Positions 1-64,000 of a stretch of 64,000 nt of DNA are shown here, in pieces. Each line of letters opens with the position of its first letter. Position 1 is the first letter of the stretch. This DNA comes from Sialis fuliginosa. Its lineage: Eukaryota > Arthropoda > Insecta > Megaloptera > Sialidae. Where the stretch lies: NCBI GenBank assembly GCA_961205875.1, contig OY540812.1, forward strand, positions 26,855,098 to 26,919,097, given 5' to 3'. Both the position numbers and the translations under genes were made by a program. The notes beneath the pieces are model-generated. The model saw only the letters and a program-made list of their open reading frames with translations, ran no database searches and was not told the DNA's origin.

Positions 1-19
1 CGGCCCGCGCCCAGCTCTA
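1..19. mobile_element. End of a hAT-like element, cut by the window edge
   Basis: The first 19 bases are identical to positions 58264-58282, where they form the right-hand end of a larger repeat. Read on the minus strand they begin TAGAGCTGGGC, which resembles the start of hAT-type terminal repeats. This is the last bit of a second copy whose body lies outside the window. No target duplication can be tested. Superfamily is inferred from the terminus only. Confidence 0.55.
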
Positions 20-296
20 CATGGAAGTAATAGAAGCAACTTTTATCTTAAATACATATTTTTTTAGCAAAAGCTAAATTAACGCTATTTGCGAGCTATT
101 AATATGTATAAATGACAGTTCATTGACAGTTCTAATCAATGGTATGGATATATGAATGACTTTAACGCATGTGCGTTAAGTAGAAATCGGCGATCTAAAA
201 GCACTGGTGACAAGTGCACCTCATAAAATGCATAGAATTTACACTATTAATTATTTACATTACAAAACTAAACAATACTCCAGTCCAATATTTTTT

Positions 297-1044
297 TTAT
301 AACTTTTACGCTCGATTTTTACATGTAGTATTAGTGCTTACAGAGTGTAAAACCAAAATGTTAACCTTATAGGGCATCAGTGTCAGCCGCCATATTGGAG
401 AACATTTTTTCACTGTTATCTCGGAAACCGTTGAAAGTTGAAACTATGATAAAATTTTTAGAGACTTTTTTGTTCAGAACTAAATTTCTCATTTCTTTTT
501 ACTGAAACCTGAGTAACAGAGTTTTAAAGTTTTTTTGGAAGGTTTTTTCAAAATAAATTACAAACTGTTGATTTTATGAAAACAAGTTGTTGTTAGTCTT
601 ATAGAGAGTAAAATTATCGAAACATATTATCCATAGTTTTTTTATTGTAGGATAAATAGTTTACGATTTACAGCAAGAAAATGTCACCGCTAGGTATATG
701 CTGTATGAGCACGTTAAATTACATACCAAATACATTTCTAGCTATTGTGATCAATTCATTAAAACAATTTAAAAAAATAAGTTTAAGTTTCAATAATTAT
801 AAATAAATTATTTAGTCCATTAAAAAAAAAGTTTCCATTACAAAGAAATTGAAATTTTAGTTCTGAACAACAAAGGTCTCTAATAATTTTATCGTAGGAT
901 CATGTGTTCCGAGATAATAGCGAAAAACTGTTCTCCAACAGCTAACGCTGATGCCCTACAAGGTAAACATTTTATTTTTACACTCAGGAAGCACCCCCCC
1001 AACATACTAATACCACATGTAAAAAATGAGCGTAGAATTTTTGC
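297..1044. mobile_element. Fold-back (long inverted repeat) element
   Basis: Two diverged inverted arms of about 200 bp, near 297-505 and 838-1044, surround an AT-rich centre. Matching blocks include ACGCTC followed by TTTTTACATGT, the GGGCATCAG / CTGATGCCC pair, and the GTTCAGAACTAA / TTAGTTCTGAAC pair. No open frame is present. A run of seven C near 994 occurs only in the right arm. The exact ends and target duplication are unclear, so no superfamily is given. Confidence 0.7.
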
Positions 1045-1193
1045 ATTATGAAACTAAAATATCCGTATGGAGAACCATACATGACTTCCATGTTCTTTAA
1101 TTTATTTTTAAATAATTTTTAATATATGAGAAATTTCAATGGGAATTGTCAGAATTAACACTCACCTTGGTATTATAAATATTTATTAGTTTT

Positions 1194-1551
1194 CTAAAGG
1201 CTTCTATACACGACCCAATCTGCAGGGTCGATTTGTCGGGAGGGAGAGTGGAGGTACTGCAGATTGGGTCGTGTATAGGCAAATCGGGTCGTTTAATCCG
1301 CGAATAGTCGGTTCGATTTGCCTATACACGACCCCATCTGCAGTAGCCCCACTCTACCTCCCGACAAATCAACTTTGCAGATTGGTTGGTGTATAGAGGC
1401 CTTAAGGCCTCTGCTGATTGGGTTGTGTATAGGCAAGTCGGGGCGATTATATATAAAAAAACACTACTTACTATAACAGTACCCGATTTACCCCCACTCT
1501 ACCTCCCTACAAATCGGCCCAGCATATTGGGTGGTCTATAGAGACCTTTAG
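1194..1551. mobile_element. Two small abutting inverted-repeat elements
   Basis: The motif CTATACACGACCCAATCTG appears at 1203 and, inverted or slightly changed, near 1255, 1319 and 1375. A related arm pair lies at 1405-1551. The two units meet at the perfect palindrome GAGGCCTTAAGGCCTC (1397-1412), which reads as the right end of one copy touching the left end of the next. The outer ends also match, CTAAAGGC against GACCTTTAG. The segment is far richer in GC than its surroundings and has no coding content. Confidence 0.6.
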
Positions 1552-2815
1552 TTGCATTTTTTTTCAAAGCCACCATGAATTAGTGACGTATTAATTAGTA
1601 TTTACAATTTAAACTTTCAGGGTGGTTTTCACCCTTTAATAACTGTTTAGGCACGTACAAATAATAAATGTACCTTAGGTTCAATTGAATTATATATACA
1701 TGTACCAAGTATTATCAAAATTAGTGAGATAATACTCGCAACGTTCACTTTTTAGACGATAAAAGTTACAAAATTTCGAATATTTTCAAAACCCCTAATC
1801 TGATTAACACCAAAATCAATAGGTCTGAGACAAACATTTTCCCCAAAAATAATTCAGATCGGTGAATTTATACAGTAGTTATCGTGAACGAACGAAAATT
1901 CTACATTTAGACACACAGGCACACGCACAGCTGCTATGTGGAAATCAAATTTTCTTTACGTTTTGAAGGTAGTACAATCAGAATTTGCTCTTATCTCGGA
2001 CACGATTTTCGACGGTATAGTACAAAACTTTCATTTCTTTCGTAACATTTTGTTACTAATTGGATTAACAATTATTCATATCATATCTTCACTAACACTT
2101 TAACAAAATCATATACATATATGTATATTATGACGGATTTGGAAAGCATTAGTTGCTATTCTATAACAAATAGTATAATAAAAACAATCGAGGTATTGTA
2201 GAATCTGTGAGATTAATAGCGTATATGTACTTTATCAGCACAGTTCAATAGTTCATACATATAAAAGAACCAATCGATCTATCTACGTTAAGTTCAGTGA
2301 ATTAGAGTACTATATATTAAGGGTATAATTCATTGTAAAGAAAACATGCAGAAAAGATAATTTAGTTAATTACAAATTATGTGGGATAATTTAAAATTTC
2401 ATGAAAAGTTTCATTAAAAATACATTTAAAATGAAAAACTCAATTATTCTTACTTCACTACAGCCAGTTTTTCTGGTGTTCTATGTACTGTACGTGAAAT
2501 TATTAAAGAGATGAAATAATTAATTCAAAAATAATGCTTAAAAATTCAAAATAATTTAAATGTTGTTGGTTTAATTAAAAAAAAATGAATTGATGATATT
2601 GTAAAAATCTTAATTGAATCTTAATAGAAATATGTACGATTTGAAAGTACATATTTCTTTATACGGGATCTACCTAAGTATTTAAATAATTTAATGGTTA
2701 TTTACAACAATTCATTATAACAATATAACAATATAAACAACTTTTGTCTAAAACATTTTTTTAAATATACATTACTTTAAAAATAATTTTTAAAAACAAA
2801 AAACTGACAACATCC
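1552..2815. other. AT-rich stretch without recognisable gene
   Basis: No open frame of note, no clear repeat structure and no RNA gene was seen. The segment is dominated by A/T runs and short TATA-rich tracts around 2110-2130. Confidence 0.5.
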
Positions 2816-2821
2816 GTTTCC

Positions 2822-2940
2822 GGTTTGTATACAAGAGCTACTGTCCGATACAATAAACGAGCTAGCAAAGTTTGCTAACTAGCAAGCACTTTCAAATGAG
2901 GTTTCTAATCTATCTGACAGTTCTCTTGAAGTTTCATAAA
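2822..2940. repeat. Partial copy of a dispersed inverted-repeat element
   Basis: The block with GAGCTAGCA, AGCAAGCACTTTCAAATGAG and GACAGTTCTCTTGAA recurs at 39815-39970 and, more diverged, at 56770-56905. This copy looks truncated: the right-hand half seen at 39815-39970 is missing. It is non-coding and probably a MITE relic. Confidence 0.55.
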
Positions 2941-4193
2941 GTATTTTATTTTAAATATTGAAATTTGTTTAAACTTTTTTAATTGTATAAATAATTGATT
3001 TGTTGGGGGTGCTAAATGATAGATTTAAATGATTGGAGTAATTTTTGCTTCAACATTTTGTTAATATCCTTACCGTTTAGGAATAATAAAATAATTACAC
3101 TGTGCGTGAGTTGTGAGTCGTCATCCACATGCCATTTAAGATTTCCTAGCTGCCCCCTCCTCCCGGCCCGGGGGTGTACATATAGGTGTTTTTGTGGTTA
3201 AATAATAGACTTTATAATCTCATTGTATTCCTATTTTAAATCCTATATTTCAAACCATTCAAAAGTTATTTACGTGGTCCGGAACTTTTGGAAGGTACTG
3301 TATATTGATTGAGAACCCCCTCATTTTTTGAAGTCAGTTAACACTTCGACTCACTGCAAAGTTTTATACATTCGTTGTAAATTATCCTGTATACAAATTT
3401 TTCGCCCTTGTTATATGGCGCCCTGAGACAGACAGACTATCTCTATACTATACCCTGACGGTACTATTCTGGCATTACTTGTATTTCTAGAATTGGGTTA
3501 ATATCCCTCAAAATATTAATAGTATAGTAATCCATTTATTATACAAAAAACTAATATATTTAAACGTTATATCTACATGCGATTTATAACGTAAATAACA
3601 CGTAGAAAATGGAAAAAGCAATGTTGCATTAATTCATAATTAGGTCAGAGCGTTAATTTTTCAGGTACGTTGATTAAAACGCCCGTATTTTCACCTAATA
3701 AATATTTACAACGTTCCCACAGCATTTTAAACTTTTAATCTTTATAAACACATTGAATTTTAATCTCGTTTCTTTCCGTTTATAAACCACGAGGTTTTAA
3801 CTTGTCTGTTACTTGTACTTTTAATGTCATTTAGATCTAACACTTCTGACATTTTAAACGAACACCTTGAATTGTCGTTTTAGTAAAAATAAAATTTAGT
3901 ATTCATTATTTTTAAATTTTTTTATCGGTTATCCATAAGTAAGGTCTTTTGAACAGTTTTTAACCGACTTCCAAAAAGGAGGTTCTCAATTTGACAATAT
4001 ATTTATGTATGTTCGGACAAAACTTTAATAAATATAAATTTAATAATAAATAATTTAAATAAAAATTTGGACGATTTTTGTTTGTTTGAAAGAGTATACT
4101 CCCGATGGTCCCATGTTTTTATCAGAATCTCACCATGGGCTTCAAAATACGCCACTTAAAAGGGAAAAATAAAAAAAACGACTAAAATATTGA
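2941..4193. other. AT-rich stretch with a short dispersed-repeat relic
   Basis: No gene is visible. A 61-codon frame at 3016-3201 has no recognisable features. Around 3955-4000, CCGACTTCCAAAAAGGAGGT matches a motif that also occurs (as AAAAAGGAGGTTTTC) near 19357, part of a dispersed repeat family with decayed copies here. Confidence 0.45.
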
Positions 4194-4855
4194 TAGTCCA
4201 GTAACTTTATACATCACCGCATGCGTTAAATCCGGTAGTTCTGATTTTTTGCAGACTTGTTTATGATGTTGACCTAATGAATAATCCAAGTTTGTGACCT
4301 CGAGCGCCGAACGCAACTTTGTCAAAAATCGAAAAAACCGCGAAAAAATCGTTATTTTTTCAAATTTTGGCGATTATAACCCTAAAGGACTAGTTTTTGA
4401 AAAAACTTTCTTAGAACGTTTTTAAAGTAGACTAAATTTGCTACAATATGATACTAGAACTGTCTCTGTAGACCCAATAGTTTCCGAGATTAAGCCTTTC
4501 AAAGTTTATCATTTTTTTCGAACTTCGCAATTTTTTGCAATTCTGTCGTTCTGAATGAATTTTGAACCTGATTATACTATCGAAGCCCTGTACTTTTATG
4601 ATGGGATGTTAAAAAAGAAAATGAGAAGTGTGAACGATGATGTTTAAGCTAAGCTACGAATAATGAAGTAAAAAAGATAAGTACAACAAAAGTTAATAAG
4701 TTTATTTGTTAGGAAATTGAGTAATATTCAAAATCAAAAAATTAAATTAATTTAGCCCTATTGAAAGGTCCCGGTTGAGGTTCGTCCGTATCTGGACGTA
4801 TTGGGATGGCATATCTCCATCAGGGGATAGTGATGAATCGTCGACGTGTTGTGCC

Positions 4856-5322
4856 ATTGACATGGCTGGACTGATGATAAGTCAGACATGATGGCTGAAA
4901 TTAAATATTTCCTAACAACCGAAACTGATTATGCGCATGCGTCAACGGATGTTCGAAATTCAAATTTATCAAATTGATTGTTAAATATATAAATAAATAC
5001 ATACAAGTTCGATTGTATATCAACTACACAACTACACTTATTTAATACGCGAATACCTGTAATTTATTTTAATTATCAAATAATAACTAAATAAACAACC
5101 ATAGATGCATATTAACTGTCAAATCTGATTAACAATTGAATAAAGAAACTATAGAATCACGTCACATACCTCTATATTATATCAAAATTGAGTTCAGTGT
5201 TGCGTCTCGCGCATGCGCAAATGGAAATGATACTGTTAGAAAAAGTATGAAATTTAGCCATCCGGTTTAATAGTAATTCCATAGGTATCCACTATCCAGT
5301 TAAATAATACCAGATCAGTGTC
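4856..5322. other. 467-bp insertion inside Academ-like copy 1
   Basis: Copy 2 reads continuously through the acidic tail of the nuclease gene, but copy 1 is interrupted here. TTGTGCC stands on both sides (4849-4855 and 5323-5329), a possible 7-bp duplication. No terminal inverted repeat is obvious. Inside, GCGCATGCG near 4933 and CGCATGCGC near 5210 are an inverted pair. The type of insertion is unknown. It supplies the spurious tail of the 99-codon frame ending at 5254. Confidence 0.55.
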
Positions 5323-6268
5323 TTGTGCCCACAAGTCATCCTCCATTTCGACATCGGACAGATCGTCACCTTCTGGGATATCTACTTCTGCAACATCAGG
5401 TATATTGTCACAAGAGGCCCCGCTGCAGTGCCTGTAGACTGATGAGCATTTTAATCCTGCCTTCCTGCAGCTGCACGCGCTCCCACAACCCTTCGTGCAG
5501 CGACAAGAAATCATCCGCAAGAGGTGTTGTGGGGCTGCATCTCTGGTCATCATTTTGGGGTTGAGGCCTTGTGACGTGGATATCTACCCCCAAGAGAGAG
5601 GGTTCAGTGTGACTCCCAACCATGCCTGTACCTTTAAGAAGATTGTACATGAGAATAGAAAATGATGAATGATATGTAACTGATGCAAGGACAAATTTTT
5701 ACCTGATGGTATGTCCGCAAGGAGTGAAATCGAGCAGAGTCTCGTGTAGGAGGTAACCTGGCTAGATTGAAGCTGGTTTTCGTCGCAGCCCTGGTGAATA
5801 GTTGGTACCGCAGCTCGTCAAAGTTATGGGTGTTGGGGTTGCCTCCGTATAGAGCAATTATGACTCGCTCTCCTGCTGCTGCTATCTCGTCAGGTGTAGA
5901 GTTGGTGTTGAGAAAAATCGCAGCTTGCTTTTCAACGTCCGGATTTTTTTCGACTATGGACATCATTTGCATCTTCCCTAAGCCAAAGAAGCAGGATGTC
6001 GAGTCACAACCACTAAAGGCATGGATGAAGAGGAAAAGCTCTGGTTTCAAAGAGGATTTTGAAGAAGCGATGCTGGAATACATGACATCTGATGCTTTGC
6101 CACTTCCACATTTATTGTAAAAAAATTTCACGTTGGTTTGAGATCGCAGTAAGGATGATCAGCAAGTCAATGTCCTCACCAACGACTACCACTATATCAT
6201 AGGTAGAGGCAGCAGTTACAGCTGTAGTGATGATGAGCCTATCAGCATCTTCCTTTGCTTGGAGTACT
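5323..6268 (-). pseudogene. Broken XPG-like nuclease of the Academ-like element, C-terminal half
   Basis: Reading down the minus strand from 6268 one finds AKEDADRLI and VVGEDIDLLIIL, the acidic motif expected of an XPG-I region. A frameshift follows near 6131. The next frame has HAFSGCDSTSCFFGLGK and runs to a likely intron, with a donor after CATCAG near 5702 and an acceptor at TTCTTAAAG near 5638. Exon two gives AWLGVTLNPLSWG, then an in-frame stop, then a Cys cluster (SCRCTKGCGSACSCRKAGLK) and an acidic tail. The first half of the protein (PIN-like part) is missing here but kept in copy 2. The frame is ended prematurely by an insertion at 5322. Family assignment rests on remembered motif patterns; the breaks are seen directly. 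Confidence 0.75.
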
Positions 6269-6480
6269 TAGGCATGAAATTTTGGCTTTATAGTTCATCA
6301 CCATACCATATAATATTTTAAATGTTCTGTTGTATTATAACTATTTAATAATAATAATAATAATAATAAATGTATGCCAATAATAATAAATTAAATTCTA
6401 AGTTTATCTAAGAAGACAAAAATTAAAACTTTACCAGTTTATTTAATCTTAATCTAATATTACGTGACGACGATGTTGAC

Positions 6481-6582
6481 ATGTTTTCATTATCAGAGAT
6501 AATTGTGAACGACTTACTAAAAGAGATCCTGGAAGATCCTGGAATGATCAACTCTATATTTAATGCTGTCTCTGTAACCACG
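6481..6582 (+). other. Short conserved open segment with a splice-donor-like end
   Basis: A plus-strand frame of about 34 codons starts MFSLSEIIVND and contains EILEDPGMINSIFNAVS. It is followed by CGGTAAGG, which looks like a splice donor. The same segment is in copy 2 at 49160-49257 with only a few changes. It runs opposite to the nuclease gene. It could be a leader exon of a second element gene or simply chance; there is no known family match. Confidence 0.3.
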
Positions 6583-7090
6583 GTAAGGTAGCAAAATAGA
6601 CAAGATGGCGGAGCACTGGGGACCAGTTGCTAGGTTCCGATTCGTGACTTCACACGAGCAATACTAGCACACTCCGTCGGAGGTAATTGGAACTTCATCC
6701 CGCTAGAGTTATTCGAATGACGTCTAAAATATTGCAAAAAATTGCGAAGTTCGAAAAAAATGATAAACTTTGAAAGGCTTAATCTCGGAAACTTTTGGGT
6801 CTACAGAGACAATTCTACTATCATATTGTAGCAAATTTAGTCTACTTTAAAAACGTACTAAAAAAGTTTTTTCAAAAACTAGTCCTTTAGGGTTAAAATC
6901 GCCAAAATTTGAAAAAATAACGATTTTTTCGCGGTTTTTTCGATTTTTGACAAAGTTGCGTTCGGCGCTCGAGGTCACAAACTTGGATTATTCATTAGGC
7001 CAACATCATAAACAAGTCTGCAAAAAATCAGAACTACCGGATTTAACGCATACTACCCCATGCATTCAGGCGACAAAGTTACTGGACTAT

Positions 7091-7186
7091 GAAAAGTACA
7101 TATATAATAATTAAATTTAACAGTTTGTAGAGTCAAAAAGAAAATCGACTTTAAAAACTGTTAAATTTAATTATTATATACTTTTC
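7091..7186. repeat. 96-bp near-perfect palindrome
   Basis: The arm GAAAAGTACATATATAATAA and its inverse near 7167-7186 enclose a short centre; the stem continues through AATTTAACAGTTT. It abuts the right end of Academ copy 1 directly. It may be a tiny MITE or a hairpin formed when the element inserted. It is non-coding. Confidence 0.65.
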
Positions 7187-7282
7187 AGTATTTTTTTTAT
7201 AATATTAAAATAGGGCAATTAGCTGACAATATAATACAACAGAATGTTCTAAAAAAGACCAAATCCTGAAGATAAGAGTATG

Positions 7283-9278
7283 GAGTCATTCCATGTCAAA
7301 TCAACACAATTTTAATGAAAAATTTACCTCACCATCTCAGATTTTCATGAAATTTGGTACAATTGTACTATTCATTTAGACTTAGAAAAATATCAAATTT
7401 TATTGAGATATGTCTACTGGTTTTGAAATTACAGCTATGTAAAGTTTTCAAAAATTGGTCAAAAAACCGTGATGGAAATTTTTTGAAATGCTCTGGAAGC
7501 TGATCTATTTAACTTAGAGAACTGGGCGGGGTGTCATTTTACAGAATATTTTACACCGATTCCAATGATATACAACACAATATGGGTTAAAAAAAAAAAA
7601 TGTTTTCAAAATCAAAGTCAAAATTTTGATTTTTAATTTCACAACAAGTACGGTTTCAAAAATTTTCAAATTAATACCAAACATAATCATTATAGTTGTG
7701 AATCACCTGGCAAAATATGTGGGATGACAAAGGATTCTATGTTAAAATAATTTAAGACTGAAGCTCGAATTTAAAAATCGCTCTGTATATAAACTGTGAA
7801 AAATTCAACAATGCTAAAATGTATACTTGCATGAACATGAACACTAATATGAAGTAACAATACATTACTAAATTCAAAATGTGCTATTTTTTGCCACAGA
7901 AGCATGGCCCTCGCATTACAACGGGCCCCCCAACTGGAATTGTTGCGAGCCCCTTAAGAAATTTTTTTCGACCATACAGGTTTATTTGAACGACCTTTTT
8001 TAAGGTCTTTAAATAGAAAAAATAAATAATATCAAAGTTTATTTTTTAGGCCTTTCAATTCAAAATTTTAATTCATATATTCATAATTCATTTTCAAGAA
8101 TAACATTAATTCTCCCAGTCGGGGTCACAGGATTTACTTTTGTATATATTTTTAATTATAACTGAAGATATTTTGTAGTATTGTTGATTTATTTGCAACA
8201 AGCTTACTTACTTCAAAAATGATGAAAGCTAATAGTTTTATTTATTTATTTTTAATTCAAACTAAAGTCGATCCCATAAAGTTACCACATACAGCTACAT
8301 GTCATTGTATGCGTGAATAGTTTGACATTAACAAATTGGAATTTTGAAACTTGGATTACTGGTACTTAAACTATAACAATACAGCTTTTTATTACATTGA
8401 ACTAGCTACTATGTCATGTGTAAAATTTACCAATTTAGGCCTAACATTTTTTTAATAGCATAAATATTTCCTGTATACACAGTGATTTTTAAATTCGAGC
8501 TTCAGTCTTAAATTATTTTATCATTGAACCCATTATCATCCCACATTTATATTTTGCCAGGTGATTCACAACTATAATGACTATTCTTGGTATTAATTTT
8601 AAAAGTTTTGAAAACGTAAAAAAATTTTTTCGTAACAATTCCAGTTGGGGGGCCCGTGGTAATGCGAGAGCCATGCTTCTGTGGCAAAAAATAGCCCATT
8701 TTGAATTTAGTAATGTATTGTTACTTCATATTAGTGTTCATGTTCATGCAAGTATACATTTTAGCATTGTTGAATTTTTCAGTCGAAATACAGAGCGATT
8801 TTTAAATTCGAGCTTCAGTCTTAAATTATTTTAACATAGAATCCATTGTCATCCCACATTTATATTTTGCCAGGTGATTCACAACTATGTTTGGTATTAA
8901 TTTGAAAATTTTTGAAACCGTACTTGTTGTGAAATTAAAAATCAAAATTTTGACTTTGATTTTGAAAACATTTTTTTTCTTAACCCATATTGTGTTGTAT
9001 ATCATTGGAATCGGTGTGAAATATGCTGTAAAATGACACCCCGCCCAGTTCTCTAAGTCAATTAGATCAGCTTCCAGAGCATTTCAAAAATTTTCCATCA
9101 CAGTTTTTTGATCAATTTTTGAAAACTTTACATAGCTGTAATTTCAAAACCAGTAGACATATCTCAATAAAATTTGATATTTTTCTAAGTCTAAATGAAT
9201 AGTACAATTGTGCCAAATTTCATGAAAATCTGAGATGGTGAGGTTTATACCCTGTGTTGATTTGACATGGAAAGACTC
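7283..9278. mobile_element. Large fold-back element with 4-bp target duplication
   Basis: The ends read GAGTCATTCCATGTCAAATC and, inverted, GAGTCTTTCCATGTCAAATC. TATG lies immediately outside each end (7279-7282 and 9279-9282). Inverted arms of roughly 650-700 bp cover most of the element, and a block with TTTTTAAATTCGAGCTTCAG appears twice in the right half (8485 and 8798) and once inverted in the left (near 7750). A GGGGGGCCCGT block with its inverse is in both arms. The 85-codon frame at 8577 follows the arm sequence and is not a gene. A 4-bp duplication suggests a superfamily other than hAT or mariner; I do not assign one. Confidence 0.75.
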
Positions 9279-9545
9279 TATGAACTTGTTACGAGTTAAA
9301 CTCCTATAAGTATTTCTAAATTTGTTTTCTATTTATTCTTATGTGTTATTAATTAATACACAAAGAAGTTTTGTAATACAACGAATCTGATATAATTTAT
9401 CAAATAGTATATTGCTTCCTCGCAATATCGAAGATACGAGAAGCTGTGTGATCGTTTCAGATTGAGACAAAAAAAAAGTTCTCCAATTTCAAAATTTTAA
9501 ATTGATATATCCGTTTCACGTCAAGACAAACACTTTTCGTTCCGT

Positions 9546-9594
9546 GTCTGTCTGTCTGTCTGTCTGTCCGTCCGTCCGTCCGTCCGTCTGTCCC
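9546..9594. repeat. GTCT/GTCC microsatellite
   Basis: About five GTCT units pass into about five GTCC units. In many insect dispersed repeats such a tract follows a conserved start, and the text after it (ACTGATGAACCACTGAACCG) fits that pattern. Confidence 0.9.
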
Positions 9595-9649
9595 CTGAAT
9601 CCTTGTCACACGTATAACTGATGAACCACTGAACCGATATTATTGAAAC

Positions 9650-10215
9650 TTGTTCGGATGGTTGGGTTTGGTTTGAGGACGGTCCCATTTCAAAATCGTG
9701 TGTAAGGGGGAGGGGTGACGCCCCAAAATATTTCTTTTTTCAAGATATCTCAAGAACGACACATGTTACGAGAAAATTTTATAGAATATTTTTTGTAGAG
9801 CATTAAATTTCCTATAATATGGGTCTACTACGTTTACTGTAAAATATTCCCTTACAAAAGATTTATCTCAATTTATTTTGTTTTGTTTTGTTTTTCTAAA
9901 TTAATATTTGATTGGATATGTTAAATGTCATTCTGACGTTTTAAATATCATTTTGGCGTTTTAAATGTCACTTTGACGTTTTAAATGTCATTTTGACGTT
10001 TTCATAAATTTAGATTTAGATTGAAATTGTCAAAAAATTAAAAATATATGAAAAAATATTCAGGTGCGATTTAAGAAAAATTTCGAACTAAGATTTTTTA
10101 GTAAAATTTGTATAAAAATTAAATGGTTAACCAATGGCAATTTATCTGAACACTATCGGTTTTAGTGAATTTAACACGAGGAAGCACTGTGCATTTACTT
10201 GGCAGATGTTTTTTT
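9650..10215. repeat. Dispersed repeat, copy A
   Basis: The stretch with AAAATATTCCCTTACAAA, ATTTATCTCAATTT, AGATTGAAATTGTC and GAAGCACTGTGCATTTACTT recurs in the same order and orientation at 16540-16990. A shorter echo (GTGAATTTAACATGGCAAGC) is at 53967. It is non-coding and of unknown class. The two main copies lie on either side of the satellite. Confidence 0.6.
9921..10000. repeat. 20-bp unit repeated four times
   Basis: Four consecutive 20-mers of the form TTAAATGTCATTTTGACGTT differ at one to three positions each. They sit inside the dispersed repeat; copy B has only one unit-like stretch. Confidence 0.9.
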
Positions 10216-11319
10216 ATTAATCATTGATAATTATTTAAAAACGCGATTCTCGGCGAGGTTTAACAATATATAGGCTATTTGAATAAATTTTAAAATACCT
10301 ATAATAATGACGAAAATACTTTTTTTTTATTCAAATGAAAAAATTCCCGCTAAAACGCGCATTGAAAGTCACTTGGTATGCATGACGTCAGTTTATAGTA
10401 AGAAAACTGAAATCAACCAATAGGCATCCTGCATTCTGACATTTCTAGTATATTCTAACGTCATACCAGTGACAGTTCTGCTATTTTGTGATCACGTGAC
10501 AAACAGGCTAAAAATTACAATTTTAAATTACGTTTATTATTAAAATACTGACATATTTCACGTAAAAAAACACTTGATTCTAAATTATAGTAACATAGTG
10601 GCACCAGTCTTGGCAAGGACCCCAGTAATGGTAAATTTTTAATTAAATGTATTGAATTAGAAATATGTGTTGATATTTGATTACTACTAATACATTTAAC
10701 TGTCTTGAAGCGTTATTTGATGACAATCGGCCAATAGGTGTCAAAACGGTGGACATTTAAACTAATTATGAGTCTAATTTATTTATTAACTATTATATTA
10801 TCATAGCAACTGCTTTACATTGTTTCAAATTTGACGATTCTTTTTTTTATATCTTTTGTGTCGTAGTACCTATCATCATTTTATAATCATTAGCAAGTGT
10901 CCAAAGTCTCGGTGTACATCTCTAGAAACCAGGTTGATGAAACCTGATACGCCTCTAAACAAAATAAATTTGATTTTGTACAGAATGCATTTTTGTACAC
11001 AAACAAACCACATAGTAAACAGTCAATAGAGATGCGGTCAAGAAGCAATAAGCGACCCTTTGCTAGAAGTATTTAGCAAAGGTTTTATGACATGCACATG
11101 TAATCTACGGTCAGGGCACGAACACTTACAACGTCTGCAGTAACACACACCTACCCCCGCTGCACACCGCACCCTTAAAAATATTCAAGTGTTGAAGATT
11201 CTAAGAACGAGACGTTACGTCACAGGCACGAGCCTGCCATTCTACCGCCCGCACTGCGCGCGCCCCTGAGTTACCCAGCGAAATTAGTATAAAACTGGAC
11301 GTATTTTGAAAACAAATCA
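10216..11319. other. Unannotated stretch, more GC-rich after about 11000
   Basis: No open frame is recognised. GTCACTTGGTATG at 10369 and CATACCAGTGAC at 10463 form a small inverted pair, perhaps a MITE relic. From 11040 to 11290 base composition shifts toward GC and a TATAAAA occurs at 11289, suggesting that this is part of the unit that carries the satellite. Confidence 0.4.
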
Positions 11320-11374
11320 GAACTCCTTCGGGAGGACTCACTGATGATATAGGAGAACTCCTTCAGGAGGACTC
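11320..11374. repeat. Duplicated palindromic motif before the satellite
   Basis: GAACTCCTTCGGGAGGACTC (11320) and GAACTCCTTCAGGAGGACTC (11354) are two copies at a 34-bp spacing. Each contains a CTCC/GGAG stem. The second leads straight into the first satellite monomer. Confidence 0.85.
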
Positions 11375-14300
11375 AAACGATTGTTACACGGCTACAGGAC
11401 CGCTTATTAGATGCGCCCTGCTAGTCAACAATCACAATTTGATAGACCAAAACGATTGTTACACGGCTACAGGACCGCTTATTAGATGCGCCCTGCTAGT
11501 CAACAATCACAATTTGATAGACCTAAAACGATTGTTACACGGCTACAGGACCGCTTATTAGATGCGCCCTGCTAGTCAACAATCACAATTTGATAGACCA
11601 AAACGATTGTTACACGGCTACAGGACCGCTTATTAGATGCGCCTTGCTAGTCAACAATCACAATTTGATAGACCTAAAACGATTGTTACACGGCTACAGG
11701 ACCGCTTATTAGATGCGCCCTGCTAGTCAACAATCACAATTTGATAGACCAAAACGATTGTTACACGGCTACAGGACCGCTTATTAGATGCGCCCTGCTA
11801 GTCAACAATCACAATTTGATAGACCTAAAACGATTGTTACACGGCTACAGGACCGCTTATTAGATGCGCCCTGCTAGTCAACAATCACAATTTGATAGAC
11901 CAAAACGATTGTTACACGGCTACAGAACCGCTTATTAGATGCGCCCTGCTAGTCAACAATCACAATTTGATAGACCTAAAACGATTGTTACACGGCTACA
12001 GGACCGCTTATTAGATGCGCCCTGCTAATCAACAATCACAATTTGATAGACCAAAACGATTGTTACACGGCTACAGGACCGCTTATTAGATGCGCCCTGC
12101 TAGTCAACAATCACAATTTGATAGACCTAAAACGATTGTTACACGGCTACAGGACCGCTTATTAGATGCGCCCTGCTAGTCAACAATCACAATTTGATAG
12201 ACCAAAACGATTGTTACACGGCTACAGGACCGCTTATTAGATGCGCCCTGCTAGTCAACAATCACAATTTGATAGACCTAAAACGATTGTTACACGGCTA
12301 CAGGACCGCTTATTAGATGCGCCCTGCTAGTCAACAATCACAATTTGATAGACCAAAACGATTGTTACACGGCTACAGGACCGCTTATTAGATGCGCCCT
12401 GCTAGTCAACAATCACAATTTGATAGACCTAAAACGATTGTTACACGGCTACAGGACCGCTTATTAGATGCGCCCTGCTAGTCAACAATCACAATTTGAT
12501 AGACCAAAACGATTGTTACACGGCTACAGGACCGCTTATTAGATGCGCCCTGCTAGTCAACAATCACAATTTGATAGACCTAAAACGATTGTTACACGGC
12601 TACAGGACCGCTTATTAGATGCGCCCTGCTAGTCAACAATCACAATTTGATAGACCTAAACGATTGTTACACGGCTACAGGACCGCTTATTAGATGCGCC
12701 CTGCTAGTCAACAATCACAATTTGATAGACCTAAAATGATTGTTACACGGCTACAGGACCGCTTATTAGATGCGCCCTGCTAGTCAACAATCACAATTTG
12801 ATAGACCTAAAACGATTGTTACACGGCTACAGGACCGCTTATTAGATGCGCCCTGCTAGTCAACAATCACAATTTGATAGACCAAAACGATTGTTACACG
12901 GCTACAGGACCGCTTATTAGATGCGCCCTGCTAGTCAACAATCACAATTTGATAGACCTAAAACGATTGTTACACGGCTACAGGACCGCTTATTAGATGC
13001 GCCCTGCTAGTCAACAATCACAATTTGATAGACCTAAAACGATTGTTACACGGCTACAGGACCGCTTATTAGATGCGCCCTGCTAGTCAACAATCACAAT
13101 TTGATAGACCAAAACGATTGTTACACGGCTACAGGACCGCTTATTAGATGCGCCCTGCTAGTCAACAATCACAATTTGATAGACCTAAAACGATTGTTAC
13201 ACGGCTACAGGACCGCTTATTAGATGCGCCCTGCTAGTCAACAATCACAATTTGATAGATCTAAAACGATTGTTGCACGGCTACAGGACCGCTTATTAGA
13301 TGCGCCCTGCTAGTCAACAATCACAATTTGATAGACCTAAAACGATTGTTACACGGCTACAGGACCGCTTATTAGATGCGCCCTGCTAGTCAACAATCAC
13401 AATTTGATAGACCTTAAACGATTGTTACACGGCTACAGGACCGCTTATTAGATTAGCCCTGCTAGTCAACAATCACAATTTGATAGACCTAAACGATTGT
13501 TACACGGCTACAGGACCGCTTATTAGATGCGCCCTGCTAGTCAACAATCACAATTTGATAGACCTAAAATGATTGTTACACGGCTACAGGACCGCTTATT
13601 AGATGCGCCCTGCTAGTCAACAATCACAATTTGATAGACCTAAACGATTGTTACACGGCTACGGGACCGCTTATTAGATGCGCCCTGCTAGTCAACAATC
13701 ACAATTTGATAGACCTAAAACGATTGTTACACGGCTACAGGACCGCTTATTAGATGCGCCCTGCTAGTCAACAATCACAATTTGATAGACCTAAAACGAT
13801 TGTTACACGGCTACAGGACCGCTTATTAGATGCGCCCTGCTAGTCAACAATCACAATTTGATAGACCAAAACGATTGTTACACGGCTACAGGACCGCTTA
13901 TTAGATGCGCCCTGCTAGTCAACAATCACAATTTGATAGACCTAAAACGATTGTTACACGGCTACAGGACCGCTTATTAGATGCGCCCTGCTAGTCAACA
14001 ATCACAATTTGATAGACCAAAACGATTGTTACACGGCTACAGGACCGCTTATTAGATGCGCCCTGCTAGTCAACAATCACAATTTGATAGACCTAAAACG
14101 ATTGTTACACGGCTACAGGACCGCTTATTAGATGCGCCCTGCTAGTCAACAATCACAATTTGATAGACCTAAACGATTGTTACACGGCTACAGGACCGCT
14201 TATTAGATGCGCCCTGCTAGTCAACAATCACAATTTGATAGACCTAAAATGATTGTTACACGGCTACAGGACCGCTTATTAGATGCGCCCTGCTAGTCAA

Positions 14301-15525
14301 CAATCACAATTTGATAGACCTAAAACGATTGTTACACGGCTACAGGACCGCTTATTAGATGCGCCCTGCTAGTCAACAATCACAATTTGATAGACCTAAA
14401 ACGATTGTTACACGGCTACAGGACCGCTTATTAGATGCGCCCTGCTAGTCAACAATCACAATTTGATAGACCTAAAACGATTGTTACACGGCTACAGGAC
14501 CGCTTATTAGATGCGCCCTGCTAGTCAACAATCACAATTTGATAGATCTAAAACGATTGTTGCACGGCTACAGGACCGCTTATTAGATGCGCCCTGCTAG
14601 TCAACAATCACAATTTGATAGACCTAAAACGATTGTTACACGGCTACAGGACCGCTTATTAGATGCGCCCTGCTAGTCAACAATCACAATTTGATAGACC
14701 TAAAACGATTGTTACACGGCTACAGGACCGCTTATTAGATTAGCCCTGCTAGTCAACAATCACAATTTGATAGACCTAAACGATTGTTACACGGCTACAG
14801 GACCGCTTATTAGATGCGCCCTGCTAGTCAACAATCACAATTTGATAGACCTAAAATGATTGTTACACGGCTACAGGACCGCTTATTAGATGCGCCCTGC
14901 TAGTCAACAATCACAATTTGATAGACCTAAACGATTGTTACACGGCTACGGGACCGCTTATTAGATGCGCCCTGCTAGTCAACAATCACAATTTGATAGA
15001 CCTAAAACGATTGTTACACGGCTACAGGACCGCTTATTAGATGCGCCCTGCTAGTCAACAATCACAATTTGATAGACCTAAAACGATTGTTACACGGCTA
15101 CAGGACCGCTTATTAGATGCGCCCTGCTAGTCAACAATCACAATTTGATAGATCTAAAACGATTGTTGCACGGCTACAGGACCGCTTATTAGATGCGCCA
15201 TGCTAGTCAACAATCACAATTTGATAGACCTAAAACGATTGTTACACGGCTACAGGACCGCTTATTAGATGCGCCCTGCTAGTCAACAATCACAATTTGA
15301 TAGACCTAAAACGATTGTTACACGGCTACAGGACCGCTTATTAGATGCGCCCTGCTAGTCAACAATCACAATTTGATAGACCTAAAACGATTGTTACACG
15401 GCTACAGGACCGCTTATTAGATGCGCCCTGCTAGTCAACAATCGTAATTCGATAGACTAAAACCGATTGTTATCACAGTTACAGGACCGCTTACTAGATG
15501 CGCCCTGCTAACTAACAGTCATTGT
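11374..15525. repeat. Satellite array, about 55 monomers of 75/76 bp, with higher-order structure
   Basis: The monomer runs from AAAACGATTGTTACACGG through GCTTATTAGATGCGCCCTG to ATTTGATAGACCT. Copies are nearly identical and differ mainly at the junction, with ACC-AAAACG and ACCT-AAAACG alternating strictly through 11374-12600 to give a 151-bp dimer. Later, rare variants repeat at a fixed offset of 1287 bp: GATAGATCT with TTGCAC at 13254 and 14541, GATTAGCCC at 13451 and 14738, ACGGGACC at 13661 and 14948. This shows that a block of 17 monomers was duplicated. The last unit (15441-15525) is degenerate. GATTGTT and AACAATC within each monomer are inverted. There are no spacers, so this is not a CRISPR array. 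Confidence 0.97.
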
Positions 15526-15537
15526 TGATATCCATAA

Positions 15538-15561
15538 AACTTCCCTAGTAACTTCCCTAGT
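15538..15561. repeat. 12-bp tandem duplication after the satellite
   Basis: AACTTCCCTAGT occurs twice in a row at the point where the array gives way to the GC-rich segment. Confidence 0.85.
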
Positions 15562-15860
15562 GGGTTTCCGACACTAGGCTACGCTTACGGACGGAAGTCA
15601 CCACTAGGTCAGCTCTTGCCGTCTCCTGCGACGCCGACGCCCGCACCGACGCCCGCGGACGCTATCTCCAGGTCCGCCCTGGGACATCGCCTCCAGGCGC
15701 GCTCACGGACGCTCAACACGTCGACGCCCCCGCCGTCGCTCACGACGCCTAGGCTTTCGTGGTCACCACCCGTGTGACCCCTCTACACGACGCCCAGCCG
15801 TTGCCATCTCAACCGCATCTTGGACGTCGACGCCGTCCAACACGTCAGTCTATAAATCCC
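15562..15860 (+). promoter_or_regulatory. GC-rich, CpG-rich segment ending in a TATA box
   Basis: Roughly 300 bp stand out from the AT-rich window, with many GACGCC and CGCC motifs and frequent CpG. TATAAAT lies at 15851-15857. Together with the poly(A) signals about 110 bp further on, this resembles the U3-R layout of a long terminal repeat or a short promoter unit. No reverse transcriptase, primer-binding site or gag-like frame was found beside it, so the LTR reading is inference. Confidence 0.4.
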
Positions 15861-15962
15861 GCCAAACTCAAGATGCAGCCAACTCTTTAATTACTACACT
15901 ATAATATACAATATAACTATACAAATATCATTGTATATTCACAGTATTATTGTTTTAAATAA

Positions 15963-15975
15963 AATAAACAATAAA
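15963..15975 (+). terminator. Two overlapping-type AATAAA poly(A) signals
   Basis: AATAAA occurs at 15963-15968 and 15970-15975, about 105-120 bp downstream of the TATA box at 15851. The spacing would fit a short transcript or LTR R region. In AT-rich DNA such hexamers are common, so the weight is modest. Confidence 0.35.
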
Positions 15976-15987
15976 AACACATCTCAT

Positions 15988-16022
15988 CTGTCTCTCTCTC
16001 TCACACACACACATACACACAC
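15988..16022. repeat. TC then AC microsatellite
   Basis: A run of TC repeats passes directly into AC repeats with one interruption. It follows the poly(A) signals and may mark the end of the satellite-bearing unit. Confidence 0.9.
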
Positions 16023-16539
16023 TCGCCATTCGTATCAAAACTTATGCCCGATTTCATCTATACATATGTTACCAGTTTGTATTGACAGCTTGATACGCAT
16101 CTGTTAAATAGCAAATGCTGGGTTCTGATTGGATCATTTGGGGATTTACATGGCAATTGCAAATAGTAGAGTTTGATAAAAGTTCGGGTTAAGGTAACAT
16201 AAAGACAAACTGAAGTTTTTATAATGTACGTTTACATGTACCTATTCTATAAAACGAAGAAACTTGAACCCATTGAAACAATATCTTATAAGCATATCAG
16301 ATTTTGTTAATATTGTATTTCAATTTTGTATATAAAATACAAAGTTATATAATGACTTTTAGTCTTTTAGAATCAAACGAATGTATCGAGGAAAAAAATG
16401 TAAATAGATATACCTATGTACATTTTTTATGAATAATCTGATTTCTGTTTAATGTAGTTTTTTCTTTTATTATGTTTTGATGTTGGCAAACTTGATAATA
16501 ATCCGACAGTTCGTTTGTGAGCGTTTTTATGAAAAACAT

Positions 16540-16990
16540 TATTTTTACATAACGTTACTTATGTGAAAATTTTCTAGAATCTTTTTTGTGGAGGATTAAT
16601 GTTCTATAATATTGGTTATCACAATGTTTGTTCTAAAATATTCCCTTACAAAGATTTATCTCAATTTGCTTTAAAAAATCGTCATTTGTTTTTTTTACAA
16701 CGACTATTTACTTTGACATATCCAATGTCATTTTAACGTTTGCATAGCAGAAAATTTTTGATTTAGATTGAAATTGTCAAAAAATTAAAAATATACGAAA
16801 AAATAAACAGGCGCATATTAAGAAAAATGTCGAAAGAATATTTTTTAATAAAATTTATGAAAATTAAATAGTTAACCAATGGCAGGCACTTCATCTGAAT
16901 ACATTTTAGGTTTTTATTTAAATTGTTCAATAGTTAACTACCTTTTATGAATTCAGTACGAAGAAGCACTGTGCATTTACTTAGTAGATG
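16540..16990. repeat. Dispersed repeat, copy B
   Basis: This is a diverged direct copy of 9650-10215, sharing AAAATATTCCCTTACAAA, AGATTGAAATTGTC, AGTTAACCAATGGCA and GAAGCACTGTGCATTTACTT. It lacks the four-fold 20-bp expansion. No coding content. Confidence 0.6.
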
Positions 16991-17169
16991 GTTTTTTTTT
17001 ACTAATGTTGGTTATATAATTTTAGAAAATATTTATTGAGGTATTTTATGCATGGTTCTATTTTCAAGTAAAGCTGCCATGGGTACCGCGGGACTTTCTT
17101 ATATGATTAACTCTGTGGACTGTAGACTGTTCTGGTAAGCTGATAAAAGCTAGAAAACAATGAAATGAA

Positions 17170-17300
17170 ATTAATCTTATGTTTATAATTTAACTTTTCT
17201 ATAATTTGACGCTTTTGAGTTACAGCGACTACGAAAATAGATTGACAGACCAAAGGACAGACAGACAGACATCATGGTGAAAATTGATTTTTTCATCAAA
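17170..17300. repeat. Tail of a dispersed repeat family (copy 1 of 3)
   Basis: AAATTAATCTTATGT, TTTGACGC, GAGTTACAGCG, a GACAGAC-rich tract and CATCATGGTGAAAAT recur in order at 19380-19560 and 35755-35935. Just upstream near 17075 is GCCATGGGTACC followed by GGGACTTTCTTATATG, a motif with relatives near 18986, 34637 and 39332. Confidence 0.6.
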
Positions 17301-17307
17301 ATCTTGA

Positions 17308-18092
17308 ACTGTGAACATACCGACAACTTTCAGGAGTTGTCGAGGACATTAAAACAATCGATTTTTGTTAATAAACCCATGTCCGCAAACGAGCCGTTTT
17401 AGCAGTAGTGTAAGAGCAATGACTCCACACAAAAGTAATGAAATTTGCCTTTTTCTCGAATTTTTTTATGAAAATGATAGTTCAAAGTGTGCTGATTAAA
17501 AATTGTAAAGGGCGCAACGTATGAAAATCCATAATTTCTGCTCCAGAGGTCATCGAAACATTTTATGTTTAATACATGATTTTATGTTCATATTTATTTT
17601 TATTTTTATCTCGAAAGGATTAATTTTAAATAAATCAATGAACACAAAGAATCTTTTTGTAATATTTTTCTGTTTTTTGGTTCGGCAGTTTTTTAAAAAT
17701 AAAATTAATAAATGTTATAAAAAATTCAAAAATATTTTTTCATATTGTTTGGCTAATTCTAAGAACTTTTATTCTTATCATTTTTTTGAGCCTTAAGGAG
17801 ATAAACATAAAAAACATAAACATATAATGTTTTGCTGTCTTTTGAAGCAGAAATTATGGATTTTTGTAGATTACATTCATTACAACTTCTGATCAGCATG
17901 GTTTGAAATTTCACTTCCCCAAATTACAAGAAAGTTCAATCAAAAAGCAAAATATATTGCTTTTGTGCAGGTTTCCTTTCTTTTGCTTCACTGTTGAAAC
18001 ATCTCGTTTGTGGACATGGGTTTATTAACAAATAGCGATTGTTTTAATGCCCTTGACAACTATTGAAAGTTTGTTGTTTACGGAACAGCCTG
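17308..18092. mobile_element. Fold-back element, long form
   Basis: The left arm (17308-17600) and right arm (17815-18092) are inverted copies, including CGACAACTTTCAGGAGTTGT, TTAATAAACCCATGTCC and ATCCATAATTTCTGCT with their inverses. The terminal 90 bp are the same as in the 177-bp element at 44368-44544. The 91-codon frame at 17521 lies across the arm and centre and is not a gene. TA at 18093 fits a mariner-type target site, but the left end is less clear. Confidence 0.65.
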
Positions 18093-18099
18093 TATGTAT

Positions 18100-19197
18100 T
18101 TCATGTATAAGAAAGTAAAAAATGAAAAATGTAAGTTAGTGGGTAAATTCACGATATATGACTTACACCAAGGACTTAAAAATTACATTCAAATCACTGC
18201 GGAGGCCTTTAATTTTGCAAGATGAAAGTTTGAAATACATTTGAAATCCATGCAGAAACCAAAATGGCTATTTTCCCTCAACAAATGTTGAGAAAATCCA
18301 TATGTTTTTTTATAAACGTACTTATCTTTAACGAGAGTAACTACCATTTTTACTGTTATAATAAAGAAGTACCCTTCAGCCCTATTATCCGCAAATTCTT
18401 TGCATTTTAAGTATCTGAAGAGAACATCTTTTTTACTCTTTCGATAACGAGGAATAAAATTTTATTATCTGAAAATACTGAATTCCCGTAAGCTGGGCCG
18501 CAGAGAGGGTGTATTTGAGATTTTTGTCACCGGCCCGGCCCGTTTGCTAAGTAATAATTTTTACGCAATAGAAAAAAATAATATATATTTTTTTTTATTT
18601 AATGTTTTTTGATATCGTATTTATTTTTTGGTGTATTTTTTAAATAAATTTTTGAGCTGGTAAAATGATCTGTTTTCAGAGAGAGGATCCGGGATATAAT
18701 TTTTTTAGAATCACTGTCACAGTGACTAGTATTTCCAATGGGTTTATATTATCGATTTTATTTAAATAGCGTTGTAATGTAGAAGCTTGTCATATGCAGA
18801 TGCTTGTTCAAATATAACGAGAGGTTTTAAAACATGTGATTTGTTTGCCAAAAAATGTATTTGTATGTGTGTTATAAAAATAATCACTATTTTAAATTGT
18901 AAACAATTATAGACAGAATTGTAAAAATATTTTCATGGACTGCGCATCTGATTCAAAAAACGAATCTTAAAAATATCTTCTACGAGCGCCACGAGACTTT
19001 CTTATACGTAATACTGACAGTGAACAGTGCACGTGATTTTTATTTTATTAAAACATATTTCTGACGAACTAATAAAAAATATAATAAAATGAGTATGACA
19101 TAAATTATAGATAATAATATTCTTTACAACATGTACCAAATAAATTTTTTGGAACGTAGTTACTAAGCCGAATACGAATGTTTACTCCTATCTATTT
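18100..19197. other. AT-rich stretch without gene
   Basis: Nothing coding is recognised. Isolated GC-rich patches are at 18490-18545 (GGCCCGGCCCG). CACGAGACTTTCTTATACG at 18989 belongs to the motif series also seen near 17090, 34650 and 39332. Confidence 0.4.
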
Positions 19198-19560
19198 TTG
19201 AATTTTCAAATTATTTTTGAAAGAAGAAAAATTATTTTAGATAAAAATTATCGAGTATATATTTCTTTTGGTAATTCGCACTATTTCAAAGTAATTTTAA
19301 AAAATTCAAAAATCGACCTCAGTAAACATCCGTATCCAGTTAAAAGATCGTTTTCAAAAAGGAGGTTTTCTTCCCAGACAAAAATTAATCTTAAATATAA
19401 AATTTCACCTTTTTACAATTTGTCGTATTTGAGTTACAGCGTCTATAGACAGACCGACAGACCGACACACACATACATCATGGCGAAAATAGTAAATAAT
19501 GGATTCAGGGAAGGTCAAAATGGATAATTCCATCAAAATTCGGATTTTGAAAAAAATCGG
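19198..19560 (+). repeat. Dispersed repeat family, copy 2 of 3
   Basis: This contains AAAAAGGAGGTTTTC, AAAATTAATCTTAAAT, TTTGTCGTATTTGAGTTACA, a GACAGACCGACAGACC tract and CATCATGGCGAAAAT, in the same order as 17170-17300 and 35755-35935. The 109-codon frame starting at TTG 19198 runs through it. No protein family is recognised and the frame is not kept in the other copies, so I treat it as non-coding. Confidence 0.6.
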
Positions 19561-20535
19561 CTTAACAATACTTACTTATTTATATGTTTACCTTTATTTA
19601 AACATGAGTGTAAAAGAGATAGAGTACCGGTTGGGTTAAATCTCTATCTTCACTTTTGCGAACCAAATCCATATTATGTTAATACAGAATGCGTAGTCTA
19701 TGTGTATATGTATATATGTAGCAATATTCCTTATTCTCTATGAAATATAATAATTATCAAATTTCGGTACGTCGAATGGGAATTTAATTCCATTGGGAAG
19801 GAAAAGTCCCTTTCAGCATCTCCTAGATTCAACACTGTTCAAATGTAATACTATTGAATCGTTAATTGGAACAAAAGGTTAAAGCAATAATAAAAGTAAT
19901 GAGATGAACAGAGAAGTATTTGCGATAAAGGAAATAAACGCGTAAAACGTTAAATACATTGAAAAGAAGTTTCTGAATTTTAAAACGCTTATTTTATTAA
20001 TTACAAGTAATGAGATCAAAAAGTGCCTAATTAAACAGTTTAACGTATTATATGTATTTAACGTATTTGCAATTAAAGCTTTTGTAAAAAAAGAACTTTA
20101 TTTTACATTACTTTGGATGAAAATATGTACATATATTCATCATTTCAGCATTGTCATACATACCTACATATTCAATATATACATTTGTTATTACGAACAT
20201 AACAAAGGTTTTACATTAAAAACAGATTATTAATTACAGTATGTCACATGTCACATAATACGAAGCTAATTATTTATGTTACGAACATAAATAATACATT
20301 TTATACAATTCTATCATGATCTAATAAAAGAGCTTATTACATTTGTTTCAATAGCAATGCTGTCATCATCAGAATCAATACTGAAACTAATACTTTTCTG
20401 TGGTTAGATATTGTAGTTTGAGTTTTATATGCTTAGTTAAATGAATACAAAAAAGTTTTTCAATTTACTTTTATGTGTTTGCTTTAGTTTTATATGTTTA
20501 ACAAACAATACATTTTATTTTAAACTGGTCGGTAA
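19561..20535. other. AT-rich stretch without gene
   Basis: No recognisable frames or repeats apart from short TATA-rich and ATGTA-rich tracts around 19700-19730 and 20130-20260. Confidence 0.45.
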
Positions 20536-20538
20536 CTA

Positions 20539-21581
20539 CACTGCAAATAGCAAGTGTGTTATTTTGACACACCTAAGTGTGTCGTTTTCATGTAGTCATA
20601 TTTAATCCCTTTTTTGGTGTGTTCTTTTATAAACACACTTTAAGGTGTGTAGTTTTAACACGTTTTTTGAACACGCTTAGTAGTGTGTTAGTGAATTAAC
20701 ACACTACAAAGCGTGTTATTGTAATAAATCTGTAAACCACATTTTATTAAGAAATTATTATTGAACAAATATAAATACAATGATTTTAAATAATATACAC
20801 TACATAATAATTTTTTCTTCTTCGATTAATCAGCCACATAAAGCATATCTAAATTCATTGTAACAATTTTATCCTCTGGCACGATATTATTATTACTTTT
20901 AGTTGATGATATCAAAACAATATGGACATCACTTTTATCCGAAATTTCATCTACAATTCCACATCACATATTTTATTATTTCTATCCGGGTCTTCTTTTT
21001 AAAAAATAATTAATTTTCCCTGTAGCATCATCTTCAGAATGCTGTCAGTTGTAGTTGCGTTTATTAATCCTTGACGTATCAATTCTACACCCGATATATC
21101 TTTTTGTGGTGAATATTTAATGCACTTACACATTTCACCTATCAGACAATAAACTTTCTTCTTTATATTAATTTAATATACAAATATCAAGCTCAATTCA
21201 ACCAAAATGACGAAAGATTATGACGCGACGTAAATGTCAAATTGTTCTATACTCTATATGGCAAAAGAGTGAGAGCGAATATGGTATCATGACTATAGAG
21301 AGAGAAAGATCGAATGTATATAGGCTATATTCACCTATATTATATTCTAACACACCAACAAGTGTGTTTATTTTCAAAGTGTGTAGTTCTCCAAAAAGTG
21401 TGTAAATAATATTTTTGATTATGATTTACAAATTATTTTTTACACACCAGAAAGTGTGTTACTCTTTTAACACGGATAAGCGTGTTAATTGCAAAGATCA
21501 AACGTGTAAACTAACACACTTAATCTTGACTACACACTTATGTGTGTCAAATAACACACTCAACAACTAGCATTTGCAGTG
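20539..21581 (-). mobile_element. 1-kb element with CACTG ends and arrays of ACACACTT/AAGTGTGT
   Basis: The ends read CACTGCAAAT on both sides (inverted), and TA stands directly outside each (20537-20538 and 21582-21583). The first 180 and last 240 bp are packed with GTGTGTT, AAGTGTGT and AACACAC motifs in both orientations, some perfectly paired (TTATTTGACACAC with AAGTGTGT). Such subterminal motif arrays are typical binding sites for a transposase. CACTG ends recall animal EnSpm/CACTA elements, while a TA duplication recalls Tc1/mariner; the choice is open. A broken frame lies inside on the minus strand. Confidence 0.7.
20826..21163 (-). pseudogene. Decayed coding fragment inside the CACTG element
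   Basis: Minus-strand reading from 21163 gives VYCLIGEMCKCIKYSPQKD and GLINATTTDSILKMMLQGK, then a stop. After a shift of frame it gives KEDPDRNNKICDVEL, and after another shift VDEISDKSDVHIVLISS to a stop after LYVAD. Three frames can be joined with few changes, which suggests a dead gene and not chance. I recognise no family. Its place inside the element makes an element-encoded protein or a captured host exon likely. Confidence 0.45.
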
Positions 21582-21617
21582 TATTGATTTAACCTTTTAC
21601 GATTCATGTCAAGGTTA

Positions 21618-21730
21618 GTAAATGCACAGGTTGCCTCAGTAGTTTTTTTACCAATCAGCTTGGGCACCCCAGATGACGTATTTCCCTCTCTCGCGTCAAG
21701 CTACTGAGGCTACCTTGTACTTTACATACC
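21618..21730. mobile_element. Small inverted-repeat element
   Basis: GTAAATGCACAGGTTGCCTC near 21618 and GAGGCTACCTTGTACTTTAC near 21706 are inverted and imperfect, with GCCTCAGTAG / CTACTGAGGC as the best core. The centre is somewhat GC-rich. It is probably a MITE of about 110 bp; the target duplication is uncertain. Confidence 0.5.
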
Positions 21731-22355
21731 TTAGATTCATGTACAGAAATCCATTAAAAATAATAATTATATTTCACAATACAGTTCATTACAAACAATG
21801 ATGTATTGATAATTATTATATTTTTGACACATATTAACTTCATTATTTCGAAATTTCCAAATAGGCATAAGTAATTAACAAATAGTTATTGATACAAAAT
21901 CATATTCATTTTAATTTTTTATTGATTGTGTATTATTAGATTATTTAAATAAAAATAAAAATTGAACTGAATAGTTTCATTGATAAATTTTTTTTACTTC
22001 GTTAATTATTTCTTAAACCTTTAGGTGCGGTAAAACGAAATATCGATCCAGTACTTTATGCCTCTTTAGTGTGCGCCATAAAGTACGTCTCGCGTTACCA
22101 ATCTGTACAAAACTTGGTAATTACATTTGAAACACGTGTCCATGTCATGTACATTTGAAATATTGGCAATTATTTGTATATTTAGTAACGTATTGACTAA
22201 ATATATTTTTTCACTATTTTACATTAAAACAATAAAATATATATTGATGGATATGGTGTGGTAACATATATGAAATAATAAATTAAGTTTCATAAAAATA
22301 ATACATGTCATCACTTTATTTTTTCTTGGATTATTATTTTTTTATTATTATTTCA
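21731..22355. other. AT-rich stretch without gene
   Basis: Nothing coding or repeated is recognised, apart from AAAGTACGTCTCGCG and AGTACTTTATGCC around 22050-22095, which are weakly inverted. Confidence 0.4.
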
Positions 22356-22930
22356 GAATTTTCCAAAATTCAACCCCTGAGGGGTTATAAGGGGGTGTAC
22401 ATTTTTTAAAAATTTTGATATATGTATTTGTCTACATAACTATTTATGATATTAAGGTAAATTCGGACAAAATAATTTCCAATAAAAATAAAAATTTCGA
22501 CATTCAACCCCTAATAACGTGAGATGGGGAAGTGAGGGGATATGTTTATTAACATAGCTACTTAAGTTATAATTGTGAATTCGGAAAAATAGTCTTCAAT
22601 AAAAATAAAAATGTTGACATATAACCCCTAACTACAGGGGTAAATTTTTGAAATTTTTAATTACAATCCGTGATATTTACGATTTTGAATAATGAATAAA
22701 GAGCAAAAAAATATATATATTTCACCCCCTGTCACACATGAAGGGTTGTAATTGGTTTCATTCGATCCAGCGGGAAAAATATCACGGAGGTGTGGGTTTT
22801 AGGGGGAAAAACAATGCCCCATCAAGCATAGGAGCCGAGATATTTACGATTTTGTATAATGAATAAAAAGCAAAACAAAAGAAAAATGTAATATTTCACA
22901 CCTTGTTGCGAATTAGTTTCGAAATCCATG
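22356..22930. repeat. Diverged tandem repeats of a dispersed family
   Basis: Two units of about 120 bp share AATTCGGA, CAATAAAAATAAAAAT, TTGACAT and ACCCCTAA (22450-22630). Two more units share GATATTTACGATTTTG, ATAATGAATAAA and a TTTCACACC-like stretch (22670-22910). AAGGGTTGTAATT at 22741 resembles GAAGGTTGTAATT at 37751, linking it to the repeat there. It may be a LINE 3' relic; no frame remains. Confidence 0.5.
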
Positions 22931-25055
22931 CGACCGAAGTCGTGGGTATTAGCTGGTACTTTCATAAAAAATAATAATGTAGGTATTCTGAATACATACT
23001 GATTATAAAAATTTCGGGACCTGCAAGTCGTATTAAATTAAAATGCTTTTCAAAAATTCTTTTGATAAAATAATAAAGGAACTAAAATACATTTTTTAAT
23101 AAAAAGATTCTGGAAAACAGAACAAAATAAGCTTTCGTTTTATTTTGATAACATTTAATCATTTGCCTCAAATAACTCTGTTATAATTTAGAACGGTAAT
23201 GTATATTACACACATACCTACATACATACAAATAAACATAGTATACATAGGTATTCTTATGTATTCATAATATGACAATGATAAATTACATATGTTCGTT
23301 ATATTCGTATGAAATTTGATATTTTCTTAATTTTCTTTGTACGGTTATACCTGTACAATATTATTAATCATGTATACGTCATTGGATGAACACAAAAAAA
23401 AACAAAAATATCGCTTTGTAAAAGAGATATTATATTTAATGAATAACGAATACTTTTTGTAAGTCTTTGTATTGTCTTAAAAATTATTTTTGGGATATCA
23501 TTCTATGTCCGTATACCAAATTTTATATTAAAAGGTATATAAATGAGAGAATGGGAAGGCTGTGACGTACATACAAACAGAAGGACAGAGCGAACTATAA
23601 GGGATCCTAGTTTTCTACGGAACACTAAAAATGGAAAATAATTATAGGTCTGTAATTATAATAAAAATTGATGTACATAAAAAACAAAATAACAATTTTA
23701 TAGCTTGAAAAAATCAATAAATAGTACAATATAAAGAGAAAAGCTCAAGCTTTTCATTCATTTTTAACGAATGTCGTTAACCTTTTACAAGTTCACTAAG
23801 ACAAAATTACAATTTTACTTAAAATTAGATGTTAAATAATTTTGCGAAAAAAAATGTAAATCTTTGTTGATACAACGCTTTTGAGTAACATATACAGCGT
23901 TTTCTTAAAAAAAAACAAGGTATTAAATATAAATTACAGTTTATGGTATTTATGAGTAACTTTTGTTAGCGTATGCGCGTCAAGTAGAATTTTTTTTAAT
24001 TTAAAAGTAGTGGTGATAGGCGAATACCGTATGCTTTTAAATCCATACTAAATTCATAACGATTTGACACCTCTCAGAAAGCATTTGTTTTGGTCTTGAG
24101 TCTGGACCAATTTCTTAATTATACTGGGCAGTAGATAATAAAATAAATTAACTGCAGTGGCCACCACAATACTTTTTTATGTAATATAATTATTCTCAAA
24201 AAAATAACACGAAATAACGCTTTGTTATACCGAAAAAATTATAAATAATAATATTCTCTACAAGTTTTATTATATTTTTACGCCCTGTTTCAAAAATAAA
24301 ATAAATTGATAGTTGAAAAAGATATTTGAGTATAAAACGTAATCTTAATTTTCTCAACTCAAAATAGAACAAAGAATTTTTATTTTTAATAAGTTCCAAG
24401 AAACACTGTGTCGAGTATAACGTTTTATTAAATTTGTGTGCTTTTCTGATGATTTAAAAACAGGTATGACATTTAAAAGCAATTATGTTCAAAGACAACG
24501 AGACATAAATTCTCATATTACCTACTTTACTTTATATGAATTTATTTTTCAAGCTTGAACTGTTACTGAATGCAATTTAATATGTTGAAATAAAACCTTC
24601 TAGATAGATAATTAAATATTCGCTATAATTTACTTATAATACAATAGTGACAAATCAATTAAATTACATTTTCTTATCGGAGTGAAAAATTTATATCAAA
24701 TCTAAATTATGGGTTTATCCGAGAATTTCTCGAAATCTATTTGACCGATTTTGATAAAAGATGCACCCACGTGTTATTTGAAATACTAGAAGTTCTACAA
24801 AGTACATATTACTACGCTATCACTCTAAAGAGCTGAGCAATAAATAAATCAGTTGCAGAAGTAAAAAAAATGAGCGCGCGGACCATTTAATTCGTACTCT
24901 GGCCTAAACTACAAGAGATACACCAAAATTATGTAAGGAGGTTCTGTATAGAGTTAAATTAGTTCTACGAGACAATAGATCTAACTTAACCCTAGAACCC
25001 TACACAAGGGTTACCCACACCCTAAAAAATTTGTAGACAATACTAAAATCATTTT
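22931..25055. other. AT-rich stretch with one short repeat relic
   Basis: No gene is visible. 23515-23630 is a minus-strand relic of the family described at 25060-25890: CTAGTTTTCTACGGAAC is the inverse of its start and TATATAAATGAGAGAATGGG recalls a block at 54085. The 67-codon minus frame at 24196-24399 is low-complexity (I/F/K/L) and is not supported. Confidence 0.4.
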
Positions 25056-25059
25056 TAGG

Positions 25060-25890
25060 TTTCCGTAGAAAACTAGGAAACCTTATAGTTTCGCCATGTT
25101 CGTCCTCAACAATTTTAAGCCGATTAAGATGAAATTTGATAGGACGAAGACTGATAACACAAAAACAGAAATGATAAGATTTTTTAAAAAAACATTTTTT
25201 TGGACCCCATTTCCTGAAAAGTGAAATCACATTTTTTTTTCACTTACCCCATTGAATGGGGTGTCATTAGATAGGTCTACTAAAATGCAAAAAAAAAATA
25301 TTTTATGACATTTTGATTTTTACCCTTCAGTCACGATATATTTGCGTTCAAAGTCGTGATCAGAGCGTCCCCCCCCCCTTAATTTCTAAACCATCCTTTA
25401 AAAAAAACTGGAAAAAATTCAGAATGTAGCTTTTAATTAGTACGTCCACTGAAAATTATAACGAACACTGTCAAAATTATTTTGGACGCCCCTCCCATAG
25501 ACTGAAAAGTGAACTCACATTTTTGTTTTCACATATCCCATTGAGTGGGATGTCATTAGATAGGTCTCCTAAAATGCAACAGAAAATGTTAAATGATCTT
25601 TTGATTTTAACCCTTCAGTCACGATATATTTGCATTTAAATGTCGTTATCAAAAAGTCCCCCCCCCCCTCCTTCTACTTTCTAAACTATCGATGCAAAAA
25701 ATCTAAAAAAAATCCAGAAAGTAGCTTTAAGTTAGTACTTTCAATGAAAATTATAACGAACACTGTAGCTAAAATAGTTTATAAAAAAAATTGAAATAAC
25801 TCTTGTTTATAAATCGTAATGACTACGGAAACCTATCATGTGCGTGCCCAACACACACTTGGCCGTTTTATTTTTACATTGTTTTCACGG
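25060..25890 (+). repeat. Long dispersed insect-type repeat with an internal 289-bp duplication
   Basis: It starts TTTCCGTAGAAAACTAGG, continues with TATAGTTTCGCCATGTTCG, and ends GTGCGTGCCCAACACACACT followed by TGGCCG. This start and end pattern is widespread in insect genomes (general knowledge). Relative to the copy at 54000-54510 it carries a tandem duplication: CTGAAAAGTGA at 25213 and 25502, CCTTCAGTCACGATATATTTG and a C10-11 tract in both units. The frames at 25000-25230 and 25819-26085 follow the repeat and are not genes. Confidence 0.65.
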
Positions 25891-26070
25891 CGAAAAAATA
25901 ATAGTAGATTTTTTCTAATGTCCTATTACATTTTTCATACTTTGAGTAAGCAAATAAAAAACTACGACCAACAGTCAGTTCAGAACATTGATTTAAAGTG
26001 TTGGAATGTGCGTAACCCATGTGTAGGTTATTTATTTCGTATACGGTATAGTGTAGGTCCATGTCACTGG

Positions 26071-26470
26071 CACCCCCTTTTTTGAAATTCGAATTTTTTT
26101 ATATGCAGTTCGTTTGTGCTTCGTTTGTGCACGTTTGTGCAGGAAATCCCGTCGTTTGTGCTTTAACCCTTTAGGAGATATTCAAAAAAATCAAAGGGGG
26201 TGCTGTAGACATGCGAGCACCCCCTTTTTTAAAATTCGATTTTTTTTATATGCAGTTCGTTTGTGCTTCGTTTGTGCACGTTTGTGCAAAAAACCCCGTC
26301 GTTTGTGCTTTAACCCTTTAGGTGGTAGTCACAAAAATTTAAGGGGGTGCTGTAGACATGCGAGCACCCCCTTTTTTAAATTCGATTATTTTCTTGCGCA
26401 GTTCGTTTGTGCTTCGTTTGTGCACGTTTGTGCTGAAAATATCATCGTTTTTATCTTAACCCTTTAGGAG
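26071..26470. repeat. 147-bp tandem repeat, left arm
   Basis: Unit boundaries (CACCCCCTTTTTT) fall at about 26071, 26218 and 26365, a period of 147 bp. Each unit has CGTTTGTGC repeated several times, AACCCTTTAGG, and GGGGGTGCTGTAGACATGCG, whose flanks GGGGGTGCT and AGCACCCCC can pair. Confidence 0.9.
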
Positions 26471-29029
26471 CTACTCGTTAAAAACAAACTGTTGATGTGA
26501 TATAAGCAAATAAGCATGTTTAGGTACATTCTCAATGAGTCTACGACGATCAAAGGCAGAATCCCGAAAGGCTAACATGTACAAAAGGCAGACATGGGCA
26601 AAAATTAATTAAATTAATAATATTATTGAGAAGGGGGGGTCTGAATCAATATCCCCCCCCAAACAAAAAGAAATTAATAATATTGTATAATTTATTTTAC
26701 TTTAACGTTATAATTTTTTTGGGGGAGGGGGCATGTGCTTCATGTGGCCCTAATTTGTTTATCTAAATTTTAATTTGCTTTTATTTAATAGGTTTTTTTA
26801 TGGATCATACTCCCTCAACAAAAAATAATAGCAAATTAACATTAAGAAAAAAATGGAGGGGAACATGACCCTCATGCCCCCCTGAAAAAAAATTATAACG
26901 TTAATACAATAAAGATATTATTATTTAATATTATATTATTATTATATTGTATTATTATTATATTTTATTATTATTTTATATTATATTATCTCTATCCAAG
27001 ATAAACGTGAAATATTAATATTTAGGTGGTATACCTAAAATCTGGCTATAACTTTTTTCAAAATAGTTAAGTACTTTTTGATTGCGGTTTCTTAAACCAC
27101 TCTTTGTATAGAATTGATTGGCGTATTTAGAATTTTGATATCACTTTTAGTTTCCGAGTTACAATCTCTAACTTTAGTTTTTCTTATAGGCCACCAAGTT
27201 GGCTATATCATATTTGAACGTGTTTTTTACTCTACTTTACAATGATATGTAACTTCTCATATTTATTCCGAAAAAAAGTAAGAACATTTTTTTTGTAATA
27301 GTTTATTGTTTTCAAATATTCATTTGTTATTTTGATTGTTGTTTTTGTGATTTTTGTTTAACAATTTTTGTTTTTCATAGCCTACTTAAATGTTTGTAAT
27401 AAATTCTCTATACAGGATACAGGGTAGTTCAATAGTGCGTACGGCTTTCATAGCGCACTTCCCGTAGGAGATAGAAAAAAAAGTTTGGTACATAATATTA
27501 TTGGTTTGAAAAAATCAACGTCGTAAAATTATTTTCAACAATACAGGATGTCCCATTTTTACGCTATAACTAAAACAAAGATTTTTTTAAATGGAATATC
27601 CTGTAACGTTTTATGTTTTCCGATGTCATTTTTTAACCTCTACATTAACGTCTGTTCATTTTTTAATTTAGTGACAGTGTTGCCAAATTAGAATTTTTTT
27701 CTTGAAAAATAATCCATATTCAGGCTCAACCATAAAAAATCGTAACGACCTCGTTTTTTTTTTGAAGTGATGAATTTTTTTAGCAATAATGTTAGTCCAG
27801 GTAAACAGTAACATTTTGATAATAAACAATTTTAATTTAGTTCATAAAAAAATACCAAATTTTGCAATCTTCAAAATGATAAAACTCATTTTTTTCAAAT
27901 GTGACTACCCTTTTTTTATTTCACTATTCGATGGGGTTTTTTCTCCTTTTCAATTTGTATATTGGATATTTATGTCTAAACCCTATACTTTCTGAGATAT
28001 TCAATAATTTTCACAAAAGTAACCATTTCACCACGTTTTTATGCACCGAAGTAGGCCAAACAAATGCAAAATAAATGCAAAACAATTACAAAACAAATGC
28101 CGGTGAATTGATTTGTGCCTGTATGAAAATGGAAAACATTTCGAACATTTATTGTAGTCTTTTATCTTTTATATGTATTTTCAATTTTGTTACTTATCAT
28201 AGTTTTTTGAATAAAATAAATAATTTTATTACATAAGTATTATCCGTATTAATTAATAAAAAATTTAATCAAACGTTACATTGATACTTAAGTACTTACA
28301 TTTTGGCATTTCTTTTGTATCAGCACAGCCTACTTCGGACTTGTAACTAGGAAACTAAAAGTGATATCAAAATTATAAATACACCAACACAAAAAAATGC
28401 TTTAAGAAACCGCAATCAAAAAGTACCTATCTACTTTGACGAAAAATGTAAAGCCATTTAAAGAATTTCCGAATTTTCAGATTTTTGGGTATACCGCCTA
28501 CACCACATATAATTATTAATATTTTTTGATGTAGTTATACTCACCCCTTCCTTACAAATAATTCATCTCATTAAACCGCGAATCTTTATCTCTTACCGTC
28601 TAGGAAATCCCTATGTATGTATTATATTATATTGAAATATAATATAATAAAAAAAAAATTATTTTATTTTATTACTTAAAATTTCATTTTTTAATTATAA
28701 AACTTATCAAATAAAAACAAATTAAAATTTAGATAAAAAAATTGGGAGCACATGAAACACATGCCCCCTCCCCCAAAAAAATTATAACCTTAAAGTAAAT
28801 TAAATAATACAATATTATTATTTTCTTTTTTTTTGGGGGGGGGGATATTGCTTCAGACCCCCCTTCTCAATAATATTATTAATTTAATTAATTTTTGCCC
28901 ATGTCTGCCTTTTGTACATGTTAGCCTTTCGGGATTCAGCCTTTGGTCGTCGTAGACTCATTGAGAATGTACCTAAACATGCTTATTTGCTTATATCACA
29001 TCAACAGTTTGTTTTTAACGAGTAGCTCG

Positions 29030-29580
29030 TAAAGGGTTAAAATAAAAACGATGATATTTTCAGCACAAACGTGCACAAACGAAGCACAAACGAACTGCGC
29101 AAGAAAATAATCGAATTTAAAAAAGGGGGTGCTCGCATGTCTACAGCACCCCCTTAAATTTTTGTGAATACCACCTAAAGGGTTAAAGCACAAACGACGG
29201 GGTTTCTTGCACAAACGTGCACAAACGAAGCACAAACGAACTGCATATATAAAATATCGAATTTCAAAAAAGGGGGTGCTCGCATGTCTACAGCACCCCC
29301 TTTGATTTTTTTGAATATCTCCTAAAGGGTTAAAGCACAAACGACGGGATTTCCTGCACAAACGTGCACAAACGAAGCACAAACGAACTGCATATAAAAA
29401 AATTCGAATTTTAAAAAAGGGGGTTCGCATGTCTACAGCACCCCCTTTGATTTTTTTGAATATCTCCTAAAGGGTTAAAGCACAAACGACGGGATTTCCT
29501 GCACAAACGTGCACAAACGAAGCACAAACGAACTACATGTAAAAAAATTCGAATTTCAAAAAAGGGGGTGCCAGTGACAT
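29030..29580. repeat. 147-bp tandem repeat, right arm (inverted)
   Basis: This is the inverse of the left-arm repeat, with AGGGGGTGCTCGCATG at about 29123, 29270, 29417 (GGGGGTTCGCATG, a 2-base loss) and 29564. There is one more boundary than in the left arm, so the two arms have changed copy number independently. Confidence 0.9.
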
Positions 29581-29595
29581 GGACCTGTATAGTGT

Positions 29596-30434
29596 AGGGT
29601 CCTAGTGTTAAATATTCAAATCGCTGCAGACGTTTTTTTATACAAAACGTGGGCGATGTTTTATCGCACTAATATATAATATATACAATTGATTTTCCTT
29701 CTGTTTTGACCGTAGGATCTCTTCGTGTTCTTTAATAGAATTGTTCACTTTTTTACAACTAAATACGGTGTTAAAAATTTAAATATGAGTTGCAATATCT
29801 ACAAATTAAAATAGAGCAAGTTAAGATAAAATCAGGCTAGAATCAATTACAGAATACATTATTGTATGTATTATTTTTTAAATGCAAACTAACCAAATTT
29901 TATCTCGATAAAGATGTATATTTTAATTTATTTAACAGATTTTGACATATGTTCACAAGGAAGTACATAACAATTAAAAAGAATTAAATTTAATTTTATC
30001 TCGATAAAGATGTAACGTAAAAAAAACTCAAGATAAACATTATTATATGCAAAAAAATCTTATATTTTGTAATAAAAACAACTAATACAACAAATTTCAA
30101 CTGGCGCTATATTCATTGGCAACTTTAGAAATTACACCTCATTTGGAATTATAAATTATCAGAATCGGGTATTAAAAAAAACTATAAAATTTCCTTTTTC
30201 TAGTTATTTAATTTGGTTCAATATAATGGGGTAGAATTTGAATGAATTCAAAATAATTGCTGTTGATTTATTACGTTGTGTGACCTGTAGCGTTAATTTT
30301 ATTCTAAAAAATAATGCACATTTTATAAATATGCAAAACAATTCTAGTTAAAAAAAACAAACGCTTTTGACTACCTCCTTCCTCCATAATTAGATACTCC
30401 TAGTCACAATATGTAAGTAAAGGACTCATTGAGA
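29596..30434. other. AT-rich stretch without gene
   Basis: No coding potential or structure is recognised. TTTATCTCGATAAAGATGTA occurs twice (29899 and 29997), a short direct repeat with an inverted core ATCTCGATAAAGAT. Confidence 0.45.
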
Positions 30435-30442
30435 CATATATC

Positions 30443-30759
30443 CAGGGCTTCGAACCGGAACTGAACCGAAATAAAATCATCGGTTTTTACGGTTCAGTAC
30501 ATGTTAAAATACGCGTGTTAACACGATCTTATTTTCCACTTCAATTGTCGTTCGGACTATCATACAAGTACCATAAAATGTTCTAAATTATTGTAGAAAA
30601 AAAATCTTTAAAACAAATTTTTTTTTTAAATTAATCACTTGAAGCTGAACCGAAAAAAACGGAAAACCTGTTGTTTTTTTCGGAACGAAAACCGGAACCG
30701 AACCGAAATATATTTTTTTACTCGAACCGGAACGAAAAAAATAACGGTTCGAAGCCCTG
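30443..30759. mobile_element. 317-bp non-autonomous hAT element
   Basis: The termini are CAGGGCTTCGAACCG and its inverse. The 8-bp flanks are CATATATC (30435-30442) and CATATATA (30760-30767), matching at 7 of 8 positions. Next to both ends are clusters of CCGGAAC, CCGAACCG and CCGAAA, likely transposase-binding motifs. A decayed stretch with similar motifs is at 59668-59755. The 63- and 111-codon frames here are by-products of the motif repeats. Confidence 0.85.
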
Positions 30760-30837
30760 CATATATATCAAACGAGGTCAAACTCGATGAGCTTATTGTT
30801 AACCATTTAGTAGTCCCTATGACCACCTCCCAACTCC

Positions 30838-31456
30838 TAATGACCGACCAAAGGTTTCGGCCTAAAAACTGTGTTTCGGCCGTGCCGAAACTGTGTTTTC
30901 ACGTTTCGCCGAGCGCTCGGCTGTACTCGATTCGATTCGTACGTCCTCCCGAATACTTGGTGCTTGGTGTGTAACACATGTATCAGCTAGTCAGCTCGTC
31001 AGAATAATAAAATAATTACATTTGAATTCATTCAATTTCATGTGAATTTTATTGAGATAACAACATCGTTCTCACATTTAAATCTTTATTATTAGCCTGA
31101 CGATGATTCTGTGAATCGAAAGCTTGCGATTACCTTTTCTTAAATAAATTTTGACGTTTAGATAAACAAGTTTGTTTTTATTTATATTTATCGTCACTAC
31201 TATTATATTATTATACTATTATACATATAAATATGTAGGTAGTTGCTTTGAGTTTAGTTTTAACGTTTAAAGCTATTAATGTTGAATTTTTAAGCGGATT
31301 TAAATTATTCTATGTCTATATTATTTTTCCTAACCAAAAATGAGCAAAAATATAAATAAAAAACTTGTTTCAAAATTTCGATTTCTGCCGAAACTGAAAT
31401 TAAAACCGAAATTCGGTATCGTTTTGGGCTCAAAAATCAGTGTCGGTCGGTCATTA
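30838..31456. mobile_element. 619-bp non-autonomous hAT element
   Basis: The termini are TAATGACCGACC and its inverse, with flanks CCAACTCC (30830-30837) and GCAACTCC (31457-31464), 7 of 8 identical. TTTCGGCC, GCCGAAACTG and CCGAAATTCGG motifs sit near both ends. The middle includes CCTGACGATGATTCTGTGAA near 31096, resembling 36163. It lies only 70 bp from the previous hAT element but has different tips. Confidence 0.8.
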
Positions 31457-31464
31457 GCAACTCC

Positions 31465-33715
31465 TTCATCATATGTACAAGCTCGATAATAGCATATTAT
31501 TGTATTGTCATCAGCATTGCATAAGTTTCAAATCGATACGACAGTTAGAAGTGGATAAAATACATATAATCAACCAGATTGTATGCGGGAATGGAACCGC
31601 CCCCCCCCCCCCCTAGTCGGTATATTATAAACTCCTATTGTGTGATCCTTAAAAAAACTCCCCGTGAATCGAAGGGTCTCATAATTGTCACTTGCCCTGA
31701 TTATCCCAGGCACATTCCCTTTCTATATGTCATCCACGTTGGGAGATGTTTGTGTTCGTCCGGTTATAACTGGCTGTATCTAATCATAGTAAAGCCAAAA
31801 AAAGAAGTGGATAAAAAGTTAGTTATAAGATTTACTCAAAATGTTAGGAATTTCCACTGTTACAGGTCAAGCTAATAAAAGTGAGCATGTTAAAAATTTT
31901 AACTAACAAAAAAGCCTGATGATGCACAATCAATGCGGCTTAAAATATCAACTCGAAGCAATTTGCAAATTACGAGAATGTATGTTGAAGATTACTTATA
32001 TGTACAATGTAGTTTTCTGTAAAGTCTATTCTCAAGTCTCTCGATTTACGGAAATTTTAATCAATATGCAAATTAAAATTAGTTTACGCTGTTTTTGATA
32101 GATATGTATACAAAACGCATAGTGGTAGGTATATACATATACATACATATATATTATTATATATACTACATATATACCATATAAGTGTTTCGTATACATA
32201 GGGGAAATTATCTCTTGCTACTGCCATAAAAATTTTATTTAGATCAGTATTTTTTAATCGATTAGGCATCCCTCCTTAATGGGAGGAGGGGTAAGCGATT
32301 CTCAGGGGAAGCTTGGACGCTCACAATTTTAAATATATCAGTCAGCTAGAAAGGAAATTTTTCTTTAAGGATTATTAAAAATATTTTATAATAACATTTT
32401 ACTGATTTTATTATTTACACAACTATCTACTACGTGCGAGGCGCTTATGAAGAAAAATATATAACTTTTAATGAATATTAAAAATGTGCAAATTTTTAAC
32501 CCTTAGGTATATCTTTTATCAATTTATACTTCATTTCTTATTTTACACAAGATATTTTTTCTAGACATTTACCTTTATAGTGCCCAACGCTTTTATGGGT
32601 CTTAGTAATACAAACATGAAAATTTTGTGATAGCTGAAAATTCAGTGCATTTTTAATAAAGGCTTATTAAAAAAAAACATTAAAAAGCAGTACTTCTGTT
32701 TTACAGAGTATAAAGGCAGTAAACCACATCTTACAGTTTTTAAATTTCCGGAAATAAAAGACAATAAGTAACTCAATTTAGACATTTTGATTAATTGTAA
32801 ACTAAAATTAGACTCAAATGACATATAATGAAGTTATGTAACTTATCATTGGTTACTAAATAAATTTTACGAAAAAAAAATTATTAATTAAGTTTAAAAA
32901 AATCAAATACTTCAAGTTCAGTTTTTTGCGTTTTTATTTTTTACACTTTACTCTCCTTTACCTTAGCACGGCCGTATAAAGTTAATATAATTTGTCAAAA
33001 AGTTATGACCCACCCGTGTATATTTTATGTTTTGTCAAATTAGGCTAGATTCCCCTTCACAATACACGTACATATTATAACGTATCAAATAAAACTGAAA
33101 CATATATCGATAAAATTACGTCTGTACAAATAAGTTTCAGCACAATTTCGACACGTATTTGATTTCTGTAGTTTCTTATTATTTGGTTTCAGGTAATTTA
33201 GTATGTCATTGTTAGTACTGAGCTAACAAGAGAAAATAAACGGTGTGGGTGTGAACGTGTGTTACCTTATTTAAAATAGCGTTTTATTACTTTTTCTACG
33301 AATCTAGCATTTGTTGGCTATACATATACGATACATATCTAATTACGAAAATTCTAACATGAAAAATGACGACTCGTCTAGGTCTCGAATTATATAACCT
33401 ACAATACACGTGGCATGTAATATTTGTTTTTATTCTTATTCTTATGTAGTAAACAAAGAAATATTAAAATTTTAAAAAATATTTAAAAAAATCGAAATGC
33501 AGTGTATTTTGAAAGAAGTTTTTGCATTCTTTTATATGATAATATCAATTTTTGAGTAAAACTCGCTCAATCATATTATGATTTTGAACTCAATTATTAA
33601 AAAATGTAACCAATTCCTTACGTAATCGTTATTTATTTTATTTAATTTACTTTTACTTTATTTTACTAAATTTTATCTTTATTTTTAACTGAGACGCATT
33701 GGTCTGTTTTCTTCT
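31465..33715. other. AT-rich stretch with a C14 tract, no gene
   Basis: 31600-31613 is a run of 14 C that produces a proline-rich chance frame. 32110-32190 is rich in ATACATATAT. No coding frame, RNA gene or clear element boundary was recognised. Confidence 0.45.
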
Positions 33716-33718
33716 TTT

Positions 33719-34500
33719 TAGGGTTCCGAAGAAACCCTATTAATCTCACTTTGTCGACCGTCCGTCCGTCCGTCCTTTTCACTCAAAGCTAAATAGCTCG
33801 TAAACTATATAAGCTAGAAATTTTTTTTTTACTGAACATGTAAAATGACGCCCTTTAGTAAAAGATATACAAATATATTGAAAAAATAATTTTTCAAGTG
33901 GGGCACTAAGGAGCTAAAGCTAGGTAAAAAAAATTTTTTTTTTACCAAGGCACGTTAAAATGTATAACCAAACGAGCGGAATTTGACCTTTTTTCTATTT
34001 TTTTTCTAAACCAAAAATGGTGCCTGCAGGGGGCTTTAAATCAAATCCAAAAAAACAAAAAAATTTATACCAAGACGTGTGGGATGTCAAAATGTACATC
34101 TCAATTAGTAGAATATGACCATATTTTTATTTTTTTTCTAACTCAAAAATGGCGCCTGTAGGGGGCTAAAAGCAGTATTTTATTTTGCCCCCCCCCCCCC
34201 CCCCCCCTACTCTTAAATTACAAGCTCAAAAATCTGAAAAAAAAATGGTAACGAGGTTTTGATTGGACTACCAACGATAAATACTAAAGTCAACAATATA
34301 ATGTTATATTTTGGAATAATAGGGAGGGGCGTCATAGAATTTTTATTTTGATATCTAAGCAAGTGGGGTGTCAAAATGTAGAACTCAATTAGTAGAACTT
34401 GACAGTTTTTTATATTTTTTTTTCTAACTCAAAAATGCATAGCTCCAAACATTCCACGTAGTACGAATTTCGGAACCCTTATGGCATACACTTGTGTATG
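33719..34500 (+). repeat. Dispersed repeat starting GGGTTCCGAAG, with internal tandem units
   Basis: It opens GGGTTCCGAAGAAACCC with a GTCC microsatellite (33756-33775), and closes TTTCGGAACCCTTATGG. In between are three or four diverged units containing AAAATGTA, GAATTTGACC, CTAACTCAAAAATGG and GCCTGTAGGGGGC. A related unit is at 63430-63545. A run of 20 C is at 34188-34207. It is the same general type as 25060-25890 but not the same subfamily. Confidence 0.6.
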
Positions 34501-35330
34501 TCTTGCCCGAATTATTTTATGTTAAAAACTAATTATATTCATTAAAAATTTATTACAAGAAGGATCATACTTTGACTAGGTGAAACTATTTCCTTAATAC
34601 AAGCTTTTATTTTACTTTCCTTTTTTTATAAAAAAAGCTGCCATGGCTGCCATGAGACTTTCTTATACTGTATTGTGTGGTGTGTGTGTATAGTCTACAT
34701 GTTTCTAATTATGAATGAGACATTAATTACACAACCATTAAAAAAAAAACAACATATTTTCGGGGTCGCTGAAACCGAATCTGACCTCAGAATTGCTCCA
34801 TCAGGTCACTTTTTTTTAACCTTAAAAAAGTTTAATTCCAAAAAAGGCTTAAAAATCAAAAAACCTGATGATTGTCAGTCTTTTACACCGAGTGTACCTG
34901 GAAATATTCCCCACTTTTTTTCAATTTTAAACTACCATCTTCAGGGAGTTGAATACTTCATAAATTCATTTCTCTTTCTTGAGGCATTAAAAATAAATTT
35001 CTTGCAGGCGTATGTTGTGAGCCGTCTACTGAATATCTATAGAATTTGTCAACACCTCTCCAACCCTTTATTGAAAACCACCCCTCTGGAGGGATGGATA
35101 TTTGAAAAATCCGTATCTTTGTTACTTTGGAGATTCTGAAAAACATTTTCATATGTATATTTTTCGTGATGTCTATTGTGTGATTACAGAAATCTTTAAC
35201 CTTTTAGATCCCAAAAACCACCCTCTTAAGGGTAGGGGGTTGAACACAATATTATTTATTCTCTTTGCATCCGTATAAACAGCTTTGTCGTAGGGGTTTA
35301 ATGTATATATGTTGTGAGTTGTTTACTGAG
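34501..35330. other. Stretch with an unsupported 154-codon frame
   Basis: GCCATGAGACTTTCTTATACT at 34651 belongs to the recurrent motif series. The frame 34675-35139 is the longest in this part but shows no recognisable domain, is Lys/Phe/Leu-rich, and lies between repeat relics. TTTTAGATCCCAAAAACCACC and similar text reads like a decayed repeat. I do not call a gene. Confidence 0.35.
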
Positions 35331-35339
35331 TCTCTAGAC

Positions 35340-35399
35340 AAATATTGTAGAGAATATGTTTAACTATAATTATAGATAAACATATTCTCTACAATATTT
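35340..35399. repeat. Perfect 60-bp palindrome
   Basis: Arms of 23 bp (35340-35362 and 35377-35399), AAATATTGTAGAGAATATG plus four bases, are perfectly inverted. The 14-base centre itself contains CTATAATTATAG. Perfect arms suggest recent origin. Confidence 0.9.
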
Positions 35400-35478
35400 A
35401 GCTAATACATTTTTTCAAATCCATACAGTTTCAAAAATAATTAGAAAAATTGGCAAGATAGTTGTAAGATTGTTTTAA

Positions 35479-35732
35479 CTCGTTCAATACCGCTAACCCC
35501 GGTCGGGGTTATTCGGCTACACCAACGAACCGCCACGAACCCCGTTCGGGGTTTTTGATTCGATACATTTTGTATTTAGCAGTTTTTTTATGGCGTTTGA
35601 GTGAGACGTTGTGTGTGTTATGGATAATAATTGAAATTTATAATTTTACTTTTTTTTTTTTTTTTTATAGTACGTGTTTTTTGTAGGTTATACAAGTTCA
35701 AATATCCCCGATATATATAGGCAGTCAACGAG
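35479..35732. mobile_element. 254-bp piggyBac-like MITE
   Basis: TTAA lies at both edges (35475-35478 and 35733-35736), followed by CTCGTT and its inverse AACGAG. Inside, ACCCCGGTCGGGGT (35495) and ACCCCGTTCGGGGT (35536) are hairpins; CCCCGATATATATAGGC lies near the right end. TTAA targets are characteristic of piggyBac. No coding content. Confidence 0.65.
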
Positions 35733-35749
35733 TTAAGAAATAAGAGGTT

Positions 35750-35940
35750 TTTTTCTCAGACGAAAATTAATCCTATGTATAGAAAAATTCACCCTTCTAT
35801 GATTTGTCGTTTTTGTGTTACAGAATCTACAGACACACATATATACAGTCATCATAATGAAAAGAATTAGAGAATGCCAATATTTAAATACAATTTTCAT
35901 TAAAATCTGGAATTTGAAAAAATCGACTTTACAATATAAA
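35750..35940 (+). repeat. Dispersed repeat family, copy 3 of 3
   Basis: GACGAAAATTAATCCTATGT, TTCACCCTTCTATGATTTGT, GTTACAGAATCTACAGACAC and ATCATAATGAAAAGAATT line up in order with 19380-19560. AATCTGGAATTTGAAAAAATC closes it as in the other copy. Confidence 0.6.
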
Positions 35941-36870
35941 ATGTACTAACATTATATTATTATGTATTTCATATGTCAATTTTGTTGAGAATTGAGATTA
36001 TATCTAATTCTCTTTTAATTGACCATTGGGCATAGCCCCTCAGACTGAACATTTTGATTTTATCTGTTTTCTTTTCGACCTTTCAATTTCTGTTTAGACT
36101 TTATTTTTTATTTTATTTATTTGTTTTTTATTATTTTCTCAAATCTTATTCCTTCTAAAATCCTGACGATGAATCGAAAGATTGCATTTAATTTTATCTG
36201 CAATAAATTCTGACGTTTAGACAATCAAGTTGTTATTATATATTTAATACATACCTATAACCGTCTAAGCGAGTAAAAAACTTATATATTATAATAATAA
36301 ATTAATTTACTACCAAGATATACAATTATTTACCGACAGCAACTTGTTTATTTGAATATTAATTATATATGCCTTAAACTGAAACTCTTGACGAATATAT
36401 AATATTTACTTATCGTTTTCTTCAAAAAGACAATCTCGTCTCTCTATTTTATTTTAGTGTTTTTTATAAACGAAAGTGAAAAAGGATCAAACTTAAATGT
36501 TGAAATATGCTTTGACAAATTTTGCTTAAAGTTACTTTGAAAATTATAATATTAAATAAGATTAAAACACAGAAAACCACAATGCATTATAATATTTAAA
36601 TTAATTACAATTCTACGATTCATGTTATAATATTATTAATTAGTTTATCAAATAAATTTCTAAGAATATTTATTATTAGAACGGACAAAATAATACAAAC
36701 AATCGTCGCGGTTATTGAATTACTATACGAGTACGTCCCTAGGTTCTAATATAAATTATTTGATAATAATTTGATAACTAAAACTAGGGAAAAACTTAAC
36801 ATTATGCTATTTCATTAAACTGTTTAAATCTAAATAATGAATATACTGTATCATTAAAAATTAATTAATA
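35941..36870. other. AT-rich stretch with a short repeat relic
   Basis: 36160-36240 (CCTGACGATGAATCGAAAG, then TCTGACGTTTAGACAATCAA) matches 31095-31170. It may be the tail of a LINE or other element. Otherwise nothing is recognised. Confidence 0.4.
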
Positions 36871-36872
36871 TA

Positions 36873-37627
36873 CAAGATGGTCCGGTTTGGGATGCAGATA
36901 TTTTAAGAGCTGATTCCTTGACTCATTGTGACTAAAAAATTGTACGAGAAGGTGGAGTCTATCTTCAACACTCTCTGAGCTACAGGATGTTTAAAATGTT
37001 CCTTCAGAGTAGTACTTACAAACAAAAATTATCTTATTATTTTGGTGTGTCATAATTAGAGGTGTACCAGAATTCCGGTCGGAACTCGCGATATGGATTT
37101 AAAGTGAATATTTCAACGTGACTACTGTTATATTATTATTATTTTTATATTATATTATTATTGCCACTATAAATGCAATTACATTCGATCGGAAAGAACG
37201 TATGCTATACAAATAATTTAACGAAATTATAGCTATACAAATAGTTTTACGAAGCTGTAAAAATTGCAGAATATGTAGAAAATACAATTTTTATAATTTA
37301 ATGTATTTTATTAAAGAAATACAATATAGAACAATGTTATATTAATTTAAGATAATAATCTAAACTATTATAACAATAACTCTGATCCGGAAACATCGCT
37401 AGCAATAACGCTAATACTGAAAAATACGTTAGTTAATTTTTTATGAAACTGACTCATTGTGGTTGCTCTAGTTACGTTATTTTGTTATGAGATAATTTTT
37501 GTTTATAAGTACAACTCTGAAAGAACTTTTTAAACATCCTGTAGCTCACTTCACGTACAATTTTTTATTCACAATGAGTCAGGATATCAGTTCCTAAAAT
37601 ATCTGTATCCCAAACTAGACCAGCCTG
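36873..37627. mobile_element. 755-bp mariner-like MITE
   Basis: TA flanks both ends (36871-36872 and 37628-37629). The tips read CAAGATGGTCCGGTTTGGGA and, inverted, CAGGCTGGTCTAGTTTGGGA. Arms of about 160 bp include GACTCATTGTGA, AATTGTACG, GAGCTACAGGATGTTTAAA and AAAATTATCT with their inverses. The AT-rich centre has no transposase. A TA duplication suggests Tc1/mariner mobilisation. Confidence 0.75.
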
Positions 37628-37689
37628 TACATTAAAAACTTTAATGCTTTTTAAATAATGATCAAACAAAGAGCGTAAAAAGTATTATA

Positions 37690-38460
37690 ATTTACTAGCG
37701 GACCCGCCTGACTTCGCATGGGAGTTGATATTTCATCCACTGTCACGTATTGAAGGTTGTAATTTTTGTTTTAGATGACCCGGCAAATGTTATTCTGTCC
37801 AAAATAATTTGTTTAAAAATCAGATCATAAATATACATTTTCGTAAATATCTCGACTCCAGCGCCACCTACTAGGTCAATTTTTTATAAAAAATATTTCT
37901 TTCCACGTAACTAATATAATAGACCAGGCGTTATATTAGAAGGAAGTGAGTGGAAATAATATGACAACCGGCAACTATGTTCAGATTCGTAAACTTGAGA
38001 CCTTAAAGAACTTAACAAGCCAAGGTGCCAGTCAGTACTTAAGTGCAATTTTTTTAACTGCGAAAAGGCCCTACAAAATAAAATAAATGTTCTTTTTAAA
38101 TCAAAAAATTTTTGTATCATCTTTAGGCGTTTTCGCATAAAAAAGGTCCTTACACTCATAACTGTAACTCTATTCCTTTATTTGTTATAATTTTTTTAAT
38201 GTTCATAAAACCTTGAATTAAGGAAAATGCAATTTGGCACATTAAATTCAATTTTCGAAAAACTACAACAGCCTCACCTAGCAATACACTAATTTTGCGA
38301 TATGCTATAACTGGATACAGTCGACATTGGTATTACGTTACATCAAGTTTCTGAAATCCCCCCCCCCCCCCCCCTTCACAGTATCTGGCTGGCATGAAAA
38401 GGTACTCAAACTTAATTGCCTCTAGCCATTGAAATATTATTTTCAGGGTTGCGTCCATTT
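37690..38460 (+). repeat. Dispersed repeat beginning ACTAGCGGACCCGCC
   Basis: ACTAGCGGACCCGCCTGACT followed by TCGCATGGG is a start seen in many arthropod repeats (general knowledge). GAAGGTTGTAATTTTTG links it to 22741. A C17 tract is at 38358-38374. The 82-codon minus frame 37911-38159 has no recognisable domain. Confidence 0.45.
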
Positions 38461-38825
38461 TGAAACACCCTGTATTATTAATGTATTATAAAATGATAAA
38501 TACCAAATCCCTGAATTCTGTAACAGTAATCTCGGAATTTCGAAATCTAATTATAAATATCCAGAGATAAAATACTATTACAAATTGTAGAATTTTATGA
38601 AAACTTGAAATGCCAAGATATGTTTATAATTTAAGCAATAAAAACTATACCAATTAAAAGGTTATTTCATTTTGTTTGATAAAAATATAATGTTTATTAT
38701 TCGTATATAGAAAATTAGTTTTATTCAAAGTATTACAGAATACGCCCGTTTGTTCAAACACCACCTATAACTAATTCTTACGCACTCAGAACATTTTAAT
38801 GCTTAAAATAATTGCACAAAAACAG

Positions 38826-39022
38826 TAAGGGTCGATCCACACTATCGTGCCGGTCTCGCTCCAATCAAATATAAATAAACAATAAACAATGAAAGCATCC
38901 ACACTATAGGTATCGTGCCGGTCTCGCTCCAGTCACACTCCAATACAATATTTACTATAGATACTGAATACTTGACTGGAGCGAGACCGGACCGGGACCG
39001 GCACGATAGTGTGGATCGGTCC
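38826..39022. mobile_element. GC-rich inverted-repeat element with internal duplication
   Basis: GATCCACACTATCGTGCCGG (38834) is inverted at 38993-39016. A second direct copy of the block, CACACTATAGGTATCGTGCC and GGTCTCGCTCCAGTC, lies at 38899. CTGGAGCGAGACCGG in the right arm pairs with both. No target duplication was found. Confidence 0.65.
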
Positions 39023-39613
39023 TAAATGGTCAATCGATTCTAGATTCGAAGTATTTTTATTTAAAAGTTTTTAATAAGATAACGTAATTGGATTGGAAGT
39101 TTACGAAGATACTTGTCATTGGAGAGAATATAAGAGTATATAAAAATATAAATTAATTGCGCATTCGTGAAAATTCTTGAAAACTTTTTGAAATATTTCA
39201 AGAATCAATATCTAAAAAGCTGAGTAGCAAAATTTGTTGTTTTTAAGTTTACCGTATTTAAATTTATTGAATTCAATATTTAAATAGATTCGACTTTAAG
39301 AATGAAGAAATAAATTAAAATTTTCTCGAACAGTACTTTCTTATACGTATATTAAAAAGTCGTGAAATTTAGATACAAACAAAATTAACTAAACTTCAAA
39401 ATATCTATCGTTTAACCCGATTGTGATACAGTTCTTTTTATTCGTATCTAAAATTAAAAAATAATTACAGTATAACCCGCCTAAAATGGAACGCGATCGT
39501 TCCTGTATTTATTTTCCGTTTTTATGCAAGTTTCAGTTCTGAGTTTCGGAACACAAACTGCAAGCAAAAATTAACACTAAAAATAATTTAAAAAAATTCG
39601 TATCGGAATCCAT
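39023..39613. other. AT-rich stretch without gene
   Basis: CAGTACTTTCTTATACG at 39332 is the weakest member of the recurrent motif series. AACCCGCCTAAAATGGAACG at 39475 stands out in composition but has no partner that I can see. Confidence 0.4.
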
Positions 39614-39621
39614 ATCCGTAT

Positions 39622-39752
39622 CAGTGGCGTAATCAGCGGGGGGGGGGGGGCTGTGGAGCCTGGCCCCCCGCAGTGATGTAAGGGGGTAGATTGTTATACC
39701 ATATAATGTATTATGTAACATATGTGTTATATATCAATGCCCCTACCCACTG
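39622..39752. mobile_element. 131-bp hAT MITE with a G13 tract
   Basis: It begins CAGTGGCGTAATCAGC followed by 13 G and ends CCCTACCCACTG. The 8-bp flanks are ATCCGTAT (39614-39621) and ATTCGTAT (39753-39760), one mismatch. CAGTGGCGTA tips are shared with the element at 53483. Confidence 0.7.
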
Positions 39753-39809
39753 ATTCGTATTTGAAACCGAAACAAACAAAAATATCTATCCGTAGTTGAA
39801 ATTAATACC

Positions 39810-39975
39810 CTTATATCTGGTATTATAAACGAGCTAGCATTTTTAAATGAGGTATCAAACCTATATTTGACAGTTCTCTTGAAATTTTATGAAATGTTTG
39901 ACAATTTTCACGCACGCATCACAGAATTATTACCTCATTTGAAAGTGCTTGCTAGCTACATATATATCCTTTATA
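39810..39975. mobile_element. MITE with TCTGGTATTATAAA-type tips
   Basis: TCTGGTATTATAAACGAGCT at the left and TTTATAATACCGGACAT at the right are inverted. GCTAGCA, AAATGAGGT and GACAGTTCTCTTGAA blocks are shared with 2822-2940 and 56770-56905. GAGGTATCAAA / TTACCTCATTTGAAA show the arm pairing. Non-coding. Confidence 0.65.
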
Positions 39976-41289
39976 ATACCGGACATTATTTTTTTTTATC
40001 ACATCTGTTACTTCAAATATGCGAGTAGTTTTCTAAAAAAAATTAAAAACTTTTGAATAATGGCATATCATTCTTCTATACTAAACTCATTATGTATCAT
40101 GTGTTAGGGGAGGGGAAGGGATGAGGGCAAACCGACTAACGCGCATTTTATTAGTATAGACAATGTTGGGTTGAATTTAGTAGAAAAAGTCGGAAAAGGG
40201 ACTACATAATTTTTTTTGCAAGGAGAGGAGGGCACCAAATTGCAATAACGCCATTATCTATAACTTATTTTTATTATATTAACAACGTTGGCCAGTTAAA
40301 CTATTTTTATATAGGTTAAAATGTTTAGAAGTTTATAGACAATTATTATAAATTAGAAATTCTCTGCGTCTTTTCCCACATTTTTTTCGATTTTTTTTTT
40401 CAAATATCGAATGAAAGTAACCTAATTTTTCATGATAAATTGTTGGTTTAATTATTACATCAATAAGTATCATAATAGATTTTCTTTTTGAATTTATATA
40501 CACTTTAATTAAAAAATATCAATTGTAGTTGTTTTAATACGTCTCTGACCTAATTATTTGTGATACATTGTTGGTTTAATTATTACTTAAATCAATATCA
40601 CTATTAGTTGACCTTTATTTTTTATACAGTTTGATTAGAAAATATTACGTTGCTTTAATTATATCAACATCATAACTTTATATACTAGGTAATGCCATCG
40701 ATTTTTCTGTTATACAGGCTAATTTAGGTTAGAAAGTGGTAAAAAAAAATTCCTAAACATAATGAAACTAGCTTTATTTAGTAAATAAAATATTTAATTA
40801 GTAAAAAATCACGATTTTATAAAAAAAACTTTTTTTTAATTATAATATTTAAACAATTAAAATTGAACTTACAATAAATAACGATAAAATAAGAATTAAT
40901 AATAATTTTCTCAAAAAAATATTGTTATTTTTAAATTATTTTGCATGCCCGTGTTCAGTACGCTTGCGAAAATTAATCATGCTCGAACTGCGCTCGGGTC
41001 TGAACATTTTCGCTAGTTTAGTATACCCAAGTTGAGATCGGGGCTGGGCGTTAATTCAATTATCATATAATCAAAAATTCTAAGATCTAAAACTAGAAAA
41101 ATCGATTAAGTATCGGTTCAGGTATTTATATAACCAGATTTTCTATAATGCATGAAAATTATTGATTAATTTTAAAAATCGACAAATAAATCTTATAACC
41201 AAATTCCATCAAACAATAAGTAACAGAACAGAAACGTTATCTCTTGGTGACAACCGCGTATATGCCAAATTTGCCGCTCCTTTCCCCTA
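39976..41289. other. AT-rich stretch without gene
   Basis: AATTATTACATCAATAAGTATC at 40451 and AATTATTACTTAAATCAATATC at 40577 are diverged direct repeats about 125 bp apart, each preceded by ATTGTTGGTTT. 40930-41050 is less AT-rich (TTGCATGCCCGTGTTC, CTCGAACTGCGCTCGG). No frame is recognised. Confidence 0.4.
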
Positions 41290-42126
41290 TAGGGGAAAGT
41301 CGGTTAATTTGGACCATTTTTTTTAAATTACGATATTTAGTAGATATACTAGTTTTAGGCTTAGACAAATTATTTTTTTATGAAATGAAACAGCAGTTTA
41401 TAAATTTTGATTCTGTTAAGTATTAATCAACATAATTATCATAAACTCCACAAAATCAACAAAATATAAGATCGGAGCTTTGTTTCAATTTAACCAACCG
41501 GTACTGTAAATTGGACCACGGGGTTGCTAATTTTGACCTTAATAGAATCTTAACTAAAATATACCTGTAAAACAAAACACAATATATATTTATGAATTAC
41601 AGACTATCAAACAATTATTTATCATAAGTATTTAAACAAAAAACTATAAGAAATCAATCTCGTTACATTATTTCAATTAAATTATTCAAGAAAGACAATC
41701 ATCACATATGTTAGGATTATTGATACAAGATTAATGATTTTTGTTATGGCAACTACGTGCGGTCCATTTTAACCAACAGTGTGAGAAGTGAGAAAAAAAA
41801 ATCTAACAAAAACGTAACCTATCAAAGCCGCCAATTAATCCATGACAGTTAATTGTTGATAAATTGCTGCTGCAAATTATAAAATAAAAACGCTGTGTGC
41901 TTACCTTTGTACTAACTACACCCTTAGCACGAATCACTCAAAATTACATCAATAATCACTTATTTACATTTGCGGAAACAAAACACTAACATTCAACTTG
42001 TCAAGGAGAACAATATAGCCGATATGCAATGAAGCTAGGTGCCTATCGCACGGTGTTGTCATTTAAGAAATCAGAATACTATTTTTCGAGATATAAGGGT
42101 GGTCCAATATACCATACTTTCCAATA
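41290..42126. mobile_element. Inverted-repeat element with TTGGACC motifs
   Basis: The left end TAGGGGAAAGTCGGTTAATT then TGGACC pairs imperfectly with the right end, where GGTCCAATATACCATACTTTCC is the inverse. TTGGACC or its inverse GGTCCA recurs at 41320, 41511, 41761 and 42101. The start resembles TAGGGGAAGTCGG at 61125, suggesting a related family. The 60-codon frame at 41244 crosses the end and is not a gene. Confidence 0.5.
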
Positions 42127-42758
42127 CTAAAAGAAAATACGATTATTATAAAGATAAAATTTTCTAGAGCGAAGAAAATATTAAGCTGCAAATTTGAGAA
42201 TTTTCAAGAAAAAAATTTTTCTCCAAAATTTAAAATTCATGATTATCTAAAAACAATATTATTTATTGTTAGTTGAAAATTATAAAAATATATTCAAACT
42301 ACTGAATGTTGTAATATAATAAATAAATTTTCTTCACTGAAGAAAATCATTTACTACCTATTTCGTTACCTATGTTTTACAGTCATATGCAAAGTACATG
42401 CATGTTTATAAATAAATATTGGAAATGTAATAAAGTTTCGCGAATATTGAACCAGCATAAAAAACCGCGAAAGCCTTTACAAGTAATAAAATAATTATAC
42501 AATGTTTTGGGTTAAGAAAATATTGTATAAAACTGAAAAAATAGTCTATTTAGTGAAAGCAGAAATTATCTTATACGAGTACCTATAAGAAATAAAAATA
42601 AACTTATTTCTTATACTTGAACTCCCCCGTACCCATATAATTTTATTTTATTCAATATATATTTTTTTAATGTGCTACTTCTAGCAAATTGCGCCCCATC
42701 TGCCCCCACCCCCCCCATTGATGGTGAAGTACAGAAAGCTAGCATTACAAACACAAGG
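42127..42758. other. AT-rich stretch without gene
   Basis: Mostly low complexity. 42690-42720 is C-rich (GCCCCCACCCCCCCC), producing chance frames on both strands. Confidence 0.4.
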
Positions 42759-42766
42759 ATCACGAC

Positions 42767-43027
42767 CATGGGCGCCTCCTTGCACCCCCCTGACAAAAAA
42801 GAAAAAATACATGAAAAAATGAAGAAATATAATTTGTATTTTAAAATTCACTCTTTGTGAATTTCCGCAGGTTATAAAACTGAGGACCTTTTTTTTAGTC
42901 ATGCTAATTTCAATGCAGGTTTATTAATACAAAATTATTATTATTATTTTTTTAATTATCCTCGCAAGTAATTTAATTTTATATATCTAAATGCACTCCC
43001 CTGAAAGAAATTCTGTCGGCGCCCATG
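42767..43027. mobile_element. 261-bp non-autonomous hAT element
   Basis: The tips are CATGGGCGCC and its inverse GGCGCCCATG. The 8-bp flank ATCACGAC is identical on both sides (42759-42766 and 43028-43035). The interior is AT-rich with TGCACCCCCCTGA near the left and CACTCCCCTGAAAG near the right. No transposase. Confidence 0.9.
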
Positions 43028-43035
43028 ATCACGAC

Positions 43036-43400
43036 ACAAATAACCGGTCACTCGAACAATTCCTACAAGCTCAAAACCTGCTCACACACCATTTCCCAAG
43101 CGAAAAATAATGCCGCGCTTCGTCAGCATAGAGACCTCGACATTCGAACAAAACCAACAAACATAATTTCCCACTACACCTTGTCACCAGATCACAAATG
43201 AGAGTTTAATCAAACTTCAAAGAAGCATGTTAAAGACCAGACCTGAAGATGACCGATAGGATTCGACCGAAACGTCGTCAGGAAGATAACACGGACCGCG
43301 GAGCTACCCGGAAATCAAATATGTAATAGTTTTTAAAAATTTGTTAAGTGCGAGTAGAACTCGCGCCCTGAGGGTTCCGACTGTTATAATTAAAACTTAT
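43036..43400. repeat. GC-richer tail of an unidentified element plus a short relic
   Basis: CCTGAAGATGACCGATAGG then TTCGACCGAAACGTCGT (43247-43284) resembles tails found after many arthropod transposons. 43347-43381 (AAGTGCGAGTAGAACTCGCG, then GAGGGTTCCGAC) is the inverse-type end of the family at 25060-25890. The hAT element just upstream inserted into this older unit. No frame is recognised. Confidence 0.4.
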
Positions 43401-43808
43401 TTACAATTCAACAATATTCAAAATTATAAATTATACATTTTGAAAAATAAACATTTTTTTTATTTTACAGAAGATCGATATTTTTTAATAATGCCACTGT
43501 TTGCAATTAAAAATAAAAATAAAAATTCAGTTGCGTGTGCTTCTTATACAGTTCATGATGAATGGAACAAATTCGTTTAAAATTCAAGTAATTATTTTGT
43601 GGAAAAACGCTCGAACACGTCGATTAGTATTTTTAGTTGCGAATTTTTTGACATAAAAAAATCGTATACAGGATGTCTCATGAAAAACATATGCCAGTCA
43701 TCATTGATTTTTAAATGGAATAACCTATATATTATGCCATTTTTGAATTGTTCGGTAAATTCTGAACACTTTTTGTTCAACATCCATATCTCTAAAATCA
43801 GCGGTTTT
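43401..43808. other. AT-rich stretch without gene
   Basis: TACAGGATGTCTCATGAAAA at 43667 resembles mariner-type tips, but no partner was found. The overlapping frames on the two strands at 43592-43852 have no recognisable content. Confidence 0.4.
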
Positions 43809-43938
43809 CGGAATAATGACGTTTGAAAATTGATATTTTGAAATACACACAAATAATGAAAATCGATTTCAATTTAAACATTTAATTTAATTACTTGTGT
43901 GTATTTTAAAATATCAATTTTCAAACGTCATTATTCCG
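43809..43938. repeat. 130-bp palindrome with nearly perfect 44-bp arms
   Basis: CGGAATAATGACGTTTGAAA at the left is exactly inverted at the right; the arms continue through TTGATATTTT and AATACACACAA with a single difference. The centre is 42 bp. Non-coding. Confidence 0.85.
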
Positions 43939-44365
43939 TATATAGTTTATTGTTTATAATTCCACATAGAATACGAAATTAATTATTTTCGGATTTTTTC
44001 CTTTACTTGTGCTTTGAGACCTTTCTTCGTACCAGATTTCAAGATTCTAGGTCAACTGGAAGTACCTTATAGGCTTTGATAATCAGTCAGTGAGTCAGTC
44101 TGTCAGTATCAAAATACTCTTTGAAAGGCCATATCTTTTTATATTATTGAGTTTTTATTGTATGAGGCTAGAGATCTTAGTATTTGATATTAATTTCAAC
44201 TGAGAAAAAGGGTTTTACCGATCAGACAGACAGACGAACAAAAGTGAGAGTTCCGTTTTTTTTCAGTTTGAGGTATAGAACTCTAAAAATTAAGTAAAAG
44301 GTAGAAATCTTGACATAATAAGAACTGTAACTGTTTGGTATGTCTTGTGAAAACTAAGTTTGGTG
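43939..44365. repeat. Decayed dispersed repeat with GTCAGT and GACAGACAG tracts
   Basis: GTCAGTGAGTCAGTCTGTCAG (44090) and CAGACAGACAGACGAAC (44224) mark a decayed repeat of the type that begins near GGTCAACTGGAAGTACC. Part of the frame is a generic AT-rich stretch. No coding content. Confidence 0.4.
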
Positions 44366-44367
44366 TA

Positions 44368-44544
44368 CAGAATGTCCTGTAAACATACCGACAAACTTTC
44401 AGGAGTTGTCGAAGACATTAAAACAATCGCTTTTTGTTAATAAACCCATGTCCGCAAACGAGCCGTTTTAGCAGTTGAGTAAAATAAAGGACCCCGCACA
44501 AAACAACTCCTGAAAGTTTGTCGGTTTGTTTACGGGACATTCTG
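44368..44544. mobile_element. 177-bp MITE with TA duplication, short form of the 17308 element
   Basis: TA flanks both sides (44366-44367 and 44545-44546). The tips read CAGAATGTCCTGTAAACATA and, inverted, CAGAATGTCCCGTAAACAAA. CGACAAACTTTCAGGAGTTGT pairs with its inverse. TTAATAAACCCATGTCCGC is shared with 17369, so this is an internally shortened relative of the fold-back there. Confidence 0.85.
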
Positions 44545-44624
44545 TATGTAGTTTGTTTGTTGCTGTTTTGTTTCTAACGATTCTGTATGAAGAATCAAAT
44601 GAATCAATCTCGGCAAGTATTCAA

Positions 44625-45110
44625 AATTCATTTCTAAATCTCAACAAATGGTTTGAGGACATAACAATAGCTTAAAATTAAAATGGTACTGATGAAATTC
44701 GGAAATTATGGAAACTTTTCAGAAAACTTTTATTTTGTTAAAACAACACAAAATTTCTAGGTATATACCTAGAAAAATCTCTAAGCTGGAAGTACCATAT
44801 TGAATACATTAGTAAGAAAATAAACTCATATAATTACCTCCATAAAAACTTAAACAAAATTGTAATGATACCACTATTAACAAATATCTATTACGCCTAC
44901 ATACAACCCCAGTAATCATATGGCATCATTTTATGGGGCAACAGTCCATACACAAAAAAATTATTCGAATATAAAAAAATGCATTAGAGCTATCTATAAT
45001 GCCAATCCAAGGACATCTTGTAAATCGATATTTAAAGAATTAAAAATATTGACAATATATGACATATATTCTCGAATGCGCCATATTCTTAAAAAAAATT
45101 TAGACCTATC
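44625..45110 (+). pseudogene. Dead non-LTR reverse transcriptase fragment (LINE, Jockey/CR1-like)
   Basis: From 44742 the plus strand reads KFLGIYLEKSLSWKYHIEY, then YLHKNLNKIV and IYYAYIQPQ, a stop, and SYGIILWGNSPYTKK. A frameshift then gives CIRAIYNANPRTSCKSIFKE and LKILTIYDIY. KFLG, a Trp-His block, YGIxLWG and NPRTSCKPLFKELxIL are typical of the region just after the catalytic core of non-LTR reverse transcriptases. LNKWFED just upstream fits the preceding block. The catalytic YxDD part is absent. At least one stop and one shift kill it. The type within the LINE group is inferred from motif memory. Confidence 0.75.
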
Positions 45111-46840
45111 TTAGAAAAATGTAATATATTTGTATAAAATGTATATATTACAGTGCTATAAAAAAATCATCTACAACGAAGAAATAACGTGGTCTGGCGA
45201 GAGTTTAGCAGCTGCTATGGATACAGCATCGGTACGTTATGGATACAAAATAAATGTTAAAATAAAATTATTAACTGTTTATTTATTAGCTGTAACTAAG
45301 CAAACATTACGCCAAATGTCGATTAAAATATAGTTCCCATACAAAATAACATTATAATTATCTGAAAATGTTTAATTTAGTTAAGTGATCTTATTATACC
45401 ACCATATTTTACTAAAGCCTACAGTTACTTTTTTTAAGATGTCTTAAAAATGAATAAATCATTTAAGAAAAGTTGGTTTTCATACTTCTTTAGATTAATA
45501 ATAAATCAAAGTTTACCATTAACATAGCTTTTATAATATAAATTACTTAGAATTTTTAATTAAGGTGGGTCTTATTTGCCTTCATGACTTTACTTATTAA
45601 CACATTCAGTGCCTGTACAAGGTTTTATTGAATAAAGATTATTATTATAGTTATTTTTGGAAACAAACTGCTGATTTAGTGAAAACCCAGCTTAATATTA
45701 AATCGGCCATACAGCATACATTACTCATAGGTACATATTATGTACTCGCGAGTATATATCTAGTGCAGAGAATGTTCTACACGCTATTCCATCGATCTTT
45801 TTTTCAACAACTTATGACGTATAACGACCGCTAATAAAATTTACGATTCCGTTATCGGCTCACCTATGTTTGTATGCAACGGGGCTATTAATGCAAATCA
45901 TTCCCACCAGTGTTGATTTGAAATTATAATGAAGGTAGGGATTTAATAGGCGTTTTTAATATTCTCTTTAAATCATACTGAGCTATATTTTCTACTTTTT
46001 TTTTATTTTATGCTCAAGCCTTGAAGAAGTTATATGTAATTTAAAGTTCATGTACTGATTTTTATTATGTTTTCGTGATGCACTAATGTAAGTATAAAAC
46101 TTTTATGGTGCCATTTCAAAACTATGTATAAATTATATTGTTCACTGTACAGCAATGAAATTTTTTACTTTTTTATTACAATGTGAAGTCCCATAATATA
46201 TAGAACTAGTTGTACTAGCTTGTACAGTAGAACGTCTATTATTTAAAAAAAATTGGTATCCTTAGTACGGAGAAAACTGGATATAAAACTTCTTAAATTT
46301 TTTTTATTGAACCTTCAATAAAAAAAGCAAAACAAATTTACCAAATAGTTTACCTATATTATTTACTCACATATAAAGATATTTGATAAAATTATCCAAC
46401 ATTCAATCTTAATGAGGGTACTGTACAGTCAAATTGGCTGAAACTGAAGATCAACTGTTGATCAGGAGTTTCCATGGACAGAAGGTTTAAAAATAACAAG
46501 TTTTTTAGTAATTCATTGTGAAAGGTTAGGAATTTAAATTCATATGTATATGTACAGTTGTCTGTAGAAGTGGTCGACCAGTTTTCATTCAAATTCGCTT
46601 ATCACAATCTTATTGTTAGTAGGCTCCTCCCATTTGATTGTTATAATATTTTAAATATTTCTTCATGTATCAAACAAATGCCCGATATATACTCAGGGAT
46701 TATTTTAGTGTATAGTTGTAGCTTTTTTCTGCAGTTCCAAAAATGAAAACTGAAGTTGTAAAAGCTAATTTGTGTAGTTGACAAAATTGCAAGTCCCTAA
46801 ATAGAAAAATATAAAAAAGTATATTACCCGGGAATATACA
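45111..46840. other. AT-rich stretch; possible LINE tail and a pogo/Tigger-like tip
   Basis: AATAAAGATTATTATTATAG at 45631 could be the tail of the LINE whose fragment lies upstream. ACAGTAGAACGTCTATTATT at 46224 resembles tips of pogo/Tigger elements but no right end was found. Short frames at 45130, 45628 and 46392 have no recognised family. Confidence 0.35.
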
Positions 46841-47646
46841 GAATTTACTTGAGATCAAAAGCAAATTAACTTACAACTAACGCTATCTGCTAGACACTGA
46901 ACAAATGTAGCGAATGAAATCGTACATATGATAACCTTGACGTATAACATAAAATAAATGCTGCCAAGTCTACCTATAAAATGCATAGCATTTATATTGT
47001 TATACATTTATTACCACTGCTTTAAATTATCGAGCAATTTCATAACAATTTGACACTCACAAGTAACACTACCCAACTGTAACTCACCGATTTGAATGAA
47101 ACTTAACATACTTATTAAACACCAAAAAATATTAAATACGTGTTTTTTTGTTTCGGCTAAATACGCTTTTTAGGGGTAGAAATCACCCCTCAACCACTGG
47201 AGGTGGAAACAGTTATGGCTAATTATTTCTGAAACGATATATTTTCTGAAAAAAGTGCTTAGGACCAAAGTTGTAGAGTTCAAAGTGATGCACTTGATGG
47301 CGACCTTGAGGTCGATTTTCAAGGTCATTTAAAAATCATTTCATGTTTCATTCACCTTGAAAATCGACCTCAAGGTCGCCATCAAGTGCATCACTTTGAA
47401 CTCTACAACTTTGGTCCTAAGCACTTTTTTCAGAAAATGTATCGTTTCAGAAATAATTAGCCATAACTGTTTCCACCTCCAGTGGTTGAGGGGTGATTTC
47501 TACCCCTAAAAAGCGTATTAATAAGTATGTTAAGTTTCATTCAAATCGGTGAGTTACAGTTGGGTAGTGTTACTTGTCAGTAGATAGTGTTAGCTGGAAG
47601 TTAATTTGCTTTTGTACTTAAGCAAATTCTTTATAATATCAGACAT
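46841..47646. mobile_element. Fold-back with nearly perfect inner hairpin
   Basis: The outer pair (GAATTTACTTGAGATCAAAA at 46841 and its diverged inverse ending 47629) encloses an inner hairpin with almost identical arms: 47059-47325 and 47354-47577, loop about 28 bp. The left arm has about 41 extra bases near 47119-47159 that the right arm lacks. TTTATAATATCAGACAT at 47630 matches the tip of the MITE at 39810. No coding content. The arms are far less diverged than those of most other fold-backs here. Confidence 0.85.
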
Positions 47647-48434
47647 ATGTGTAGAGCAAAAAAAATAGGTCATTATAATTTGTAAGAGAGAAATATAAAA
47701 AGTGTAGATAAAAAAACAAAAAGATATTTGCAGTTGAAAAATTTTCTGAAAATAACCCTTAGTCCAGTAACTTTATACATCACCGCATGCGTTAAATCCG
47801 GTAGTTCTGATTTTTTGCAGACTTGTTTATGATGTTGGCCTAATGAATAATCCAAGTTTGTGACCTCGAGCGCCGAACGCAACTTTGTCAAAAATCGAAA
47901 AAACCGCGAAAAAATCGTTATTTTTTCAAATTTTGGCGATTATAACCCTAAAGGACTAGTTTTTGAAAAAACTTTTTTAGGACGTTTTTAAAGTAGACTA
48001 AATTTGCTACAAAATGATACTAGAACTGTCTCTGTAGACCCAATAGTTTCCGATATTAAGCCTTTCAAAGTTTATCATTTTTTTCGAACTTCGCAATTTT
48101 TTGCAATTCTGTCGTTCTGAATGAATTTTGACCCTGATTATACTATCGAAGCCCTGTACTTTTATGATGGGATGTTAAAAAAGAAAATGAGAAGTGTGAA
48201 CGATGATGGTTAAGCTAAGCTATGAATAATGAAGTAAAAAAGATAAGTACAACAAAAGTTAATAAGTTTATTTGTTAGGCAATTGAGTAATATTCAAAAT
48301 CAAAAAATTAAATTAATCTTGGAAGGTCTCGGTTGAGGTTCGTCCGTATCTGGATCGACGTATTGGGATGGCATATCCCCATCAGGGGATGGTGATGAAT
48401 CGTCGACGTCTTGTGCCCACAAGTCATCCTCCAT

Positions 48435-48925
48435 TTCGACATGAGTGTAACTTGGATCTTCGAAGACGCTCAGAGCTCTTTGTGTTTTTCTGTGCAGCAT
48501 CTACGGGGTAACCATCGAAAACTACTGCCACGTTTGAGCCATAGTGAGCAGAAATGTACTGTATGTATCTGTCAGCTATCGCACCAAATGATGAGCTTCG
48601 AGGCCACACAACATTGTGAAGTAGATGCCCTCCATCCACTACTACAAACTTCGTTAACCCTTGCTTCTCATTTAAGGTTACAGGTTGAAATACTGAATAC
48701 AAGGTGGATTTTGTGCCCTTTCTCATTCCCTCTTCAGAGAACAATGACATTGGGATTGGTGACAGTTCGTAAGTGAAGAACTCTCGCATTTCTTCATCCG
48801 ATTGTTTTAAGACACACAACCTGTGAAACAGTGTTAGAGGATCAAAAGTTACCTGTTTGTTGCCAACAGTTATAGTTCGTACAGCTGAAGAAAGGGACAC
48901 CACATTGTTACCGCTCTTTTAATTA
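48435..48925 (-). pseudogene. Broken XPG-like nuclease of the Academ-like element, N-terminal half
   Basis: Reading from 48925 on the minus strand: SGNNVVSLSSAVRT, VTFDPLTLFHRLCVLKQS, FTYELSPIPMSLF, EEGMRKGTKSTLYSVF, FVVVDGGHLLHNVVW, FGAIADRYIQYI, VAVVFDGYP and SSERLRR. VVDGGHLL and VVFDGYP are the Asp-bearing strands expected of a PIN/XPG-N fold. Shortly after, the sequence jumps (near 48436-48480) to the acidic tail VEMEDDLWAQD found at the end of the copy 1 gene. The central XPG-I part, GCDSTS motif and Cys cluster are lost. No ATG precedes the frame, and a stop lies just upstream, so the beginning is also missing or in another exon. Confidence 0.75.
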
Positions 48926-49020
48926 GAAGGATACCAATCGAACTTAGGCATGAAAATTTGGCTTTATAGTTCATCACCATACCATATAATATTTTAAATG
49001 TTCTGTTGTATTATAACTAT

Positions 49021-49049
49021 TTAATAATAATAATAATAATAATAAATAG
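49021..49049. repeat. TAA microsatellite within the Academ-like element
   Basis: About nine AAT/TAA units. The matching tract in copy 1 is at 6343-6369 and differs by about one to two units. Confidence 0.85.
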
Positions 49050-49257
49050 TGTATGCCAATAATAGTAAATTAAATTCTAAGTTTATCTAAGAAGACAAAA
49101 ATTAAAACTTTACCAGTTTATTTAATCTTAATCTAATATTACGTGACGACGATGTTGACATGTTTTCATTATCAGAGATAATTGTGAACGACTCACTAGA
49201 AGAGATCCTGGAAGATCCTGGAATGATCAACTCTATATTTAATGCTGTCTCTGTAAC

Positions 49258-50209
49258 TAGGGTTTGCAATCCCGCAATGCGGGATCCCGCACGTTTTGGA
49301 GATATGCGGATCCCGCAAAGAAAGTGCGGGATCCGCGCGGAATTTTTTGAACATTAAATTTGTAGGTCGCGTGCGTTTTGAATACTTGTATAGCGTAAAT
49401 ATGGATAAAAAAGGTAACTATTTTGAAAAAAAAAATTAAGGCAGAGATGACTGAATATGAAACTAGTGGAATTTTTACATATCTCTTGTTCACGATTAGT
49501 TAAGTGGTTACATACCTCCAGAATTAAAAAAAAACGTTCGAAAAATGTGACCGCGCAACCGATTAAAATATGCCAGGATTCGCGCGACTCAGGCGACGAA
49601 AAAAGCTTGAACAGTCCGCAGATTACAACAAAAAGAAAACATAAAAAATACAAAATACAAAAATTTAGAAGAAGAATGAGAGATTAAATAAAAGTTAACC
49701 ACAAAAATTTAATATACAAAATTCGTGTTTTCTCACAAACTATCTTTTTCTATACGATCTACACGATATTTTTTTAACAGTATTGTCTCTAAAATACAAC
49801 CGTAAATAATGATATTTAGTGGTTTAGTTTTACGTGAAATACCGTATATACCGGTACGGCGTAAAAAGTGACCTACGTATAAAACAAGGGCTAATTTATA
49901 CGCAACCAAGGAGTTAAAAAAATTAAAATAGTATAATCGAACAAAAAGACAAAAATAGTACCTAACAGATTAGACAACCTCCTATTTACAGGTGTTTTTT
50001 ATGGATTTTACATCGGTCTATACGGTACGTGTTACGTTTACGTATCATATGTTATCGCTATGGAACTATTTTTTATTAGTTGATTGTCATGTTAACTAAA
50101 TAATAGTAACTTTAAGCATGAATAATAAAAATTTTGGAAAAAGTGCGGGATCCCGCGGGATTGGCGGATTTCCCGCGGGAAAAAAAAGTCTGCGGGATTG
50201 CAAACCCTA
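49258..50209. mobile_element. 952-bp hAT element nested in Academ-like copy 2
   Basis: The tips are TAGGGTTTGCAATCCCGC and its exact inverse (18 of 18). TCTGTAAC is identical on both sides (49250-49257 and 50210-50217), and copy 1 of the host element has this 8-mer once, so the insertion is proven by comparison. GCGGGATCCCGC-type palindromes (GCGGGATCC, CCCGCGGGA) cluster near both tips. The centre carries small frames on both strands (49354-49687) with no recognisable transposase motif. Non-autonomous. Confidence 0.93.
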
Positions 50210-50729
50210 TCTGTAACCACTGGTAAGGTAGCAAAATAGACAAGATGACGGAGCACTGGGGACCAGTTGCTAGGTTCCGATTCGTGACTTCACACGAGCA
50301 ATACTAGCACACTTTGTCGGAGGTAATTGGAACTTCATCCCGCTAGAGTTATTCGAGTGACGTCTAAAATATTGCAAAAAATTGCGAAGTTCGAAAAAAA
50401 TGATAAACTTTGAAAGGCTTAATCTCGGAAACTATTGGGTCTACAGAGACAATTCTAGTATCATATTGTAGCAAATTTAGTCTACTTTAAAAACGTCCTA
50501 AAAAAGTTTTTTCAAAAACTAGTCCTTTAGGGTTATAATCGCCAAAATTTGAAAAAATAACGATTTTTTTGCGGTTTTTTCGATTTTTGACAAAGTTGCG
50601 TTCGGCGCTCGAGGTCACAAACTTGGATTATTCATTAGGCCAGCATCATAAACAAGTCTGCAAAAAATCAGAACTACCGGATTTAACGCATACTACCCCA
50701 TACATTCAGGCGACAAAGTTACTGGACTA

Positions 50730-51420
50730 CCTTGACTGTATTCTTATTTACATTGGTTTTTTCCCATGTCCTTTGTTTCATGACGTATATAAAATTTTAG
50801 TGCATGCTTGGTAAGTAAAAAATAACGGTATTAAAACAGTGGTGATATTAAAAATATCTTGTATGGTCAGAGTCACCAACTGTGTTTGAGTGAATTTAAG
50901 TTCTAAATTTCAAAACAATTTGATAGAGAGTGTCACATAAATATTACTCCGTTCAGAGTTCGGAACATTCATGAAGTGATTTTAAATAATAATAATTAAG
51001 GAATAGTTGTTATTTCACAGTAAGAAGTTTTTCAAGAATGCAATTCAACAAGAAAACGATATAAAGTTTTCCATATAAAAGTTTATTCTTTTTTGGAGTT
51101 TTTAATTTATCAGGCGAAGATATTAAATGAACCGGAAAATATTTTGTACGTTTAATTGATTAATGGATTTTCCCTATAGGCAGGAATTTTAATAATTCAA
51201 AAATTGATAAACCGTGTAATTCATACTAATTTGTTCCTTGCGGGAAAAATTTTCTCAACTTTTTGTTTTATTAAATTAACGCAGTTTTCAAACAAAATAC
51301 TAATAAATTGTAATTAATATCCAACCCGTATATAATAAATAATTTCAAATTAGATATATTACTAAATGTATAAATAAAAATTATAATAGCCTTTATTTGT
51401 CCGTCACGCAGCGTCTGAAA
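50730..51420. other. AT-rich stretch without gene
   Basis: No recognisable frames or repeats; composition and short runs resemble the general background. Confidence 0.45.
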
Positions 51421-51422
51421 AA

Positions 51423-51520
51423 AATGCGTTTTTCGCACTCGTGTGATTGTTAGTCTCGGCTGGCGCCTCGACTAACAAACATTCACACTCGTGCGAAAAA
51501 CTGCTATTTTACACCCTAGT
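51423..51520. mobile_element. Small hairpin element, TTTTTCGCAC arms
   Basis: GTTTTTCGCACTCGTGTGA (51428) and TCACACTCGTGCGAAAAAC (51483) are an inverted pair; TTGTTAGTC / GACTAACAA extends the stem. CTCGGCTGGCGCCTCGA forms the loop. A MITE of about 95 bp is likely; the target duplication is not clear. Confidence 0.65.
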
Positions 51521-51924
51521 TACACAAATAACTATTCTTTAATTTATCTCCCATTATTTTATTCTATCGATTTGTCAGTATTACGTATAGAAGATTAATA
51601 GATAGGTTCAGAAATATTCATGTGGTAAATTTTCAAACAAACATCCGTTTCATTTGTAATTCAAACAAAATGTACCCTTATTGTAAGTTGAGAAAATGAG
51701 TATGAGTAAGAAGAAACTAACTAAAAATAAAATATAATTATTTGTAAAAAACCACGAAACTGTATAAAATAAATGGTGTATAATTTTTTTATTAAGTTAT
51801 AAATAAACTCAAAGAGTCCGAACAAATCGTATGTTCTTTATTTAAATAATATTTCGTGACAAAGATTAATATTGCGCATTGTATATATTCTGTAATAAAC
51901 ATTAGACCAACAAAAGCATATGAA

Positions 51925-52260
51925 ATTACATGCTTTAGATATAATTTACATGATACGTTTCTTTTTGTAATGTTTATATAATAATTTAAATTGGTATATA
52001 AGTTATGAAAAATGGTCATAAAATTATTTTTAAATATAAGAAACATTAGATATTAGTTGAATGATACGTTTTTGTTATGTTTAATAATAGTTTAAATTGG
52101 TATATAAGTTATGAAAAATGGTCATAAAATTATTTTTAAATATACGAAATATTAGATATACATGTATGTTGAATGATACGCATCTTTTTGTTATGCTTAG
52201 TAATAATTTAAATTGGTGTGTCTAAGTCACAAAATTATATTAAAAAATGTAATTTGAAAG
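51925..52260. repeat. Tandem repeat, three units of about 110 bp
   Basis: Units share GAATGATACG, TTTTTGTTATG, AATAATTTAAATTGGTATAT, AAGTTATGAAAAATGGTCAT and AAAATTATTTTTAAATATA. The first two are almost identical; the third (from about 52170) is shortened. The 84-codon minus frame at 51792 crosses two units and is not supported. Confidence 0.85.
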
Positions 52261-52282
52261 ATACATTTACTTTTGTTATGTA

Positions 52283-52860
52283 TTAGGTCGTTGCAAAAAT
52301 AATGCACGTTTTTCCTATGCCTAGATTTAGGTACTATTTTCACTTATAGTTGTTACCCAAAGTACTAAGTGTTATATATCATTTTAAAGATTTTTTTACT
52401 GACTTATTTTATTTCTTTGAACATTTTTCATAAAATTTCATTTTCACCTATTTTAAGGTGATTAAAAAAATATGTCGAAAAAGGATTTTAGAAAAATTAT
52501 TTTTATGAGTTCAAACTCGGCCGCAGTGCAGCGCAAACACCCAGAAACATCAATAATGTTTGGGGGTAAGGGTCCATTGATGAATCTATGGTGCTGCGTT
52601 GGTTTCAAAAATTTCATGCAAGTGAACGGAGACGTTCAGGGCAGCTCCTAAACAATTTTCAAAGCCAAGTTTGCATCCAAAGAAGACAATGGTGACCGTT
52701 TGGTGGTCTGTACAGGGATTTATCTGCTATAACTTTTTAAATCCTGGTGAAACCATTAAAGCAGAAAGATATTGTCAACAAATTGACGATAATTATATTC
52801 TGAAATATATAAGTACCAATAATGTATATAAATATATAAAATATAACCATACTATTTAGA
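52283..52860 (+). pseudogene. Dead mariner transposon with internally deleted transposase
   Basis: TA is followed by TTAGGTCGTTGCAAAAATAA, a tip typical of irritans-type mariners. From 52472 the reading is MSKKDFRKII, then, one frame over, YEFKLGRSAAQT and INNVWG, then ESMVLRWFQKFHASERRRSG, the N-terminal helix-turn-helix part. At about 52650 this jumps to KPSLHPKKTMVTVWWSVQG and FLNPGETIKAERYCQQID, which belong well downstream in the family. The first catalytic Asp region has been deleted. Normal mariner transposases are about 340-350 residues; less than half remains, with frameshifts. The right tip was not found. Confidence 0.8.
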
Positions 52861-53432
52861 ACTTTGATAAATTAAAAATGATGATAAACCACGAAGGAGC
52901 TGTCTGAATTGGCTAAGCCAGAAGACGATAATACACGAAGAAGTGAAGAAGAAAAATGATGAATTGCAATCACTGGTTACTCGATTCACTCAAATAAACA
53001 CTGTCAAGCCGGGTGCACAACATGATTGTTTCTTTCCCTAGCTAGATTACTTGCTGAGTTGTCGTGCTGGGTTTTTAAATCGTAATTACTTTAGCAATTT
53101 TAAAGTTTTTGTAATTTTAGTGATAATAACATAAAGAGAATTTAATTTACAAGCGAAAAATATAAATATCCTTTAAAATTGATGAGTCAGTGCAAAAGTA
53201 GCGCGAATTAAACGAGCGTAGCGTTGTGATAAAAAGTGAGTGATCACGCCTCGCGCATCAACAAGCCAGTTTGTAACACCCGTATCTAGGTTAATTATCA
53301 TTGTATTGAAAAAAATTTAAAGGTCTAGAAAAGAGCTAAAAAAAATATTTGATTTTTTTTTCAATAAAATTAGCTGATTTGATGGTATTCGCGAACACAC
53401 ACCTTTTCACATGTCAAACTAATTCTGCACCC
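52861..53432. other. Stretch without gene
   Basis: No supported frame. 52900-52970 (GAAGACGATAATACACGAAG) may be leftover mariner sequence. 53190-53280 is less AT-rich (GCGAATTAAACGAGCGTAGC) and has no partner in the window. Confidence 0.35.
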
Positions 53433-53482
53433 AGTGGCGGACTAAGGAACGGAGTCCTCACCAGGTGCCAAGATACAAGTAG
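53433..53482. mobile_element. Left end of an older hAT-like element
   Basis: CAGTGGCGGACTAAGGAACG resembles a hAT tip of the CAGTGGCG type. The newer element at 53483-53805 inserted only 50 bp inside it. The sequence resumes as GTGCCAAAATGAGG after 53813. No right tip was found, so the older element is truncated. Confidence 0.4.
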
Positions 53483-53805
53483 CAGTGGCGTAGATAGGGG
53501 GGGGGGGGGGATCAAGATGATCAATCACCCCCCATGAGTCTACATCATGAGAAAACTGAAAGACTTTTTTTTAACTGAGAGACAATTAAAAAAAAAGGTT
53601 TTCAGTTATTGCTTAATTTTTAATTGGACAACCTTTTTAGTAATAAAGGGTACAGTAACTACAGTTTAAATAACTATATGATCAAAAAAAAAAAGGTCAT
53701 TCAATTCAAAATTATAATAATAATTTTTTATTTTGCATATTTTGAGGGCCCCCGAACTTTTTTTTTACCCCCACCCCCCATCGCAAAATGCTATCTACGC
53801 CACTG
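53483..53805. mobile_element. 323-bp non-autonomous hAT element
   Basis: The tips are CAGTGGCGTAGATAG and its inverse. The 8-bp flank ACAAGTAG is identical on both sides (53475-53482 and 53806-53813). A G14 tract follows the left tip and C-rich text (ACCCCCACCCCCC) precedes the right, as in the 39622 element. Frames here are by-products. Confidence 0.92.
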
Positions 53806-53813
53806 ACAAGTAG

Positions 53814-53999
53814 GTGCCAAAATGAGGTACAAAAAACTTGATGAAGATTAAAAAGTAACATGAAGAGTAAAAAAAAGGTCTTAATTTTTGCGGGCGAAAA
53901 AATAATATTTAACGGGTGCGAAATTTGACTTGACAATGAAAAAATATACGTTATTAACTTCCTTTGGTGAATTTAACATGGCAAGCACCGTGCAATCAC
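53814..53999. other. Stretch without gene
   Basis: GTGAATTTAACATGGCAAGC at 53967 is an echo of the dispersed repeat at 9650-10215. The rest is unassigned. Confidence 0.4.
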
Positions 54000-54510
54000 A
54001 GGGTTCCATAGAAAACTAGGAACTCTTTTAGTTTCGATCTGTCCGTTTGTCCGTCTGTCTGTAGGTCACAGCCTTCCTAGCCTCTCATTTATATACCTAT
54101 TAAAATGAAATTTGGTATACGGACGTATAGAGTGAAAGATTTTTGAAAAAAATATTTTTTTCCTGACACCGTTGATTTAGATAGGTTTTTGATTTTAACA
54201 CTTCAGTCACGATGTATTTGAAGTCGTTATCAGAGCATCCCATTCCTCTCTAATTTCTAAACTATCGATCCAAAACAAATCTGAAAAAATACCATATATA
54301 CATAGCCTTTAATCATTACTTTCAATTAAAATTTTAACGAACACTGTAGCAAAATAGTTTGTGAAAATTTTAAAATAAATCTTTTTTATAGAAACTGTCA
54401 CACGAACACGTACACTCACAAATTAATTTGAAGAAAATGTTAGTGAAAAAGGCTACAGAACCCTATCAAGTACGTGCCCAACACGTACATGCATTGCCGG
54501 TTTATTTTAT
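54000..54510 (+). repeat. Second copy of the long insect-type repeat
   Basis: It starts GGGTTCCATAGAAAACTAGG, has a GTCCGTTTGTCCGTCTGTCTG tract, GAAATTTGGTATACGG, CACTTCAGTCACGATGTATTTG and AACGAACACTGTAGC, and ends AAGTACGTGCCCAACACGTA then GCCGGTTT. It lacks the 289-bp duplication of the copy at 25060-25890. 54085-54105 matches the relic at 23540. Confidence 0.65.
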
Positions 54511-54689
54511 ATAGTTGATAGTTACGAAAATAATTCGTTTGGTGTTTACTTTTGACTAACCTTGTATAATATTTTAGGCTGTAAAATCAAACTTGTTTGT
54601 TTTTTATCCACTTGTATAATAAACTAGTATATAACATCCATCAGTCATCGGTTTATATGCCACGTACTATAAATTACACTCCAGTGTAT

Positions 54690-54910
54690 TTTAGTGTTCT
54701 ATTCCAGGCACAAAACCAGAAAAAAAACTGTTTGTGTTGATCGTTTTTGTAATCCAACCCCATTTGAATTATCTCCACTTTGAAGAATTGACGCAATTAC
54801 GTGTTTTGACACTTAGAGAAAAGCTTTTGGCTGAATTGGCTAGAAATATAGATTACTCAATTTGGAATATCGGTGACGACGCATTTTATAATATATTCAT
54901 TCTTGTGTAA
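54690..54910 (+). other. Possible coding remnant, unidentified
   Basis: After a polypyrimidine-poor CAG at 54708, one frame reads LHFEELTQLRVLTLREKL, LAELARNIDYSIWNIGDDAF and stops after FILV. The overlapping frame just before gives KKTVCVDRFCNPTPFELSPL then a stop. Both look less random in composition than the surroundings. I do not recognise a family. It may be an exon relic of a host gene or of a transposon, or chance. Confidence 0.2.
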
Positions 54911-55509
54911 ATAAGATAGATAGTCGTTTTTCGATTCTGAACATTACATTATTCAATAAATTATAATATTTAATTAATTATGTATTTCAAGATGAAGTAG
55001 CAAATTATGTAAACATTTTTGATTGTTTTATTGTAACTTTCTCATATAGTATCTGCTATGAAAAAATATTGTAGTGCTATGCGGTAGGTCCTTGTGACTT
55101 GTCCAAGTTATGTACATAGGTTACCAATCTGATGTTATCCAAACTGCTGTCGTGAAACAATTAATATAACACATTACTTTTATATACAGTTATACAGTGT
55201 ATTCTAAGTTGATTAAGACATAGGAAATTTAACATGGGGGCAATTAGAAGTGTTGTAGTAACCTTTGGTCAAATTTAACGATGTGTGATTGGTGCATTTT
55301 GAAATGATTTTGTAAGATGATGTTATAGTCCTCAGTACCTCGACCCTTTTGTAAATTTAGTGCCATACTTCTGAAACTTCGTGATTGGCTTCATTTTGAC
55401 GAGTCTAACAACTTTTTATTTGCGAAAAATTTAAAAAATGGGGCATTTTCGAACGTACAGCCGCGGAATTTTCCTGGAAAACGGCCCAAGATATTTGTCG
55501 GACAAAATG

Positions 55510-55665
55510 TAATTTTTGCTCACGATCACGCAAGTTCACGAGAGAAAAGTTTTTAGTCACGCCCGCTTACAGTTACAAAAAAAAGTATTCACGATCACGC
55601 ACGCTCACGAATCCTATTTTTTTACTCACGCCCAATCATACACGACGGGTCACGCTCGTGATACG
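55510..55665. repeat. CACGATCACG-rich minisatellite, left
   Basis: Imperfect repeats of TCACGATCACGCACGCTCAC and shorter TCACGCC motifs occur here and again, in the same orientation, at 58138-58265. The two tracts bracket the nested palindromes. Confidence 0.65.
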
Positions 55666-55917
55666 ATTTAATGTAATTGTTGTAAATTAAATTTTGAAAT
55701 GATGAAAATTAAACAAAACCATAACAAAATAAAGCTACAATGTATTTTTAAATCTTTTTTGACCATGAAGAAGTGCTTCTAAAAATGACATTTTTTTTAT
55801 ATTGTATTTTTTAATGTCAAAATTCGTTTTAAAACATTAATATATCTATGCAGATTAGTGTGTTCCAAAAAAAGTCGATAATTTTTTTTTTCGATTGCAT
55901 GTGAAATTCTTGTTATA

Positions 55918-57511
55918 CAGGGTTACACATTAAGAGTGGATATCGACTTTATTTTGAAAACTATAAGAATTAGAGCAATATGTCAAATTGTAACTACCCT
56001 TCAATTTGCATTTGGAAGAATAATAAAATATCATGCAACCCCCACCCATACTCGCATCGCCCACACGCCTCTCAACTTTGAAATTTCAAATGGAACCCCC
56101 CATATTTTATTTCAGAATATTAAAGCTACATTTATTTAATAAACTTTTTAGTTCAACAAAATTTTTTTCTGGTGGACCGTTCAAGAAATATTGGGCAAGT
56201 AGTGAATTATTTTAGGATATAGTATTTTTGTCACATTAAGAGTGGATATCGACTTTATTTTCGAAACTATAAGAATTAGAGTAATATTTCAAATTGTAAC
56301 TACCCTTCAATTTGCATTTGGAAGAATAATAAAACATCATTTAACCCCCACCCATACTCGCATCGCCCACACGCCTCTCAACTTTGAAATTTCAAATGGA
56401 ACCCCCCATATTTTATTTCGCAATTTGAAAGCTAAATTTATTTAATGAACTTTTTACTTCAACAAAATTTTTCTATGATGGACCGTTTGAGAAATATTGG
56501 GCAAGGTGTGTATTTTTTAGGTTATAGTATTTTTGTCACATTTAGGGTGGATACCGACTAATTTGGAATCTATGAGTTATAGCAACATTTTAAATTTTAA
56601 CTGCCTTAGAATTTTTACATACACTTATGCCCGTATTACTGTGATAGTCTTTATGGGTTCGTTTTGGAATTTAGAGCAGTGATTTTTCAAATTTTATAAC
56701 ATAAGCGGCTCTGACCGTACAAGATAATTTTCATAACATCATTACTATTTTAATACCGTTAAATTTTACTGACCGCGGGTGCGCGATACTTATCAATCAC
56801 TTCATGAAACTTCAAAAGAACTGTCATATAATTTGTATACCCCATTTTAAAGTGCTTGTAAGCTAGTAAAACTTGCTGGACTGTAATACCAGACATTACA
56901 TAATTAAAATAACAATACAAAATGATTTTTTTTTTGTATTTAAATATTGATTTGATAATAGTTTTGTTGAAGTAAAAAGTTTATTAAATAAATGTAGCTT
57001 TAATATTCTAAAATAAAAAATGGAGGGTTATATTTGAATTTTCAAAGTTGAGAGGCGTATGGGCGATGCGAGTATGGGTGGGGGTTACATGATATTTTAT
57101 TATTCTTCCAAATTAAAATTGAAGGGTAGTTACAATTTGAAATATTGTTCTAATTCTTATAGTTTCGAAAATAAAGTCGATATCCACTCTTAATGTGACA
57201 AAAATACTATACCCTAAAATAATTCACTACTTGCCCAATATTTCTTGAACGGTCCACCAGAGAAAAATTTTGTTGAACTAAAAAGTTTATTAAATAAATG
57301 TAGCTTTAATATTCTGAAATAAAATATGGGGGGTTCCATTTGAAATTTCAAAGTTGAGAGGCGTGTGGGCGATGCGAGTATGGGTGGGGGTTGCATGATA
57401 TTTTATTATTCTTTCAAATGCAAATTGAAGGGTAGTTACAATTTGACATATTGCTCTAATTCTTATAGTTTTCAAAATAAAGTCGATATCCACTCTTAAT
57501 GTGTAACCCTG
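55918..57511. mobile_element. Inner 1.6-kb inverted-repeat element with TA duplication
   Basis: The tips are CAGGGTTACACATTAAGAGT and its exact inverse; TA lies outside each (55916-55917 and 57512-57513), fitting a mariner-type target. Each arm is itself a direct repeat of a unit of about 306 bp starting near ACATTAAGAGTGGATATCGA (55926, 56233, partial at about 56537; inverted at 57500 and about 57195). The centre includes a copy of the MITE with ATACCAGACAT tip at 56770-56905. Near-identical 67-codon frames occur in three units because of the repeat; they start with GTG, not ATG. Confidence 0.85.
56770..56905. mobile_element. Diverged copy of the ATGTCYGGTATTATAAA MITE
   Basis: CTTCATGAAACTTCAAAAGA, AACTGTCATATA, AAAGTGCTTGTAAGCTAG and ATACCAGACAT follow the order of the copy at 39810-39975 (inverted parts aligned). 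It sits in the centre of the inner 1.6-kb element. Confidence 0.5.
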
Positions 57512-58137
57512 TATATGCTATAAAAAAATTCTGTAAAAATTTGAGCCCTTAATATCAACTTGAAGAACTCCATCACCGAATTTGAAGATTTACCATTGAT
57601 TTAACATGGAAAAATGATTTTTTAACGTTCATTTCTCCTGCAAACTATGTAGAACATTATTTTTCGGAAAAACCATGACTGATCCTTCTTCAGTATTAAA
57701 TTCTGTAAAAAAAAGCTCTTAGGGTCCAGTCTCTAACGTTAACCCTCTCGTTTTTATTTGCGTTAAAAAATACAGATTTTTTGAATTTGTTGACGTTAGA
57801 GACTGGACCCTAAGAGCTTTTTTTTACAGAATTTAATACTGAAGAAGGATCAGTCATGGTTTTTCCGAAAAATAATGTTCTACATAGTTTATATAGAACG
57901 TTAAAAAATCATTTTTCCATGTTAAATCAATGGTAAATCTTCAAATTCGGTGATGGAGTTCTTCAAGTTGATATTAAGGGCTCAAATTTTTACAGAATTT
58001 TTTTTATAGCATATATAACAAGAATTTCACATGCAATCGAAAAAAAAAAATTATCGACTTTTTTTGGAACACCCTAATGCAGATATTAAAAAAAAAGATC
58101 AAATAAATTTATAAAAAAATTTTCTTGAAAATATATT

Positions 58138-58282
58138 CACGGATTCACGTACGAGAAAAATGTACTCACGCACGGCCATACACGGTTGTTTTAATTTGAC
58201 TCACGATCACGCACGCTCACGATTCAATATTTGAAAATTGCTCACGATCACCCGAAAAATTCACGGCCCGCGCCCAGCTCTA
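58138..58282. mobile_element. Right end of a hAT-like element with CACG minisatellite
   Basis: CACGATCACGCACGCTCACG, GCTCACGATCACCCG and similar motifs lead to the tip CGGCCCGCGCCCAGCTCTA (58264-58282), identical to window positions 1-19. The left tip was not found near 55440-55510, so this copy is likely truncated or rearranged there. Confidence 0.5.
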
Positions 58283-60325
58283 GCACATGCATGCATGTAC
58301 AAGCATATTCTAAATATTATCCTTTCCTTCGTTGTTTGAAAACGGATGTATTCAAAGCTGCCCGGAAATCGGATGTGGATCAGTACTTTATTTAATATTT
58401 TTAGAAGTAGAGAACAAAATTTCAATATCTAGATGGGTAAAGCTAAATCTAATGATATTTTGAAGTATAAAATATAGATCTATATGAAAATACTTATTTC
58501 GATAGTATTCGATTACATATACGAGTAGCAGGTAATACATGTATATTTGAAAGTATTTATGTATGTATGTAAAACGATACGTTCGTATATTATCAATATA
58601 CAATATACTTATTACTTATCTTTTTATACCTATCGAAATCTACAACATGTAATAGTTTTTTTGTTTGTTTTATGAAAACATTTTCACCAAATGTGTTCTA
58701 ACGCCCCAAACTCCTTCAGAAACCTATATGCTTTCAAATTTAAATAAATTTATTCACTTTGCGATATTATCACTTGTACAATATTATTTTTAAAGTCTGC
58801 CACCGATAAAAAATTGTTATTGATTTTTAATAGACGAAAAAACGGATTTTGAAGGCTAGAAAAAATAAAAATGAATAACAGGCAAGGACCAGCCGGAAAA
58901 TTTAGTTAAGGTTATAATAAAGAGAAAACACAAAAATTAAACACGAGATAAAGGGAAATTGTGAAATGGGGGTGCTGTTTAAAGGTTGATAGTGGTTGTT
59001 TGCTCTTTTCAGCGCTATTTTCCTAGCGGAAAATGTACAATGTAAAAGTTGTAGATAATAAAAAAATCTTAAACTTTCATACAAGACATTTTTCAACATA
59101 ACCTCAAATTTTCCGAGAAAATAGCGGAAAACCGATTTTTCGGTTTTTTATTTTTTTCTCTCGTAAAAATAAATTTACATGAAATTTTGTGAAAGTATAC
59201 CTTTTTTGCATTGAATAAATATGACTTTTTTAGAATATGGGAAACAAGTAGTTTTTGAGATATTTACATTTTTCGTGAAAAAAACCAAAATCTTCCCCGG
59301 AAAACTTTATTGGTATTTTTTTCGATTTTAGTATTCTATCTGGGTTCATTTTTACCGTTGAAATGTCTACTTTAAAATGGTATGTATATGTTGATGGTTT
59401 ATTTTTCATGAAATTGAGTCTTTAATATTTTGTTGTTATTTAGAAGATAACATTTTTGTTAGAAAAGAGCAGTATTCATAGATCTATATAATTTTGAAGC
59501 AAATACTATTTTATATTAATAAATAAAAATACTTTAAAAAATTGAATTCTTCACTTTTCGGAGATTTTTCAAATTAATTATTTTTTTACAGTTTTAGGAT
59601 TTTAAAGTAACTATAGGGTTAAAAAAATGATACAATCTCCTAATATAATTTGGAACCAGGTTTTTGATCTCCGACCGAAAACCGTAAAAATTATTATTTT
59701 TGTTGGAACGAAAACCAGAACCGAATAAAAATATCGTTTTTTGTTCGGTTCGAAAAATAATATATTATTTTGAAAATTTATAGCTACGGCTGTACGGTGC
59801 AGCATAACCATTGGTTTCAGAGCGTAGCGCCGGGTTATCATACAAGTATTATACTATAAAATGTTGTAAACTGTGATAGAAAATAAATTTATAATAAAAT
59901 AAAATCATTTCAAAATAAATCATAATAATGTTTTTACGAAGTTTCAAATAGTTATGTGAAAAAAATCTAAGCTCAAAGCTTTCGAACGATATTCGTTGAT
60001 TTAATTTAAAAAATGGTTTTACTACACGGATCCACACATAGTTTAACAAATTTGATACATTTTTTGCTCGCTTTATAATCCCATCACTCCGTAGAAAATG
60101 AATGAAAATTCAATTTATAAAATGTATTGTATACTAGATTTCAATCTTTAAAAAGCTTTTATCAGATATACGTACAACTATTTTTGCCATAATTGAAATT
60201 TTTTTTAACTCAGTTATTCTTAAAATAACATTTTCTTTATCTGGGCGTACAGAAATATATTTTTGGTTGCTCACAATTCGAATAACAATTGAGTTTTTCA
60301 AAAGAAATTCATATTATACCTACAT
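58283..60325. other. AT-rich stretch without gene
   Basis: 59668-59755 holds CCGACCGAAAACCG, GGAACGAAAACCAGAACCG and TTCGGTTCGAAAAATA, a decayed relative of the subterminal motifs of the hAT element at 30443. 59100-59300 has repeated GAAAACCG-like text. No frame is recognised; those at 58388, 58902, 59611 and 59849 are low-complexity. Confidence 0.4.
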
Positions 60326-60328
60326 ATA

Positions 60329-62381
60329 GGATGATTTACAACTAGTGTAAAAAGATTTAACAGCAAGTCAAGGATGTAATTTTAAGCAAAAAACCTTATG
60401 TGAACCTATGTCCGGAAATTTTTCGTGAGGGAGCTACAGTTTTTTGCCCAAAATTAGCGTTTAATTAATATCTAGAGAACCCATTGTGGTATAGTTATGA
60501 AATTTAATACAAGGTTTGGTATTGATAAGTGTTACCGATTTCCAGCATCAAATAATAATAATTTATACCAGGGGTGTATAGGGCCAGTGGGCCCACCGAT
60601 TTTTATCAAGTATTATGTTATTGTAGAAGATTATATGACACAAAATAAACAAAATATACTTTGTTCATTTGTCAAAAGATCAACCGTTTTCGAAAAATAT
60701 CGAAACAAAGAAACTACTGCAGAATTTTACTTAATACGGATACTTCAAATTATACACTAAATAAATTAATATTCTTGCTCTATAATTAAAAATAAAATAA
60801 TTAGTAAATATAAATATACCTTCTAATACTTATCATCATAGAGTTATAGCCAGCTGTATTACTGTTACACGTATTTTGTTACACGTATTTTACTAACATG
60901 ATTTTTTGCAGTTTTGGAAGTATATTTATTATTTATATTAACTTTTCATCTTATTTTTAATTATATAACAAGAATATAAACTTAATAAGTGTAATTTGAA
61001 GCATCCGTATTAAGTAAAATTCTGCAGTACTTTCTTTTTTCGATATTTTTCGAAAACGGTTGATCTTATGACAAATGAACAAAGTATATTTTTGTATATT
61101 TTGTATCATAGAATCTTCTATAAGTAGGGGAAGTCGGGGCAAAGTGAAAGGGCGGGGCAGAGTGAAAAATGTATTTATCTCCTTTTAAATTTGGCGGGTA
61201 AATATTCTATAGATAGGAATATGTTTGTTTCAATAGTTGACACCACTCACGTTCATAAATAGCGGATCGGCCGCGTAATTATGGTGCTGTAAAATTTTCT
61301 GTGTTGCATCATTAAAAATTGTAAGTATGGGAGTTCTAATAAAAAGAATTTTTATTTTTGTTTATCAAAATAAATATATAAGTAATATGTATGATGTAAA
61401 GCAGTGTCTTCAGAGCAAAAATTGATAAAAAAATTGAATTGTTTACATTTTAATTTTTTGAGGAATGCTATTTAAATCAAGTGCTGTTTGTTGGGGCAAA
61501 GTGAAAAATATGAATGGGGGCAAAGTAAAAATATTTTGATTTTGCCCTAAGTAATTTTATCTGAAATAATTAACAATTAATAAAGAATTAGCATACTTTG
61601 AAAACATGATACCTTTGTGATACAATGTAAAAACAATTAAAAATTAATAAGCCAAGAATTAATATAAATGTTTACAACGTAAAAAACAACAAATGTAAAT
61701 TTCGTTGATTCAATCAATATGGTGCAAGAATACAAAAGAAAATCCTTAGTTTATAATGTTTTTGTAATGTTCTTAAAAATTTTATTGTTTGATTTCATGT
61801 CACGGTTTGGTACTTTTCAATAAAATTTGCAAAAATAAATATTTATATAATCTATAACCTTATGAAAACACAATAATAAGCCATGCCTCCAATATTTCAC
61901 TTTGCCCCTACAGGTGGGGCAAAGTAAAAAAAGTGCAGCCCTTAATTAAAAGTCATTTAAAAAAAAAAGATTTATGGAAGAGCAAAACTGTTTATAAGCG
62001 AATTGGAGGGTAAGTATGGGTAATCATGTTGGGAGAAAAAGCAGAATTTTAGTAATGAAAATAGAGCAGTGGGGATGGTCCAAAGATTAACCATTTCACT
62101 TTGCCCCGACTTCCCCTACTCAACTCAGGAAAAAATTGACTAGAACTATACACCCTGGTAAAAATTATTATTATTTGACACTGGAAAGCGGTAACACTTA
62201 TTAATACCAAACCCTGCATTAAATATCATAACTGTACCACAATGGGTTCTCTAGATATTAAATAAACACTAATTTTGGGCAAAAGACTGTAGCTTCCTCA
62301 TGAAGAACATAAGGCTTTTTGCTTAAAATTGTATCCCCGATTTATTGTAAATTTTTTTTACACTAGTTGTAAATCACTCTG
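60329..62381. mobile_element. Fold-back element split by a second element
   Basis: The tips TAGGATGATTTACAACTAGT and, inverted, CAGAGTGATTTACAACTAGT match, with TA nearby at both ends. The left arm is 60329-60790. The right arm is 60955-61124 plus 62119-62381, interrupted by the element at 61127-62116. Blocks such as AACCCATTGTGGTA, TTTGGTATTAATAAGTGTTA and GAAAAATATCGAAA pair across the arms. The 87- and 61-codon frames are the same arm sequence in the two orientations and are not genes. Confidence 0.8.
61127..62116. mobile_element. 990-bp element with repeated GGGGCAAAGTGAAA motifs
   Basis: The tips are GGGGAAGTCGGGGCAAAGTG and its inverse; TA is at both sides (61125-61126 and 62117-62118). 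GGGGCAAAGTGAAA or close variants occur near 61136, 61154, 61492 and 61515, inverted near 61903 and 62095, and direct again at 61916. The spacing at both ends suggests binding sites. The interior is AT-rich without a transposase. Its start resembles the element at 41290. Confidence 0.75.
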
Positions 62382-63425
62382 TATATGAATTTCTTAATGG
62401 AATAATTTATCTCAATAAGGAGGTGGTCTAAACTGAGTTCCAAAAAATGTTTGTGTTTTTTTTTCAAGCTGGTGAAACATTTGAAATATTCCATGTCATT
62501 GTAATTTCACATGTTCTCATGTAAAGAGCATTTAATTTCGATGCGACAACAGTAATACTAATTAAACTATTGAACTTACAAAACAACGTCTCTAACAAAA
62601 TTTATTGGAAATTATCTTTTCAATAATATTGTTATATTTTTAATAACTAGACCGTCTGGAAAGGAGTTATTACGAAAAAAAAGTTTTTGCCGGCCGTTTC
62701 TCGCGCAGATCGAAAACTCAACAATTAAAATTATTTAGCACTCGATATACCCATTCAAATTATCAAAACTACTGGATTTAACAATGTTTAATTAATGTAC
62801 ATATATTAATTTTCTGTATCAATAAATTTATTTATATATCATTTCCATATAAATATAATGTATTCATAGTTTTTGGCGAATCAATGAATATTTTTACTTT
62901 ATCAAATAATTATTTTATAGATCAATGAACCAAAAAAAATGTATTGATATTGGTGTTTTTTTTTTGTTATTATAAAACGACATTTCCTTTGCACGTCATT
63001 ATTTTGTGTTCACTGAACATTCATAGTGAAAAATATAACTTCACAACAATCAAATTCAAGAATTTACATAATAATATCAAACAGTGTCTGTATCATATGT
63101 TGTTTTATGTAAAATTACTTTTGTAAAACTTTTTTTTCAAGATTTTATTATTTTAGAATAAAAACAACAAATGAAATCGATTCATTCTTTATTTAAAAAT
63201 GAATACTATTTTCACTAACTTACTAACTTATACTTTTACACATATACAGGATCTGATAAAAGTCTGTCAACGGTCAAATATCATGAAAACGAAACGTTTC
63301 TGAAATCGGAAATTAATTTCGAAAATTATTTTTGATGGAAACGTTCTAAAATTATCCCTGAAAATAATTTTTCGCATTTTTTTCAACTCTACTAAGTACA
63401 GGTACTTTATACTATTGGAACCCTG
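62382..63425. other. AT-rich stretch without gene
   Basis: GGATCTGATAAAAGTCTGTC at 63249 could be an element tip, but no partner was found. CCGGCCGTTTCTCGCGCAG at 62690 is an isolated GC-rich patch. No coding frame is recognised. Confidence 0.4.
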
Positions 63426-63560
63426 CGAAAGGACTAAAGCAAGACAAAAACTTTTTTTTTATGCTAAGACATGTGGAACGTCAAAATGCACAGCCAAACC
63501 AGTGAAATTTGACCATTTTTCTTATTTTTTTCTAAATCAAAAAAAAAAAAAAAAAACAAG
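63426..63560 (+). repeat. Single unit related to the repeat at 33719-34500
   Basis: GCTAAGACATGTGGAACGTC then AAAATGCACAGCCAAACCAG, GAAATTTGACCATTTTTCTT and CTAAATCAAAAAAA match one internal unit there, ending in an A-run of 18 bases. Confidence 0.55.
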
Positions 63561-63586
63561 AAAAATTGTATACCAATTAGGGCATA

Positions 63587-63671
63587 CAAAAACCCGATAA
63601 AATTACAAAAACCGGTTTTCGGTTTTTTCATAAAGTGAAAAACCGGTTAACCGGTTTTTAGTCGGGTTTTT
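63587..63671. mobile_element. 85-bp hairpin MITE with AAAACCGGTT motifs
   Basis: AAAAACCCGATAAAATTAC at the left pairs with GTCGGGTTTTT at the right; AAAACCGGTTTTCGG and AAAACCGGTTAACCGGTTTT lie inside. The composition suggests a hAT-type MITE; no duplication was confirmed. Confidence 0.5.
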
Positions 63672-63759
63672 CAATTAAGCTTAAAAAATGTTTTAAACTA
63701 TTTAAATAAAATAATAAATAAATATTAAAAAAATAAAACTTATTTAACTATACCTTTTC

Positions 63760-63865
63760 AAGTTCAAATTGAGACTATTCAATTTCAAACTGTAAATAAT
63801 CAATTTCAAATTGAGACTTAACAAATTCAAATTGGGAACTATTAATTTTAAATTAGTAAAGTTAG
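63760..63865. repeat. Short degenerate tandem repeat of CAAATTGAGACT
   Basis: Four imperfect units of about 26-30 bp around TTCAAATTGAGACT (63764, 63788, 63805, 63828) are followed by plain AT-rich DNA to the end of the window. Confidence 0.65.
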
Positions 63866-64000
63866 TTTAAAAGCTAGTATTAAAAGTGATCTATAGGTGA
63901 AGACAGTAAATATGACTCAAACTGAGTTTCGATTACAGTAGCTAACAAATATTGTACGAGAAAATATCACGAAAATTATTATTAATTATATTCGATATGT

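Follow-up and report, generated by a model that had tools for sequence, protein, structure and literature searches.

Two elements with identical tips lie in the window (the whole 64,000-nucleotide stretch of Sialis fuliginosa DNA that was analysed), and each carries a different part of a minus-strand gene resembling a nuclease gene. This raises the question of what kind of transposon they represent, whether their gene fragments belong together, and whether a complete parent accompanies them in the genome. Our analyses make it quite probable that they belong to a recently amplified family of cut-and-paste DNA transposons, here called W, of which the window copies are non-autonomous members of the AcademX type.

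Architecture of the two elements

Features of the window copies are given below, with positions counted in the window.

Copy 1
4194..7089, W-family element, 2,896 bp
4191..4193, left target-site duplication (TSD), TGA
7090..7092, right TSD, TGA
4194..4208, plus strand, left tip TAGTCCAGTAACTTT
4209..4220, 12-nt spacer between left tip and arm, at the gene-3' end
4221..4541, plus strand, left long inverted arm
4856..5319 (approximate bounds), nested repeat of ~464 bp, interrupting the 3' end of the gene
5254..5583, minus strand, Cys-cluster piece of the nuclease gene, whose frame enters the nested repeat
5634..6158, minus strand, GCDSTS piece of the FEN/XPG-like nuclease
6112..6267, minus strand, EDIDLL piece, in a different frame
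6731..7051, minus strand, right long inverted arm
7052..7074, 23-nt spacer between right arm and tip, at the gene-5' end
7075..7089, minus strand, right tip

Copy 2
47760..50729, W-family element, 2,970 bp
47757..47759, left TSD, CCT
50730..50732, right TSD, CCT
47775..47786, 12-nt spacer
47787..48107, plus strand, left long inverted arm
48300..48500, minus strand, acidic C-terminal protein tail
48424..48918, minus strand, N-half of the nuclease (VVDGG, VVFDGYP)
49250-49257 and 50210-50217, 8-bp duplication TCTGTAAC around a hAT-like element
49258..50209, nested hAT-like element with tips TAGGGTTTGCAATCCCGC
50371..50691, minus strand, right long inverted arm
50692..50714, 23-nt spacer

A preliminary description of this DNA had reported identical tips, long inverted repeats and the TSDs TGA and CCT at both elements, and the tip scan, the arm alignment and the flanks confirm this. 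The 15-nt tips TAGTCCAGTAACTTT are bounded exactly by positions 4194, 7089, 47760 and 50729. When the window was scanned with up to two mismatches allowed, four matches were obtained, all of them exact, where 0.19 would be expected and none of 100 shuffles reached four. The inverted arms are 321 nt long and 98% complementary in both copies alike. Tips and arms do not form a single continuous inverted repeat, being separated by 12 nt at one end and by 23 nt at the other. A pair of 34-nt inverted repeats was observed at 7101-7180, just beyond copy 1 on its right side.

The frames also bear out the described split of the minus-strand gene, with EDIDLL, GCDSTS and the Cys cluster in copy 1 and VVDGG and VVFDGYP in copy 2. 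The two elements had further been described as internal deletion derivatives; this holds in that parts of the gene are missing, but each copy carries a nested insertion and therefore neither is purely a product of internal deletion. The ~464-bp repeat in copy 1 is present in four of 30 W copies compared, and occurs independently of W across the genome (482 first-look candidates, of which the 40 scored were 97-100% identical). By eye, it is flanked by an imperfect 9-10-bp duplication, GTnTTGTGCC. The insertion in copy 2 is a hAT-like element. An intron-like stretch was seen by eye near 5634-5703 in copy 1.

Distribution and variation of the W family

The genome searched comprised 392 Mb in 20 contigs. 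The 348-bp left end of W gave 166 first-look candidates, the 40 scored being 98-100% identical. Matches to the C-half of the nuclease were found at 108 places (the first 61 at 92-100% identity) and matches to the N-half at 36 (the first 10 at 93-100%). Thirty W copies were typed by reading inward from the short-spacer end, in 32 rows of which two were the window copies again. Twenty resembled copy 1 minus the insert, and some of these had additional small deletions; four carried the insert, five were of the copy-2 type and one (L005) was otherwise deleted.

Both ends were read in 12 W copies. The 3-bp TSDs were equal in ten of these and unequal in L038 and L039, and the interior was inverted between unchanged ends in two, L038 and L040, as judged by alignment for six copies and by frame direction and spacer for the others. 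On analogy with Galileo, L038, which combines an inverted interior with unequal TSDs, may have arisen by recombination between two insertions. Galileo shares very long inverted arms and ectopic recombination with W, as told in PMC3688188, but differs in its THAP transposase and its place in the P superfamily.

Origin of the two gene fragments

A third copy, L060 (1,962 bp, TSD TGA), retains the last part of the first half together with most of the second. Its VVFDGYP piece is linked to its EDIDLL/GCDSTS piece through ~50 residues missing from both window copies, the halves being placed in two overlapping frames. Because L060 joins these pieces, both window fragments derive from one gene. In addition to the ~50 linking residues, ~960 upstream residues are missing from copies 1 and 2, as gauged by the full-length family A described below. 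The upstream junction lies at the same leader sequence in both copies, which suggests, without proving it, that the transposase-like region was already missing from an intermediate from which the two deletion types descend.

The preliminary description had seen the two halves as complementary. In a working sense they are not, because both copies lack the same ~50 and ~960 residues and because no purifying selection was detected on either half. For the C-half, 24 of 35 named copies were used, the others being dropped where the part was absent, identity was below 95% or the sequence was too short. Distinct changes against the consensus amounted to 59 nonsynonymous, 12 synonymous and one stop, where 22.4 synonymous were expected; synonymous changes were thus too few (p 0.007, uncorrected and one of 12 frame tests). 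For the N-half (nine of ten named copies), 19 nonsynonymous and 11 synonymous changes were counted against 8.6 synonymous expected (p 0.32). Neither half showed a deficit of nonsynonymous changes. We therefore rejected functional complementation on the selection test, and consider it highly improbable that the two types act as partners, be it as nuclease halves supplied in trans or as repressors. That two deletion types exist and that each was amplified would fit such a partnership, as would the fact that the half is still open in most young copies, the first 10 N-half places being free of stops and 9 of the first 61 C-half places having one. It is opposed by the selection test and by the stretches that both types have lost.

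Full-length relatives and the search for a parent

Full-length relatives of W occur elsewhere in the genome. The frame of family A is 1551 aa from stop to stop and 1,480 aa from the chosen Met, whereas relatives B and C (1,479 and 1,443 aa) are read-through composites of frame pieces and relative D comprises the C-terminal 830 aa. The proteins of A, B and C can be aligned along every region. These three have in common a Cys/His region at the N terminus and a middle region, and the nuclease and the Cys cluster are shared by D as well. The preliminary description had set a DDE transposase against the nuclease, one in place of the other. This proves to be a false choice, because the full-length relatives encode both, a transposase-like region of ~690 aa together with the nuclease.

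Family A occupies 11 places, each element being 5,917 bp long with both 70-nt ends 100% identical. One of these places is:
G000:C1:32995456-33001372, family A element (L061/L062), intact 1551-aa frame

Over a stretch of 3,447 bp, ten of the 11 copies are identical and one has a single-base difference; four further, weaker places were found at 84-93%. The one copy of which the flanks were read has the TSD TAT and lies, by eye, inside a Copia-like element. As 11 copies of this length are practically identical, transposition of family A looks very recent and is perhaps ongoing. Another relative, element E (L077 with L079 and L080; C11:589800-603700), has arms of 2.09 kb at 99% identity and further inverted repeats inside.

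An autonomous parent of the window family, expected elsewhere in this genome by the preliminary description, was not found. Middle-region matches were detectable at about 45% identity in this assembly, and a 438-aa middle-region piece of relative B matched 50 places. None of 79 W places (hand-picked at ≥83% identity from N-half and C-half matches, with L060 counted twice) had a detectable middle region within 15 kb, and the smallest distance was 28 kb. The lost parent would have encoded a protein of roughly 1,450-1,500 aa, in which an N-terminal Cys/His region would be followed by a middle region of ~690 aa (probably a DDE transposase), a FEN/XPG-like nuclease and a Cys-rich cluster. W may have been moved in trans, by a transposase that binds tip and arm.

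Probable relationship of the nuclease to FEN/XPG proteins

The motifs IDGG, VVFDGY, QA..DAD, EDiDlL and GCDTTS occur in the element nuclease in FEN/XPG order. In a profile-profile alignment of 194 columns at about 18% identity, VFDG, E/DAD, DxD and GxD are in register; the first motif, IDGG, is not covered by these columns and was matched by eye only. This alignment was made with hhalign against a combined template of 43 prokaryotic FEN1 sequences (those of 80 fetched loci that passed a length and start filter) and pieces of host and human FEN1, XPG and EXO1. It scored 39.4 (E 2.2e-4, probability 45%), against 26.8 for the best of 60 column shuffles, 14.4 for the reversed template and 19.8 for the middle region. 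The eukaryotic pieces alone as template gave 31.1 versus 22.6 for shuffles. The prokaryotic FEN1 rows alone scored 28.5 over just 37 aligned columns, a value that has no shuffle baseline. A short template of XPG_I only failed, its score of 18.7 being under the best of 60 shuffles (19.6).

Sequence searches of Pfam, NCBIfam and PDB named neither the nuclease nor the middle region convincingly. A whole-genome search with XPG_I (PF00867) gave six matches at four loci, none at a listed element place; three of these loci read as the XPG, FEN1 and EXO1 genes. Weak names below the cut-off were set aside, namely CFAP126 (0.011), NYN (0.12), DUF3800 (0.032), TetR_C_9 (0.024), DUF6589 (0.047), Aim19 (0.086), ArsR (0.0044), the PIN toxin TIGR00305 (0.0041 and 0.0088) and spermidine synthase (E 2.2). 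Structure models of the window fragments were poor, with mean pLDDT of 39.8 and 38.4, and a search of viral_contigs gave no relatives.

The XPG-type match that had been anticipated is thus absent from Pfam, while the larger templates gave profile-profile scores above all shuffles. The reading of the gene as an XPG-type nuclease followed by a Cys cluster, which no Pfam model matched, is accordingly graded as probable on motif order and profile-profile comparison. Judged from sequence, the element nuclease is likely, if not proven, to be related to the FEN/XPG group. It resembles FEN1, XPG and EXO1 in the order and register of the acidic motifs, and differs from them in being one part of a transposon protein, in which a C-terminal Cys cluster is also present.

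The middle region and a proposed mechanism

The motifs DNaDfN..TlDG..TfHxmG, TfDQPLY and GgFHxLMSf of the middle region recur in A, B and C with slight variation. Neither profiles nor solved structures gave a significant match to this region. DUF6589, which we had considered as a candidate model for the Academ transposase, was found at one place in the whole genome (E 3.0), outside every listed element place, and was dropped. Staggered strand transfer leaves a 3-bp TSD with inverted ends, the trace that W shows. From the motifs, the TSDs and the listing of Academ among the DDD/E transposase superfamilies in PMC9587614, the middle region is probably a DDE transposase.

We think it unlikely that the nuclease is instead the sole catalytic enzyme, with the middle region acting as a DNA-binding scaffold. 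In its favour, the nuclease motifs form the best-supported catalytic site and the middle region is without a DDE profile or solved-structure match; the TSDs with inverted ends, the conservation of the middle-region motifs in A, B and C and the DDD/E listing of Academ all speak against it. If the middle region is a DDE transposase, it would perform strand transfer with a 3-bp stagger, and the nuclease could trim a flap or the 5' strand that is not transferred. One short-spacer end would be paired by the enzyme with one end whose spacer is longer by one helical turn.

Asymmetric ends

Spacers of 12 and 23 nt were present in 11 of the 12 W copies with both ends. The remaining copy, L039, has 12 and 9; its second end looks like the short type, and its TSDs do not match. 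When the best 40 short-type and the best 40 long-type W ends were paired by coordinates, 27 elements with one end of each type resulted; 13 ends per list were unpaired, and the set overlaps the 12 copies read. Among these best 40 and 40 ends, no two of the same type faced each other within 5 kb.

A comparable shift recurs in the relatives. The distances from end to arm are 33 and 24 in A and 37 and 28 in B, a shift of 9 in each, and in E they are 22 and 32 by scan or 24 and 34 by eye, a shift of 10. In F they are 23 and 33 by eye, a shift of 10; the arm scan of F, which has no matching TSD, was weak (shift 9, identity 0.64 vs 0.61). With the shift of 11 in W, the ends are displaced by 9-11 bp, about one helical turn, in all five families with both tips found. 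As the families are related, these are not five independent events. Outside this count are C and H, in which arms were not found, D, for which a single end was available, and G. In G (L084, C7:302700-308900), arms of 325 nt at 96% identity were observed, with outer limits that carry neither the TAGYCCA tip nor a TSD. G is either decayed or a family without the tip, and would be an exception with a shift of 0 if its arm limits are its true ends.

In W, A and B the long-spacer end lies on the 5' side of the gene, and in E and F it lies on the 3' side. The 5' end of D, a relative that by eye belongs to the family of E, is of the long type. The long spacer seemed at first, from W, A and B, to keep a constant orientation, which E, F, L038 and L040 contradict. 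Recombination between near-identical arms would explain both the varying side of the long end and the inverted interiors.

Two explanations of the asymmetry were weighed. The first, to which we assign close to an even chance, is that a single ancestor passed the asymmetry on as a frozen accident without function. The relatedness of the five families, shared descent within W at about 98% identity and a shift of 0 in G, if its arms reach its ends, are in keeping with it. It fits less well that arms and spacers are dissimilar between families (by eye) and yet the shift stays at 9-11, that within elements of W, A, B and E the arms agree at 98-100% over the 200 positions scanned and yet the intervening spacer has not been homogenised, and that the sole 12/9 copy of W lacks a TSD. 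The second explanation, which we put forward tentatively and hold to be possible rather than probable, is that AcademX-type transposases obey a rule like the 12/23 rule, in which a short-spacer end pairs only with a long-spacer end one helical turn apart. As part of this same tentative explanation, the homogenised long inverted arms would allow inversion of the interior without loss of the end code.

A functional pairing rule would have parallels in other systems. RAG signals likewise are paired ends with two spacer lengths, 12 and 23, and asymmetric ends work better for ProtoRAG, according to PMC8289069; RAG and ProtoRAG differ from W in their 5-bp TSD, their heptamer and nonamer and the RAG proteins. 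The literal recurrence of 12 and 23 in W is probably a coincidence, only the shift being shared. The P element is not known to encode a nuclease and has a different protein. Its spacers of 9 and 21 bp are likened to 12/23 signals in PMC7776569, and its ends differ from those of W in having an 8-bp TSD and 31-bp repeats. Among the Academ papers listed by our literature searches, no title or displayed abstract opening mentions such an end asymmetry.

Classification

The AcademX lineage of the Academ superfamily reportedly goes back to Kojima 2020 (Mob DNA 11:15) as its primary source. TSDs of 3-4 bp for AcademX and of 9-10 for AcademH, and a link to nuclease and helicase, are given in PMC10045372. 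W is a nuclease-encoding DNA transposon with a 3-bp TSD, as is AcademX, a likeness by description only. TSDs of this length were also found in the relatives A (TAT), B (GAA) and E (ATC), while F had no match. The features of AcademH are absent: the W TSD has 3 bp and not 9-10, and no helicase was among the Pfam matches of A-D. We provisionally regard AcademX as the closest kind, an assignment set by descriptions rather than by reference sequences. The placement in Academ made by the preliminary description is probably right, with corrections. The 3-bp TSD and the probable nuclease with its Cys cluster support it; Pfam gave no XPG match.

Implications

The window elements themselves are probably ordinary non-autonomous transposons, and the asymmetry of their ends and the near-identical family A are more notable. 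To find out by biochemistry why a flap-type nuclease is part of a transposase, family A is a natural place to begin. If the asymmetry is a rule, discrimination of spacer length would exist in one more group of transposases beside P and RAG. Such a spacer rule, if true, would bear on the origin of the 12/23 rule in V(D)J recombination, and it could be tested with family A, which is apparently still active.
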